Origin: Acidobacteriota bacterium
GTDB lineage: Bacteria > Acidobacteriota > UBA6911 > RPQK01 > JAJDTT01
DNA: 45,203 bases
NCBI GenBank assembly: GCA_028874215.1
Contig: JAPPLF010000102.1
Location: 1 to 45,203, forward strand
Direction of reading: 5' to 3'
Notes under the pieces: model-generated
What the model saw: the letters and a program-made list of their open reading frames with translations, nothing else
Told to the model about the DNA's origin: nothing
Database searches by the model: none
Program-made: the position numbers and the translations under genes
Part shown: positions 1 to 45,203 of the stretch, one piece after another
Position numbering within the stretch: the first letter of the stretch is position 1
Layout of the letters: the number at the start of each line of letters is the position of its first letter

Positions 1-1
1 C

Positions 2-199
2 TGCAACATCGCGCTCGGGTACATACCTGCCGGGAAGTCGGCCGTCGGCACGGAGCTCACGGTGTGGCTGCCCGACGAATACGCCAGCGAGGCGGGCCGG
101 CCGGACCGCGCGCGGGTGTGCGAGGTTCCCTTCCGCCCCTCAGTGAACCCCAGCGCCCGCGAGATCGCTTTCGCCCGGGGCCTGGACGCGACGGTGTAG
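2..199 (+). CDS. GcvT-like aminomethyltransferase, C-terminal fragment
   Basis: The first 65 codons visible are the end of a gene whose start lies outside the window. The fragment contains NIALGYIPAGKSAVGTEL followed by a basic stretch and VCEVPFRPSVNP. This matches the C-terminal beta-barrel domain of the glycine cleavage T-protein family, which also includes dimethylglycine and sarcosine dehydrogenase tails and related folate-dependent demethylases. The family moves one-carbon groups from N- or S-methyl donors to tetrahydrofolate. The N-terminal folate-binding part is not visible, so the exact subfamily cannot be set. The neighbour is a convergent gamma-butyrobetaine-hydroxylase-like dioxygenase, which would fit breakdown of methylated amines, but that link is inference. 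Confidence 0.7.
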   Translation, partial: CNIALGYIPAGKSAVGTELTVWLPDEYASEAGRPDRARVCEVPFRPSVNPSAREIAFARGLDATV

Positions 200-301
200 G
201 CGCCCGCATCCGTGAGCAGGTTCGGCCCAGCGCAAACCGGCTCTGATGCCGGCTCTGCGATCGGGCTCGGAATTCAGGGCATTTCCGCGGGTTTGCGGCC
301 T

Positions 302-1417
302 TCAGATCCGGCCGGTGCGGCGCAGCAACCTCAGGTGGTTGCGCACGTTGTCGTGCTCGAAGTAGGCGTCCTGCAGGTGGCGGCGCCCCTTGGAGCGCAG
401 CGCGGTGCGGCCGTGCAGCACACGGTGCCCGGCGCACAGCAGAATCTGCCCGCCCTCCAACCGGACGGAAGCCTGGGCGTTGGGGTCATTGATGCGCCTG
501 GACAGCTCGTGGTAGGCGGCGTAGAAGTCGCCAAGCCGAGGCTCCGACAGGGGAATGGCCTGCATTTGCTGGGTGTTGAAGCGCAGCAACCTGATCTCGC
601 CGCCGCTGTCCAGCTCGACCATGGGGTTGGCCGCGTAGCACTCGTACTCTTCGCTGAAGAGGCGAAAAGGCACCGGCACCGCGCAAAGCACGTCGAACTT
701 GCCGGGGTGATCGTTGCGTAGTTCGTTGAGCACGCCGAAGCCGTCCACGACGCAAGACTCGCCGCCTTCGCATTCGTTCACCAGCATGTGCAGCGCCTGA
801 ACGCTGGGCGGCCAGTTGTAGCTGGTAAAGTCGTTGTGCGGCGCGACCGCCAGATCCGTGTGCGCGATGCTGTATCCCTTGGGGTCGACCACGACGTTGT
901 GGATGCGTTCGAACAGCACTTCGCGGATTGGCCCCAAACGGGTCGCGAGCTGCTCCGACGAATCCGGGTCGGTGGGGGCGTCGACCAGCACGCAGACCCC
1001 GGTCCGCAGAATCTCCTCGATCATCTCCGCCGCCGTGCTGTCGTCCGCCAGGAACCGTTGATAGTCGTACTTGCGCGGCTGGAACCGGCTGTCCCAGTAG
1101 TGCAGGTCCAAACGAGGCCGGCTCAGGAGGCCGTGGATCTCACGTGACCGAAAGCGCGTGCGGTGTCCGTCCGGCCAGGCGATGGAGATGGCTTCGTGCT
1201 CGGATCCGGTGCGTTCGATGCTGACCTGCAACGGTCTCAGGTCCTTGGCGACCCGGAAGATGTGGAACCGCTTCTCCGTGGTCTGCACGACGCGGCACTC
1301 GCTGCAACCGCAATTGTCGCGCAGCCAGAGGTAGGGAAGACGGGTGCGTTCGCCACCGCTCCAAACCGCGGTCAGGTCATCGACATTCCGGGCGACGCTG
1401 CTGATCGATTGCTGCAT
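302..1417 (-). CDS. TauD/gamma-butyrobetaine hydroxylase-like Fe(II)/2-oxoglutarate dioxygenase
   Basis: A 371-residue member of the 2-oxoglutarate oxygenase family that includes gamma-butyrobetaine and trimethyllysine hydroxylases. The N-terminal domain has the zinc-type motif LWLRDNCGCSEC (cysteines near 36, 38 and 41), and His85 may complete the site. The TauD-type catalytic core carries the iron-binding HND (His194, Asp196) and a distal HGR (His335). The frame stays open 17 codons further upstream, but the ATG at 1417 is preceded by GAGGGG at good spacing and was chosen. Family members hydroxylate small carboxylates, often trimethylammonium compounds. Whether this one acts on gamma-butyrobetaine or another substrate cannot be decided. 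It converges with the GcvT-like gene and diverges from the enolase-superfamily gene. Confidence 0.85.
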   Translation of the reverse strand: MQQSISSVARNVDDLTAVWSGGERTRLPYLWLRDNCGCSECRVVQTTEKRFHIFRVAKDLRPLQVSIERTGSEHEAISIAWPDGHRTRFRSREIHGLLSRPRLDLHYWDSRFQPRKYDYQRFLADDSTAAEMIEEILRTGVCVLVDAPTDPDSSEQLATRLGPIREVLFERIHNVVVDPKGYSIAHTDLAVAPHNDFTSYNWPPSVQALHMLVNECEGGESCVVDGFGVLNELRNDHPGKFDVLCAVPVPFRLFSEEYECYAANPMVELDSGGEIRLLRFNTQQMQAIPLSEPRLGDFYAAYHELSRRINDPNAQASVRLEGGQILLCAGHRVLHGRTALRSKGRRHLQDAYFEHDNVRNHLRLLRRTGRI

Positions 1418-1505
1418 GGTCGATCCCCTCGATCCGTTGTGACCGGCCCGGAGCATGCGCTGCCGCAACGGCTCCGGGCATCCGTGCGTTGAGGAACGCT
1501 TCGGA

Positions 1506-1536
1506 GCATTAGGTTCGCTTTTTTACCGCGTGTCAA
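1506..1536 (-). promoter_or_regulatory. candidate sigma-70 promoter for the dioxygenase gene
   Basis: Read on the minus strand, TTGACA (1531-1536) is followed after 19 bases by TAATGC (1506-1511), about 90 bases upstream of the dioxygenase start. The -35 box is perfect, while the -10 box and spacing are only fair. The genome's own promoter consensus is unknown, so this is tentative. Confidence 0.35.
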
Positions 1537-1705
1537 GCACCGGCCCCGGGCGGGCTCCCTTGACATAGTCCTGCGTTTTCAAGCACGTTTCGTCGCCAGG
1601 AACCCTGATCGGAAGAGTGACAAGATCAGAGGGAGAAGGGGCCGGTTGTGGCCAGTACGAGCGCCGTTGCGGTAGAGCCCCCACCCCCCCGGAGGGACGG
1701 TCCTC

Positions 1706-2827
1706 ATGCAGATCGAACGTGTCGAAGTCATGGTCGTGGCGCCGAAAGTTCAGCGCTTTACGTGGTCGCACGACCTGGATGAGCAGTACACGACCAATAC
1801 CATCGTCCGGATCACGACGAAGGACGGCCACGAGGGCATCGGCGGCGTCTGGAACAGCACATCCTACGATTTTGATCGCTACACCTGCGAGACATTGCGG
1901 CACCTGATCCCCGCGGTGGTCGGCCAGGACGCGACGGCGCGGGAAGAGATCTGGAAAAGCCTGTGGCCGCGGGTCTTTCCCCTTCCGCCGCAAGCCCTGT
2001 CCGTCATCGACATCGCGTTGTGGGACCTGAGGGGAAAGGTCGCCGGAAAACCCCTTTATCAGCTCTTGGGAGGAGCAATGGATCGAATCCCATCGTATGC
2101 CAGCACGCCGATGCTGGACGACGTGCCGACGTACCTCCGCTTTATCGAAGAAATGATCGAGCGCGGCTTTACGGCCGTGAAGTTCCACTGCTGGTGCCTG
2201 CCCGAAAAGGACCTGGAGCTGGCCCGCGCCGCCCGCAAGGAATTCGGCGACGGTGTGGCCTTCATGTTGGACGCGGAAAACAACTACGACCTGCAGAGCG
2301 CCAAGCGGGTGGGCGCAGAGCTGGGCGACCTGGGATTCACCTGGTTCGAAGCTCCACTGTTTGACTACGACCTGCCGGGTTATCGCGAGCTGACCCGGAG
2401 CGTTGGAGTACCGGTCATTCCCTCGGGGAATTGGCTTCAGGACCTGACGGCATTCAAGCACGCAGTGGCGACCCAATGTTGGACGGCGGCCCGGACCGAT
2501 GTCGCAGTCGCCGGCGGCTTCACAGGGGGCCGGAAGTACCTGGCCGCAGCGAAAGCCGCGGGTATGCGCTGCGAGGTCATGGCCTGGGGCACCACGCTGG
2601 TTTCAGCCGCCAACCTCCACCTGATGCTGGGGACCGGACTGAGCACCTATTTCGAGCAGGCGGTCCCGTGGGAACCGTACGAATACGGGATGCACGACGT
2701 GATCCGCGCCGGTCCCGACGGACATGTCGTCGCGCCGTCGGCTCCCGGCCTGGGGGTGGAAGTCGACTGGGACGCCATGGAAGCGGCAACGATCCACCGG
2801 CTCGATTCCCGGTCGCTGTCGTATTAG
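1706..2827 (+). CDS. mandelate racemase/muconate lactonizing enzyme family protein (enolase superfamily), atypical active site
   Basis: A 373-residue enolase-superfamily protein with the usual capping domain (about 1-120) and TIM barrel. Start ATG 1706 follows GGAGGG at 1691-1696. Recognisable positions are KFH (Lys159, His161) at the end of strand two, Asp189 in LDAENN, Glu215 in WFEAP, and Asp265 in RTDVAVAGGFTGG. Against the mandelate racemase pattern, the third metal-binding Glu (GENWL) is replaced in PSGNWL (Gly241), and the His of the His-Asp dyad is absent in VMAWGTT (291-297). Most relatives are sugar-acid dehydratases or racemases. This one may use other ligands or have diverged in function. 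It is monocistronic, diverges from the dioxygenase gene and ends at a strong hairpin. Confidence 0.85.
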   Translation: MQIERVEVMVVAPKVQRFTWSHDLDEQYTTNTIVRITTKDGHEGIGGVWNSTSYDFDRYTCETLRHLIPAVVGQDATAREEIWKSLWPRVFPLPPQALSVIDIALWDLRGKVAGKPLYQLLGGAMDRIPSYASTPMLDDVPTYLRFIEEMIERGFTAVKFHCWCLPEKDLELARAARKEFGDGVAFMLDAENNYDLQSAKRVGAELGDLGFTWFEAPLFDYDLPGYRELTRSVGVPVIPSGNWLQDLTAFKHAVATQCWTAARTDVAVAGGFTGGRKYLAAAKAAGMRCEVMAWGTTLVSAANLHLMLGTGLSTYFEQAVPWEPYEYGMHDVIRAGPDGHVVAPSAPGLGVEVDWDAMEAATIHRLDSRSLSY

Positions 2828-2829
2828 GA

Positions 2830-2850
2830 GCGGGGGTTGTTAACCCCCGC
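2830..2850 (+). terminator. hairpin after the enolase-superfamily gene
   Basis: A perfect 9-bp stem, GCGGGGGTT (2830-2838) and AACCCCCGC (2842-2850), with a 3-base loop, begins 3 bases after the stop codon. A short T-run (2858-2861) lies 7 bases downstream. It is likely a terminator, and its form matches the dispersed hairpin family described at 16775 and 24341. Confidence 0.6.
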
Positions 2851-3076
2851 GTGACCAATTTTCACAATGGAGCTCGAAAGCATGGGCGCCCGTGCGGTTT
2901 CATCATCGTCCGTCCTCTCCGCCCTGAAATTGCCGTCAAGCCCCCGAAATATCGCCATAGGCATGGAAGAGAAAACAGAGCCGCGGTAGGCCCTGCCTCC
3001 GGGCTTCGTGAAATGGCTCGGGACCGCGCGGAACTCTGGACGGAGAAGGGACAGTTCCCTAGCTGATCCGGATTTC

Positions 3077-3343
3077 TCACTTGGAGGTATTCACTCGATT
3101 GACCACGTGAACTCTCAACCTGGGTTGTCGGTGCGGGTGATCAACCTGGATCATATCTTCAAGAGCCGGAATCCGAACGAAGCACGGTTGATCCGGTGAC
3201 CCGCATGGCCCGGACTGTGCGCGCGCGACCGGTTCCATCGAACACGCCCCTTGGCCCGCCAGGATTACGAGTGCTACCGCAATCACCCCAAACACCACCC
3301 GGCTGTACCAATCAGCCAACATGACAATTTGTCTCGATTCCAT
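3077..3343 (-). CDS. small secreted or membrane-anchored protein of unknown function
   Basis: An 88-residue protein. ATG 3343 was chosen because GGGGGAG lies 5 bases upstream of it. A GTG two codons earlier is too close to that site. An uncleaved-anchor or signal-like segment (about 10-32, VVFGVIAVALVILAGQGA) is followed by CGSPDQPCF, giving two cysteines seven residues apart, and a short C-terminal region ending LRVHVVNRVN. I do not recognise a named family. Small proteins with one N-terminal hydrophobic segment and a CG...PC pair do occur in acidobacterial genomes, from memory only. The gene stands alone, divergent from the outer-membrane protein gene. Confidence 0.45.
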   Translation of the reverse strand: MESRQIVMLADWYSRVVFGVIAVALVILAGQGACSMEPVARAQSGPCGSPDQPCFVRIPALEDMIQVDHPHRQPRLRVHVVNRVNTSK

Positions 3344-3630
3344 ATTCACTCCCCCTGCGGTTCGTCGGCCTTGTATTGACGGGAATTTGAATCACGCAAC
3401 CTAAAGATGGTTGCCACCACTATCTTGGATGCGTGTCCAGGCGAGATTTCTCAGTGTCAGAGCAACGGGAATGCCGGCGACCATGTACGGATGCAGGAAA
3501 GTGGCCGTTGAAATTGTCAGACGTCGAAGGAGTGGATCAGTCCAGAGCCGCTCGATCCCATTAATTTTTTGCCCGGTGAGCCCTTTCCGGAGAAAAAAAC
3601 ACATTTGTCTTCAGTGAGCTTGGAGACGCC
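3344..3630. other. intergenic, no gene seen
   Basis: A spacer between two divergent genes. Short open frames occur here but have no start-site support or recognisable product. It must carry the promoters for the small secreted protein (minus) and the outer-membrane protein (plus). I see no convincing -35/-10 pair. Confidence 0.4.
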
Positions 3631-4392
3631 ATGAAAAACATCCCCCGAACCCCCGAAAAACGATTCACCAAATTGTCATCGATGGGACTGATACCCTCGC
3701 TGCGGTCGACTCCGTGGCGTCCGTACCTTTTCGCCCTTGCGGCAACGTTGCAACTCTTCAGTTGGGAGCCGCTCTGTGCGCAACAGAGGGATCCTGCAAT
3801 AGAGATCTACGGATTAACAGGCGCTTACTATTTTGGAAACACATCGCACGTGTTGAAAGGCGGGGAATGGAAACCACAAATCGGGGTCGGTGGTTTGTTG
3901 CCTCTGGGATCGAAGTGGGCGCTGATGATCGATGGCGTCACGAGCCATCTGGAAGTCAACGAAGGGCCACACAATCGATACACCTACCATCCATTCACAG
4001 AGTTCTACAGACAGAATCCGGGGATTCAGAACAACGACGTTACGACGCAGAGACTGATTTCCGTTCTGCCATCCGTCGTCTGGCTGTGGAGAAGGGATCG
4101 ATTCTCAACCTACATCGGCGGCGGCCTTGGGTTCGAGCAACAGCGCCAACTGATCAGGTATCAACCGGCTCAAGAACAGGAGAATCCTGACGGAAGCCGC
4201 ATCCTTGTCCGCTCTGAAGAATTTGTGGAGTCCAGGGACATGGTATCTATCCTGCCCTTCAATCTCCGTGCGGGTGTGCTCGTGAGCCTCGCGCCGCGCG
4301 TTGTCTTGCGGGCGGGTTACTCGTTCGTTGGTGCGTATCTCGACACGGCCGCCTCCCAATCTCTGGAATTGGGGGTCGGATATCGTTTCTAG
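3631..4392 (+). CDS. probable outer-membrane beta-barrel protein
   Basis: A 253-residue protein with an unusually long basic N-terminus, a hydrophobic segment (about 32-47, PYLFALAATLQLF) and a likely signal cleavage after LCAQ near residue 51. The mature part has alternating hydrophobic strands rich in Gly and aromatic residues, for example YGLTGAYYFGN, YIGGGLGFEQQ and LRAGYSFVGAYL. It ends in a terminal phenylalanine (LELGVGYRF), the usual C-terminal signature of BAM-inserted barrels. The start is supported by TTGGAG 9 bases upstream. Codon use looks less GC-rich than the metabolic genes. No specific substrate or subfamily is recognised. It converges with the PQQ-type gene. Confidence 0.7.
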   Translation: MKNIPRTPEKRFTKLSSMGLIPSLRSTPWRPYLFALAATLQLFSWEPLCAQQRDPAIEIYGLTGAYYFGNTSHVLKGGEWKPQIGVGGLLPLGSKWALMIDGVTSHLEVNEGPHNRYTYHPFTEFYRQNPGIQNNDVTTQRLISVLPSVVWLWRRDRFSTYIGGGLGFEQQRQLIRYQPAQEQENPDGSRILVRSEEFVESRDMVSILPFNLRAGVLVSLAPRVVLRAGYSFVGAYLDTAASQSLELGVGYRF

Positions 4393-4461
4393 TTGTAAAG
4401 GCCGGAATTTGGGACGTTGCGGCGGAACCCGCTTTGCCGTCAGTCGCCGAATTACCGAACA

Positions 4462-5937
4462 TCATCGGGGGTCAGAACGAGGTGAATGGGGGACAAGACT
4501 GTCCCCCCTCCCACCCCTCGCAATCTCGTCACGCGCGCCGAAGCAATAGAGTCGGCTCTGCGTTCGAATGAAGAGACGCCCGCCGGTAATCGCCGGTGTC
4601 GCGTACACGTCCTCGTTCAGGTCGTTGGTCTGCAGCACCTTCCAGTCGCGCCCGGGCTCCAGCACCACGGCTTTCCCGGCGTCGCTCACCATGTAGATCT
4701 TGCCGTCCCCGGCGACGGGAGAAGCGTAGAAGCCGTCCAGCGCTTCCTGCAGCCTGCCCTGTTTGAGGACCTTTCCGCTATCCGGATCCAATGCCGTCAC
4801 GATGCCGCCGTTACGCACGAGGTAGAGCACACCGCGATAGAGAATCGGTGAAGCGACGTCGGGCAGCGACTTCTGATGACGCCAGAGCAGGTGAGACTTG
4901 GTCACGTTCCCCCGGCCGCCGAGGCGAATGGCCATGCAGCCGTTCTCGGAGATCCGGCGGGCCCGGTAGTGCGCCCAGTCCCGTGCGTCCATGGTGCCGT
5001 TCTTGTTCCGGTCGTGCATCTCCCAACCGCGGGGCAGCCATTCCGAGGGGATCTCCTGCTTGGTCAGCTCCGAATCGCCGTTCGTGTCGAACCGGTCTGC
5101 CATCTCCTCGAACGGCGGCAACTCCAAGCGAACGTCCGGCTCCCCCCCGGGAGCCCACCCATTGAAGTAGAGCCGGTCCCCGGCGACGACGGGGACGGAT
5201 TTGACCTGGTAGGTCAGGCCGTCGAGCCGCCACAGTTCGCGGCCGTCCGTCGCGTAGCCGGTCATGCGGTAAGACCCCGGGACGATGATCTCGGGCCTTC
5301 CCTGCCCCCGTTCGCGGACCACGGGCGTCGAGAAGCTGTGCACGAAGTCGGGCCGCGCCTGCTTCCAGAGAATCTTGCCGTCGGACGGATCCACTGCGAT
5401 GACAAAGGCATCGAGGTCCTGGTCACAGACTTGGACCAGCTTCCCGTCGACCAGGATCGGGGAGGACCCCATGCCGTGAAAATTAGAGAACGGCCCCATG
5501 GGCAGCGTCCAGAGTTCGGTTCCGTCCGGACCGTAGGCGACGAGACCGTACCCGCCGAAGAAAGCGTAGACGTTGGTCCCGTCGGTAACCGGAGTCGGTG
5601 CCGCCTCGTCGTTCAGCCGGTGCATCCGCTCGACTCTTCTCGAGGGCGCGGCCCGGCGCCAGACCTCCTGGCCGGTCGAGCGGTCGAGGGCGATGGTGAG
5701 GAGATTGTCCCCGTGGTGCGCCGTCAGGAAGATTCTGCTGTCCGTCAGGATCGGCGAGGATTTGCCCGGAGGCAGAGTCGTCTCCCAGATCACGTTGGAC
5801 CCGGGTCCGAAGTCCACGGGCAGCGGGCCCTCTTCAGCGACTCCGGTTCCGTTCGGCCCCCTGAACCGCGTCCAGTCCGACGCGATGGCAGCGCAGGTGA
5901 AAAGCAGCAATGAGAGGATCGTCTTGCCCAACAGCAT
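4462..5937 (-). CDS. secreted PQQ-like beta-propeller protein with EF-hand calcium sites
   Basis: A 491-residue protein with a signal peptide (about 1-19) followed by DWTRFRGPNGTG, the usual opening of PQQ-like propeller proteins. Repeated blades carry motifs such as LDRSTGQEVWRR, VDPSDGKILWKQ and LDPDSGKVLKQG. Two EF-hand-like loops are inserted mid-protein: DTNGDSELTKQE (about 282-293) and DRNKNGTMDARD (about 308-319). The family includes quinoprotein dehydrogenase-like and BamB-like proteins. This EF-hand variant is common in planctomycetes and acidobacteria and has no assigned reaction. The last ~18 residues (from about RGGRGDSLVP) are encoded across a perfect hairpin at 4488-4507, so the native C-terminus may once have been shorter. 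The start is 72 bases upstream of the toxin stop. Confidence 0.85.
   Translation of the reverse strand: MLLGKTILSLLLFTCAAIASDWTRFRGPNGTGVAEEGPLPVDFGPGSNVIWETTLPPGKSSPILTDSRIFLTAHHGDNLLTIALDRSTGQEVWRRAAPSRRVERMHRLNDEAAPTPVTDGTNVYAFFGGYGLVAYGPDGTELWTLPMGPFSNFHGMGSSPILVDGKLVQVCDQDLDAFVIAVDPSDGKILWKQARPDFVHSFSTPVVRERGQGRPEIIVPGSYRMTGYATDGRELWRLDGLTYQVKSVPVVAGDRLYFNGWAPGGEPDVRLELPPFEEMADRFDTNGDSELTKQEIPSEWLPRGWEMHDRNKNGTMDARDWAHYRARRISENGCMAIRLGGRGNVTKSHLLWRHQKSLPDVASPILYRGVLYLVRNGGIVTALDPDSGKVLKQGRLQEALDGFYASPVAGDGKIYMVSDAGKAVVLEPGRDWKVLQTNDLNEDVYATPAITGGRLFIRTQSRLYCFGARDEIARGGRGDSLVPHSPRSDPR
4488..4507. repeat. hairpin between convergent genes (dispersed family)
   Basis: GGGGGACA (4488-4495) pairs perfectly with TGTCCCCC (4500-4507) around a 4-base loop. 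It lies inside the extreme 3' end of the PQQ-type gene and downstream of the outer-membrane protein gene. It may terminate the plus-strand gene. The same core with a different closing sequence recurs at 19679-19699. Confidence 0.6.
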
Positions 5938-6009
5938 CGCTAAAGCCTACCCGATTGGAGCGTGCAGAAGACAATGTTGTCGCCCACAAGCGGCGGAGAG
6001 AGGGAACGA

Positions 6010-6231
6010 TTACGCCGTTTCGGTGAAGGGATTCCGGATCTGCAGGCCGTTTGTCTTGAATCCGTGCTGGAGATCCTCCGAATACAGCACCGAACAATTG
6101 GTTGCCAAGGCGGCGCGACCGGTCGTGCAACACTTGCGGTAGAGTTCAAGTGCCTGCCTTTGCTTGCGGGATCCGAAAGCGTCGTCAATGCAGACCAGTA
6201 CGTTCGTGTCCAGGAAACTACGGGCGCTCAT
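6010..6231 (-). pseudogene. vapC: VapC-like PIN-domain toxin with internal deletion
   Basis: A 73-residue product from ATG 6231. It opens with SFLDTNVLVCIDD, the first strand of a PIN domain with the first catalytic Asp, and closes with VLYSEDLQHG...IRNPF, the last strands of VapC toxins. Typical VapC proteins have about 125-140 residues. Here the N-terminal 45 residues run straight into the C-terminal strands after ALATN, so about 55-60 residues are missing, including the central helices and most acidic active-site residues. The deletion is in frame. The start overlaps the antitoxin gene by 14 bases, the normal arrangement for such pairs. The product should be catalytically dead but could still bind antitoxin. 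Confidence 0.75.
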
Positions 6232-6445
6232 GAATCTGCTCGCGGTCGAATTTCCAATCTGCCCTGTCACCGTGGGCTTGATGTGACAGGCGAGCCACCT
6301 CGGCGGCAACGACCTCCCGCGACGAGCAGCCAGCGAGATCGATGAGATAATTCCGTACGGCTTGATTCAAGCTCAGTCCCAGGGCAGCAGCCGCTTTTCG
6401 GGCCCGTACAGCGACGGCGGCATCAACTGAGAGAGTTAGTTTCAT
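6218..6445 (-). CDS. vapB: VapB-like ribbon-helix-helix antitoxin
   Basis: A 75-residue protein. The N-terminal 40 residues (MKLTLSVDAAVAVRARKAA then LGLSLNQAVRNYLIDLAG) fit a ribbon-helix-helix DNA-binding fold: one beta strand, a helix, a turn and a second helix. The C-terminal tail ends WKFDREQIHERP, the kind of extension that wraps the partner PIN toxin. The gene lies first in a two-gene unit and overlaps the truncated toxin gene. A perfect 10-bp inverted repeat directly abuts its ATG and is a likely autoregulatory operator. There is no Shine-Dalgarno sequence in the few bases before the ATG, so translation may be leaderless. It appears full length. Confidence 0.75.
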   Translation of the reverse strand: MKLTLSVDAAVAVRARKAAAALGLSLNQAVRNYLIDLAGCSSREVVAAEVARLSHQAHGDRADWKFDREQIHERP

Positions 6446-6483
6446 ATCGACACAGGATATGGTTGCACGGGCTCTGTGTCGAT
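6446..6483. promoter_or_regulatory. inverted-repeat operator of the VapBC-like pair
   Basis: ATCGACACAG (6446-6455) and CTGTGTCGAT (6474-6483) form a perfect 10-bp inverted repeat separated by 18 bases, immediately upstream of the antitoxin ATG. The placement and symmetry suit binding of ribbon-helix-helix dimers or a VapBC complex over the promoter. The role is inferred from known VapB autoregulation. Confidence 0.6.
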
Positions 6484-6733
6484 TGTGGATTGGTCGATCC
6501 CTGGACCGGGTTTTCCCTGTTGTCAGTACAGAGTGCGAAGTTGGGCGGACACCGCACCCACGACTTGAAACATCGATACTTCCCGCGTCATGGCCCCTCC
6601 GCCGGAGAAGGGCTAGAATGCTCAGCTATCGCACTTGGTCCGGCGAGCCACGCCCCGGTCCCGTTACCGGAGGATGTTCGCCGCGGAAATATTCCGAGGC
6701 CGGATTGCCGAATCCCAAGGCACAACACTCCGC
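6484..6733. other. intergenic, no gene seen
   Basis: The spacer between the divergent antitoxin and glycosidase-like genes. Open frames crossing it are not supported by start sites or recognisable products. TAGAAT at 6614-6619 resembles a -10 box for the downstream gene, but no matching -35 is visible. Confidence 0.35.
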
Positions 6734-6745
6734 GGAGGCACCGTG

Positions 6746-9256
6746 ATGATGACGAACACCCGTTGGTTTTTGGCTCCGATCCTGGTCTGTCTGGGTCTCG
6801 CGCAGGATGTCCGATCCCAGGATCCGACCGCTCCTGTGGATCTGACCCCCTATCTCGTGCAGCCGAAAGCAGAGGGATCAGGCCCGTCCGGATTCAAGTT
6901 GGCCTTCGCCGGCGAGGCCGGACACCGGCTCCAGTTCCAATACGGCGCCAGGGAAGCCGTCGAACTCCAGGTGTCCGTCGGATACCCGGCGGGAGGGGCT
7001 CGGACCTTGCGCCGACTGCTGGAACCGACCCCGGAAACCACTCGGCACAGTTTCGATCTGGGTCCGCTGCTGGCCCATGGACCCTATCGTCCGATCCCCG
7101 CCTACACCCGAAAGGGTCCCCAGGCCAGGAGTTGGCGTCCCTTGCGCACCGGCTGGTGGGTCGATACCCAGGACGGGGGCAAGTATCTCGTCACCGTCAT
7201 GGCGCGTCGGGTGCAGGATGGCAAGACCCTGTTCACCACCGACCTGCGTCTCCCCGTCCAGACCTGGGTGGGAGCGGATCTGGACCGCTTGGCCTACATC
7301 GACGACAACGCGGCCAAGATCGATCTCTGGCTGGAAAAGGGCGCACCGGTCACCGAGCTGGCGGTCGAAGTGGATATCGTGGAAGCCCGGACCGGTGTCC
7401 TGCGATCCTCCCCCAGCGCGGTGCGCCTGACCCGGGACAAGGTCGGGGTGTCATTCGACCTGACGGACCTGGAGCCTCAGACATATCACGTTCGAGTCCG
7501 GCCCCGGATCGACGGGCACCTCTGGGACGACGGCGTCCGCCGGGCTCTTTACGTGTTCCGGAACGGGCCGCCGCCCAAACCGGAGCCGCCCATCGAGATC
7601 CCGGTGGCTCCCCAATTGTTCCTGGACGACTTCCTGATCGACGAACAGCGGAATCTGAAGAGGGTCTTCCATCCGGCCCGCAAGCTGGACAGCCAGCCGC
7701 TCGTCCGGGCGGACCGGCCCTGGGAGGGGCACGCGGTCATGGTCCCCGTCGGCTCGAGATACGAATTCAACGAAAACAAGAATCGTTACGAACTGGAATA
7801 CAACAGCCTCAATCCCCGCCACCGGTTGCTGGCCGTCTCCAGTGACGGCGTGCGTTGGACCAAGCCGGATCTGGGCCTGGTGGAGTTCGAGGGATCCCGG
7901 GCCAACAATATCCTGGAGGTCATTCCCCGCGGGAGCAACGTGGAAGCGAGGGGCAGTTTCGGGGGACTTTGGGACTACCGGACTCGCGGGGTGCCCGATC
8001 TCCGGACCGCCACCATGGTCTACACCCCCAAGACCGAAGACATGTTCTTCCTCCGGGGGACGTATCTCATGGTCACGGACTCGGATGGGATCCGGTATCT
8101 CACCACGGAACGGCCCTTCATGCGGCATCACTCGCAGTTGGAATCGTTGGACAACCCCAACGACAACCTGGGGCCCATGTTCTACGACGAGCGGACAGGT
8201 GAGCTGGTGTTGTACTTCGCGCCGCATCCTCCGGCCATGGGGCGGGGGCTGGTGCGCTACGACAACAAGTGGGCGGTCTCGCGGAACCTGGGACGCATGA
8301 CCACGCGGGACGGCGTGAACTGGCACCGGAGCTACATCTGGGCGCCGCCGCGGGAGCATCCGAAGCACCAGAGCTACGGAATGCAGCGGGTAAAGCAGAT
8401 CGGGGACCTCTACGTGGCGTTCTTTCCGCTCTACGACTGCGAGACGCAGCAGATGGACGTCCACATCTGGGTGAGCCGGAACGGAATCCACTGGGAGGAC
8501 GTGGGCGGGGACCAAGCCTGGATCCCCAACGGACCCGATGGCAGCTTCGATCATGGGATCGTCTACAGTCTCATCGACGGTCCGGTGGATGGAGACCGGT
8601 CAGAGGCGTTCTACCACGGGACGAATACTCTGCATTTCAACGCCTGGATTCTGAACCGGTTGCGGGGTGGATTGGATGATCCTCCTGTGCCGGCCTCCGA
8701 GATCTATGACGACAAGACTTACAACGGTCGGCCCTACCTGTCCCAGCCGGCGCCGGTGGGGCCGGGATGGGCCATGTACGACTGCATCTGGAGCTGGCGG
8801 CGGCCGCAGTGCAATCCGACCATGGAGGAGGTGCGGGAGGCCTTCTGGGCCGAGCTGGAGACGCACACGGGTCAAAATCGCGGTAACCACGTCGAGAAAA
8901 GCTGGGAGTACGAGATCGTGCCGTACCGCGTGGAGTTTCGGACCAATGGGTTTGCGTCACGGCGCGCTGGAGAGCAGGTGGGTATGTTGACGACCCACCC
9001 GCTGATCTTTCAGGGAAGCCGGTTAACGGTGAATGCTGCTGCCAGCAAGGGTCATGTGGCTGTAGAGATTCTGGACGAAGGGGGCAGTCCTCTACCTGGT
9101 TACGGCCGGAAGGAGTGTCTGCTGAAGGCGTTCGACAGTACACAGCAGCAGGTGACCTGGAAGGGAAAATCGGATCTGGCCGCGTTGCGAGGGCAGCCAG
9201 TTCGTCTGCGCATCTACGTTGAGAACGCCGACCTCTACGGTTTTCAGATTCGCTAA
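6746..9256 (+). CDS. secreted glycosidase-like protein with five-bladed propeller fold (GH32/43-like)
   Basis: 836 residues from ATG 6746, chosen because GGAGG (6734-6738) sits 7 bases upstream. ATG 6749 and GTG 6743 are alternatives. A signal peptide (about 1-26, ending near DVRSQ) is followed by a beta-rich N-terminal region (to about 280), then a propeller module starting at APQLFLDDFLIDE (about 287). That module contains DGVRWTKPDLGLV, DGVNWHRSYIW and NGIHWEDVG blade motifs. A separate C-terminal beta domain (about 745-836) begins near LTVNAAASKGHVAVEI. Related families act on fructans, arabinans or other polysaccharides, but I cannot confirm catalytic residues. The 572-residue protein at 30192 shares the propeller opening and the C-terminal domain. 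It is probably periplasmic or extracellular. Confidence 0.8.
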   Translation: MMTNTRWFLAPILVCLGLAQDVRSQDPTAPVDLTPYLVQPKAEGSGPSGFKLAFAGEAGHRLQFQYGAREAVELQVSVGYPAGGARTLRRLLEPTPETTRHSFDLGPLLAHGPYRPIPAYTRKGPQARSWRPLRTGWWVDTQDGGKYLVTVMARRVQDGKTLFTTDLRLPVQTWVGADLDRLAYIDDNAAKIDLWLEKGAPVTELAVEVDIVEARTGVLRSSPSAVRLTRDKVGVSFDLTDLEPQTYHVRVRPRIDGHLWDDGVRRALYVFRNGPPPKPEPPIEIPVAPQLFLDDFLIDEQRNLKRVFHPARKLDSQPLVRADRPWEGHAVMVPVGSRYEFNENKNRYELEYNSLNPRHRLLAVSSDGVRWTKPDLGLVEFEGSRANNILEVIPRGSNVEARGSFGGLWDYRTRGVPDLRTATMVYTPKTEDMFFLRGTYLMVTDSDGIRYLTTERPFMRHHSQLESLDNPNDNLGPMFYDERTGELVLYFAPHPPAMGRGLVRYDNKWAVSRNLGRMTTRDGVNWHRSYIWAPPREHPKHQSYGMQRVKQIGDLYVAFFPLYDCETQQMDVHIWVSRNGIHWEDVGGDQAWIPNGPDGSFDHGIVYSLIDGPVDGDRSEAFYHGTNTLHFNAWILNRLRGGLDDPPVPASEIYDDKTYNGRPYLSQPAPVGPGWAMYDCIWSWRRPQCNPTMEEVREAFWAELETHTGQNRGNHVEKSWEYEIVPYRVEFRTNGFASRRAGEQVGMLTTHPLIFQGSRLTVNAAASKGHVAVEILDEGGSPLPGYGRKECLLKAFDSTQQQVTWKGKSDLAALRGQPVRLRIYVENADLYGFQIR

Positions 9257-9473
9257 TCGCGATTGCACATTCGGACGAACAAATCCCTCGAGATTTCGTC
9301 TTTACCGTGTGTTTGCAGAATTGAGTGTAGCGGCGACGAGGATTGGGATAGAGACATTCATATTAATCGGATGCTGGAATCTACTAAATAGCAAACTCGG
9401 AATTACGACCTCCAGCACCAGCGTGATATGTGGAACATCGAAGGGTGAGCCACCGTCCTATTGAGGAGGCACA

Positions 9474-9944
9474 ATGAAACTAACGATCGCACTTATCGCC
9501 CTATTGACTGTTCTCGCCACGAACCTGGCATCGGTCGCGGAAACGGTTGTGTTCCGCAAGGTTGATTTCTACGAAGATCTGAGTGACAAGGAAGAGAAGT
9601 ACGACGCTCGGCTGGCACTTGATCCCGAAGCGAGAACGATCATGATCGCAGATGAAAAGCACGGTGCGGACAAGAAGGTCTATGCACTCATTCCATACGA
9701 CAACGTAAAAAAGATCGTATATGAACGATCATCCCATAGACGGTACAAGGCAGGCTTACTGGTGACTCCTTGGCTACTTTTTAGCAAAGGGAAGAAACAT
9801 TGGCTCACGATTGAGTTTGAAGGTGTGAACGACCTGCCCCTCGGTTATGTCTACGTCCGACTGCACAAAGGCAACTACCGGCGCGTTTTGTCTGCCCTGT
9901 CCAGCGGTGTGGGACTCGAGATTGAAGAAATTATTGAGGACTGA
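9474..9944 (+). CDS. small secreted protein of unknown function
   Basis: 156 residues, start supported by GAGGAGG a few bases upstream. A clear signal peptide (about 1-22, LTIALIALLTVLATNLASVAE) precedes a mature domain with alternating strands: YALIPYDNVKKIVYER, then GLLVTPWLLFSKGKKHWLTIEF, and a closing helix near GNYRRVLSALSSGVGLEIEE. The layout resembles a PH-like or similar small beta-barrel with a capping helix, but this is a guess and no named family is recognised. The gene stands alone, has more A+T than its neighbours and is flanked by spacers of 217 and 297 bases. Confidence 0.65.
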   Translation: MKLTIALIALLTVLATNLASVAETVVFRKVDFYEDLSDKEEKYDARLALDPEARTIMIADEKHGADKKVYALIPYDNVKKIVYERSSHRRYKAGLLVTPWLLFSKGKKHWLTIEFEGVNDLPLGYVYVRLHKGNYRRVLSALSSGVGLEIEEIIED

Positions 9945-10241
9945 TGTAATCCCGGGTCGGCCCACCGTCCATGTGATCCTTCATTAATCGGAAAAAAGGA
10001 GCGGGTATAAATGGTAACTGTCCCCTACTTCTTTTCGATCCCCGGTCAGCAGGTTGTCGATTCGTTGTGAGCCAGCTTCATATCGTGCAATGTCGACCCT
10101 GGATTGGTCGGATGTCCTGTCCGCTCAATCGGTTGCCGGACTCCCGTATTCAAGGTAGACTTCCGACAGCTTATTGCCCGTACAGAATCTTTTTTCGGTT
10201 CACGCCAGCCTTTTCGGACAGACTCCGGAGGGTGATTTCAG
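9945..10241. other. intergenic, repeat-like fragment only
   Basis: No convincing gene. Around 10015-10026 the string AACTGTCCCCTAC resembles one arm of the dispersed GGGGGACA-type hairpins without its partner. The last bases carry GGAGG (10227-10231) for the following cytochrome gene. Confidence 0.35.
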
Positions 10242-12812
10242 GTGATCTCCTGCCGACGAGACGTTGCCCAGTCGATCTTGCGGAGTCTCGCGGCCATGTT
10301 CGGGATCATATTTCTAACTGCTAGTACCCCTCATGGTGTCCGGCCCACAACCGAACAGACCGAGTTCTTCGAGTCCAAGATCAGGCCGTTGCTAGTAAAG
10401 AACTGCTACCAGTGCCACAGCGAGCAGGCCAAGATCCTGTACTCGAAGTTGCGCGTGGATGGTCGAGCCTCTTTGCTCAACGGAGGCACCCGGGGGGCGG
10501 CAATCGTCCCCGGTGACGCGGACGCAAGCCAGCTTATCCAGGCAGTCCGCTACGAAAACCTTGAAATGCCTCCAGCGGGAAGGTTAACGGAGGCCCAGAT
10601 CCAAGCGCTGGTCAGATGGGTCGAGATCGGAGCACCCTGGCCGGATCTGGAGATTGCCGGCGCTATCAAAACCGCCGACAGGCAAACGAACCAGGCCGCG
10701 AGTGAGAACCACTGGGCTTGGAAGCCTGTGAAGAAGGTTCCCTCTCTCCCAGTTCGGAACAACACTTGGCCCGCCGATCCCATAGACAACTTTATTCTGA
10801 AGAAGCTGGAGGCCCGGGAGCTCGCTCCCTCCCCCGATGCTGACCGCTACACGCTTTTGCGGCGAGTTTACTTCGACCTCATCGGTCTTCCCCCAGAGCC
10901 CGAAGACGTTGCGGCGTTTGTCCACGACGACTCCGAACTCGCCTTCGAAAAGGTCATTGACCGGCTTCTGATATCCCCCGGATTCGGCGAGCGCTGGGGT
11001 CGGCACTGGCTCGATCTGACCAGCTACGCTGACAGTCTGGGACAGGGCCGCCGCATTCCGGCAAGGGAGGCCTGGCGATATCGCGACTACGTCATCAACG
11101 CCTTCAATTCCGACAAGCCCTACGACCGCTTTGTTCAAGAGCAGGTCTCTGGCGACGTCCTCCCCTGGAAAACCGACGCCGAGCGCCGTGAGCAGCTCGT
11201 AGCCACGGGTTTCCTGGCCATCGGGCCCTGGGCCGTGGTGGATTCCGACAAAGAAAAACTCCGCATGGATGTCGTGGACCAACAACTCGACACCCTGGGC
11301 CGGGCCCTTCAAGGCTTGACCCTCGGTTGCGCCCGCTGCCACGATCACAAATTCGATCCCATCCCCACCCGCGAGTACTACGCATTGGCGGGAATCTTCC
11401 GCAGCACTCGAACTCTCAACGGCCGAATGAGCGGCGGCTTCAGCGACGTCAACCGGGTGTTGCTGCCGGAGACCCCGTCCGAGATGAGAAAGCGCGCCCT
11501 CGCCACGGAGGAATACCAACAGACCCTGGACAGGTTCCTGAGCGAATATGAAGCCGTCGAAACTGAAAAGAAGCGCCTGACCGACCGGCAGAAAGCGCTT
11601 GACGAGGCAGGAACCGAAGCCAAGGAGGAGCTGGAGAAGGAACTCAAGGAAATCGACAAGAAGCTCAAGGAAGCGAAGGACCGGATCAGACTGTTGGAGT
11701 TCCGCCGTCCCGGTCCGCCGATGGCCATTGCCGTCCAGGATCGGCCGGTCCCCAAGGACTGTCGCGTCAACATCGGCGGGGACCCGCACAATCTCGGCGA
11801 AGAGGTTCCCAGGGGGTTTCTCTCAGTCGCTTCGCCCGCCAAGGCCGGCCGCATCGACAGCCATCGAAATCTGAAAGGGCTCTACGAGGGTTTCCAGAAA
11901 TCGAGCGGCCGACTGGAGTTGGCCGAGTGGCTCATCGACCCGCAGAACCGCCTGCTGGCCAGAGTCATGGTCAACCGAATCTGGCATCATCTTTTCGGCG
12001 CCGGCTTGGTCCGTACGGTCGACAACTTCGGTGCCGGCGGAGAGCCTCCCAGCCATCCGGAACTGCTCGACTACCTCGCCTCCCGTTTTGTCGAGTTGGG
12101 ATGGTCCGTCAAGGGCATGATCCGGGAGATCGTTCTCACGGGGACCTACCGTCAAGCCAGCAATCACAACCTGAGAGGGCACGAGATCGACCCGGACAAC
12201 CGCCTGCTGTGGCGGGCCAATCGGCGCCGGTTGGAGGCGGAATCCTATCGCGATGCCGTGCTGGCCATCAGTGGCGCGCTGGACCGCACCCGGGGAGGCC
12301 CTACCCTGCCCCTGGATATCCCCGAAAGCATCGCGCTGGGTTTTCCCACGGCACTGACGCAGGACGCCAAGGTGAATGACGAGATTCTGAATCGTCGAAC
12401 GATCTACCTGCCGTCGGTGCGCAAGAATCAGCTCCCGCAGCTCGACCTGCTGAATCTTTTCGATTTCCCCGATCCCGATCAGACCATCGGAGCCCGGTCG
12501 GTCACCACTGTCCCCACGCAGAGCCTCTATCTTTTGAATTCTCCCTTCCTCCGGGAGCAGGCTCTGCTGACGGCCCGCACCCTCCTGGAGGCCGGGGCGC
12601 CGGACGACAAGACGCGGGTCTCCGATTTTTTCCTGCAAGCCTTGAACCGGCCCGCCACCAACCAGGAAGTGGAGCAGGCGCTGGATTTCATCGCGAAATT
12701 CGAAGTGAAGCTGGGCCGTCTGCCGGAGGCGTCTGATGATTCGCGCCTGAATGCCTGGGCGCGCTACTGTCATTCCGTGTTTGCGTCAAACGAATTCCTT
12801 TTTCGAGGATGA
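10242..12812 (+). CDS. planctomycete-type cytochrome c / DUF1549 / DUF1553 protein, copy 1
   Basis: 856 residues from a GTG start with GGAGG 10 bases upstream. An N-terminal hydrophobic signal (about 12-30) precedes a planctomycete cytochrome c domain with the heme motif CYQCH (55-59) and the usual LRVDGRASLLNGG and IVPGDADASQLIQAV elements. DUF1549 follows (about 175-385) with its own CARCHDHKFDPI near 364, then a charged coiled coil (about 420-485), then DUF1553 (about 555-830) opening LAEWLIDPQNRLLARVMVNR. These proteins are thought to be exported heme proteins of polysaccharide or sugar breakdown loci, but their reaction is unknown. It is followed almost without gap by a DUF1501 gene, as in copies 2 and 3. 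It is the shortest of the three, lacking their central insert. Confidence 0.9.
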   Translation: MISCRRDVAQSILRSLAAMFGIIFLTASTPHGVRPTTEQTEFFESKIRPLLVKNCYQCHSEQAKILYSKLRVDGRASLLNGGTRGAAIVPGDADASQLIQAVRYENLEMPPAGRLTEAQIQALVRWVEIGAPWPDLEIAGAIKTADRQTNQAASENHWAWKPVKKVPSLPVRNNTWPADPIDNFILKKLEARELAPSPDADRYTLLRRVYFDLIGLPPEPEDVAAFVHDDSELAFEKVIDRLLISPGFGERWGRHWLDLTSYADSLGQGRRIPAREAWRYRDYVINAFNSDKPYDRFVQEQVSGDVLPWKTDAERREQLVATGFLAIGPWAVVDSDKEKLRMDVVDQQLDTLGRALQGLTLGCARCHDHKFDPIPTREYYALAGIFRSTRTLNGRMSGGFSDVNRVLLPETPSEMRKRALATEEYQQTLDRFLSEYEAVETEKKRLTDRQKALDEAGTEAKEELEKELKEIDKKLKEAKDRIRLLEFRRPGPPMAIAVQDRPVPKDCRVNIGGDPHNLGEEVPRGFLSVASPAKAGRIDSHRNLKGLYEGFQKSSGRLELAEWLIDPQNRLLARVMVNRIWHHLFGAGLVRTVDNFGAGGEPPSHPELLDYLASRFVELGWSVKGMIREIVLTGTYRQASNHNLRGHEIDPDNRLLWRANRRRLEAESYRDAVLAISGALDRTRGGPTLPLDIPESIALGFPTALTQDAKVNDEILNRRTIYLPSVRKNQLPQLDLLNLFDFPDPDQTIGARSVTTVPTQSLYLLNSPFLREQALLTARTLLEAGAPDDKTRVSDFFLQALNRPATNQEVEQALDFIAKFEVKLGRLPEASDDSRLNAWARYCHSVFASNEFLFRG

Positions 12813-12817
12813 TCCCC

Positions 12818-14245
12818 ATGAACCTCCCACCTCACCGAGACTTGACCCGCCGCCGTTTCTTGCAATCCTCCGCTTGCGGTTTCGGCTCAGTGGCGCTGGC
12901 CGCCATGTGCACCGAGCAGGCTTCGGCCGCCGCCGGCCCCCTGGCGCCGAAGGTTCCGCATGTTCCGCCCCGCGCCAAGCGCGTGATTTTCATGTGGATG
13001 GCGGGTGGCCCCTCCCAACTCGACATGTTCGACTACAAACCGCGGCTGGCGAAAGAGAGTGGAGAAGCCATTCCCTACGAGATCCCCGATGGGGTGGGGA
13101 TGGACTTGAGCTGTCTGATGGGACCGATCTCCCCGATGCGGCCCCGGGGACAGTCCGGAATGATGATGACCGATTGGTTGCCCCATATGGCGAAGCACGC
13201 CGATGAGCTGTGTCTTCTCCGGGCCATGCAGGCGGACAACGAAGCTCATGCCCCCGCGGCCAGGCAACTGCACACCGGTGATCCCCGCCTGATTCGTCCG
13301 TCGATGGGATCGTGGGTCGGGTACGGGCTGGGAACCGAGAACCGGAATCTTCCCAGCTTCATCACCATCTGTCCCCTCCTCGTCGACGACACCGGGAACG
13401 TCCAGTTTTTCGGGAATTCATTCCTCCCCGCCGTCTACCAGGGAACGGTGCTGGGAAGCCGGGCCACCGGCGCCGAGAAAGCGGTGTTTCGTTATATCGA
13501 GGATCCGAGCCTGCCTGTCGATCTGCAGCGAGATCAGGTGGATTTCATTCAACAGATGAACCGGGCGCACCTGCAACAGGTTCGATCCGACCGCCAGATG
13601 GAGGGACTCATCCAGTCCTTCGAGCTGGCGTTTCGAATGCAGTCGGAGGCTCCGGACCTCATCGACCTGTCGTCCGAGTCAAAGGCTACACTCGACCTCT
13701 ACGGCATCGGCTGGAAAGAGACCGACGAATTCGGACGCCAGTGCCTGCTGGCGCGGCGCTTTGCCGAAGCCGGCGTGCGTTTCATCCAGATCACCTCCAG
13801 CGGCTGGGACCATCACGAAGCGATCGGCAAGGGCCTCCCCCAAAAGTGCGCCAACATCGACAAGCCCACGGCCGGGCTGATCTCGGACCTCAAGGCCAGG
13901 GGACTGTTCGACGACACGCTCCTCGTCTGGTCGGGTGAATTCGGGCGAACCCCCCACTTCGAGGATTTTTCCTTCGGAGACAAGTCCCAATACGGGCGGG
14001 GTCACAACCCCGAAGGGTTCTGCACATGGATGGCCGGAGGGGGCGTGCGTGGAGGCATGGTCCACGGCGTCACCGACGAGTACGGGCTACGGGCCGTCGA
14101 CCAGAAGGTGCACATTCACGACTTGCACGCCACCATCCTGCACCTGCTGGGCCTCGACCACGAGAGGCTGACCTATCGCTACAGCGGTCGCGACTTCCGC
14201 CTCACGGACGTCTACGGGCGGGTGGTGAATGAGATCCTGGCATGA
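12818..14245 (+). CDS. DUF1501 protein, Tat-exported, copy 1
   Basis: 475 residues if started at ATG 12818. An upstream ATG at 12809 would overlap the cytochrome stop, but it abuts the GAGG at 12805-12808 too closely. The N-terminus has a twin-arginine signal (LTRRRFLQSSACGFG) and the DUF1501 body, a member of the alkaline phosphatase/sulfatase-like superfamily. Characteristic parts are [41 protein letters not shown] and [16 protein letters not shown]. The family is Tat-exported and usually paired with the cytochrome/DUF1549/DUF1553 type, suggesting one exported complex. Substrate and reaction are unknown. The two genes here are clearly one transcription unit. A convergent oxidoreductase gene follows after about 100 bases. 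Confidence 0.9.
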   Translation: MNLPPHRDLTRRRFLQSSACGFGSVALAAMCTEQASAAAGPLAPKVPHVPPRAKRVIFMWMAGGPSQLDMFDYKPRLAKESGEAIPYEIPDGVGMDLSCLMGPISPMRPRGQSGMMMTDWLPHMAKHADELCLLRAMQADNEAHAPAARQLHTGDPRLIRPSMGSWVGYGLGTENRNLPSFITICPLLVDDTGNVQFFGNSFLPAVYQGTVLGSRATGAEKAVFRYIEDPSLPVDLQRDQVDFIQQMNRAHLQQVRSDRQMEGLIQSFELAFRMQSEAPDLIDLSSESKATLDLYGIGWKETDEFGRQCLLARRFAEAGVRFIQITSSGWDHHEAIGKGLPQKCANIDKPTAGLISDLKARGLFDDTLLVWSGEFGRTPHFEDFSFGDKSQYGRGHNPEGFCTWMAGGGVRGGMVHGVTDEYGLRAVDQKVHIHDLHATILHLLGLDHERLTYRYSGRDFRLTDVYGRVVNEILA

Positions 14246-14274
14246 CGCCAGGCGTGGCCGGGTCCTGAGGGGCG

Positions 14275-14292
14275 GGCGCTCGGATCAGCGCC
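14275..14292. terminator. possible hairpin between convergent genes
   Basis: GGCGCT (14275-14280) and AGCGCC (14287-14292) form a 6-bp stem with a 6-base loop in the 96-base gap between the convergent DUF1501 and oxidoreductase genes. There is no T-run. The position suits a terminator, but the evidence is weak. Confidence 0.3.
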
Positions 14293-14341
14293 GAGACGAG
14301 TCGCACGGAACAGGGTAGACAAGGTCGGTCAGGGCTCTCAT

Positions 14342-15484
14342 TTACGACGCCACCTCCTGGGTTTTCCCTGTTTCCGCCGCCCGGTAGGCAGCGAAAATCA
14401 CCCTCATGAGATGGAGGCACTCCGCTGCCGTCATGGGAGGCGGGGAGAGCCCCAAGGCGGCGTCAACCGCCTCCTGCACCAGCGGACCGTACACGTAGGG
14501 TGGATTGGGATCGTCCTGATATTGGAAGAACTGGACACCCCGGGGCGCCTCGGGATGCGTGGAGTACCATTTCAAGGTCTCCCCATAGGGCAGGTCCATA
14601 TGGAACCAACCCTTCGAACCCCAGAAACGGACCTGGTTCTGGTAGCCCTCGTCCAAGTAGTACCCGGCGTTGAGGGTTCCCACCAAGCCCTTGCTGAGGC
14701 GAAAGGAGACGACTGCTGCATCTTCGACCTCGATGGGCTGGCCTCCCACGTTCTCGCAGAGGGATGTGATCCGGTCAATCCGATCTCCAGTGAGGAATTG
14801 GATCAGGTCCAAGTAGTGGATCCCATGGAAGATGAGCTTTCCGCCTCCAGCCTTGTCCTTGAAGGAGAGCCAGGAGCGTTGATGTTCGGGGCGGGTCAGC
14901 CGCGTCTGGTCGCTGATCCAGTCCATGGTGGCCGAGTAGGGCTTCCCCAGAAAGCCGGACCGGATCAGGTCGCGCGCCTTCTTGACGGCCAGGCTCATCC
15001 GGGTCGCCATGGCCAACATCAGGTCCCGGCCGCGCGACTGCGCCAGCTCGACCAGAGGCTCGAAGTCTTCCAGGCGGGCACAGCCCGGCTTCTCCGTCAT
15101 CACATGGCAGTTCGCCTCCAAGGCCAATCGGATGGCGGGAGGCGCGTGATGTCCTTCCAAAGTCACGACCACGAGCTTGGGGTGAACTCTCTCCAGCATC
15201 TCCCGATGGCTGCGGTAGGTTCCTTCCAGACGCCCGCCCAGTAGTTGTTTCGCCTGCTCGAAGGTCTTCCCCGTGGGGTCGGAAACGGCCACTCGACCCA
15301 CTCCACGGGCCTGCGCAAAGCCCTTCAGGTAGTGTTCGGCGTGGCTGCCCGCTTCGCTGAAAAGGCCGGCGCTGAGGGATCCTTCAGCCGGTAGAGACCA
15401 GGCGGGTTCTGCTCTCCCGGAAGAAACGGCGAGGGTGGCCAGCCCTCCCAGGATCCGGCGTCGGGTGATTCTCTCCTGGTTCAT
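14342..15484 (-). CDS. Gfo/Idh/MocA family oxidoreductase with Tat-type signal
   Basis: 380 residues from ATG 15484, chosen over ATG 15550 because GGAGGA sits just upstream and the protein then starts directly with the twin-arginine-like ITRRRILGGLATLAV. The Rossmann domain follows, with the family's conserved EKP (131-133 in VMTEKPGC), which places the catalytic Lys. The C-terminal half is the alpha/beta domain with GGGKLIFHGIHYLDLIQ. The family performs NAD(P)-dependent oxidation, reduction or dehydration-type reactions on sugars. A Tat-like leader on a cofactor-binding oxidoreductase suggests export with bound cofactor, as seen in glucose-fructose oxidoreductase. It is last in the minus-strand group 19580-14342. 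Confidence 0.85.
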   Translation of the reverse strand: MNQERITRRRILGGLATLAVSSGRAEPAWSLPAEGSLSAGLFSEAGSHAEHYLKGFAQARGVGRVAVSDPTGKTFEQAKQLLGGRLEGTYRSHREMLERVHPKLVVVTLEGHHAPPAIRLALEANCHVMTEKPGCARLEDFEPLVELAQSRGRDLMLAMATRMSLAVKKARDLIRSGFLGKPYSATMDWISDQTRLTRPEHQRSWLSFKDKAGGGKLIFHGIHYLDLIQFLTGDRIDRITSLCENVGGQPIEVEDAAVVSFRLSKGLVGTLNAGYYLDEGYQNQVRFWGSKGWFHMDLPYGETLKWYSTHPEAPRGVQFFQYQDDPNPPYVYGPLVQEAVDAALGLSPPPMTAAECLHLMRVIFAAYRAAETGKTQEVAS

Positions 15485-15560
15485 GGGTTCCTCCTTCGAT
15501 ACCGTCATCCGGCCCCGCTTCCAAGCGGCTTTTTCTTGCGTACCCTCCATTGCGAGCGCG

Positions 15561-15914
15561 TCAGGCGCCGGCTTTCGTCGTCGTGATCCACCGGCTCAGG
15601 ATGAAGAGCGCCAACGGGATCATGTAGATCAGGATTCCACCCAAGTGGCTCACTTGATACGAGAAAAGGAACTCGTAGATCCAAACGGCGGCCGCGGTGA
15701 ACGCGCTGGCTGCCACAAAGGCCGAGTCCCGCCCGGTCCAGACCCTCTTTTTCTTGGGGAGGAGGACGAGATAGATCACAACCCCGGTGACCAGAAATCC
15801 CAGGAAGTGCAGCGGCCGGTACAGTGGGGGCCCGACGTACTGATCCAGGGACGCCAATCTTTCGTACAGGAGGACTGACAGGGCTACGGCCACGACGAGC
15901 CGCAGGAATCTCAT
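15561..15914 (-). CDS. small multi-pass membrane protein of unknown function
   Basis: 117 residues with about four hydrophobic segments: FLRLVVAVALSVLLY (3-17), LHFLGFLVTGVVIYLVLL (35-52), SAFVAASAFTAAAVWIYEF (64-82) and LGGILIYMIPLALFIL (91-106), ending in a basic tail. It has no recognisable family motif. It lies between the aldolase and oxidoreductase genes in the same direction, with short gaps of 63 and 76 bases, so it is probably cotranscribed. A role as a small transport or anchoring subunit is possible but unsupported. Confidence 0.6.
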   Translation of the reverse strand: MRFLRLVVAVALSVLLYERLASLDQYVGPPLYRPLHFLGFLVTGVVIYLVLLPKKKRVWTGRDSAFVAASAFTAAAVWIYEFLFSYQVSHLGGILIYMIPLALFILSRWITTTKAGA

Positions 15915-15977
15915 CGCTCAGTTGCCATGCGGGAGCCTTCGGGCCGGCGCGCTCGAATCGATTCGGCGAAGCCGGGC

Positions 15978-16760
15978 TCAGTTACGGAACGAGGGGTCCC
16001 TCTGGTCCATGAGCCGGACCAGGGCGTCAAATTCCAGTTGGCCCAGGTCGGCGGCGCACTTGGCGAAATCGTCCATCTGATCCGCCGACCGCGCGACGAC
16101 CGAATCGGACGGGATCACCAGTTTCTGCCGGCAGGCCATAGCATCGAGCTGGACCTGGCAGGCCCGCTCCAGACGGTAGATGTGCAGGAACGCCTCGGGG
16201 ACGGTTGCTCCGACGCTCAACAGACCATGGTTGCGCAGGATCATGACGTTCGACGTTCCCAGGTCCTCGGCGAGCTTCCTGCGCTCGTCCAGGAACAGTT
16301 GAGAGCCCTCGTAGTCGTGGTAGCCGATATTGTTGTAGAAGCTGGTGGCGTTCATGCTGATGTTCAGGAGTCCGCATTCCAGCGCCGCCACGGCCATTCC
16401 GGCCCGGGTATGGGTGTGGATCACGCAGTGGGCATTCTCCCGGTGCTGGTGAATGGCGCTGTGGATGACGAACCCGGCCGGGTTGAAGGGATAGTCGGAG
16501 GGCTCGACCAGATTCCCGTCCAGGTCGATCTTCACCAGGCTGGAAGCCGTCATCTCGTCATAGCGCAGCCCGTAGGGGTTGATCAGAAAGTGGTGTTCGG
16601 GGCCGGGCACGCGAAGCGAGATATGCCCGTAGATCAGCTCGCACCAGTCGAAATAGTCCACGATCCGGTAGCACGCCGCGAGCTGGACCCGGAGATCCCA
16701 TTCGACAGCATCGATTTCCCGAGGAACCTCAGTGACTACGGATGTCTGTATTGCCGCCAT
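15978..16760 (-). CDS. class II aldolase/adducin family protein
   Basis: 260 residues, the normal length for L-fuculose-phosphate aldolase-like class II enzymes. Zinc-binding histidines are visible as HTH (115-117, in CVIHTHTRAGMA) and His178 in LRNHGLLSVG. YGHISLRVPG and NPYGLRYDEM match the substrate-loop region. Family members cleave or decarboxylate sugar phosphates and acids (fuculose-, ribulose- or rhamnulose-phosphate types, or 3-oxo-tetronate decarboxylase types). The specificity is unresolved. Together with the upstream enolase-superfamily enzyme and downstream oxidoreductase it suggests a sugar-acid pathway, which is an inference from order. A 150-base gap carrying three hairpins separates it from the enolase-superfamily gene. 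Confidence 0.85.
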   Translation of the reverse strand: MAAIQTSVVTEVPREIDAVEWDLRVQLAACYRIVDYFDWCELIYGHISLRVPGPEHHFLINPYGLRYDEMTASSLVKIDLDGNLVEPSDYPFNPAGFVIHSAIHQHRENAHCVIHTHTRAGMAVAALECGLLNISMNATSFYNNIGYHDYEGSQLFLDERRKLAEDLGTSNVMILRNHGLLSVGATVPEAFLHIYRLERACQVQLDAMACRQKLVIPSDSVVARSADQMDDFAKCAADLGQLEFDALVRLMDQRDPSFRN

Positions 16761-16774
16761 GGCTGATCCTCCTT

Positions 16775-16889
16775 GGAGGGGCGATTTCCTAATCGCCCAT
16801 TCCTTTGTACGGCCGTTCCTTCATTGTTACGTCGGAGTTCGGCGGTTAGAAACCGCCGTTCCTGTTCGGCGGCTAGAAGCCGCCGCTCC
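16775..16889. repeat. three tandem intergenic hairpins
   Basis: Three perfect stems follow one another between the aldolase and enolase-superfamily genes. The first is GGGCGATT (16779-16786) with AATCGCCC (16791-16798), flanked by GGAG and TTCC. The second is GGCGGTT (16841-16847) with AACCGCC (16851-16857). The third is GGCGGCT (16868-16874) with AGCCGCC (16878-16884). The last two share an AGA loop while one base pair changes on both arms. Each is followed by G(T/C)TCC or ATTCC. They may attenuate or stabilise the polycistronic message, or be relics of a mobile palindromic element. Confidence 0.65.
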
Positions 16890-16912
16890 TTTGGGATGAG
16901 ATTACCACGACG

Positions 16913-18292
16913 TCAGGACGTTTCAAATCGGCGGTCGATGCGGTCCCACTGGTAGCCGAGTCCCGGCCCCCGAAGGGTAGACGTGCGGATCCTTCCCTGC
17001 TCCAGCTTGAAGAATCCAGGATGGACCGCCCGTTCCGGTTCGCTGCTGGCGGGGAAGAACTGGCGGCTGTTGGACTCCACGCCCCGTATGGTCTGCAGCC
17101 TACCGGCAAGCCCAGCCGACTGAAGCAGCGCGATCCCCGGATTGGTCAGATCCTGCACCGCGAACGGAACGCCGGCCGCCGCCGCCCGGGATGCCAGCAC
17201 CAGTTCGGCCGATTGGCACTTGCAGGTCTTCAAGGCCAGCCCGCTGTAGCCCAGTTCCAACGCCAGTTCCAGATCCTCCAGCGAGCTCAGGGCCTCATCC
17301 ACGATCACCGGCTTGATCTGCCGCAATTCCGTCATGTCCAACATTCGTTTTCGCAGATCCCTCTCGCAGGGCTGTTCCACGTAGAGCAGCGAGTCGAACG
17401 CAGCCCGGTTCTCTTCCCTCAACCGCACCAGAAGCTCCACCATGTACTGGGGTGTGCCGCACATCTCATTCGTGTCCGCCGTGAGCCACAGTTCATCGAT
17501 ACCGAGGCGGCGTTGCTCCGCACGGGCCAGGCGATAGACCTCCAACAGCCGGTTGAGATCCCACTCCAGGTCGGTCCCCACCAGCTTGACCTTCAGACAG
17601 CGGAGCGCCTCGTAGCGGATCCATTGGTCCAGGGAAACGGGAAGGCCGTCGTCGGGGTCATCTTCCGTGACTTCGGCCTCCGAAAGCTTGTCCATCCCCC
17701 CCACCAGGTGGAAGGCATCCACCTGTTCCGGCAAAGGATGGAGAAAATCCTCAACATAGCGGCCCGCGTAGGATGACCCCAACCAACGGGAGAGATCGTG
17801 GTCCATGTGCCCGGGGCCGTAGCCCAGGTAGGTGTCGATGCCCGCCGTGTTCCCGAAGGCATCGTGGAGGGCGGCGTCGGCGGCCGATGCGCAGATGAGC
17901 GCATTGAGCCGGGGCATCTCCTCGGCGGCCCCCGCGTCCCGGCAGAGGTCTCGCGCCAGGGTCTCCAATTCCGGCTCCAGTTCCCAAAAGAGGTCGATGG
18001 GGTGGGAGGAATCCTGTACGTCCCGGAGACGCCGGCACCAGGAACGCACGAGTTGGACCATCAGGTTCTCCCGCTGCGGATGGTCCACGCGGCTTGAGGG
18101 CCAGCCCCAGACGTCGGAAAGAAAGATGGCGCCCCAGCCTTCTCCTCTCTCTCCGCGCCGGTTCTCCACCAGGACCCGAACGTGGCACAGCCAGGCCGAA
18201 TCCATCACCACTCCGCCGAACTTCAGGGGTGTCCGGGATCGTTCCCGGGTGAAGTAAGGTTGAATCTCCAGGATCCGAATATCCGTTTCCAT
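16913..18292 (-). CDS. enolase superfamily protein (mandelate racemase/muconate lactonizing type)
   Basis: 459 residues, longer than the usual 360-400. It carries the expected catalytic set: KVK (Lys234, Lys236), Asp273 in LTADTNE, Glu306 in YVEQP, Asp332-Glu333 in IVDEAL, and a C-terminal KTCK (355-358), as in the muconate lactonizing enzyme, dipeptide epimerase and o-succinylbenzoate synthase branch. Unlike the copy at 1706, nothing essential appears missing. The extra length sits mostly between residues 110 and 220, with a stretch rich in Asp and Glu (200-215). It starts 10 bases after the transporter stop, so the two are cotranscribed, which suggests that the transporter supplies the substrate or a metal. 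The specific reaction is unknown. Confidence 0.85.
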   Translation of the reverse strand: METDIRILEIQPYFTRERSRTPLKFGGVVMDSAWLCHVRVLVENRRGERGEGWGAIFLSDVWGWPSSRVDHPQRENLMVQLVRSWCRRLRDVQDSSHPIDLFWELEPELETLARDLCRDAGAAEEMPRLNALICASAADAALHDAFGNTAGIDTYLGYGPGHMDHDLSRWLGSSYAGRYVEDFLHPLPEQVDAFHLVGGMDKLSEAEVTEDDPDDGLPVSLDQWIRYEALRCLKVKLVGTDLEWDLNRLLEVYRLARAEQRRLGIDELWLTADTNEMCGTPQYMVELLVRLREENRAAFDSLLYVEQPCERDLRKRMLDMTELRQIKPVIVDEALSSLEDLELALELGYSGLALKTCKCQSAELVLASRAAAAGVPFAVQDLTNPGIALLQSAGLAGRLQTIRGVESNSRQFFPASSEPERAVHPGFFKLEQGRIRTSTLRGPGLGYQWDRIDRRFETS

Positions 18293-18302
18293 GGCTGGTT
18301 CC

Positions 18303-19580
18303 CTACCCCGCCAACAAACTCTTCACCATCGGCACGACCCTGAGGGCCGTCATGCCGGCGATTCCCAACAGGACGGTCACGCCTACAAGGACGAAGGCCC
18401 GTTCCGGCAGCGACAACGGACGCCGCGCCATGGCGTCCCGGTCGAAGAAGGCCAGCAACGTGGCCAGTACGCCCAGGGGCATCGCCAGCAGGGTCAGGGC
18501 CTGGGCCAAGGCGAGGGCACGGATCTCCAACTGGCTCTTTGCGACAGAGGCCGACGTTGCCGACGCATCAGCCGGCGCCTCGGACTGAAGGATGGCAACA
18601 GCAGTGGCCATGCCGATGACCAGGATGATCCCGGCGATGAGCTTGGTCGTGGGAGAGTTGACCTTGCCCCCCAGGCCCAGCCCGTCGTTGACCAGGACCC
18701 CGCCGACCATGGCGTTGGTCACGAAGCTGGAGAAGGCTGCGGTGCCGAAACCGACGCAGAAGATGATCCGGGCGTACGGTCCGAAGACGCCCTCTAGTTG
18801 CATTGCCATGCCCGCGGCGCTGTCCACACGTCCGTCCGGGTAAAGAACGGCGGCCGCAGTCATCATGATCACGCAGCCGATGGCCGTGTAGAGAACGGAC
18901 GCCAGCACCGTGTCGGTGACGCCGCTGGAGAGATCTTCTTCCTTCCAGCCCTTGGCACGGACCAGGTAGGCCTGGAAGAAGGCCGCCACCATCACGAACG
19001 TGGTGGCCACCAGGCCGCCTAACGTGAGCCAGTCGGCTCCCTCCGGAATATTGGGGATGGTCGCGCCCTTCAGGGCGGACAACCAGTCGGGGCCGGCCCA
19101 CAGCAGGTTGGCCGCGAACGCCAGGACCATGAAGACCAGGAAGAAGGTCATCAACCTTTCCAGCAGCAGGTAGATGTTCCGGAAGCCTGCGAGGAAGACG
19201 ATGGAGAGCAGCGTGAATCCCACCGGCCAGACCAACTTGGGGACGTCTCCAAAGAGCGTGGTCATGGCGGCGGTGACGCCCAGGTTGTTCCCGAACTGGA
19301 AGGTGGCGTTCACCGAGGCCAGGGAGAAGCCGCAGACCACGGCGAACCAGGGGCCCAGCTTTCGGGAGGCCAGTCCCAGAAAGGTCTCTTGTGAGTAGAG
19401 TCCGAATCGCAGGAAGAGGGCGAGAAACCCCGCCATGAGGGCGCCGGCAAGGATGGCCAGCCAGAGCATGGAGTAGCCGTAGACCGCGCCGGTTCGCGAC
19501 ATCAGGGTGACGCTGCCCGGTCCGATAATGCAGGCCCCCACGATAAACGCGGGTCCGATGCGTCTCAATCCGATGGCCAT
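18303..19580 (-). CDS. Nramp-like membrane transporter with altered ion-binding motifs
   Basis: 425 residues with about eleven predicted transmembrane segments and the Nramp-type opening GPAFIVGACIIGPGSVT. Canonical Nramp metal transporters have DPGN in the first helix and an MPH motif in the sixth. Here these positions read GPGS (20-23) and VAAFFQAYLV (197-207), so the known transition-metal ligands are missing. The substrate may therefore be something other than Mn2+ or Fe2+, for example Mg2+ or an organic solute. The gene begins a minus-strand group with the enolase-superfamily gene 10 bases behind it. ATG 19580 was taken as the start, but no strong ribosome site decides it. Confidence 0.8.
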   Translation of the reverse strand: MAIGLRRIGPAFIVGACIIGPGSVTLMSRTGAVYGYSMLWLAILAGALMAGFLALFLRFGLYSQETFLGLASRKLGPWFAVVCGFSLASVNATFQFGNNLGVTAAMTTLFGDVPKLVWPVGFTLLSIVFLAGFRNIYLLLERLMTFFLVFMVLAFAANLLWAGPDWLSALKGATIPNIPEGADWLTLGGLVATTFVMVAAFFQAYLVRAKGWKEEDLSSGVTDTVLASVLYTAIGCVIMMTAAAVLYPDGRVDSAAGMAMQLEGVFGPYARIIFCVGFGTAAFSSFVTNAMVGGVLVNDGLGLGGKVNSPTTKLIAGIILVIGMATAVAILQSEAPADASATSASVAKSQLEIRALALAQALTLLAMPLGVLATLLAFFDRDAMARRPLSLPERAFVLVGVTVLLGIAGMTALRVVPMVKSLLAG

Positions 19581-19608
19581 GGTCGAAACCTCTCCCTATT
19601 GTCTAATG

Positions 19609-19699
19609 GGAGCCGGAGTTTTCCTACCCCCGCTGTTCCGGTTTGGGAAACCTCAAATTATTACGCGCAAAAGAAGACGGGGGGACTAACAGTCCCCCC
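19609..19699. repeat. degenerate and intact intergenic hairpins
   Basis: GGAG at 19609 opens a decayed hairpin copy (to 19639) that shares GTTTTCCTAC with the intact hairpin at 24367-24396. A perfect 9-bp stem follows: GGGGGGACT (19679-19687) with AGTCCCCCC (19691-19699), loop AAC. It lies between the divergent transporter and cytochrome genes, so it cannot be a simple terminator for either. This supports an element-like origin. Confidence 0.55.
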
Positions 19700-19763
19700 T
19701 CCTGGCGACGATATTCGCCCTGGATTGATATACTCGTGCGACACCCCGAATCGAGGTTGGCGT

Positions 19764-22700
19764 ATGCGCTGGACACCAGTCCGAAGGCTCCAAACCTGGG
19801 CATCTCTCTTTGTGCTCAGCATTATGAGCACCGTCGCCCTGATGAGCGGATCGGGCCCGCCGCCCTCCGCGGACCGGGACGTCGACTTCGCCCGCGACAT
19901 CCGCCCCATCCTCGAGGCCAACTGCAACCAGTGCCACGGCGCCGGCCAGAGCATGAACGGTCTTCGCCTGGATACCCGGGAGGCGGCCCTGAAGGGGGGC
20001 CAGTCCGGACCGGCCATCCTTCCCGGCGACGGTTCCTCGAGCCTCCTCTACCGGAAGATCGTCGGCGACGCCCCGGGGTCTCCCATGCCTCTCACGGGTA
20101 CCCTGCCCCGCGACCAGGTCGAGATGATCCGTACTTGGCTGGACCAGGGAGCCCCTTGGACCGAGGCCATCGATGGAACCGGCGACGGCGTCAAGAAGCA
20201 CTGGGCCTATGTCAATCCGGTCCGTCCTTCCCTTCCGAAGGTCAAAGATATGTCCCGGGTCCGCAATGCCATCGACCGCTTCGTCCTGGAGCGGTTGGAA
20301 CGGGAAGGCCTGGAGCCGTCCCCGGAAGCCTCGCGGGAGACCTTGATCCGCCGCGTGACCCTGGATCTCATCGGGCTTCCGCCGACTCCCGAGGAAGTGG
20401 ACGCCTTCGTCGAGGATCGGCGTCCGCTGGCCTACGAGCGACTCGTCGACCGGCTCCTGGCCTCGCCCCGCTACGGAGAGCGCTGGGCCCGGCCCTGGCT
20501 GGACCTGGCCCGATATGCCGACACCAACGGCTACATCCACGACCGGCGGCGCAACATGTGGCTCTATCGCGATTGGGTGATCAAGGCCATCAGCTCCGAC
20601 ATGCCCTTCGACCAGTTCACCATCGAGCAGATCGCGGGGGACCTGCTGACCGACGCCACTCCCGAGCAGAAGATCGCCACCGGATTCCACCGCAACACCA
20701 TGATCAACACCGAGGGTGGCACCGACCCGGAGGAGTACCGGGTAGCGGCCATCCTGGACCGGGTCGAGACCACCGGAACCGTCTGGCTCGGGAGCACCAT
20801 TGCCTGCGCCCAGTGCCACGATCACAAGTACGATCCCATCACCCAGGAGGAGTACTTCGGGATGTACGCCTTCTTCAACAACACGATGGAGGAGAACAAC
20901 CCGAAGACGAAGGTCCGGCCGCAGAACGCCAGCATCACCCTGCCTCCCGCCGACTATCTGTCCTCTCACCGCTCCGAAATCGAGCGGGAGATCGTGGAGC
21001 TGAAGGCTGCATTGAAACGTTCCACGCCGGAGTTGGAGGCGGCGCGGACTCAATGGGAGACGCAAACGGCCACGGAGATGGTCTCCTGGAGCGATCTGGA
21101 TCCGGTCACCTACTTCTCCCTGGGCGGCGCGGAACTGACCCTTCAGGGGGACGGTGCCCTGCTGGCTTCCGGACCGAAGCCGGGGCGCGAAACGTTTGTG
21201 GTCGTGACCGAGACCCACGTCGAGGGAATCACCGCCATCCGTCTGGAGACCCTGACGGATCCCAGCCTGCCCCACGGCGGGTCCAGCCGGAGTTCCGACG
21301 GGGAGTTCATTTTGACCGAGTTTGAAGTGGTGGCGGAGCCTCTGGCCGCCTCGGGATCCTCCTCACCGGTGGCGTTCAGCGGCGCCGCGGCCGAGATCGA
21401 TCCCGTTACCATGGGAATTCGCCGCGCCCTGGACGGCGACCCCACCACCGGCTGGTCCAACAGCGGGACCAAGCAAGAGAACAGGGTCGAACGCCAGGCC
21501 ATTTTCCTGTCCGAGTCTCCCTTGGGCTTTTCGGGTGGAACCCGGTTCACCATCCGCCTGAGACATGAGGGAGAGAAGCCGGGCAAGACAATCGGCCGTT
21601 TTCGTTTTTCCGTGACCCGGGATCAGGACCCGGCCCGGAACGTCAAGCTCCCGACGCGGGCAGAACGCGTCCTGGCCGTTCCCCCCGTCCGGAGGACCGA
21701 GGTCCAACGCCGGACCCTGAACGACTACTATCGCGGCTTCGCCCCCCTGCTGACGCCGAAACGGCAACGGCTCTCCGAGCTTCTGGCCTTCTGGAAGCAG
21801 TTGACCTCGCCCAACAGCCTGGTCATGAAAGAGCTGGAGAAGCCCCGGACCACCCATCTGTTTGTCAAGGGAAGTTTTTTGGACCCGGGCAAGGAGGTCC
21901 ATCCGGGCGTCCCCACGGTGCTCCATGCCCTGCCGGAGAGCGACACGCCGCCCAATCGCCTGACCCTGGCCCGCTGGCTCGTCTCGCCGGAGAACCCCCT
22001 GGTGGGACGGGTCACCATGAATCGGCTCTGGGCCGATCATTTCGGCCGGCCACTGGTCACGACGCCGGAAAACCTGGGGACACAGGGCGACCGACCCACG
22101 CATCCGGAGCTTCTGGATTGGCTCGCCACCGAGTTCGTGGATCAGAATTGGTCCATGAAGACCATGCATCGTTTGATGGTCACATCGGCGACCTATCGTC
22201 AAGATTCCCGCATGGGAGAGGTCCTGCGGGAAAAGGACCCCTCCAACCAGTTCTACGCCCGTGGGCCGCGCTTCCGGATGGATGCCGAAATGATTCGGGA
22301 CAGCGCGCTGAGCACCGCGGGACTCCTCAGTCTGAGGCCTTACGGTCCCAGTGTCTTTCCGCCTCAGCCCAAGGGGCTCTGGGACAACCTGTACGTGGCG
22401 GACACCTGGATCACGGGTCGCGGTGACGACCGCTACCGGCGGGGTCTCTACACTTTCCTGAAGCGGATTCGTCCCTATCCCTTCTACGCCAATTTCGACG
22501 CTCCCAGCCGTGAGTCCACGTGCGTGGCTCGCAGCCGGTCCAATACGCCGCTCCAAGCGCTGAACTTGATGAACGACCAGACCTTTCTGGAAGCCGCCCG
22601 GGGACTGGCCCACCGCATGATCTCGGAAACGGGTCCGGAAACGGCCGACCGGATCTCCCACGGATTTCGCCTTTGTGTCGGTCGCCGGCCGTCACCCGGA

Positions 22701-22868
22701 GAGCTTCAGGATCTGACCGCCCTCTATCGGCTTCAAATGCAGAACCTGTCCGGATCCGCTCCGGATGCGGCGAATGCGCGCGAGAAGGCGGAAACCGGAG
22801 ATTTCATGGCCTGGACCAGTGTGGCTCAGGTGCTCCTGAATTTGGATGAAACCATCTCGCGACCGTGA
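19764..22868 (+). CDS. planctomycete-type cytochrome c / DUF1549 / DUF1553 protein, copy 2
   Basis: 1034 residues from ATG 19764, supported by GAGG 7 bases upstream. The open frame extends further upstream through a hairpin and was not used. A signal segment (about 8-28) precedes the cytochrome domain with CNQCH (53-57). DUF1549 carries [12 protein letters not shown] near 348. A central beta-rich insert of about 200 residues (roughly 440-640) contains [15 protein letters not shown] and [12 protein letters not shown], typical of a galactose-binding or F5/8-type module. DUF1553 follows from about 734 ([20 protein letters not shown]). The insert, absent from copy 1, suggests binding of a glycan. 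It is followed after 19 bases by its DUF1501 partner. Confidence 0.9.
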
Positions 22869-22887
22869 GTCCCAGGAAAAGGCACCC

Positions 22888-24339
22888 ATGAACAGCCAAC
22901 AGGAGTTTTTGAAAGCCGTCACCCGCCGTCACTTTTTCTTCCGGGGAGGGATGAGCATCGGGTCCATCGCCCTGGCCGGGATGTTGGACGACCGGCTATT
23001 GTCGGCGCCCGCCCCGGATGCCCGCCATCCCATGGCGCCGAAAGCGGGGCACTTCGAACCCAAGGCCAAGAACGTTATCTTCCTTTTCATGTCGGGCGGT
23101 CCTTCTCAGCTCGACATGTTCGACAACAAGCCGCGGCTCACGGAAATGGACGGCCAGAACGTCGCGGAGGGAACGCTGGACGGCAAACGGTTCGCCTTCT
23201 TGCGAGGGACGCCTCAGGCCTTGGCTTCTCCCTACTCTTTCGGTCAATACGGTGAGTCGGGGGGCGAGGTCTCGGAGTTGCTGCCCCACCTCGCCGAGGT
23301 CGTGGACGACCTGACCATCGTAAAGTCGGTCCACGCGGAGCAGTTCAACCACGCTCCGGCACAATTGTTCATGAACACGGGGCACCATCTCATCGGCCGG
23401 CCCAGCATGGGTTCGTGGCTGACCTACGGGCTGGGCAGCGAGAACCGCGACCTCCCGGGCTTCGTGGTCCTGCAATCGGGTCCGGTGGAGGTCTTCGCCG
23501 GCAATTCGTGCTGGGGTCCTGCATTCCTTCCCACCGTCTATCAGGGAGTCCAGTTCCGGTCCCAGGGCGATCCGGTACTCTTCTTGTCCGATCCCGAATG
23601 GATGACCCGCAAGGCTCGCCGCCAATCGCTTGACACTCTGAAGAAGCTCAATCAACGGCAATACGAGGCCGTGGGGGATCCGGAGATCCTGACCCGCATC
23701 GCCTCCTACGAATTGGCCTACCGGATGCAGACCAGTGTCCCCGAACTGATGGACATCAACGGCGAACCGGAGCACATCCACCGCATGTACGGGACCGAGC
23801 CGGGAAAGGAATCCTTCGCCAACAACTGCCTCCTGGCCCGGCGCCTGGTGGAGCGGGGCGTCCGCTTCGTCCAGCTCTATCACCACGGATGGGACCACCA
23901 CGGACTGATCGCCTCGGGGTCCATCATCCACAAGGAGGGGTTGCAGACGCGCTGCCTGGAGATCGACCAGGCCTCAGCCGCCCTGGTGAAGGACCTGAAA
24001 GACCGGGGCCTGCTGGAGGACACACTGGTGGTCTGGGGCGGCGAATTCGGCCGGACTCCCATGAACGAGCATCCCGGAAAGTATCCGGGACGAGACCATC
24101 ATCCGTACGCATTCACCATGTGGATGGCCGGCGGCGGCACCAAGCCGGGAACCACCGTGGGCAAGACCGACGAGCTGGGATTCGACATCGTGGAAGATCC
24201 CATCCACATGCACGATATGCACGCAACCATTCTCCATCTGCTGGGTCTGGACCATACCCGGCTGGTCTACAAGTTCCAGGGACGCCAATTCCGCCTCACG
24301 GACGTGGGCGGCCACGTGGTGGACAAGCTGCTCGCATAG
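22888..24339 (+). CDS. DUF1501 protein, Tat-exported, copy 2
   Basis: 483 residues from ATG 22888, preceded by AGGAAAAGG. An in-frame ATG at 22846 would overlap the cytochrome gene and is less likely. A twin-arginine-type leader is present ([16 protein letters not shown]). The body has the family marks [46 protein letters not shown] and [17 protein letters not shown]. The closing [11 protein letters not shown]...KLLA matches the other copies. This alkaline-phosphatase-fold protein pairs with the cytochrome gene upstream. Its reaction is unknown. A double hairpin follows the stop codon. Confidence 0.9.
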
Positions 24340-24340
24340 G

Positions 24341-24396
24341 GGAGCGGCGACAATCTTGTCGCCGGTGGAGCGGCGGTTTTCCTACCGCCGCACTCC
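24341..24396. repeat. two adjacent hairpins after the second DUF1501 gene
   Basis: CGGCGACA (24345-24352) pairs with TGTCGCCG (24357-24364). Next, GGAG plus CGGCGGT (24367-24377) pairs with ACCGCCG (24384-24390) and CTCC (24393-24396). Both sit directly after the DUF1501 stop and before the convergent radical SAM gene, so they probably terminate transcription. They belong to the same family as 2830, 4488, 16775 and 19679. Confidence 0.65.
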
Positions 24397-24470
24397 GTTG
24401 TGACAAACTTGCCGACGAAGACTGGCGGACAAACAGTCCCGATTGTCCCTCAGTCAACTGAAGAGTATTT

Positions 24471-26207
24471 CTACTTGACCGGCAAGGCCAACGGAGCCTC
24501 CGGACTCAACGCATGCTGGAAAGCCGCCAGAGCCTCAGAGATGCCGTCCCCGTAAAAACGGAATTCATCGGGGATGGCCTTCTGTCGCGCATTTGCGTGT
24601 TTTAACATCTCCTGTCTGAACTCGTCCCGCATTCCCGGTGCCGATTCAGACTCCCATCCGGCTTCATTGAATGATGCCAACTCTGATTTCAAGTACTCCT
24701 TGAAGCCACGGAGAACGGTCTGCTGGCGCGTGAATTTTTCGCAGTGATGACCCATGCCGGCCAGACGGATTGCGAGCAGCAGGAATCGAGGATGATTCCT
24801 GGAGACTTTGGCGATATAGCGCGAAAACGGCGGCAACTGCTCCGGCGTCAGGCGCCGCCGGATCCGCATGATTCCCGCCAAGAGTATGTGGTTGCTTACC
24901 GGCTTGTAGACGTGTGGTACGGGGTTGAGGTTGTCGAGCAGGGTCAGGCAGCGGTCGAAATAATTCTCCAACGTTGCATCGTAGATGGTCCTGATGACCC
25001 GGAGATACCCTTCCACCAGCACCCCGGGATCCATCTGCGGCTTGAAGTTCAGGGCAGTGTCGTCGATCTCGACAGGTTTGTTCAACAGCCGATTCTCGCG
25101 CTCCAGCCGGTCCCACAGGTTGGTTCCCTTGAGTGCGGTCAGCAACCCGATCAGTGAGATCGGAATCCCGGCTGCCTGAATGAATTCGATCTGGGCGTCA
25201 AACGCGTTCTCATCGTCTTCGTCCAGCCCGAGGATGAAGCCGCCCAGAACATGCATCCCCTTCTGTTGAATCTTGCGCACAGCCGTGAGCAAGTAGTTGT
25301 CGTCGCGCATGTCGATGTTCTGAGGCTTCTTCATCTTCTTGAGAGCCGCCGGGTTGGGCGTTTCGATGCCGATGAAGACGGATTCGAAGCCAGCCTCGAT
25401 CATGACATCCATCAAGTCGTTCATCCGAACGAGATTGACGGTCGCTTCGGTGGTCAGTGTAAAGGGATAGCGATGCTCCTTTTGCCATTCGGCGATCACC
25501 GGGAGGAGCCTTGAAACTTCCCGTTTGTTGCCAATGAAGTTGTCATCGACCAGAAAAAGCGGACCCCGCCAGCCCAACTCGTACAAATGGTCGAACTCGG
25601 CCACCATCTGTTCCGGTGATTTCGTTCGGGACACACGGCCGTACAACTTCGTAATGTCGCAAAACTCGCAATCGAAGGGACATCCCCGGGAGAACTGCAG
25701 GGACATCGAGTAATACTCGTTCATATTGATGAGGTCGAAACGGGGAACCGGGGACAGGGTCACATCCGGTTTCCTCGGGGCTCGGTAGACCGGTTTGGCC
25801 GTGCCGGTTTCCAGGTCGCGAAGGAATCCAGGAAAGATCTCCTCCACCTCATCGAGTACGAAATGATCTATGCCTTCCATTTCCTCATGAAACGTGGTGG
25901 GATGCGGCCCGCCGGCAACGACGGGAACCTGCGCGCGGTTGCAGCGCTCAACGACCTGCTCGAGGGAGGGGCGTTGCGGAATCATGCTCGATGTGAACAC
26001 GAGATCCGCCCACTTCAAGTCGGTGTCTTCGAGCGAAGTCACATTGAGGTCGACCAGGCGCAAGTTGTACCGGGATGGGAACATCGCGGCGACGGTGAGC
26101 AGGCCGAGTGGTGGATGTGTCGATTTGATTCCCATGATGTCCAAGGCGTAGTCGTTGCCCCAGTAGGTGGGTGGGTGCTTCGGGTAGAGGAGAAGGGCGT
26201 TCGGCAT
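24471..26207 (-). CDS. B12-binding-domain radical SAM protein (DUF4070 type)
   Basis: 578 residues. The N-terminal third (about 1-135) is a cobalamin-binding-like Rossmann region with VVAGGPHPTTFHEEM. The radical SAM core starts at RGCPFDCEFCD with the 4Fe-4S cysteines 176, 180 and 183 (CX3CX2C), followed by LFLVDDNFIGN and FIGIETPNPAALKKM. The C-terminal region looks like DUF4070. This architecture includes HpnP-type hopanoid methylases and many uncharacterised enzymes that methylate unreactive carbons or rearrange lipids. No hopanoid genes are nearby, so no function is assigned. It stands alone, converging with the second DUF1501 gene. Confidence 0.85.
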   Translation of the reverse strand: MPNALLLYPKHPPTYWGNDYALDIMGIKSTHPPLGLLTVAAMFPSRYNLRLVDLNVTSLEDTDLKWADLVFTSSMIPQRPSLEQVVERCNRAQVPVVAGGPHPTTFHEEMEGIDHFVLDEVEEIFPGFLRDLETGTAKPVYRAPRKPDVTLSPVPRFDLINMNEYYSMSLQFSRGCPFDCEFCDITKLYGRVSRTKSPEQMVAEFDHLYELGWRGPLFLVDDNFIGNKREVSRLLPVIAEWQKEHRYPFTLTTEATVNLVRMNDLMDVMIEAGFESVFIGIETPNPAALKKMKKPQNIDMRDDNYLLTAVRKIQQKGMHVLGGFILGLDEDDENAFDAQIEFIQAAGIPISLIGLLTALKGTNLWDRLERENRLLNKPVEIDDTALNFKPQMDPGVLVEGYLRVIRTIYDATLENYFDRCLTLLDNLNPVPHVYKPVSNHILLAGIMRIRRRLTPEQLPPFSRYIAKVSRNHPRFLLLAIRLAGMGHHCEKFTRQQTVLRGFKEYLKSELASFNEAGWESESAPGMRDEFRQEMLKHANARQKAIPDEFRFYGDGISEALAAFQHALSPEAPLALPVK

Positions 26208-26307
26208 GGCTCATGACTCCTCGTTCAGTACGCGCACACGTGCCAACGACAGGCCGGTGTCGTCATCGCCAAGTCCGGCCTCCCGACAGAAAGCCTAGTC
26301 CAAACGC

Positions 26308-26478
26308 ATGGCCGACGGCCAGCCGGGGCACAGCTTCCGAACGCTGCTGGAGGATCTGGCGGCCATCGTTCGGTATCGGGTGGTTCTGAAGATCCCCGGA
26401 GCCCGTCCCTTCACCATCGTGACCCGGCCGACGCCGTTGCAAAAGCAGGCGCTGGAACGACTTGGAAATCGCCTATAG
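26308..26478 (+). pseudogene. transposase C-terminal remnant (IS1634/IS4-like)
   Basis: Fifty-six codons reading SFRTLLEDLAAIVRYRVV...IVTRPTPLQKQALERLG then a stop. This pattern of F-R-T-L-L-x-D-L-A and T-x-P-T-P-L-Q-x-x-A matches, from memory, the last ~50 residues of DDE transposases of the IS1634/IS4 type. An in-frame TAG at 26296-26298 closes the frame upstream and no catalytic domain is present. It is a decayed end of an insertion sequence in an otherwise gene-free 320-base spacer. No terminal inverted repeat is evident. Confidence 0.55.
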
Positions 26479-26528
26479 ACGGTATCCAGTAGCTCTACCG
26501 AAAGGGCCACGGCCTGACAGTCCCCTTC

Positions 26529-27602
26529 CTACCGGCAAAGGCGATCCAGCTTGCGTTTGGCCTCTTCTCCCCAACCGGCGGTGCTGTCGGCGACCCGGCC
26601 TTCCTCGTCCACCAGGATCGAGAACGGGACGAACATCTCGTCTCCCGCGAAGATCTTCTTCAGATCCTCCTGTTCCAGCAGGTAGACCGGATAGGACACG
26701 CCCAAGTCTCGGGCATATGATTCCACGTCTGAGAGGGGAACCCCCTGGTCGAGACTGAGACCGATCACCTGGATGCCGTTCTCTTCCAGCTTGGCCTTGG
26801 CCGCTTCCAACTCAGGCATCTCCCGCCGGCACGGCCCGCACCAGGTGGCCCAGAGATTCACCAGGTACGACGTTCCCTTCTCCAGCGGAAGCGAGACCTC
26901 CTCTCCCTCCGGAAGCGTCTTCAGCGCCAGCTCGGGCATGGGCAGGCCCCGTTTGATCTCCAGCTTGCTCCAGAGGACCTGTTCCTCCTCCAGGGGATCC
27001 GGCAAAGCGGCCGACGGCAGGGACAGGGCCTGGTAGTCCGGTTCCTCCTCCACCAGCTTCAAGGAGGTGCCGGAGGGAATGGGACCGACCCGCTGGCGAA
27101 CACCGGAGGGCCAGGTAACTTCCATCCATTCCGCCTCCTTGGTCTCCCCCAGTCCGAACAGGAGCCGCCGGTCGGGCTGAGCCATGAAACCGCTTCCCCC
27201 CGAGAGGATCCGGGTCTGGACCCCCAGGGGAGTCTTCACCCGGACCTGGGCGCCGAATGCGTCCTTGCCGCTCTTCGTCCCCTCCAGCTCGACGCGAATG
27301 AAGCCCTTGTCCTGGCCCACGTTGTTGCGGAACAGGAGATGACCTTCGCCCTGGATGGTGGTGAGAAAGATGTCCAGGTCGCCGTCGTTGTCCAGGTCGA
27401 CGGGAACTGCCGAGCGTCCGTCGGAGATGGAGTCGATGCCCGAGACGCCTGAAATGTCCTGAAACCGGGTGCCCTCCCGATTCAGGAAAAGGGCATCCCG
27501 TTCGAATCCGCTGAAGGACAGTCCCTCCTCGAAGAGCAGAGCCATATGGTTCGTCTGGTAGTCCTGGTTGCCGGCCTTCTCGTCGCCGACCGTGGACGCC
27601 AC
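26529..27602 (-). CDS. FG-GAP/ASPIC/TlpA protein, C-terminal part downstream of an in-frame UGA
   Basis: This is the same reading frame as the gene at 27624-29333, separated from it only by a TGA at 27624-27626. It holds a VCBS-type repeat (VDLDNDGDLDIFLTT), an ASPIC/UnbV domain (GAQVRVKTPLGVQTRILSGG, then WMEVTWPSGVRQR) and a TlpA-like thioredoxin domain with CGPC in NLWATWCGPCRREMPEL. On its own it would lack a signal peptide, although ASPIC and TlpA domains normally work outside the cytoplasm. The GTG at 27602 has no ribosome site, nor does the later ATG near 27545. It is therefore best read as the C-terminal part of a 934-residue protein made by UGA read-through, or as the lower half of a gene broken by a recent nonsense change. 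Confidence 0.75.
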   Translation of the reverse strand: MASTVGDEKAGNQDYQTNHMALLFEEGLSFSGFERDALFLNREGTRFQDISGVSGIDSISDGRSAVPVDLDNDGDLDIFLTTIQGEGHLLFRNNVGQDKGFIRVELEGTKSGKDAFGAQVRVKTPLGVQTRILSGGSGFMAQPDRRLLFGLGETKEAEWMEVTWPSGVRQRVGPIPSGTSLKLVEEEPDYQALSLPSAALPDPLEEEQVLWSKLEIKRGLPMPELALKTLPEGEEVSLPLEKGTSYLVNLWATWCGPCRREMPELEAAKAKLEENGIQVIGLSLDQGVPLSDVESYARDLGVSYPVYLLEQEDLKKIFAGDEMFVPFSILVDEEGRVADSTAGWGEEAKRKLDRLCR

Positions 27603-27626
27603 GACGTGGCGCCAGAAGAAGCTTCA
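27593..27626 (-). other. in-frame UGA with downstream stem-loop, candidate selenocysteine recoding site
   Basis: The TGA at 27624-27626 (codon 570) is flanked in the same frame by GKSMKDT before and SFFWRHVVASTVGDE after. Twelve bases after it, CGCCAC (27611-27606) pairs with GTGGCG (27602-27597) around a GUC loop. The stem extends by a G-U and a G-C pair (27612-27613 with 27596-27595). The distance from UGA to the apical loop is about 18 bases, within the range known for bacterial SECIS elements, and the loop contains a G and a U. The stem could also arise by chance from the codons for Arg-His-Val-Val-Ala. Confidence 0.4.
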
Positions 27627-29333
27627 TGTGTCCTTCATGGACTTGCCGCTGATGAACCCGTTGGGAGAGTAGAGGTCCTCCCAGCCGTCGTTGTCGAAGT
27701 CCACGAAGACTCCGCCCCAGGCCCATCCGGCAACGAAGGGTCCGAACTTGCCGCTCACGTCCCGAAAGCCGCCCCCGTCCAACCCTTCGAACAGCGTATT
27801 TCCCGCCGCCAGCTTCTTGAGTCCGCTGCGGTCTCCCCGGCCCTGCGGGAACAGCCGGTCCAGGATCCGGTTCCCGGCCGTCGAGGACATGTTGGTGACG
27901 TAGAGGTCGATCCGCCCGTCGTTGTTGAAGTCGCCGAAGGAAACGCCCATTCCATTGCCGGGGTCCAGCAGCCCCATGCTCGCGGCCCGGTCCTCGAAGC
28001 GGTCTCCCAGGTTCACGTAGTAGCCGTTCTCGCCGAAGTCGTTGGCCACGTAGAGATCCAGCCGTCCGTCTCCGTTGATGTCGGCGAATTGGGCGGCATA
28101 GCTCCAGCGCTGGTCGCGGACACCCCACGCGGCCCCCGCTTCCCGGAAGCTTCCATTCCCTTGATTCAGGAAGAGCAGGTTCGGAGTCCCGTTGGAGGCG
28201 CGGTGCCAGGAGTCGGGCATGACCCGGCCGTAGCGGTTGTAGGAGGCAACGTAGACGTCGGTCCAGCCGTCCTTGTTCACGTCACCGGCGGTGGCGCTGA
28301 AACCGATGGCGTTCACCGCGATGCCGACCTCTTGCGAGATGTCGAAGAAGAGCAGTCTCCCGGAGGGCACAAGGCGGTTCTCGAACAGCATCTGCTCTCC
28401 CACCGAGGCCATGAAGACGTCCAGATCGCCGTCGTTGTCGTAGTCGAGGAGCAGCGGCGCCGTGCCCGGCGGGGTGATCGAGATCCCCGCCTTGTCGGCC
28501 ACGTCCTGAAACTGGCCGCCCTGGTTCAGGTAGAGGTAGTTCCGGTTGATGCCCGTGACCACCAGATCCTGCAGCCCGTCCTGGTTCAGGTCTCCCGCAG
28601 CGGCGCCGTGATAGACGAAATCATCGTTTCCCGGTTCGCCATACCGGGGCAGCGAATTGGAAACTCCGGCCGGAATGCAGACCTCCGAGAAGAGGTCTGC
28701 CGACGCCCGCATGGTCCTGACTTCGTCCAACTGGAATTCGGAGATCTGCCAGTTTTCCTCCCCGGTCTTGACCGCGACCAGACGGCCCGTTCCCTTCACC
28801 CAGAATCGATGGCTCTTGCCGTCACGCCCGATCAGGAAGAACTTGAGGTCCCCCTTGCCCTCGACTTTCGCCCTCCGCTCGTTGAAGCGGGCCCCCTTGA
28901 CCTGAAAACGGGCATCCTCGACGGATGAGAAGGACTCCAGGAACTTCTCCCAGCTCTTCACCAGTCCGGTCCGGGGCACCTTCTTCGGACGCTTGCGCGT
29001 GACGCGGGGCGCGGCAGTCGAGATCCATTTGAACTCCGAAGCCGGGACACCGGAAAGAGCCGGCCACGGCGTCACCCGGGACGGGGACTCGAAGAACTCG
29101 CCAATCCGTTTCAGGTCCCGTTCCCGGACCGTCACCGAGAATTCCAGGAGGGAGTTGGCCAGGGATTCGGAGAGTTCCTCGGTCTGTTCCAGTTCGGCTT
29201 TGTCCAGCTCGACTTCCCCCAGAACGGGGAGTAAGGCAAGAAGACCCAGCAGGAGAACAGCGGGGGGCCAACCCGGATGTCGGCGAGCCGAGGGGATCCC
29301 CCGTGCGGATTTTGGTGCTGAATGGAGCTTCAA
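27624..29333 (-). CDS. FG-GAP/VCBS repeat protein, N-terminal part upstream of an in-frame UGA
   Basis: 569 residues before the TGA. A basic N-terminus and hydrophobic segment (about 25-39, AVLLLGLLALLPVLG) form an export signal. About 180 residues with no recognised motif (DLKRIGEFFESP, then a beta-rich part) follow. From about 230 a series of FG-GAP/VCBS calcium-loop repeats appears: DLNQDGLQDLVV, DYDNDGDLDVFM, DVNKDGWTDVYV, DINGDGRLDLYV, DFNNDGRIDLYV and DFDNDGWEDLYS. This is the beta-propeller of CRTAC/ASPIC proteins, probably binding calcium. The propeller is not complete when the stop is reached: the next repeat and the ASPIC and thioredoxin domains lie in the same frame after it. Family role: exported, possibly in redox or protein maturation outside the cytoplasm. 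Confidence 0.8.
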   Translation of the reverse strand: MKLHSAPKSARGIPSARRHPGWPPAVLLLGLLALLPVLGEVELDKAELEQTEELSESLANSLLEFSVTVRERDLKRIGEFFESPSRVTPWPALSGVPASEFKWISTAAPRVTRKRPKKVPRTGLVKSWEKFLESFSSVEDARFQVKGARFNERRAKVEGKGDLKFFLIGRDGKSHRFWVKGTGRLVAVKTGEENWQISEFQLDEVRTMRASADLFSEVCIPAGVSNSLPRYGEPGNDDFVYHGAAAGDLNQDGLQDLVVTGINRNYLYLNQGGQFQDVADKAGISITPPGTAPLLLDYDNDGDLDVFMASVGEQMLFENRLVPSGRLLFFDISQEVGIAVNAIGFSATAGDVNKDGWTDVYVASYNRYGRVMPDSWHRASNGTPNLLFLNQGNGSFREAGAAWGVRDQRWSYAAQFADINGDGRLDLYVANDFGENGYYVNLGDRFEDRAASMGLLDPGNGMGVSFGDFNNDGRIDLYVTNMSSTAGNRILDRLFPQGRGDRSGLKKLAAGNTLFEGLDGGGFRDVSGKFGPFVAGWAWGGVFVDFDNDGWEDLYSPNGFISGKSMKDT

Positions 29334-29449
29334 GTCGAGCCTGCCTTTGCCGTGAAAGCCGCCATTATAGCCGAAATCCGAAGCCCGATTACGAGGTGGC
29401 AGTTACCGGTGTCGATTGGTTCCGGGCTATCCGATTGGAAGGTGGTACC

Positions 29450-29467
29450 ATGCCCTTTTTCCCATGA
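29450..29467 (+). other. possible five-codon leader frame coupled to the methyltransferase
   Basis: GGAAGG (29437-29442) is followed 7 bases later by ATG CCC TTT TTC CCA TGA. The TGA overlaps the ATG of the methyltransferase (ATGA at 29464-29467). Read this way, ribosomes could re-initiate on the methyltransferase, which has no ribosome site of its own. One extra base in the T-run would fuse the two frames, so an assembly error is the main alternative. Confidence 0.3.
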
Positions 29468-30147
29468 GCCACTCCGTTCGCCGGCACCTGCATCTTGAAA
29501 TCGACGAGTACGACGAGATCATCCGGCAGTTCATTCCCTGCTACGATCGAACGCTGGAGGAGGTTGCTCAGGCAGTCGACCTCTGCCACCCCAAGCGGGT
29601 GCTCGATCTGGGCGCCGGGACCGGGGCCCTCTCCGAGGCAATCTTGGAGAAGTGCGGAGACAGCGTCGTGGAGTTGATCGACGTCGACGACGAAATGTTG
29701 GCTCGCGCCCGGATGCGGCTGCAACGCTTCGGCGAACGGGTACGCCTGAGACGGCAGTCGTTTTACGACTCCCTTCCCCCTTGCGACGCCGTTGTCGCCT
29801 CGTTGGCGTTGCATCACGTGCCGGACCTGGACGCCAAGGCCCGACTCTTCGGACGCATCCATGACGCGTTGGCTCCGGGCGGCGTCTTCGTCAACAGCGA
29901 CGCGACCATGCCGGACGATGCCTCCCGCAGGGCTGCGGACTACGCGGTCTGGGCGGCGCACATGGTCTCGCGCGGAATCCCTAAAGAGCGCGCCTATCGG
30001 CACTTTGACGAATGGTCGGATGAAGATACGTATTTTCCGTTGGAATGCGAACTGGAGGCCATGACCCGCGCCGGATTTGACGCCCGATGCATTTGGAGTC
30101 AGATTCCGATTTCAGTGCTGGTCGGCCGGAAACGATGCGGCGGCTGA
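29464..30147 (+). CDS. class I SAM-dependent methyltransferase
   Basis: 227 residues from ATG 29464. An in-frame upstream start at 29416 would add 16 residues of poor quality. SAM-binding motif I is VLDLGAGTG (46-54), an acidic end of strand two appears as ELIDVDDEML, and motif post-II is AVVASLALHHVPD. After the fold, DDASRRAADYAVWAAHMVSRG and a C-terminal FPLECELEAMTRAGF fit the UbiE/Methyltransf_25-type small-molecule group. The substrate is unknown. It starts about 130 bases from the divergent FG-GAP gene. Its 3' end is about 45 bases before the second glycosidase-like gene, so the two may be cotranscribed. Confidence 0.8.
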   Translation: MSHSVRRHLHLEIDEYDEIIRQFIPCYDRTLEEVAQAVDLCHPKRVLDLGAGTGALSEAILEKCGDSVVELIDVDDEMLARARMRLQRFGERVRLRRQSFYDSLPPCDAVVASLALHHVPDLDAKARLFGRIHDALAPGGVFVNSDATMPDDASRRAADYAVWAAHMVSRGIPKERAYRHFDEWSDEDTYFPLECELEAMTRAGFDARCIWSQIPISVLVGRKRCGG

Positions 30148-30191
30148 ACCGTTCTCACCAGCGGTGGTTGTGCCGTCCCGAGGACCTTTCG

Positions 30192-31910
30192 ATGACGAAA
30201 TCATGGCCGGTTTTCCTGGTAACGATGCACATGACCGCGGTGTTGGTCCTGGGGACAGGCGGAATGGGTCCCCCGGAACGGTCCCGCGAGAAACCGATCC
30301 CGCTGGGAGGCCACCGGCAGCTCTTCGTCGACGACTTCCTCATCGACGAATCAACGGGCGTCGATCTGAGGTTGAACCAGCCGAGGAAGTATGCGGACAA
30401 CCCGGTCCTGGCGAGAGTGCCGAAAGGCGAGGCGGCTTGGGAGGCGGGCATGCCGGTCGCCTTTTCCAGCGTCCTTTTCGATCCGGACGATGGACTCTTC
30501 AAACTCTGGTACAGCCTGCACGCCGGCAGCGGAGGGGACGAGCACGCGGTCCTCTGCTTCGCCAGGAGCGCCGACGGCATCCGGTGGGACAAGCCGAGGC
30601 TGGGAAAATTCAAGTACCGGGGAACGACGGAAAACAACATCGTCGTGCCTCACGGCGGCTTGGCCAGCGGGGTCTTCCTGGACCACCAGGAGGCGGACCC
30701 GTCCCGGCGCTTCAAGATGCTGCACATGCGGGAAGACTACAAGATCTACGCGTCCCATTCGGCGGACGGCCTGGACTGGATTCCGTACAACGACGGCAAG
30801 GCCGTTTTTTTCGAACCTCCCGGCCACGACAGCCAGATGATCGCCTACTGGGACGAAGCCCTCGGCCTCTACGTCGGGATCATCCGGGACCGCACCGGCA
30901 GGATCTCCCAGGTCCGGCCGCGCCTGGTGAGCGACCCGGAGGCTCGGGCCGGTTGGCGGCGGCACTGGGACCCGCGGAGGAACCGTGCTCCCGAGAACCA
31001 CAGCATCCGCCGGGTGGGCCAGATCACGAGCCGCGATTTCGTTCACTGGAACGACTATCGGGTCATCGTAGGGCCGGACGCGGAAGATCCTCTCAATCGG
31101 GACCAGTTCTACAACATGGAGGTCATGACCTATGAGGGCCTCCGTATCGGCCTCGTCACGGTCTTCAGCTACGACCCCGACTACTGCCGGGGCGCGGTGC
31201 AGTTGACCTCCACCCGGGACGGACGAACCTGGGACCGCGCCGGAAATCGGGACGTGTTCCTGCCGCTCTCAAACCGGCCCGGCGATTTCGATTGGGGCGC
31301 GATCTACGCCTTGCAGGGTCCCTTCGTTCACGACGACGAAGTCCGGATCTACTACCACGGTGCCGGTTACGATCACAATGAAACCCTTCCTCCAGGGGTC
31401 GACGGATTCCCCAATGGCATCGGATTGGCGACGCTTCGGTTGGACGGGTTCGTATCGGTCCGAGCGGGCAAGCCGGGCGGAAGCCTGACCACCAGGAGCT
31501 TTACCTTCACCGGAGATGAACTGGTGGTCAACGCCGATGCCGGGAACGGCCGTCTCCTGGTGGAGGTCCTGGACCATGGGGGGAACCCCGTTCACGGCTA
31601 CACCCGGGAGGACTGTGACCCCCTTCGGCAAGACGCTCTCCGCCAGAGGGTGAGCTGGAATGGTCGCTCCGCCGTCAGCTCCCTAGCCGGAGAGCCGATC
31701 CGGCTGCGTTTTCACCTCCAAGAGGCGAGCCTCTATTCGTTTGAGTTTCTGGTGGCGGACGCCACCGGCGGTTCGGCCGGCGGTGCAACGGACCCGGTAG
31801 CCCGCGACGCCTCAGGTTCCCCGGACGTCGGGAAACCTGAACACGGTCCGGGACTCGTAGGTTTCACCCGGTCTCAGGATCGTGGAGGGAAACTCGGGCC
31901 GGTTGGGTGA
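30192..31910 (+). CDS. secreted glycosidase-like protein with five-bladed propeller fold, short form
   Basis: 572 residues from ATG 30192, supported by GAGG 8 bases upstream. The longer open frame from 30087 runs through the end of the methyltransferase. An export signal (about 5-22) precedes RQLFVDDFLIDES (about 43), the same propeller opening as the protein at 6746. Blade motifs include FDPDDGLFKLWYS, SADGIRWDKPRLG and TSRDGRTWDRAG. The beta-type C-terminal domain (about 440-525, LVVNADAGNGRLLVEVLDHGG) also matches. Residues after about 525 (from ADATGGSAGG on) have no domain character and are encoded opposite the epimerase gene, an overlap of 99 bases. Family relatives act on polysaccharides, but catalytic residues are not established. 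Confidence 0.8.
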   Translation: MTKSWPVFLVTMHMTAVLVLGTGGMGPPERSREKPIPLGGHRQLFVDDFLIDESTGVDLRLNQPRKYADNPVLARVPKGEAAWEAGMPVAFSSVLFDPDDGLFKLWYSLHAGSGGDEHAVLCFARSADGIRWDKPRLGKFKYRGTTENNIVVPHGGLASGVFLDHQEADPSRRFKMLHMREDYKIYASHSADGLDWIPYNDGKAVFFEPPGHDSQMIAYWDEALGLYVGIIRDRTGRISQVRPRLVSDPEARAGWRRHWDPRRNRAPENHSIRRVGQITSRDFVHWNDYRVIVGPDAEDPLNRDQFYNMEVMTYEGLRIGLVTVFSYDPDYCRGAVQLTSTRDGRTWDRAGNRDVFLPLSNRPGDFDWGAIYALQGPFVHDDEVRIYYHGAGYDHNETLPPGVDGFPNGIGLATLRLDGFVSVRAGKPGGSLTTRSFTFTGDELVVNADAGNGRLLVEVLDHGGNPVHGYTREDCDPLRQDALRQRVSWNGRSAVSSLAGEPIRLRFHLQEASLYSFEFLVADATGGSAGGATDPVARDASGSPDVGKPEHGPGLVGFTRSQDRGGKLGPVG

Positions 31911-33014
31911 ATCCGGATAGTGCTGGGTTTCCAGGCAGAAGCCGGAGCGGCGCTCGTAGACGCGTCCACCCTTGCCGGTCAGCGTCCCGTCCAGGAAGTT
32001 GCCGGTATAGAGCTGGACGCCGGGCTCGGTCGTGTGCACTTCCATGACGCGTCCCGTCATCGGCTCCCTGACTCTTGCCGCCGGCGACGGACCCTCGTCC
32101 TCCTGGTTCAAGACGAAATTGTGATCGTACCCGCCCCCGATTTGGATCTGCTCATAGGGAGAATTGATTCGCGCTCCGATGGGCATCTCGGCCCTGAAGT
32201 CGAAAGGGGTGCCTTCCACCGTCCGGATCTCGCCCGTGGGGATGAGTTCGGCATCGTTGGGAGTGAATGCCGCGGCGTTCAACTCCAGGATGTGCCGCAG
32301 CACGTTCCCCGTTCCCTGGCCCGCCAAGTTGAAGTAGGAGTGCTGGGTCAGGTTGATGGGCGTGGCCCGGTCCGTGGTGGCGCGATAGTCGCAGACCAGT
32401 TCGTTGTCCTCCGTCAGGGTGTAGGTCACCTGGACGTCCAGCTTGCCGGGGTACCCTTCCTCTCCGTCCGCACTGGTGTACTCAAGGACGATGCCGACAC
32501 CGTTTTCGTCCTCGACCGGCCGGTCCTGCCAGACCACCTTGTCGAATCCCTTGATGCCGCCGTGGATGTGGTTGTCCCCGTTGTTCCGGGCCAATTCGTA
32601 CTCGACTCCGTCCAGCGTGAATCGGCCGTTGGATATGCGGTTGGCGTAGCGTCCCACCAAGGTGCCGAAGTATGGATGCTTGGCGAGATAGCCTTCCAAT
32701 GAGTCGAATCCCAGGACGATGTCGTCGAAGTTGCCGTCCCGGTCGGGGGTTCGGAGGGAGACGATGATGCCGCCGTAAGTGATGATCCGGACTTCGATGC
32801 CGGCGGAATTCGTCAAGGTGTAGATCCGGACGCTCTCGCCGTCGGGAGTGGTCCCGAAGTCGGCGGAAGACAAGCTCGGGGAAAAAAGGCGTTCGGGCTC
32901 CATGGTTTCCTTCGATTCGTCGGGAGGCGGGCCACAGGAAAGGGTCCCGGCAAGGACCATCAGAGAGACAACACCCGCGACCACCGAGCAGGATCCGCTC
33001 TTGATGGCATCCAT
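31812..33014 (-). CDS. galM: aldose 1-epimerase (galactose mutarotase-like), exported
   Basis: 400 residues from ATG 33014, with GGGAGGG directly upstream. A frame extension to 33053 is not needed. An N-terminal hydrophobic segment ends in LAGTLSCG, so it may be a lipoprotein, though the lipobox is imperfect. The GalM core shows HIHGGIKGFDKVVW, LTQHSYFNLAGQ with the catalytic-type His, GGGYDHNFVLN, PGVQLYTGN, and a C-terminal Glu in CLETQHYPDSPN. The enzyme interconverts alpha and beta forms of sugars, fitting the surrounding sugar-processing genes. Export is unusual for housekeeping mutarotases and suggests action on sugars released in the periplasm. It diverges from the third cytochrome gene. 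Confidence 0.85.
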   Translation of the reverse strand: MDAIKSGSCSVVAGVVSLMVLAGTLSCGPPPDESKETMEPERLFSPSLSSADFGTTPDGESVRIYTLTNSAGIEVRIITYGGIIVSLRTPDRDGNFDDIVLGFDSLEGYLAKHPYFGTLVGRYANRISNGRFTLDGVEYELARNNGDNHIHGGIKGFDKVVWQDRPVEDENGVGIVLEYTSADGEEGYPGKLDVQVTYTLTEDNELVCDYRATTDRATPINLTQHSYFNLAGQGTGNVLRHILELNAAAFTPNDAELIPTGEIRTVEGTPFDFRAEMPIGARINSPYEQIQIGGGYDHNFVLNQEDEGPSPAARVREPMTGRVMEVHTTEPGVQLYTGNFLDGTLTGKGGRVYERRSGFCLETQHYPDSPNRPEFPSTILRPGETYESRTVFRFPDVRGT

Positions 33015-33205
33015 CTTTCCCTCCCCGCGAGTCCGCGAAAAAGCCGTTCCCATAGGGTTTGACTACACAGCATCGAGACCCTATCCGAACACCGGCGGCA
33101 GCGCAAACCGGCGCTGCCGGGATCTCGTGCAAGTTGTTGATCCAACGTCGGCAAAGTGCGTCGAAGACAGAAAGATATGCTATCGTTTGGGCGCGGGTAC
33201 GAAAC

Positions 33206-36200
33206 GTGCTGATTCCCTGTACCATCGCGATTCCGAACCTCAGGCTCCGCCTCTTGGCGATTCTGTTTCTGGTGCCGTTCCTGGTCCTCGCCAATGGCCG
33301 CTCCCTCCTGTCGGCGCCATCCGGCGCCCAGAGCGACCGCGAGGCCATGGAGTTCTTCGAGACCAAGGTCCGCCCTCTCCTGGTCGAAAACTGCTACTCC
33401 TGCCATGGCGACAATCAGCAGCTCTCCTCGCTCAGAGTCGATTCCCGCGAAGCCCTCATGAAGGGTGGTCTTCGAGGGTCCGCTCTGGTTCCCGGTGATC
33501 CGGACCGGAGCCTGATCATCCAGGCCGTCCGGCATCAGGAGCTGAAGATGCCCCTGGGCCGCATGCTCGCCGACGCCGAGATCGGTCACTTGGAGAGCTG
33601 GGTCCGGATGGGAGCGCCGTGGTCCGCGGTTCCCGACGTGACCAACGAACCCGATTTTTACGCCCGCCTGATCCGGGAGCACTGGGCCTTCCAGCCGGTT
33701 GCCGATCCCGATCCTCCGCAGGTGGATCATCGGAGCTGGTCCGGAACACCGGTCGATCGCTTTCTGCTGGCGGCGCTCCGCAAGGAGGGACTGGAGCCGG
33801 CGGAGCGGGCCGATATCCGTACCCTGGCCCGGCGCCTCAGTTTCTCGGTCGTGGGACTGCCGCCGGATCCGGCCAGCGTGGAGGAGCTGCTCCGGGACCG
33901 GTCCGGGCAGGCCTACGCCAACTTCGTGGACCGTCTCGTGGATTCTCCCCATTTCGGGGAGCATTGGGCGCGTCACTGGATGGACGTGGTGCGTTTCGCC
34001 GAGACCTACGGATACGAGTGGAACTACATCGTCAAGGGAGCCTGGCGCTACCGCGACTACCTGATCCGCGCCTTCAACCAGGACGTCCCCTACGATCAAC
34101 TGGTAAGGGAACATGTCGCCGGCGACCTGCTGGAAGACCCCCGGATCAACGTCCCGCTGGGAATCAACGAATCCGCCACCGGTTCGGCATTCCTCCTCAT
34201 GGGTGAGATGGGGCACGACGACTGCATCGAGTTCCGCGAAATACGCACCGATGTCGTGGACGACCAGATCGACACCCTCACCCGGGCCTTCCAGGGACTC
34301 TCCGTGGCCTGTGCGCGCTGTCACGACCACAAACTGGATCCCATTCCCATCGAGGACTACTACGCACTGTACGGGATCCTGAACAGTGCCCGTCCGGTCA
34401 CCAGCACGCTGGACACGGGTGGTTCCCAGTCTCCGCTGATGCAGCGCCTGCGGGCCCTGAAGCCGCAGATTCGGTCGGAGCTGGCTGCCGCCTGGTTGAA
34501 GCAGGTCGAGGAGATGCCGGCCTATCTCCTGGCGGCGCAGGCCCCGGTCGATCCGGCGTCGGCGGATACCACCACTGATCTCCAGCCCCAACGCCTGGAA
34601 AGATGGATCCAGGCGCTCCAGAAGGAGAGCGTCGATCCGGAGAGCTTTCTCTATCCCTGGTCGACGGTCACCTGCGAAGGGGGTCTGGCGCCGGAACGGT
34701 TTCAGGAACTATGGCAAAAGGTTGCGCCGAAGCACTTGAAAGAGATCCGCGACCGCCAGGCCTATAACACGGAGAACTTCACTTCCCTGTCTCTGAGCGA
34801 CTGGTACCCCGAGGGGGTGGGATTGCTTGAAGGCCGATCGGAGAACGGCGAATTCGTCCTGGCCCCGGAAGGACAGGAGGCGGTCAACGGAGTCTATCCG
34901 GCCGGGATCTATACCCACGCCCTTTCGGAACGGCTGAACGGGGCGCTTCGCTCTCCCTATCTGCCCAAGGAAAAGAAGTTTCTCAGCCTCCAGGTCATGG
35001 GTGGAATGCTCGGCGGGCGCCGGGCGGTGGTGGACAACTGCATGCTGGGCGAGGGCGTCGAAGTCTTCGACAGCACGGACTTGAACTGGCAGAAGATCTC
35101 GACTCTTCAGGACAAGGAGCGGTTTCCCGTCTATGTCGAGCTGGTCACCAAGACCAGCAACCCCCGGCTCCCGGACCGGCCCAAGAGGATCAAGGGATTC
35201 ACCGAGGAGAAGATGGCGGCGCCCGGATCCTATTTCGGCATTGCCCGGGCCATGTTCCACGACGTGGAGGATCCTCCCCGCAAGGATCTTTCCCATCTGT
35301 TGCCCTTGTTTCGGGACCCGGCTCCCAAAGATCCCACGGAAGCCGCCCGGCGCTACGCGGAGCGAAGCCGTGAGGCTATGGAGGCCTGGTCCCGGGGAAC
35401 ACCCGACGAAAACGACGTCCGCTGGATCCATTGGCTCGTCACGAACCACCTGGTGGACAATTCCGTCGATCTCACTCCCAGACTCTCGCAACTGATTGCC
35501 GAGTACCGAGGCATCGAATCCGGCATTTCTCAACCCCAGACCATCAACTCGTTGCTGGACATGGGTTCGGGGCGGGACTATTCCCTGCTGAAAAGTGGTG
35601 ACGCCGAGAATCCGGGGGACCCCGTACCGCGCCGCTACCTGACCGCGCTCACCGGGGGACGGACCCTCGAATCCAATGGAAGCGGCCGGCAGGAGCTGGC
35701 GGAACTCATTGCCTCTCCCCGGAACCCCCTCACCGCACGGGTCATGGTCAACCGGGTCTGGAACTACCTTTTCGGACGAGGCCTGGTAGCCACAATCAAC
35801 GACTTCGGCAACTTCGGGGAGCGTCCCTCCCACGCCCAGCTACTCGACCATCTGGCGAACCGGTTCATCGCCGACGGCTGGTCCCTGAAACGGCTGGTCC
35901 GGCGGCTGGTCCTTACCCAGGCTTTCCAACAGTCGAGCCGGACGTCCGAGGCAGCCTCGCGGATCGACCCTGAGAACCGGCTTCTGCACCATTACCCGGT
36001 CAGGCGCCTTGAGGCCGAGGCCATACGTGACTCTATTCTGGCCACTTCGGGCCGTTTCGATCCCTTGCGCTACGGTCCCAGTATCGAACCCTATCGGCTG
36101 AAGACGAAGGAGTACCGGAAGCTCCACGCCGGTCCACTGGACGGGCACGGGCGCCGGAGCGTTTACCTGCGGGTCACCCGCATGGAGGGCCCCCGGTTTC

Positions 36201-36559
36201 TGGAACTCTTCGATTTTCCCGTCCCCTCCGTCTCCAGAGGGCGTCGGGACGTGACGAACGTGCCCTCCCAGGCTCTCGCCATGCTCAATGATCCCTTTGT
36301 GATCCAACAGGCGGATTTTTGGGCCGACAGGATTCTGGAACACGAAGGGGGGACGCTGGAGGAACGCTTGGAACGAATGTTTGTCAAGGCGTTCTCCCGG
36401 CCCCCGAGTGCCGAAGAGGTGGCCCGTTTCGTAGAGCTGGCCCGGAAGCTGGGACGCTTGTATCAGGTTCCGCAAGAGCATATCCTGGCCAGCAAAGTGA
36501 TTTGGAAGGACGTGGCCCACAGTCTCTTCAACACGAAAGAGTTCATCTACCTGAGGTAA
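33206..36559 (+). CDS. planctomycete-type cytochrome c / DUF1549 / DUF1553 protein, copy 3
   Basis: About 1117 residues if started at GTG 33206. No in-frame ATG precedes the signal segment, and a TTG at 33059 would give a 1166-residue form. A hydrophobic leader (LLAILFLVPFLVLANG) is followed by the cytochrome domain with CYSCH near 63-67 and LRVDSREALMKGG. DUF1549 has CARCHDHKLDPI near 368. The central part (about 430-780) is a long insert containing FLSLQVMGGMLGGRRAVVDNC and VYVELVTKTSNP, unlike the insert in copy 2. DUF1553 opens at about 830 (LAELIASPRNPLTARVMVNR). The DUF1501 partner follows after 4 bases. This is the largest of the three copies. Confidence 0.9.
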   Translation: MLIPCTIAIPNLRLRLLAILFLVPFLVLANGRSLLSAPSGAQSDREAMEFFETKVRPLLVENCYSCHGDNQQLSSLRVDSREALMKGGLRGSALVPGDPDRSLIIQAVRHQELKMPLGRMLADAEIGHLESWVRMGAPWSAVPDVTNEPDFYARLIREHWAFQPVADPDPPQVDHRSWSGTPVDRFLLAALRKEGLEPAERADIRTLARRLSFSVVGLPPDPASVEELLRDRSGQAYANFVDRLVDSPHFGEHWARHWMDVVRFAETYGYEWNYIVKGAWRYRDYLIRAFNQDVPYDQLVREHVAGDLLEDPRINVPLGINESATGSAFLLMGEMGHDDCIEFREIRTDVVDDQIDTLTRAFQGLSVACARCHDHKLDPIPIEDYYALYGILNSARPVTSTLDTGGSQSPLMQRLRALKPQIRSELAAAWLKQVEEMPAYLLAAQAPVDPASADTTTDLQPQRLERWIQALQKESVDPESFLYPWSTVTCEGGLAPERFQELWQKVAPKHLKEIRDRQAYNTENFTSLSLSDWYPEGVGLLEGRSENGEFVLAPEGQEAVNGVYPAGIYTHALSERLNGALRSPYLPKEKKFLSLQVMGGMLGGRRAVVDNCMLGEGVEVFDSTDLNWQKISTLQDKERFPVYVELVTKTSNPRLPDRPKRIKGFTEEKMAAPGSYFGIARAMFHDVEDPPRKDLSHLLPLFRDPAPKDPTEAARRYAERSREAMEAWSRGTPDENDVRWIHWLVTNHLVDNSVDLTPRLSQLIAEYRGIESGISQPQTINSLLDMGSGRDYSLLKSGDAENPGDPVPRRYLTALTGGRTLESNGSGRQELAELIASPRNPLTARVMVNRVWNYLFGRGLVATINDFGNFGERPSHAQLLDHLANRFIADGWSLKRLVRRLVLTQAFQQSSRTSEAASRIDPENRLLHHYPVRRLEAEAIRDSILATSGRFDPLRYGPSIEPYRLKTKEYRKLHAGPLDGHGRRSVYLRVTRMEGPRFLELFDFPVPSVSRGRRDVTNVPSQALAMLNDPFVIQQADFWADRILEHEGGTLEERLERMFVKAFSRPPSAEEVARFVELARKLGRLYQVPQEHILASKVIWKDVAHSLFNTKEFIYLR

Positions 36560-36563
36560 TGCC

Positions 36564-37988
36564 ATGACCCAGCAAAACAAGGAACAAGGCCTTTGTCCGG
36601 GTTGCCTCGGCGCTCCGCTGACACGGCGCCAGATGCTGTCGTTGAGCGCCAACGGGTTCGGACTGACCGCCCTGTCCGCTCTTATGGCTGAAGACGCCTA
36701 CGCTGGTCTGGTCCCGACTCCACCGACCCATTTCGAGCCCAAGGTCAAGAACGTCATCCTCTGTTTCATGCCCGGCGGTGTCTCGCAGATGGACACCTTC
36801 GATCCCAAACCCAAGCTGAGCGAGTTGCACGGCAAGCCCTCCGGTGACGGGATCCGGACCTATCAGGGTTGTCACTGGACCTTCAGGAAATACGGGAAAT
36901 CGGGGATCCCCGTGAGTGAGCTCTTTCCTCACATCGCCACCTGCGTGGATGATCTGGCCATTGTTCGCTCCATGGTCTCCAACTTCCCGCTGCACCCGCG
37001 CGGCAACATCCTTTTCCACACCGGCCGCAACGTCGGCGGTTACCCGAGTCTGGGATCCTGGATCACCTACGCGCTGGGGAGCGAGAACAAGAACCTGCCC
37101 GGATACGTCCTTCTCCACCCTGAAGCCACGTCGATCCCGCCGGGAGGATTGGAGAACTTCTCCAACGGCTTCCTCCCCGCAACCCACCAGGCGTTGCCTG
37201 TGAAGGCGGAGGGGACACCCATCGAGAACCTGGTCCCCGCCGACGAGGGCGCCATCCAGAACACCAAGTTGTCGGTGTTGCTGGACCAGGATCGGGATTT
37301 TCTGGCCGAGGCCGGCAGAAACGACGCCGTCGAGTCGGCCATCCGAAACTACGAAATGGCCTACCGGATGCAGTCCCTCGTCCCTGATGTGCTGGACCTG
37401 TCTCGCGAAACGGAAGCTACAAAGCGGCTCTACGGCCTGGACACCTCCAACAAGGACCAGCGGAACTATGCCCTGCAATGCCTCCGGGCGCGGCGGCTGA
37501 TCGAGTCGGGCGTCCGTTTCGTGGAGGTGACGCCGCCCGTCCTTTTCGGCGCCACCAACGGCACGTGGGACCAGCACACCAACCTGAAGAAAGGACATGA
37601 GGGGAACGCCCTGGTGGCGGATCAGTCTGTGGCCGCCCTGATCAAGGACCTCAAGTCCAGAGGAATGTTGGATGAGACGCTGGTCATCTGGGGCACCGAG
37701 TTCGGCCGCACGGTGGACACCGGAACCAACGGAGACGGCCGCGACCATCTGGAGACGGCCTTCACCATCTGGATGGCCGGCGGTGGGGTCAAGGGGGGGA
37801 CCGTGTATGGCCGGACCGACGACATCGGCAAGACCGTGGTGGAAAACAAGACCACCGTCCACGACCTGCACGCCACCATCCTGCATCTGCTGGGACTGGA
37901 CCACGAGCGCCTGGTCTATCGTTTCGGGGGCCGCGACGAGAGTCTGACCGACGTCCACGGCCGCGTGGTCCACGAAATTCTGGCCTGA
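36564..37988 (+). CDS. DUF1501 protein, Tat-exported, copy 3
   Basis: 474 residues. The start ATG is 4 bases past the cytochrome stop, with GAGGTAA as the ribosome site. Before the twin-arginine leader (LTRRQMLSLSANGFG) sits a short extension with two cysteines (LCPGCLGAP) that copies 1 and 2 lack. Family marks are MPGGVSQMDTFDPKPKL, GTWDQHTNLKKGHEGN, VIWGTEFGRTVDT and [16 protein letters not shown]. The [12 protein letters not shown] element is nearly identical in all three copies. It is a partner of the cytochrome protein upstream. The reaction is unknown. Confidence 0.9.
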   Translation: MTQQNKEQGLCPGCLGAPLTRRQMLSLSANGFGLTALSALMAEDAYAGLVPTPPTHFEPKVKNVILCFMPGGVSQMDTFDPKPKLSELHGKPSGDGIRTYQGCHWTFRKYGKSGIPVSELFPHIATCVDDLAIVRSMVSNFPLHPRGNILFHTGRNVGGYPSLGSWITYALGSENKNLPGYVLLHPEATSIPPGGLENFSNGFLPATHQALPVKAEGTPIENLVPADEGAIQNTKLSVLLDQDRDFLAEAGRNDAVESAIRNYEMAYRMQSLVPDVLDLSRETEATKRLYGLDTSNKDQRNYALQCLRARRLIESGVRFVEVTPPVLFGATNGTWDQHTNLKKGHEGNALVADQSVAALIKDLKSRGMLDETLVIWGTEFGRTVDTGTNGDGRDHLETAFTIWMAGGGVKGGTVYGRTDDIGKTVVENKTTVHDLHATILHLLGLDHERLVYRFGGRDESLTDVHGRVVHEILA

Positions 37989-38027
37989 TATCGGGGCTGG
38001 CCGGTTGGCCGTCATCCAACTTCACCC

Positions 38028-38966
38028 ATGCCCCGTCACCGCCCCCTGCTGGCAGACAACATCCTCGAACTGATCGGCAACACGCCGCTGGTGCGGGTCC
38101 AGCGCCTGACTCGTCCCGGGTCCGCCGAGCTCCTGTTGAAACTGGAGTCCCTGAACCCCTCCTTCAGCGTCAAGGACCGGATCGCCTACGCCATGCTGAA
38201 GCAGGCGCAGGACGAAGGCAGGATCCAACCCGGAAAGACCGTCATCGTCGAGCCCACCAGCGGCAACACGGGGATCGGCCTGGCCATGGCCTCGGCCGTA
38301 ATGGGGTACCGCCTGATCCTGACCATGCCCGACACCATGTCCATGGAACGCAGGCGCGTCCTTCAGGCCATGGGCGCCGAACTGGTCCTGACCCCCGAGG
38401 TCCGGGGGATGACCGCCGCCATCGAAAAGGCGGAAGAACTGGTGAGCCGGCTCCCCGACGCCTACATGCCGCAACAGTTCAACAACCCGGCCAATCCCCG
38501 GGTTCACCGTCACACGACGGCCCTGGAGATCCTGGAGGCGACGGACGGGAGGTTGGATGCGTTCGTTGCGGGCGTGGGAACGGGGGGCACCATCACGGGA
38601 GTCGGTGAGATCCTGAAACGGGAATTGCGCGACGTCCTGATCGTTGCAGTGGAACCCGCCGATTCACCGGTGCTTGCGGGCGGAGAGCCGGGTCCCCACG
38701 AGATCCAGGGGATCGGAGCCGGATTCGTCCCGTCGGTCCTGAATCGCAACGTCATCGACGAGATCATCCACGTCGATTTCGAGGACGCCCGCCTTGTCAC
38801 CCGGGACATGGCCCGCAAAGAGGGCATCTTCGCGGGCATCTCATCGGGGTCCAACTGCTGGGCCGCGCTCCAGGTCGCGCGTAGGCTGGGGACGGGCGCC
38901 CGCGTCGTCGCCATGGTCTGCGACCTGGGCGAACGCTACCTGAGCCACCCGGTCTATTCGGAATAG
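38028..38966 (+). CDS. cysK: cysteine synthase (O-acetylserine sulfhydrylase)
   Basis: 312 residues, the normal length of CysK. The PLP lysine is Lys49 in SFSVKDR. The substrate-binding loop is PTSGNTG (76-82), and the phosphate-binding loop is GTGGT (184-188). ISSGSNCWAA closes the active site near the C-terminus. The enzyme forms cysteine from O-acetylserine and sulfide in the cytoplasm. CysM-like specificity for thiosulfate cannot be excluded. It begins 39 bases after the DUF1501 gene and could be read from the same message, though no functional tie is apparent. Confidence 0.9.
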   Translation: MPRHRPLLADNILELIGNTPLVRVQRLTRPGSAELLLKLESLNPSFSVKDRIAYAMLKQAQDEGRIQPGKTVIVEPTSGNTGIGLAMASAVMGYRLILTMPDTMSMERRRVLQAMGAELVLTPEVRGMTAAIEKAEELVSRLPDAYMPQQFNNPANPRVHRHTTALEILEATDGRLDAFVAGVGTGGTITGVGEILKRELRDVLIVAVEPADSPVLAGGEPGPHEIQGIGAGFVPSVLNRNVIDEIIHVDFEDARLVTRDMARKEGIFAGISSGSNCWAALQVARRLGTGARVVAMVCDLGERYLSHPVYSE

Positions 38967-39040
38967 GCAAGATTCCCAAAAGCCTCTGTGCGAGGCGGCA
39001 ACACAACGAATTCCAACGCGTCCATTCCCTCCAGAAACCG

Positions 39041-41935
39041 GTGAAGACAGGCTTACCAGATCGGATCACTGCCAAAGGTTCGTGGTTTCATCGGGTTTTC
39101 TGTTCGGGATATTCACGGCTCGCCGTTGCGGATGGCACCCTTCGTTTGCACGGTTCTCGGACGCGCACGGAAGTCGAGATCAACCTCAGCCGTATCGATC
39201 GTATTGCGAAAGTCTCGGGATGGTTTGGTCGTTGCCGACTCAGGATACGCCCGAAATCCAAAAAGCCCTTTTCGATTCGTGGGCTGGATTCGATTTCCGC
39301 AGACCGAGTCGTTGAGGCCGTTCGATTCGTAGCAGCTCAGCGGGCTTTGGAACTGGCCCCGAGACTGTTGGAATTCGACCAGCGAATTCAGGCAAATTTG
39401 CGTGGCCGGGAATATTTTCGCTGCTCTTCCGCGGATGCGCTTCGTGCTCAGATCGAAACTTTGGTGCAGGACGGCAACCTGGAACTCGTCCGCATCCATT
39501 TGCCGATACCCGCAATAAATGCCTTGGTTCGCCTCCGTGAGTTCAGGTGCCGAGAACAATTGGAAACGGCTCGCGAGCGAGGGAATTCCAGGTTCGTCAG
39601 GGCGCAAGCAGGAGCTGTTCGCACCGCGTCCTCCGGCGTTTTAGATCACACGCTTACGGACGAACAGGCACACGCAATTGCCACGGACGAGGACGTTACT
39701 CTCGTATTGGCCGGCGCCGGAACCGGAAAGACTGCGGTAATCACCGGCAAAATCGCCTATCTCGTCCGCCACCAAGAAATTGACCCTAAAGAAATCCTTG
39801 TATTGGCCTTCAACACGAAGGCTGCAGACGAGATCCGGAACCGCCTGCCAAGGGACCTCCAAGGCGCAACCGTCCGCACGTTCCATTCCTTCGGGATGCG
39901 TACTCTGGGAGCGGCACGAGGCAGGAAGCCTCAGATTTCGACTCTTGCCGACGACCCCGCAAAAATGGCTCAGGCCATAGACGAGATTCTTGAAGAGTTG
40001 CTTACGTCGAAGCAGCATAAAGAGCAGGTGGCGGAACTCCTGACCCTGCATAGAAACCCCTACAGGTCCCCGTTCGATTTCAAGACAGCTAGTGACTATT
40101 TCTCGTACGTGCGCCTTTGCGAGCTTCGAACCTTAAGTGGAGATCTGGTCAAGAGTTTCGAAGAGGTCCAGATTGCCAACTTCCTCTCCATGAATGGCAT
40201 CAAGTTCCAGTATGAAAAACCTTACCCCGTAAACACGGCCGACAAACGGCACCGGCAATACATGCCCGACTTCTACCTCCCCGACCACAAGATTTACATT
40301 GAGCACTTCGCGCTCAACGAGGAAGGTGACGCTCCGACGTTCTTCCGCAACTATCAGGACGGTGTCTATTGGAAACGGTGCATTCACAGACGCTATGGCA
40401 CCAAGTTGATTGAAACGTATAGTTGGCAGGCCCGCCGTGGAATTCTCCTCCGGGAACTTGAAAAACTTCTTGAACACAGCAGTGTAGACTTCCGCCCGGT
40501 TTCCATCGACCGCCTGCTTGAAGACCTCAGATCGATCCTGGAGTCATGGCTGTCCAGATTGATCCTTTCGTTTCTCAAGCACGTCAAGACGAGCATTCTG
40601 TCAGCGGACGATCTGACCCGCCGCGCAAAGAAATCACCCGACAAGTTTCGGAGTTCAGCTTTTCTGAAAGTTTTCGAAGCCGTGCGGGTGCGTTATGAGA
40701 AGAGGCTCGCGAAAGAAGGCGCAGTCGACTTCGAAGACCTGATCAACGAGGCCGCCCGGCATATTCGCGATCCTCGTTCTTTTGCGCAGTATCGCTATAT
40801 CCTCGTCGACGAGTTTCAAGACATTTCCGCCAGCCGAATGGCGCTGCTGACAGCCCTCAATACACCCGAAACCGCTTATTTTCTGGTTGGTGACGATTGG
40901 CAATCAATCTACCGTTTTGCAGGCAGCGACGTGAGCCTCGTTCGTGGCTGTGGAGAGTACCTTGGCCACGTCCGTGAACATTGTCTGAGCACGACCTTCA
41001 GATACGGCAGTCGCGTCGCCGATCCCACGTCGGAATTTGTGCAGCGGAACCCCGAACAAACCCAGAGAAGCCTTCGTGCCCACAGCGATGAACTCGATAT
41101 GGGTATCACGGTGGTTGCATCCAAGGAACCATCTCAGGGGGTCGAGCGCGCACTCGATGACATCCTGGAACAGGTACGAACTCGGGACCAAAGTAGTCCA
41201 GGACACGACAAGAATGATTCGTCCGTACTGGCACTCGGTCGTTATAAAAATAGTGTGAATGCCGTAAGAGAGGCAGCCAAGTCCAGACGCATGGGCGTCG
41301 ACTTCAGCACGGTCCACAGTGCGAAGGGGCGCGAAGCCGATTTTTCTCTCGTACTCGACCTTAAGGACGACAGGATGGGTTTCCCTTCACAAATCGACGA
41401 CGATCCTTTACTCAATCTCGCCTTACCCCCAATGCGAGAGCATCCCTTCCCCCACGCGGAAGAACGCCGCTTGTTTTACGTTGCGGCAACCCGGGCCAAG
41501 CGAGCGGTCTACTTGATAGCGGATCAGATCCACACTTCAAGTTTCGTTCGGGAACTGGTCCAGGACTACGAGGGTATTCGTCGAATTGGTGATCCGGCGC
41601 AATCCTCAGCACCAGACTGCCCTCGCTGTGGAGGGTATCTCGTCGAATCAAGGACTGGGAGGACTCTTCGTTGCGTCAACAACCCGATGTGCAAGCATCA
41701 GGCACCCCGGTGCGAAACCTGTAAACAGGGATATTCTCTATCCGACGGGCAAAGAACAAAGTGCTCCAATCGCCGTTGCGAGTCCTCTCCGAGGGCTTGT
41801 CCCAGTTGTAAATACGGGATTCTTGTTTTGCGAAGTGGTCCGTATGGGCAGTTCCTGGGATGTAGCGGGTACTGGGATGAACCACCATGTACCTATAAGC
41901 AAAGGCTGCCGCCGGATCGTTTTCTTGGGAAGTGA
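39041..41935 (+). CDS. HelD-like UvrD-family helicase with nuclease-type insert and topoisomerase zinc ribbons
   Basis: 964 residues from GTG 39041, with no clear ribosome site. The N-terminal PH-like domain (about 20-85) resembles that of helicase IV. Walker A is AGAGTGKT (224-231), followed by VLAFNTKAADEIRNR. Between motifs Ia and II sits a stretch with YMPDFYLPDHKIYIEHF and KLIETYS (about 390-463). This looks like a PD-(D/E)XK-type nuclease fold, although the catalytic Lys is not certain. Walker B is DEFQD near 589, and the late motif YVAATRAKR is near 812. The tail (about 860-964) has three or four C4 zinc ribbons of the topoisomerase IA type (CPRCGG, CETC...CSNRRC, CPSC...C). Codons are less GC-rich than in neighbours, hinting at transfer. 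Repair, recombination or anti-phage roles are possible. Confidence 0.85.
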   Translation: MKTGLPDRITAKGSWFHRVFCSGYSRLAVADGTLRLHGSRTRTEVEINLSRIDRIAKVSGWFGRCRLRIRPKSKKPFSIRGLDSISADRVVEAVRFVAAQRALELAPRLLEFDQRIQANLRGREYFRCSSADALRAQIETLVQDGNLELVRIHLPIPAINALVRLREFRCREQLETARERGNSRFVRAQAGAVRTASSGVLDHTLTDEQAHAIATDEDVTLVLAGAGTGKTAVITGKIAYLVRHQEIDPKEILVLAFNTKAADEIRNRLPRDLQGATVRTFHSFGMRTLGAARGRKPQISTLADDPAKMAQAIDEILEELLTSKQHKEQVAELLTLHRNPYRSPFDFKTASDYFSYVRLCELRTLSGDLVKSFEEVQIANFLSMNGIKFQYEKPYPVNTADKRHRQYMPDFYLPDHKIYIEHFALNEEGDAPTFFRNYQDGVYWKRCIHRRYGTKLIETYSWQARRGILLRELEKLLEHSSVDFRPVSIDRLLEDLRSILESWLSRLILSFLKHVKTSILSADDLTRRAKKSPDKFRSSAFLKVFEAVRVRYEKRLAKEGAVDFEDLINEAARHIRDPRSFAQYRYILVDEFQDISASRMALLTALNTPETAYFLVGDDWQSIYRFAGSDVSLVRGCGEYLGHVREHCLSTTFRYGSRVADPTSEFVQRNPEQTQRSLRAHSDELDMGITVVASKEPSQGVERALDDILEQVRTRDQSSPGHDKNDSSVLALGRYKNSVNAVREAAKSRRMGVDFSTVHSAKGREADFSLVLDLKDDRMGFPSQIDDDPLLNLALPPMREHPFPHAEERRLFYVAATRAKRAVYLIADQIHTSSFVRELVQDYEGIRRIGDPAQSSAPDCPRCGGYLVESRTGRTLRCVNNPMCKHQAPRCETCKQGYSLSDGQRTKCSNRRCESSPRACPSCKYGILVLRSGPYGQFLGCSGYWDEPPCTYKQRLPPDRFLGK

Positions 41936-42014
41936 TCGAATCAGGACTGCACGGACATCGTTGCCGAACGACCATCAGCACGATGAGAATGCTGCTTGTC
42001 GAAGCGACGTGAGG

Positions 42015-43376
42015 TCAATTGCGACTCTCTGCTTCTCGAGTCTCCAGCCTGGACAGGACCCGCTTCCGAACCCAGGCCGGGTCCCACCACTCGATGGGGT
42101 TCACCTGGGTCCCGTGCAGGACCATGGTGAAGTGCAGGTGATCTCCACCCGCCAAGCCGGTCTGACCGGTCCGTCCCAAGGATTGCCCCTTCCGAACCTC
42201 TTCTCCCACCTTCACATCGAAGCGGCTCAGGTGGGCATACAGCGACTGCAGGCCCAGACCATGGTCCACGACCACGGTATTGCCGTAGATCCCCAGATAG
42301 TCGGCAAAGATGACGACGCCGTCGTTGGAGCACTCCACCGGGGCCTGAGCCAGTGAGGCCAGATCGAAGCCCAGGTGGGTCTGCTCGTCCACCTTCTTTC
42401 CCCGGTAGATGTAGGAGCGGAAATCCGCAAAGGACGATTCGACCTGCGAGTTGCTCAACTGCAGAAACTCTTCGGTCCAGAGGGGGGCTGCGGCGCTCTG
42501 GGCAGCCAATTCGGCAATCTGCCGGTTGTTGATCCGGCGCAACGATCCATTCACCTCCAGGTACGTCTCCAAGAGATCGGAGGTGCCCCGGACATGGTCG
42601 CTGCGCTCTACGATGGACGGCAGAACCCGCTCCATGAAGCGGTCGGAAATATTTATGTTTCGTTTTCGGAATCGTCCCGGAAACACCTTCTTCCAAAAGT
42701 TCTCCCGGCCCCGGTTGCCGGCTGGATCCTGGGCCCATACCGTCATGGCGGTGTCTCTGTCCTGGTCGTGTCCCAGAGCGAAAAGACAGATGTAGAAGCC
42801 TTCTTCCCGGGAGGGAACGGGGTATCCTGCGTAGATCCGGTCACCCACCTGGATTCCGCTGGAGTCGACCGGTTCGGACACCCTGTAGCGGACGGCCGCG
42901 GACCCGCCCTGCCGGATGTAGTGCTGGTTGGAGAGAACCTCGATTCGCGGAGGCGTCCGGTCCAGGCGGAAGGTCTCCTCCTCAACCGTTTCCCGAGACC
43001 AGAGCCCCAAGCTCGCGTGGTCCTGAACCTGCACCTCCAGCGTGAATGAACCTTCTTTCAGGTCTTCATGCGGCGCCATATCGGACGGGCGCACCTCAAG
43101 CCGCCGCTTGAGAGTCCCGTCCGTCCAGAGGAATCCCGCCTCGTCGAAACTCTCTTCGTGCACCACGACTTCACTTCCCTGCTGCCGGAAGAGGAGCCGA
43201 AGCGACTTGAGCCCCCGGCCTTGATCTCTGGCCTCCACCTGGATCTCCGTCTTGGGACCGACGGTTCCGGCCGGATCGATCCAAACAACTTCGGGAGGCG
43301 ACGAGTCCCAAGTGGCGAGGGCCCAACCGGCCACGAAAGCCACCAGCAGAATCAATATCACCGCCAACGGTTTCAT
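42015..43376 (-). CDS. M23 family metallopeptidase (LytM-type), membrane-anchored
   Basis: 453 residues from ATG 43376, with GAGG about 9 bases upstream. A longer frame to 43442 is less likely. An N-terminal membrane anchor (about 3-21, LAVILILLVAFVAGWALA) is followed by roughly 270 residues of beta-sandwich-like sequence (EVVWIDPAGTVGPKTEIQVEAR, then IEVLSNQHYIRQGG). The C-terminal peptidase domain (about 320-440) has the zinc site in THLGFDLAS (His and Asp) and HLHF (HxH). LGIYGNTVVVDHGLGLQSLYAH is the classic LytM strand region. Family members cut peptidoglycan cross-links or act as divisome activators. It converges with the helicase gene, with a 79-base gap. Confidence 0.85.
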   Translation of the reverse strand: MKPLAVILILLVAFVAGWALATWDSSPPEVVWIDPAGTVGPKTEIQVEARDQGRGLKSLRLLFRQQGSEVVVHEESFDEAGFLWTDGTLKRRLEVRPSDMAPHEDLKEGSFTLEVQVQDHASLGLWSRETVEEETFRLDRTPPRIEVLSNQHYIRQGGSAAVRYRVSEPVDSSGIQVGDRIYAGYPVPSREEGFYICLFALGHDQDRDTAMTVWAQDPAGNRGRENFWKKVFPGRFRKRNINISDRFMERVLPSIVERSDHVRGTSDLLETYLEVNGSLRRINNRQIAELAAQSAAAPLWTEEFLQLSNSQVESSFADFRSYIYRGKKVDEQTHLGFDLASLAQAPVECSNDGVVIFADYLGIYGNTVVVDHGLGLQSLYAHLSRFDVKVGEEVRKGQSLGRTGQTGLAGGDHLHFTMVLHGTQVNPIEWWDPAWVRKRVLSRLETREAESRN

Positions 43377-43507
43377 TCCCGAATCCTCGCGGCCGTCATC
43401 CCGTAGAAGCCTTACAGAAACCCCCTTGCGGGTCAACGCCATCGGGCCCGATTGCGGCCCGGCGGGTCCAATTGACAGCGTCCGACCCCCCGACTAAACT
43501 CCCCGCC

Positions 43508-44710
43508 ATGAGTGTTCAGGAGCGATCAGGATTGAAGATTTCACAGCGCCTCATGCAGCTTCAGGAGTCGGCGACCATCGCGGTCAGCAACCGGGCAGCC
43601 GAGTTGCGCCGGGCGGGAGTCGACGTGGTGAGTCTGGGAGCCGGGGAACCCGATTTTCCCACTCCCGCTCACATTCGGAAACACGCGCTGGACTGCATTG
43701 AAGCGGGAGAGACCAAGTACGCGAAACCTGCGTCGGGAGTTCCCGAGGCCAAAGCGGCCGCGGTCGAGAAACTGCGCCGGGAGAACTCGCTGGAATATTC
43801 TCCCTCCCAGATTCTGGTCACCGTGGGCGGAAAGGAGGGCCTCTGGCTCGCCTTCGCCACTCTCCTGGATCCTGGAGACGAGGTGATCATCCCCGCGCCC
43901 TACTGGGTTTCGTATCCGGAGCAGGTGAAGATCGCCGGCGGCGTGCCGGTCTTCGTGAGCGCGACGGTGGATGCGGACTTCAAGATCACGCCCCAACAGC
44001 TTCGGGACGCGCTGACGCCTCGAACCGCGGCGGTCATCTTCAACTCTCCCAGCAATCCCAGCGGGACCGTCTACAGTCCGGAGGAGACGGACGCTTTGGC
44101 CGAGGTCCTGGCCGACCGGGACGACGTGGCGGTGATCAGCGACGAGATATACGACCGGCTCCTCTACGGCGGCCGGACCTACAAGAGTTTCGCGGCCACG
44201 TCCGCTCACGCCTATGAGCGGACCTTGACCTTCAACTCCATGTCCAAGACCTATTCCATGACCGGATGGCGGATCGGCTACGTAGCGGGGCCCCAGGACC
44301 TGATCCGCAACCTGGGCAAGCTCCAGTCCCAGACCACCAGCGGCGCGGCGACGTTCACCATGCACGCCATGGCTGCGGCCCTCACCGGCGATCAGGAATG
44401 CGTCGAAGAGATGCGCTCAGAGTTCGAACGGCGTTCCAAGGTCCTGCACGCCCGGCTCAATGCCATTCCCGGAGTGGTCTGTCCCGAACCGGCCGGGGCC
44501 TTCTACGTGTTTCCGGACGTTTCGGCGACCTATTCCCGCCTTGGGGTTTCCGGTTCGGTCGAGTGGACCACGCGCCTGTTGGGGGAGGCGCATCTGGCCG
44601 TGGTGCCCGGCGCCGCTTTCGGGTTGGACAGTTGCGTGCGGCTCAGTTTCGCCACGGGCATGGACGTGATCGAGGAGGGCCTGGACCGATTGGAGCGGTT
44701 CCTCGACTGA
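43508..44710 (+). CDS. class I pyridoxal-phosphate aminotransferase (aspartate aminotransferase-like)
   Basis: 400 residues from ATG 43508. An upstream frame start at 43472 is not needed. Conserved parts are LGAGEPDFPTP near the N-terminus, FNSPSNPSGTVYSPEE with the PLP-contacting Asn, SDEIYDRL with the Asp that pairs with the pyridine nitrogen, and SMSKTYSMTGWRIGY with the Schiff-base Lys247. Length and motifs fit subgroup I-beta aspartate/prephenate-type aminotransferases. Substrate choice (aspartate, glutamate/prephenate or other) is not fixed by the sequence. It diverges from the M23 peptidase gene and converges with a small monooxygenase-like gene. Confidence 0.9.
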   Translation: MSVQERSGLKISQRLMQLQESATIAVSNRAAELRRAGVDVVSLGAGEPDFPTPAHIRKHALDCIEAGETKYAKPASGVPEAKAAAVEKLRRENSLEYSPSQILVTVGGKEGLWLAFATLLDPGDEVIIPAPYWVSYPEQVKIAGGVPVFVSATVDADFKITPQQLRDALTPRTAAVIFNSPSNPSGTVYSPEETDALAEVLADRDDVAVISDEIYDRLLYGGRTYKSFAATSAHAYERTLTFNSMSKTYSMTGWRIGYVAGPQDLIRNLGKLQSQTTSGAATFTMHAMAAALTGDQECVEEMRSEFERRSKVLHARLNAIPGVVCPEPAGAFYVFPDVSATYSRLGVSGSVEWTTRLLGEAHLAVVPGAAFGLDSCVRLSFATGMDVIEEGLDRLERFLD

Positions 44711-44751
44711 ACAGCGCCGGACTCTCCGGAACGATCCCCTGGACGTGGAGC

Positions 44752-45066
44752 TCAGCCGTCCCAGTCCTCGTCCGCCGGAAACACCGACACCGCCTGCTCC
44801 ACCAGCGCCTCGCCGTCGAACCAGTTGCGGGTCGTGTGCTTCCAGCGCAGAAAGTGGGGAGCCTGGCGGTGAGCTTCCAGGGCCGCCTCGTCCCGATAGA
44901 CTTCATAGAGAAAGATCCGGTTCGGGTCGTCCGGATCCTCCAGCACGTCGAATCTCAGGCAACCCGGCTCGTCCTGGACCGAGTGAAGGGCATCGTCTAG
45001 CATGGCTTCCATGAAAGCCTCCCGATGCGGAGGCTGAATCCGGATCGTGACCAGAAGAGCGATCAT
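44752..45066 (-). CDS. antibiotic biosynthesis monooxygenase (ABM/YgiN-like) family protein
   Basis: 104 residues, the usual size of a single ABM domain. Start ATG 45066 follows AAGGAG. An ATG 6 bases earlier stops after two codons. IRIQPPHREAFMEAM begins the first helix, then PGCLRFDVLEDPDDPNRIFLYE and YRDEAALEAHRQAPHFLRW form the ferredoxin-like fold of dimeric quinol monooxygenases. Family members oxidise quinols or other aromatics without cofactors, or act as (S)-isomerase-like dimers. The substrate is unknown. It converges with the aminotransferase gene. Confidence 0.85.
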   Translation of the reverse strand: MIALLVTIRIQPPHREAFMEAMLDDALHSVQDEPGCLRFDVLEDPDDPNRIFLYEVYRDEAALEAHRQAPHFLRWKHTTRNWFDGEALVEQAVSVFPADEDWDG

Positions 45067-45111
45067 TTCATGGTCTCCTTTTCCCCGATTCTCGAGGCTG
45101 TAGTTAACTCC

Positions 45112-45203
45112 TAGTGTAGTGTCCCGTTAGTTCCTGTATTATGATGGCCAGTTCCTCAACCGGAAAGGAGACTGCCATGCCACGCGGACGCCCACTTCCC
45201 CCT
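45112..45203 (+). mobile_element. left end of an IS630-like insertion sequence, cut by the window edge
   Basis: TAGTGTAGTGTCCCG at about 45112, preceded by a C, looks like the terminal repeat end of an IS630/Tc1-type element that inserts at TA. A transposase start follows about 65 bases inside. The other end is outside the window, so the exact boundary cannot be confirmed. Confidence 0.4.
45177..45203 (+). CDS. IS630-like transposase, first nine codons only
   Basis: AAGGAG (45165-45170) precedes ATG 45177. The nine visible codons read MPRGRPLPP, the opening typical of many IS630-family transposases. The remainder lies beyond the window, so identity rests on this short match and on the upstream terminal-repeat-like sequence. 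Confidence 0.45.

Follow-up and report, generated by a model that had tools for sequence, protein, structure and literature searches.

Nearly all known selenoproteins have homologues with cysteine (Cys) at the selenocysteine (Sec) position. Those of bacteria, in 119 catalogued families or subfamilies (PMC13188914), combine an in-frame UGA, a SECIS hairpin right downstream of it, sel genes in the genome, and a probable redox role, and all of these features recur at the locus described here. The encoded protein also shares its propeller and ASPIC architecture with the CRTAC1 or FG-GAP/ASPIC family, in which murine CRTAC1 (9etn) is its best PDB match in both sequence and fold. Its C-terminal domain, with a conserved WCxxC, is that of the TlpA/ResA thiol-disulfide oxidoreductases (1jfu, 4nmu). 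It apparently belongs to a large, undescribed family of exported bacterial selenoproteins spread over at least five phyla.

We analyzed a stretch of 45,203 nt (the window), which forms contig C102 in a draft genome of 5.7 Mb (97.5% complete) from an Acidobacteriota bacterium. A genome of the same order (G014) encodes a protein identical to one from Acidobacteria bacterium AH-259-O06, as expected for this phylum. The gene of interest lies on the minus strand at 26529-29333 (TTG start assumed, stop codon included), as do all of its features given below. Its frame is open over 934 residues save for one internal TGA at 27624-27626, codon 570. A reading of the sequence alone had described domains that stay coherent on both sides of this TGA, and Pfam bears this out by finding FG-GAP_3, UnbV_ASPIC, and TlpA/redoxin. 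Near the N-terminus, a hydrophobic stretch (residues 25-40, 29214-29261; WPPAVLLLGLLALLPVLG, read by eye and similar in orthologues) is a probable export signal. It is followed by an FG-GAP/CRTAC1-like calcium-binding beta-propeller (residues 243-660, 27354-28607), which Pfam FG-GAP_3 matches in six stretches, and by an ASPIC/UnbV domain (residues 692-758, 27060-27260; PF07593, 58.1 bits), the order of FG-GAP repeats and UnbV_ASPIC seen in the CRTAC1/ASPIC family. The TlpA/ResA-type thioredoxin domain (residues 796-920, 26574-26948) was identified by Pfam TlpA/redoxin, a PDB profile, and Foldseek; it has both the thioredoxin fold and the WCxxC, with the CxxC itself (C832-GP-C835) at 26829-26840. 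Among solved structures, the PDB profile and Foldseek comparisons paired the propeller and ASPIC portion best with murine CRTAC1 and the C-terminal portion best with TlpA/ResA.

The TGA might be a genuine stop, or a nonsense mutation within the frame, that leaves a pseudogene or a truncated protein of 569 residues. In the standard bacterial code, UGA does mean stop, and automated ORF calling breaks the gene into two parts, at 27624-29333 and 26529-27602. Yet against three relatives of the same genus, dN/dS was 0.08-0.15 upstream of the UGA and 0.05-0.09 downstream of it. Purifying selection is thus comparable on either side and as strong on the downstream codons as on the upstream ones, which led us to reject a pseudogene. 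The UGA is also conserved among homologues, as described next, and the CxxC encoded beyond it is intact in all 61 full-length UGA-bearing members, which makes termination at codon 570 exceedingly unlikely.

Alignment of homologues at codon 570 had been proposed as a check, and the UGA proved to be retained. It occupies the same codon, within a continuous conserved protein, in at least 93 genes. The first searches gave 13 of these, the window gene among them, and at least 80 more came from scanning 84,980 species genomes for a pattern that accepts TGA, TGC, or TGT. The motif around it is D-[TL]-U-S-x-x-W-R-[HQ]-V. The carriers belong to Acidobacteriota, Planctomycetota, Verrucomicrobiota, Latescibacterota, and Myxococcota (the last with one Myxococcaceae genome), and the proteins range down to about 28% identity with the window protein. 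A sequencing or assembly error could be suspected because the window comes from a draft genome, but an identical UGA in independent assemblies across many species, phyla, and projects refutes this idea, and we give it practically no weight. The TGA is real and no artefact. Among the 80 matches listed from the genome scan, all 80 carried TGA and none had a Cys codon at position 570. Cys homologues are a usual, though not universal, trait of selenoproteins, and since they are absent here, the customary Sec/Cys comparison cannot be applied.

The same genome encodes a second family member (C101:89731-92217), 36% identical to the window protein, which has a UGA at the same codon and its own SECIS. 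It carries a long C-terminal extension beyond the thioredoxin domain, with putative TPR-like repeats. The genome as a whole shows a very large FG-GAP/ASPIC expansion, with at least 150 FG-GAP_3 matches in dozens of proteins. Within the window, three PSCyt1/PSCyt2/PSD1 and DUF1501 gene pairs surround the selenoprotein gene (10242-14245, 19599-24339, and 33059-37988). No conserved gene neighbourhood emerged across 91 loci, in only 4-5 of which the flanking PSD1/DUF1501 genes recur.

The sequence-only reading had also placed a hairpin just downstream of the UGA. The hairpin is present at 27595-27613, with 8 bp closing on a GUC loop as described, but its stem begins 10 nt after the UGA and not 12. 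Its core consists of six pairs, 27612-27607 with 27601-27596, and it folds at -12.0 kcal/mol (z = -3.3). In most relatives, the apical loop is GGUCG. The SECIS of E. coli fdhF likewise presents an apical GGUC-type loop, with a spacing of about 11 nt from the UGA to the upper stem. When the hairpin was scored as the earlier reading had suggested, its loop, stem, spacing, and energy all fell inside the published bacterial SECIS model (stem 4-16 bp, loop 3-9 nt, a G among the first two loop nucleotides, a UGA-to-loop distance of 16-37 nt, and MFE of -7.5 or lower; PMC13188914), with a stem of 6-8 bp, a loop of 3-5 nt, the G present, and 17-18 nt from the UGA to the loop. The energy threshold of this model is reached by 94% of the 93 genes. 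A scan of the hairpin against Rfam returned no SECIS family and one chance match. A covariance-model scan of the whole host genome recovered the window gene (E = 7e-13) and the paralogue on C101 (6e-12), the remainder being noise.

We compared 85 distinct homologous sequences at a fixed spacing after the UGA. All six core pairs form in 86% of them, vs 2.8% after synonymous recoding, with the proviso that most of these pairs follow from the codons for the conserved W-R-[HQ]-V residues, and to some extent from the search pattern, leaving only one of the six free to covary. This pair links the wobble base of Arg575 (27609) with the first position of codon 579 (27599), nine codons after the UGA. 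In 84 of the 85 sequences, these two bases form a standard pair (C-G 26, A-U 22, G-U 20, G-C 10, and U-A 6). The Arg codon tracks the residue at +9, with CGC accompanying Ala GCG, CGA or CGG accompanying Ser TCG, CGG accompanying Pro CCG, and CGT accompanying Thr ACG. Because the Arg wobble base pairs with the first base of codon +9, the amino acid at this position follows the RNA. For this pair, an alignment of 55 sequences contained 35 cells with a two-sided change and 1 that was broken. None of 500 shuffles matched the observed pairing or covariation score, and slid controls reached at most 70%. The codon right after the UGA is AGY in nearly all members, possibly as a context preference; the serine is TCG in a Mariniblastus sequence (L098) and AGT in its close relative L141.

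A search of the host genome for sel genes, another suggested check, found all four components. The tRNA-Sec scored 68.9 bits and was called SeC with anticodon tca by ARAGORN; SelA, SelB, and SelD scored 532.7, 346.9, and 300.3 bits. The four genes are spread over separate contigs (C66, C93, C99, and C10), and no sel operon is therefore visible. Among 396 Acidobacteriota genomes, a full selA match was present in 26 of the 29 that carry the UGA pattern, vs 249 of 396 overall (Fisher P = 0.001, treating genomes as independent of kinship). Another 50 UGA-bearing genomes contained a full selA in 41 cases and selA fragments in 3. This leaves selA missing from 3 of the 29 and 6 of the 50 UGA-bearing genomes, which are drafts, though one of them (G007) is rated 91% complete.

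Such gaps bear on a further possibility, in which a near-cognate tRNA, e.g. that for Trp, reads the UGA with help from the hairpin and without selenium. A hairpin on the 3' side of a stop codon can promote readthrough, and the lack of Cys homologues, together with the three Acidobacteriota genomes without a full selA match, would fit this explanation. It accounts poorly for a hairpin whose loop, spacing, stem, and energy all agree with the bacterial SECIS model, for a host with the complete set of sel components, and for conserved Trp residues close to the site that are encoded by TGG. It is further opposed by the loss of the UGA along with the thioredoxin CxxC, which is described below and points to a redox residue. 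We regard selenium-free readthrough as very unlikely. The UGA at codon 570 is very probably decoded as Sec, a reading on which the host sel genes, the homologues at codon 570, the SECIS-model fit, and the covariation all agree.

Six homologues have another residue in place of Sec: Asn (L058), Ser (L059), Ala (L195-L197), or Glu (L194). None of the six retains an intact hairpin, and the thioredoxin CxxC is gone from five; L058 keeps it as GCRAC, and L194 has lost the whole thioredoxin domain. No full selA match was found in the three genomes with Ala. Retention of the CxxC in 61 of 61 UGA members, compared with its loss in five of six others, gave a Fisher P of 6e-7, with relatedness ignored. 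We aligned 63 full-length proteins, 61 with UGA and 2 without. In the 61 UGA members, the Cys-class positions that are invariant are 570, 832, and 835, i.e. only Sec and the two cysteines of the CxxC. In a tree, the non-UGA proteins fall in two places, nested within UGA clades, which indicates secondary loss. The sequence-only reading had named a homologue with an unrelated residue such as Glu at codon 570 as evidence against Sec. Such a homologue does exist in L194, yet the Sec reading stands, because this protein is a nested loss in which the hairpin and the entire thioredoxin domain have also disappeared. Across the family, the Sec residue and the fused thioredoxin domain appear to be kept or lost together.

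An AlphaFold model of the protein, with Cys substituted for Sec, reached a mean pLDDT of 88.9 and a pTM of 0.87. In this model, residue 570 is the first residue, and thus the N-terminus, of a helix spanning 570-581. Seven ordinary ASPIC proteins encoded by the host genome are missing 35-45 residues exactly at the site of this helix, and Sec therefore sits on a family-specific helical insert in the propeller (about residues 562-610, 27504-27650).

Based on these observations, we propose that the product is an exported oxidoreductase. In vivo, the SECIS hairpin, which starts 10 nt after the UGA, would direct SelB and tRNA-Sec to decode this codon as Sec. Translated in full, the protein would combine a CRTAC1-like propeller, an ASPIC domain, and, at its C-terminus, a thioredoxin domain of the TlpA type, and it would probably be exported by way of its N-terminal hydrophobic stretch. 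Sec, at the N-terminus of its helix in the stretch inserted between the blades of the propeller, would act as a reactive, helix-capping selenol, which the CxxC of the fused TlpA domain would most likely resolve and re-reduce. We assign the recycling to this CxxC since no other Cys is universally conserved, and we lean toward a redox relay between Sec and the fused domain.

The prokaryotic selenoprotein catalogue of May 2026, with its 119 families, includes no FG-GAP, ASPIC, or CRTAC family (PMC13188914), and NCBIfam 20 has no model for this family, giving only generic thioredoxin matches. A literature search located no paper that pairs FG-GAP with selenocysteine, although subscription journals and preprints were little covered and an earlier mention is possible; searches on CRTAC1, UnbV, and VCBS returned nothing relevant. 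A 2016 paper on Planctomycetes gives its selenoprotein candidates in a supplement (PMC4807772). The authors of deep-Sep noted that selenoproteins without Cys homologues may be missed (PMC12013277), and the family may have gone unrecorded because detection of this type relies on such homologues. Current finders need them, and the UGA-bearing ASPIC family is a case for which none was found. Its UGA is taken for a stop, which probably leaves the genes mis-annotated, with the protein truncated or split.

The UGA, the hairpin, and the sel genes support the suggestion, made from the sequence, of a selenoprotein family in the exported CRTAC/ASPIC group. It would be an apparently new and very widespread family, found in phyla that are abundant in soils and the sea. 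We consider it likely that Acidobacteriota, Planctomycetota, Verrucomicrobiota, and others harbor widespread, unrecorded exported selenoproteins that lack a Cys counterpart and in which Sec and the TlpA domain fused to a calcium propeller form an intramolecular redox relay. If true, this would give part of the CRTAC1/ASPIC superfamily a biochemical role, offer testable redox chemistry for this large group, and perhaps help to sustain Sec decoding in those phyla. The hairpin also provides a case of RNA pairing dictating an amino acid four codons downstream of a conserved Arg.

Set against the described systems, the locus differs from each in a particular way. Compared with the SECIS of E. coli fdhF, the window hairpin differs in stem sequence, and no bulged U was identified in it. 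Catalogued selenoproteins differ in having Sec at a thioredoxin-like active site, whereas here it lies in a propeller insert, with no nearby UxxC or CxxU partner and no Cys homologue found. The same holds against Sec-containing ResA-like families such as WAxxUGC_long (NF041054), as Sec here is outside the thioredoxin domain. Unlike TlpA and ResA, the window protein has its thioredoxin domain fused to a Sec-bearing propeller. To the architecture of CRTAC1 and the FG-GAP/ASPIC family, it adds both the Sec-bearing helical insert and the fused TlpA domain.
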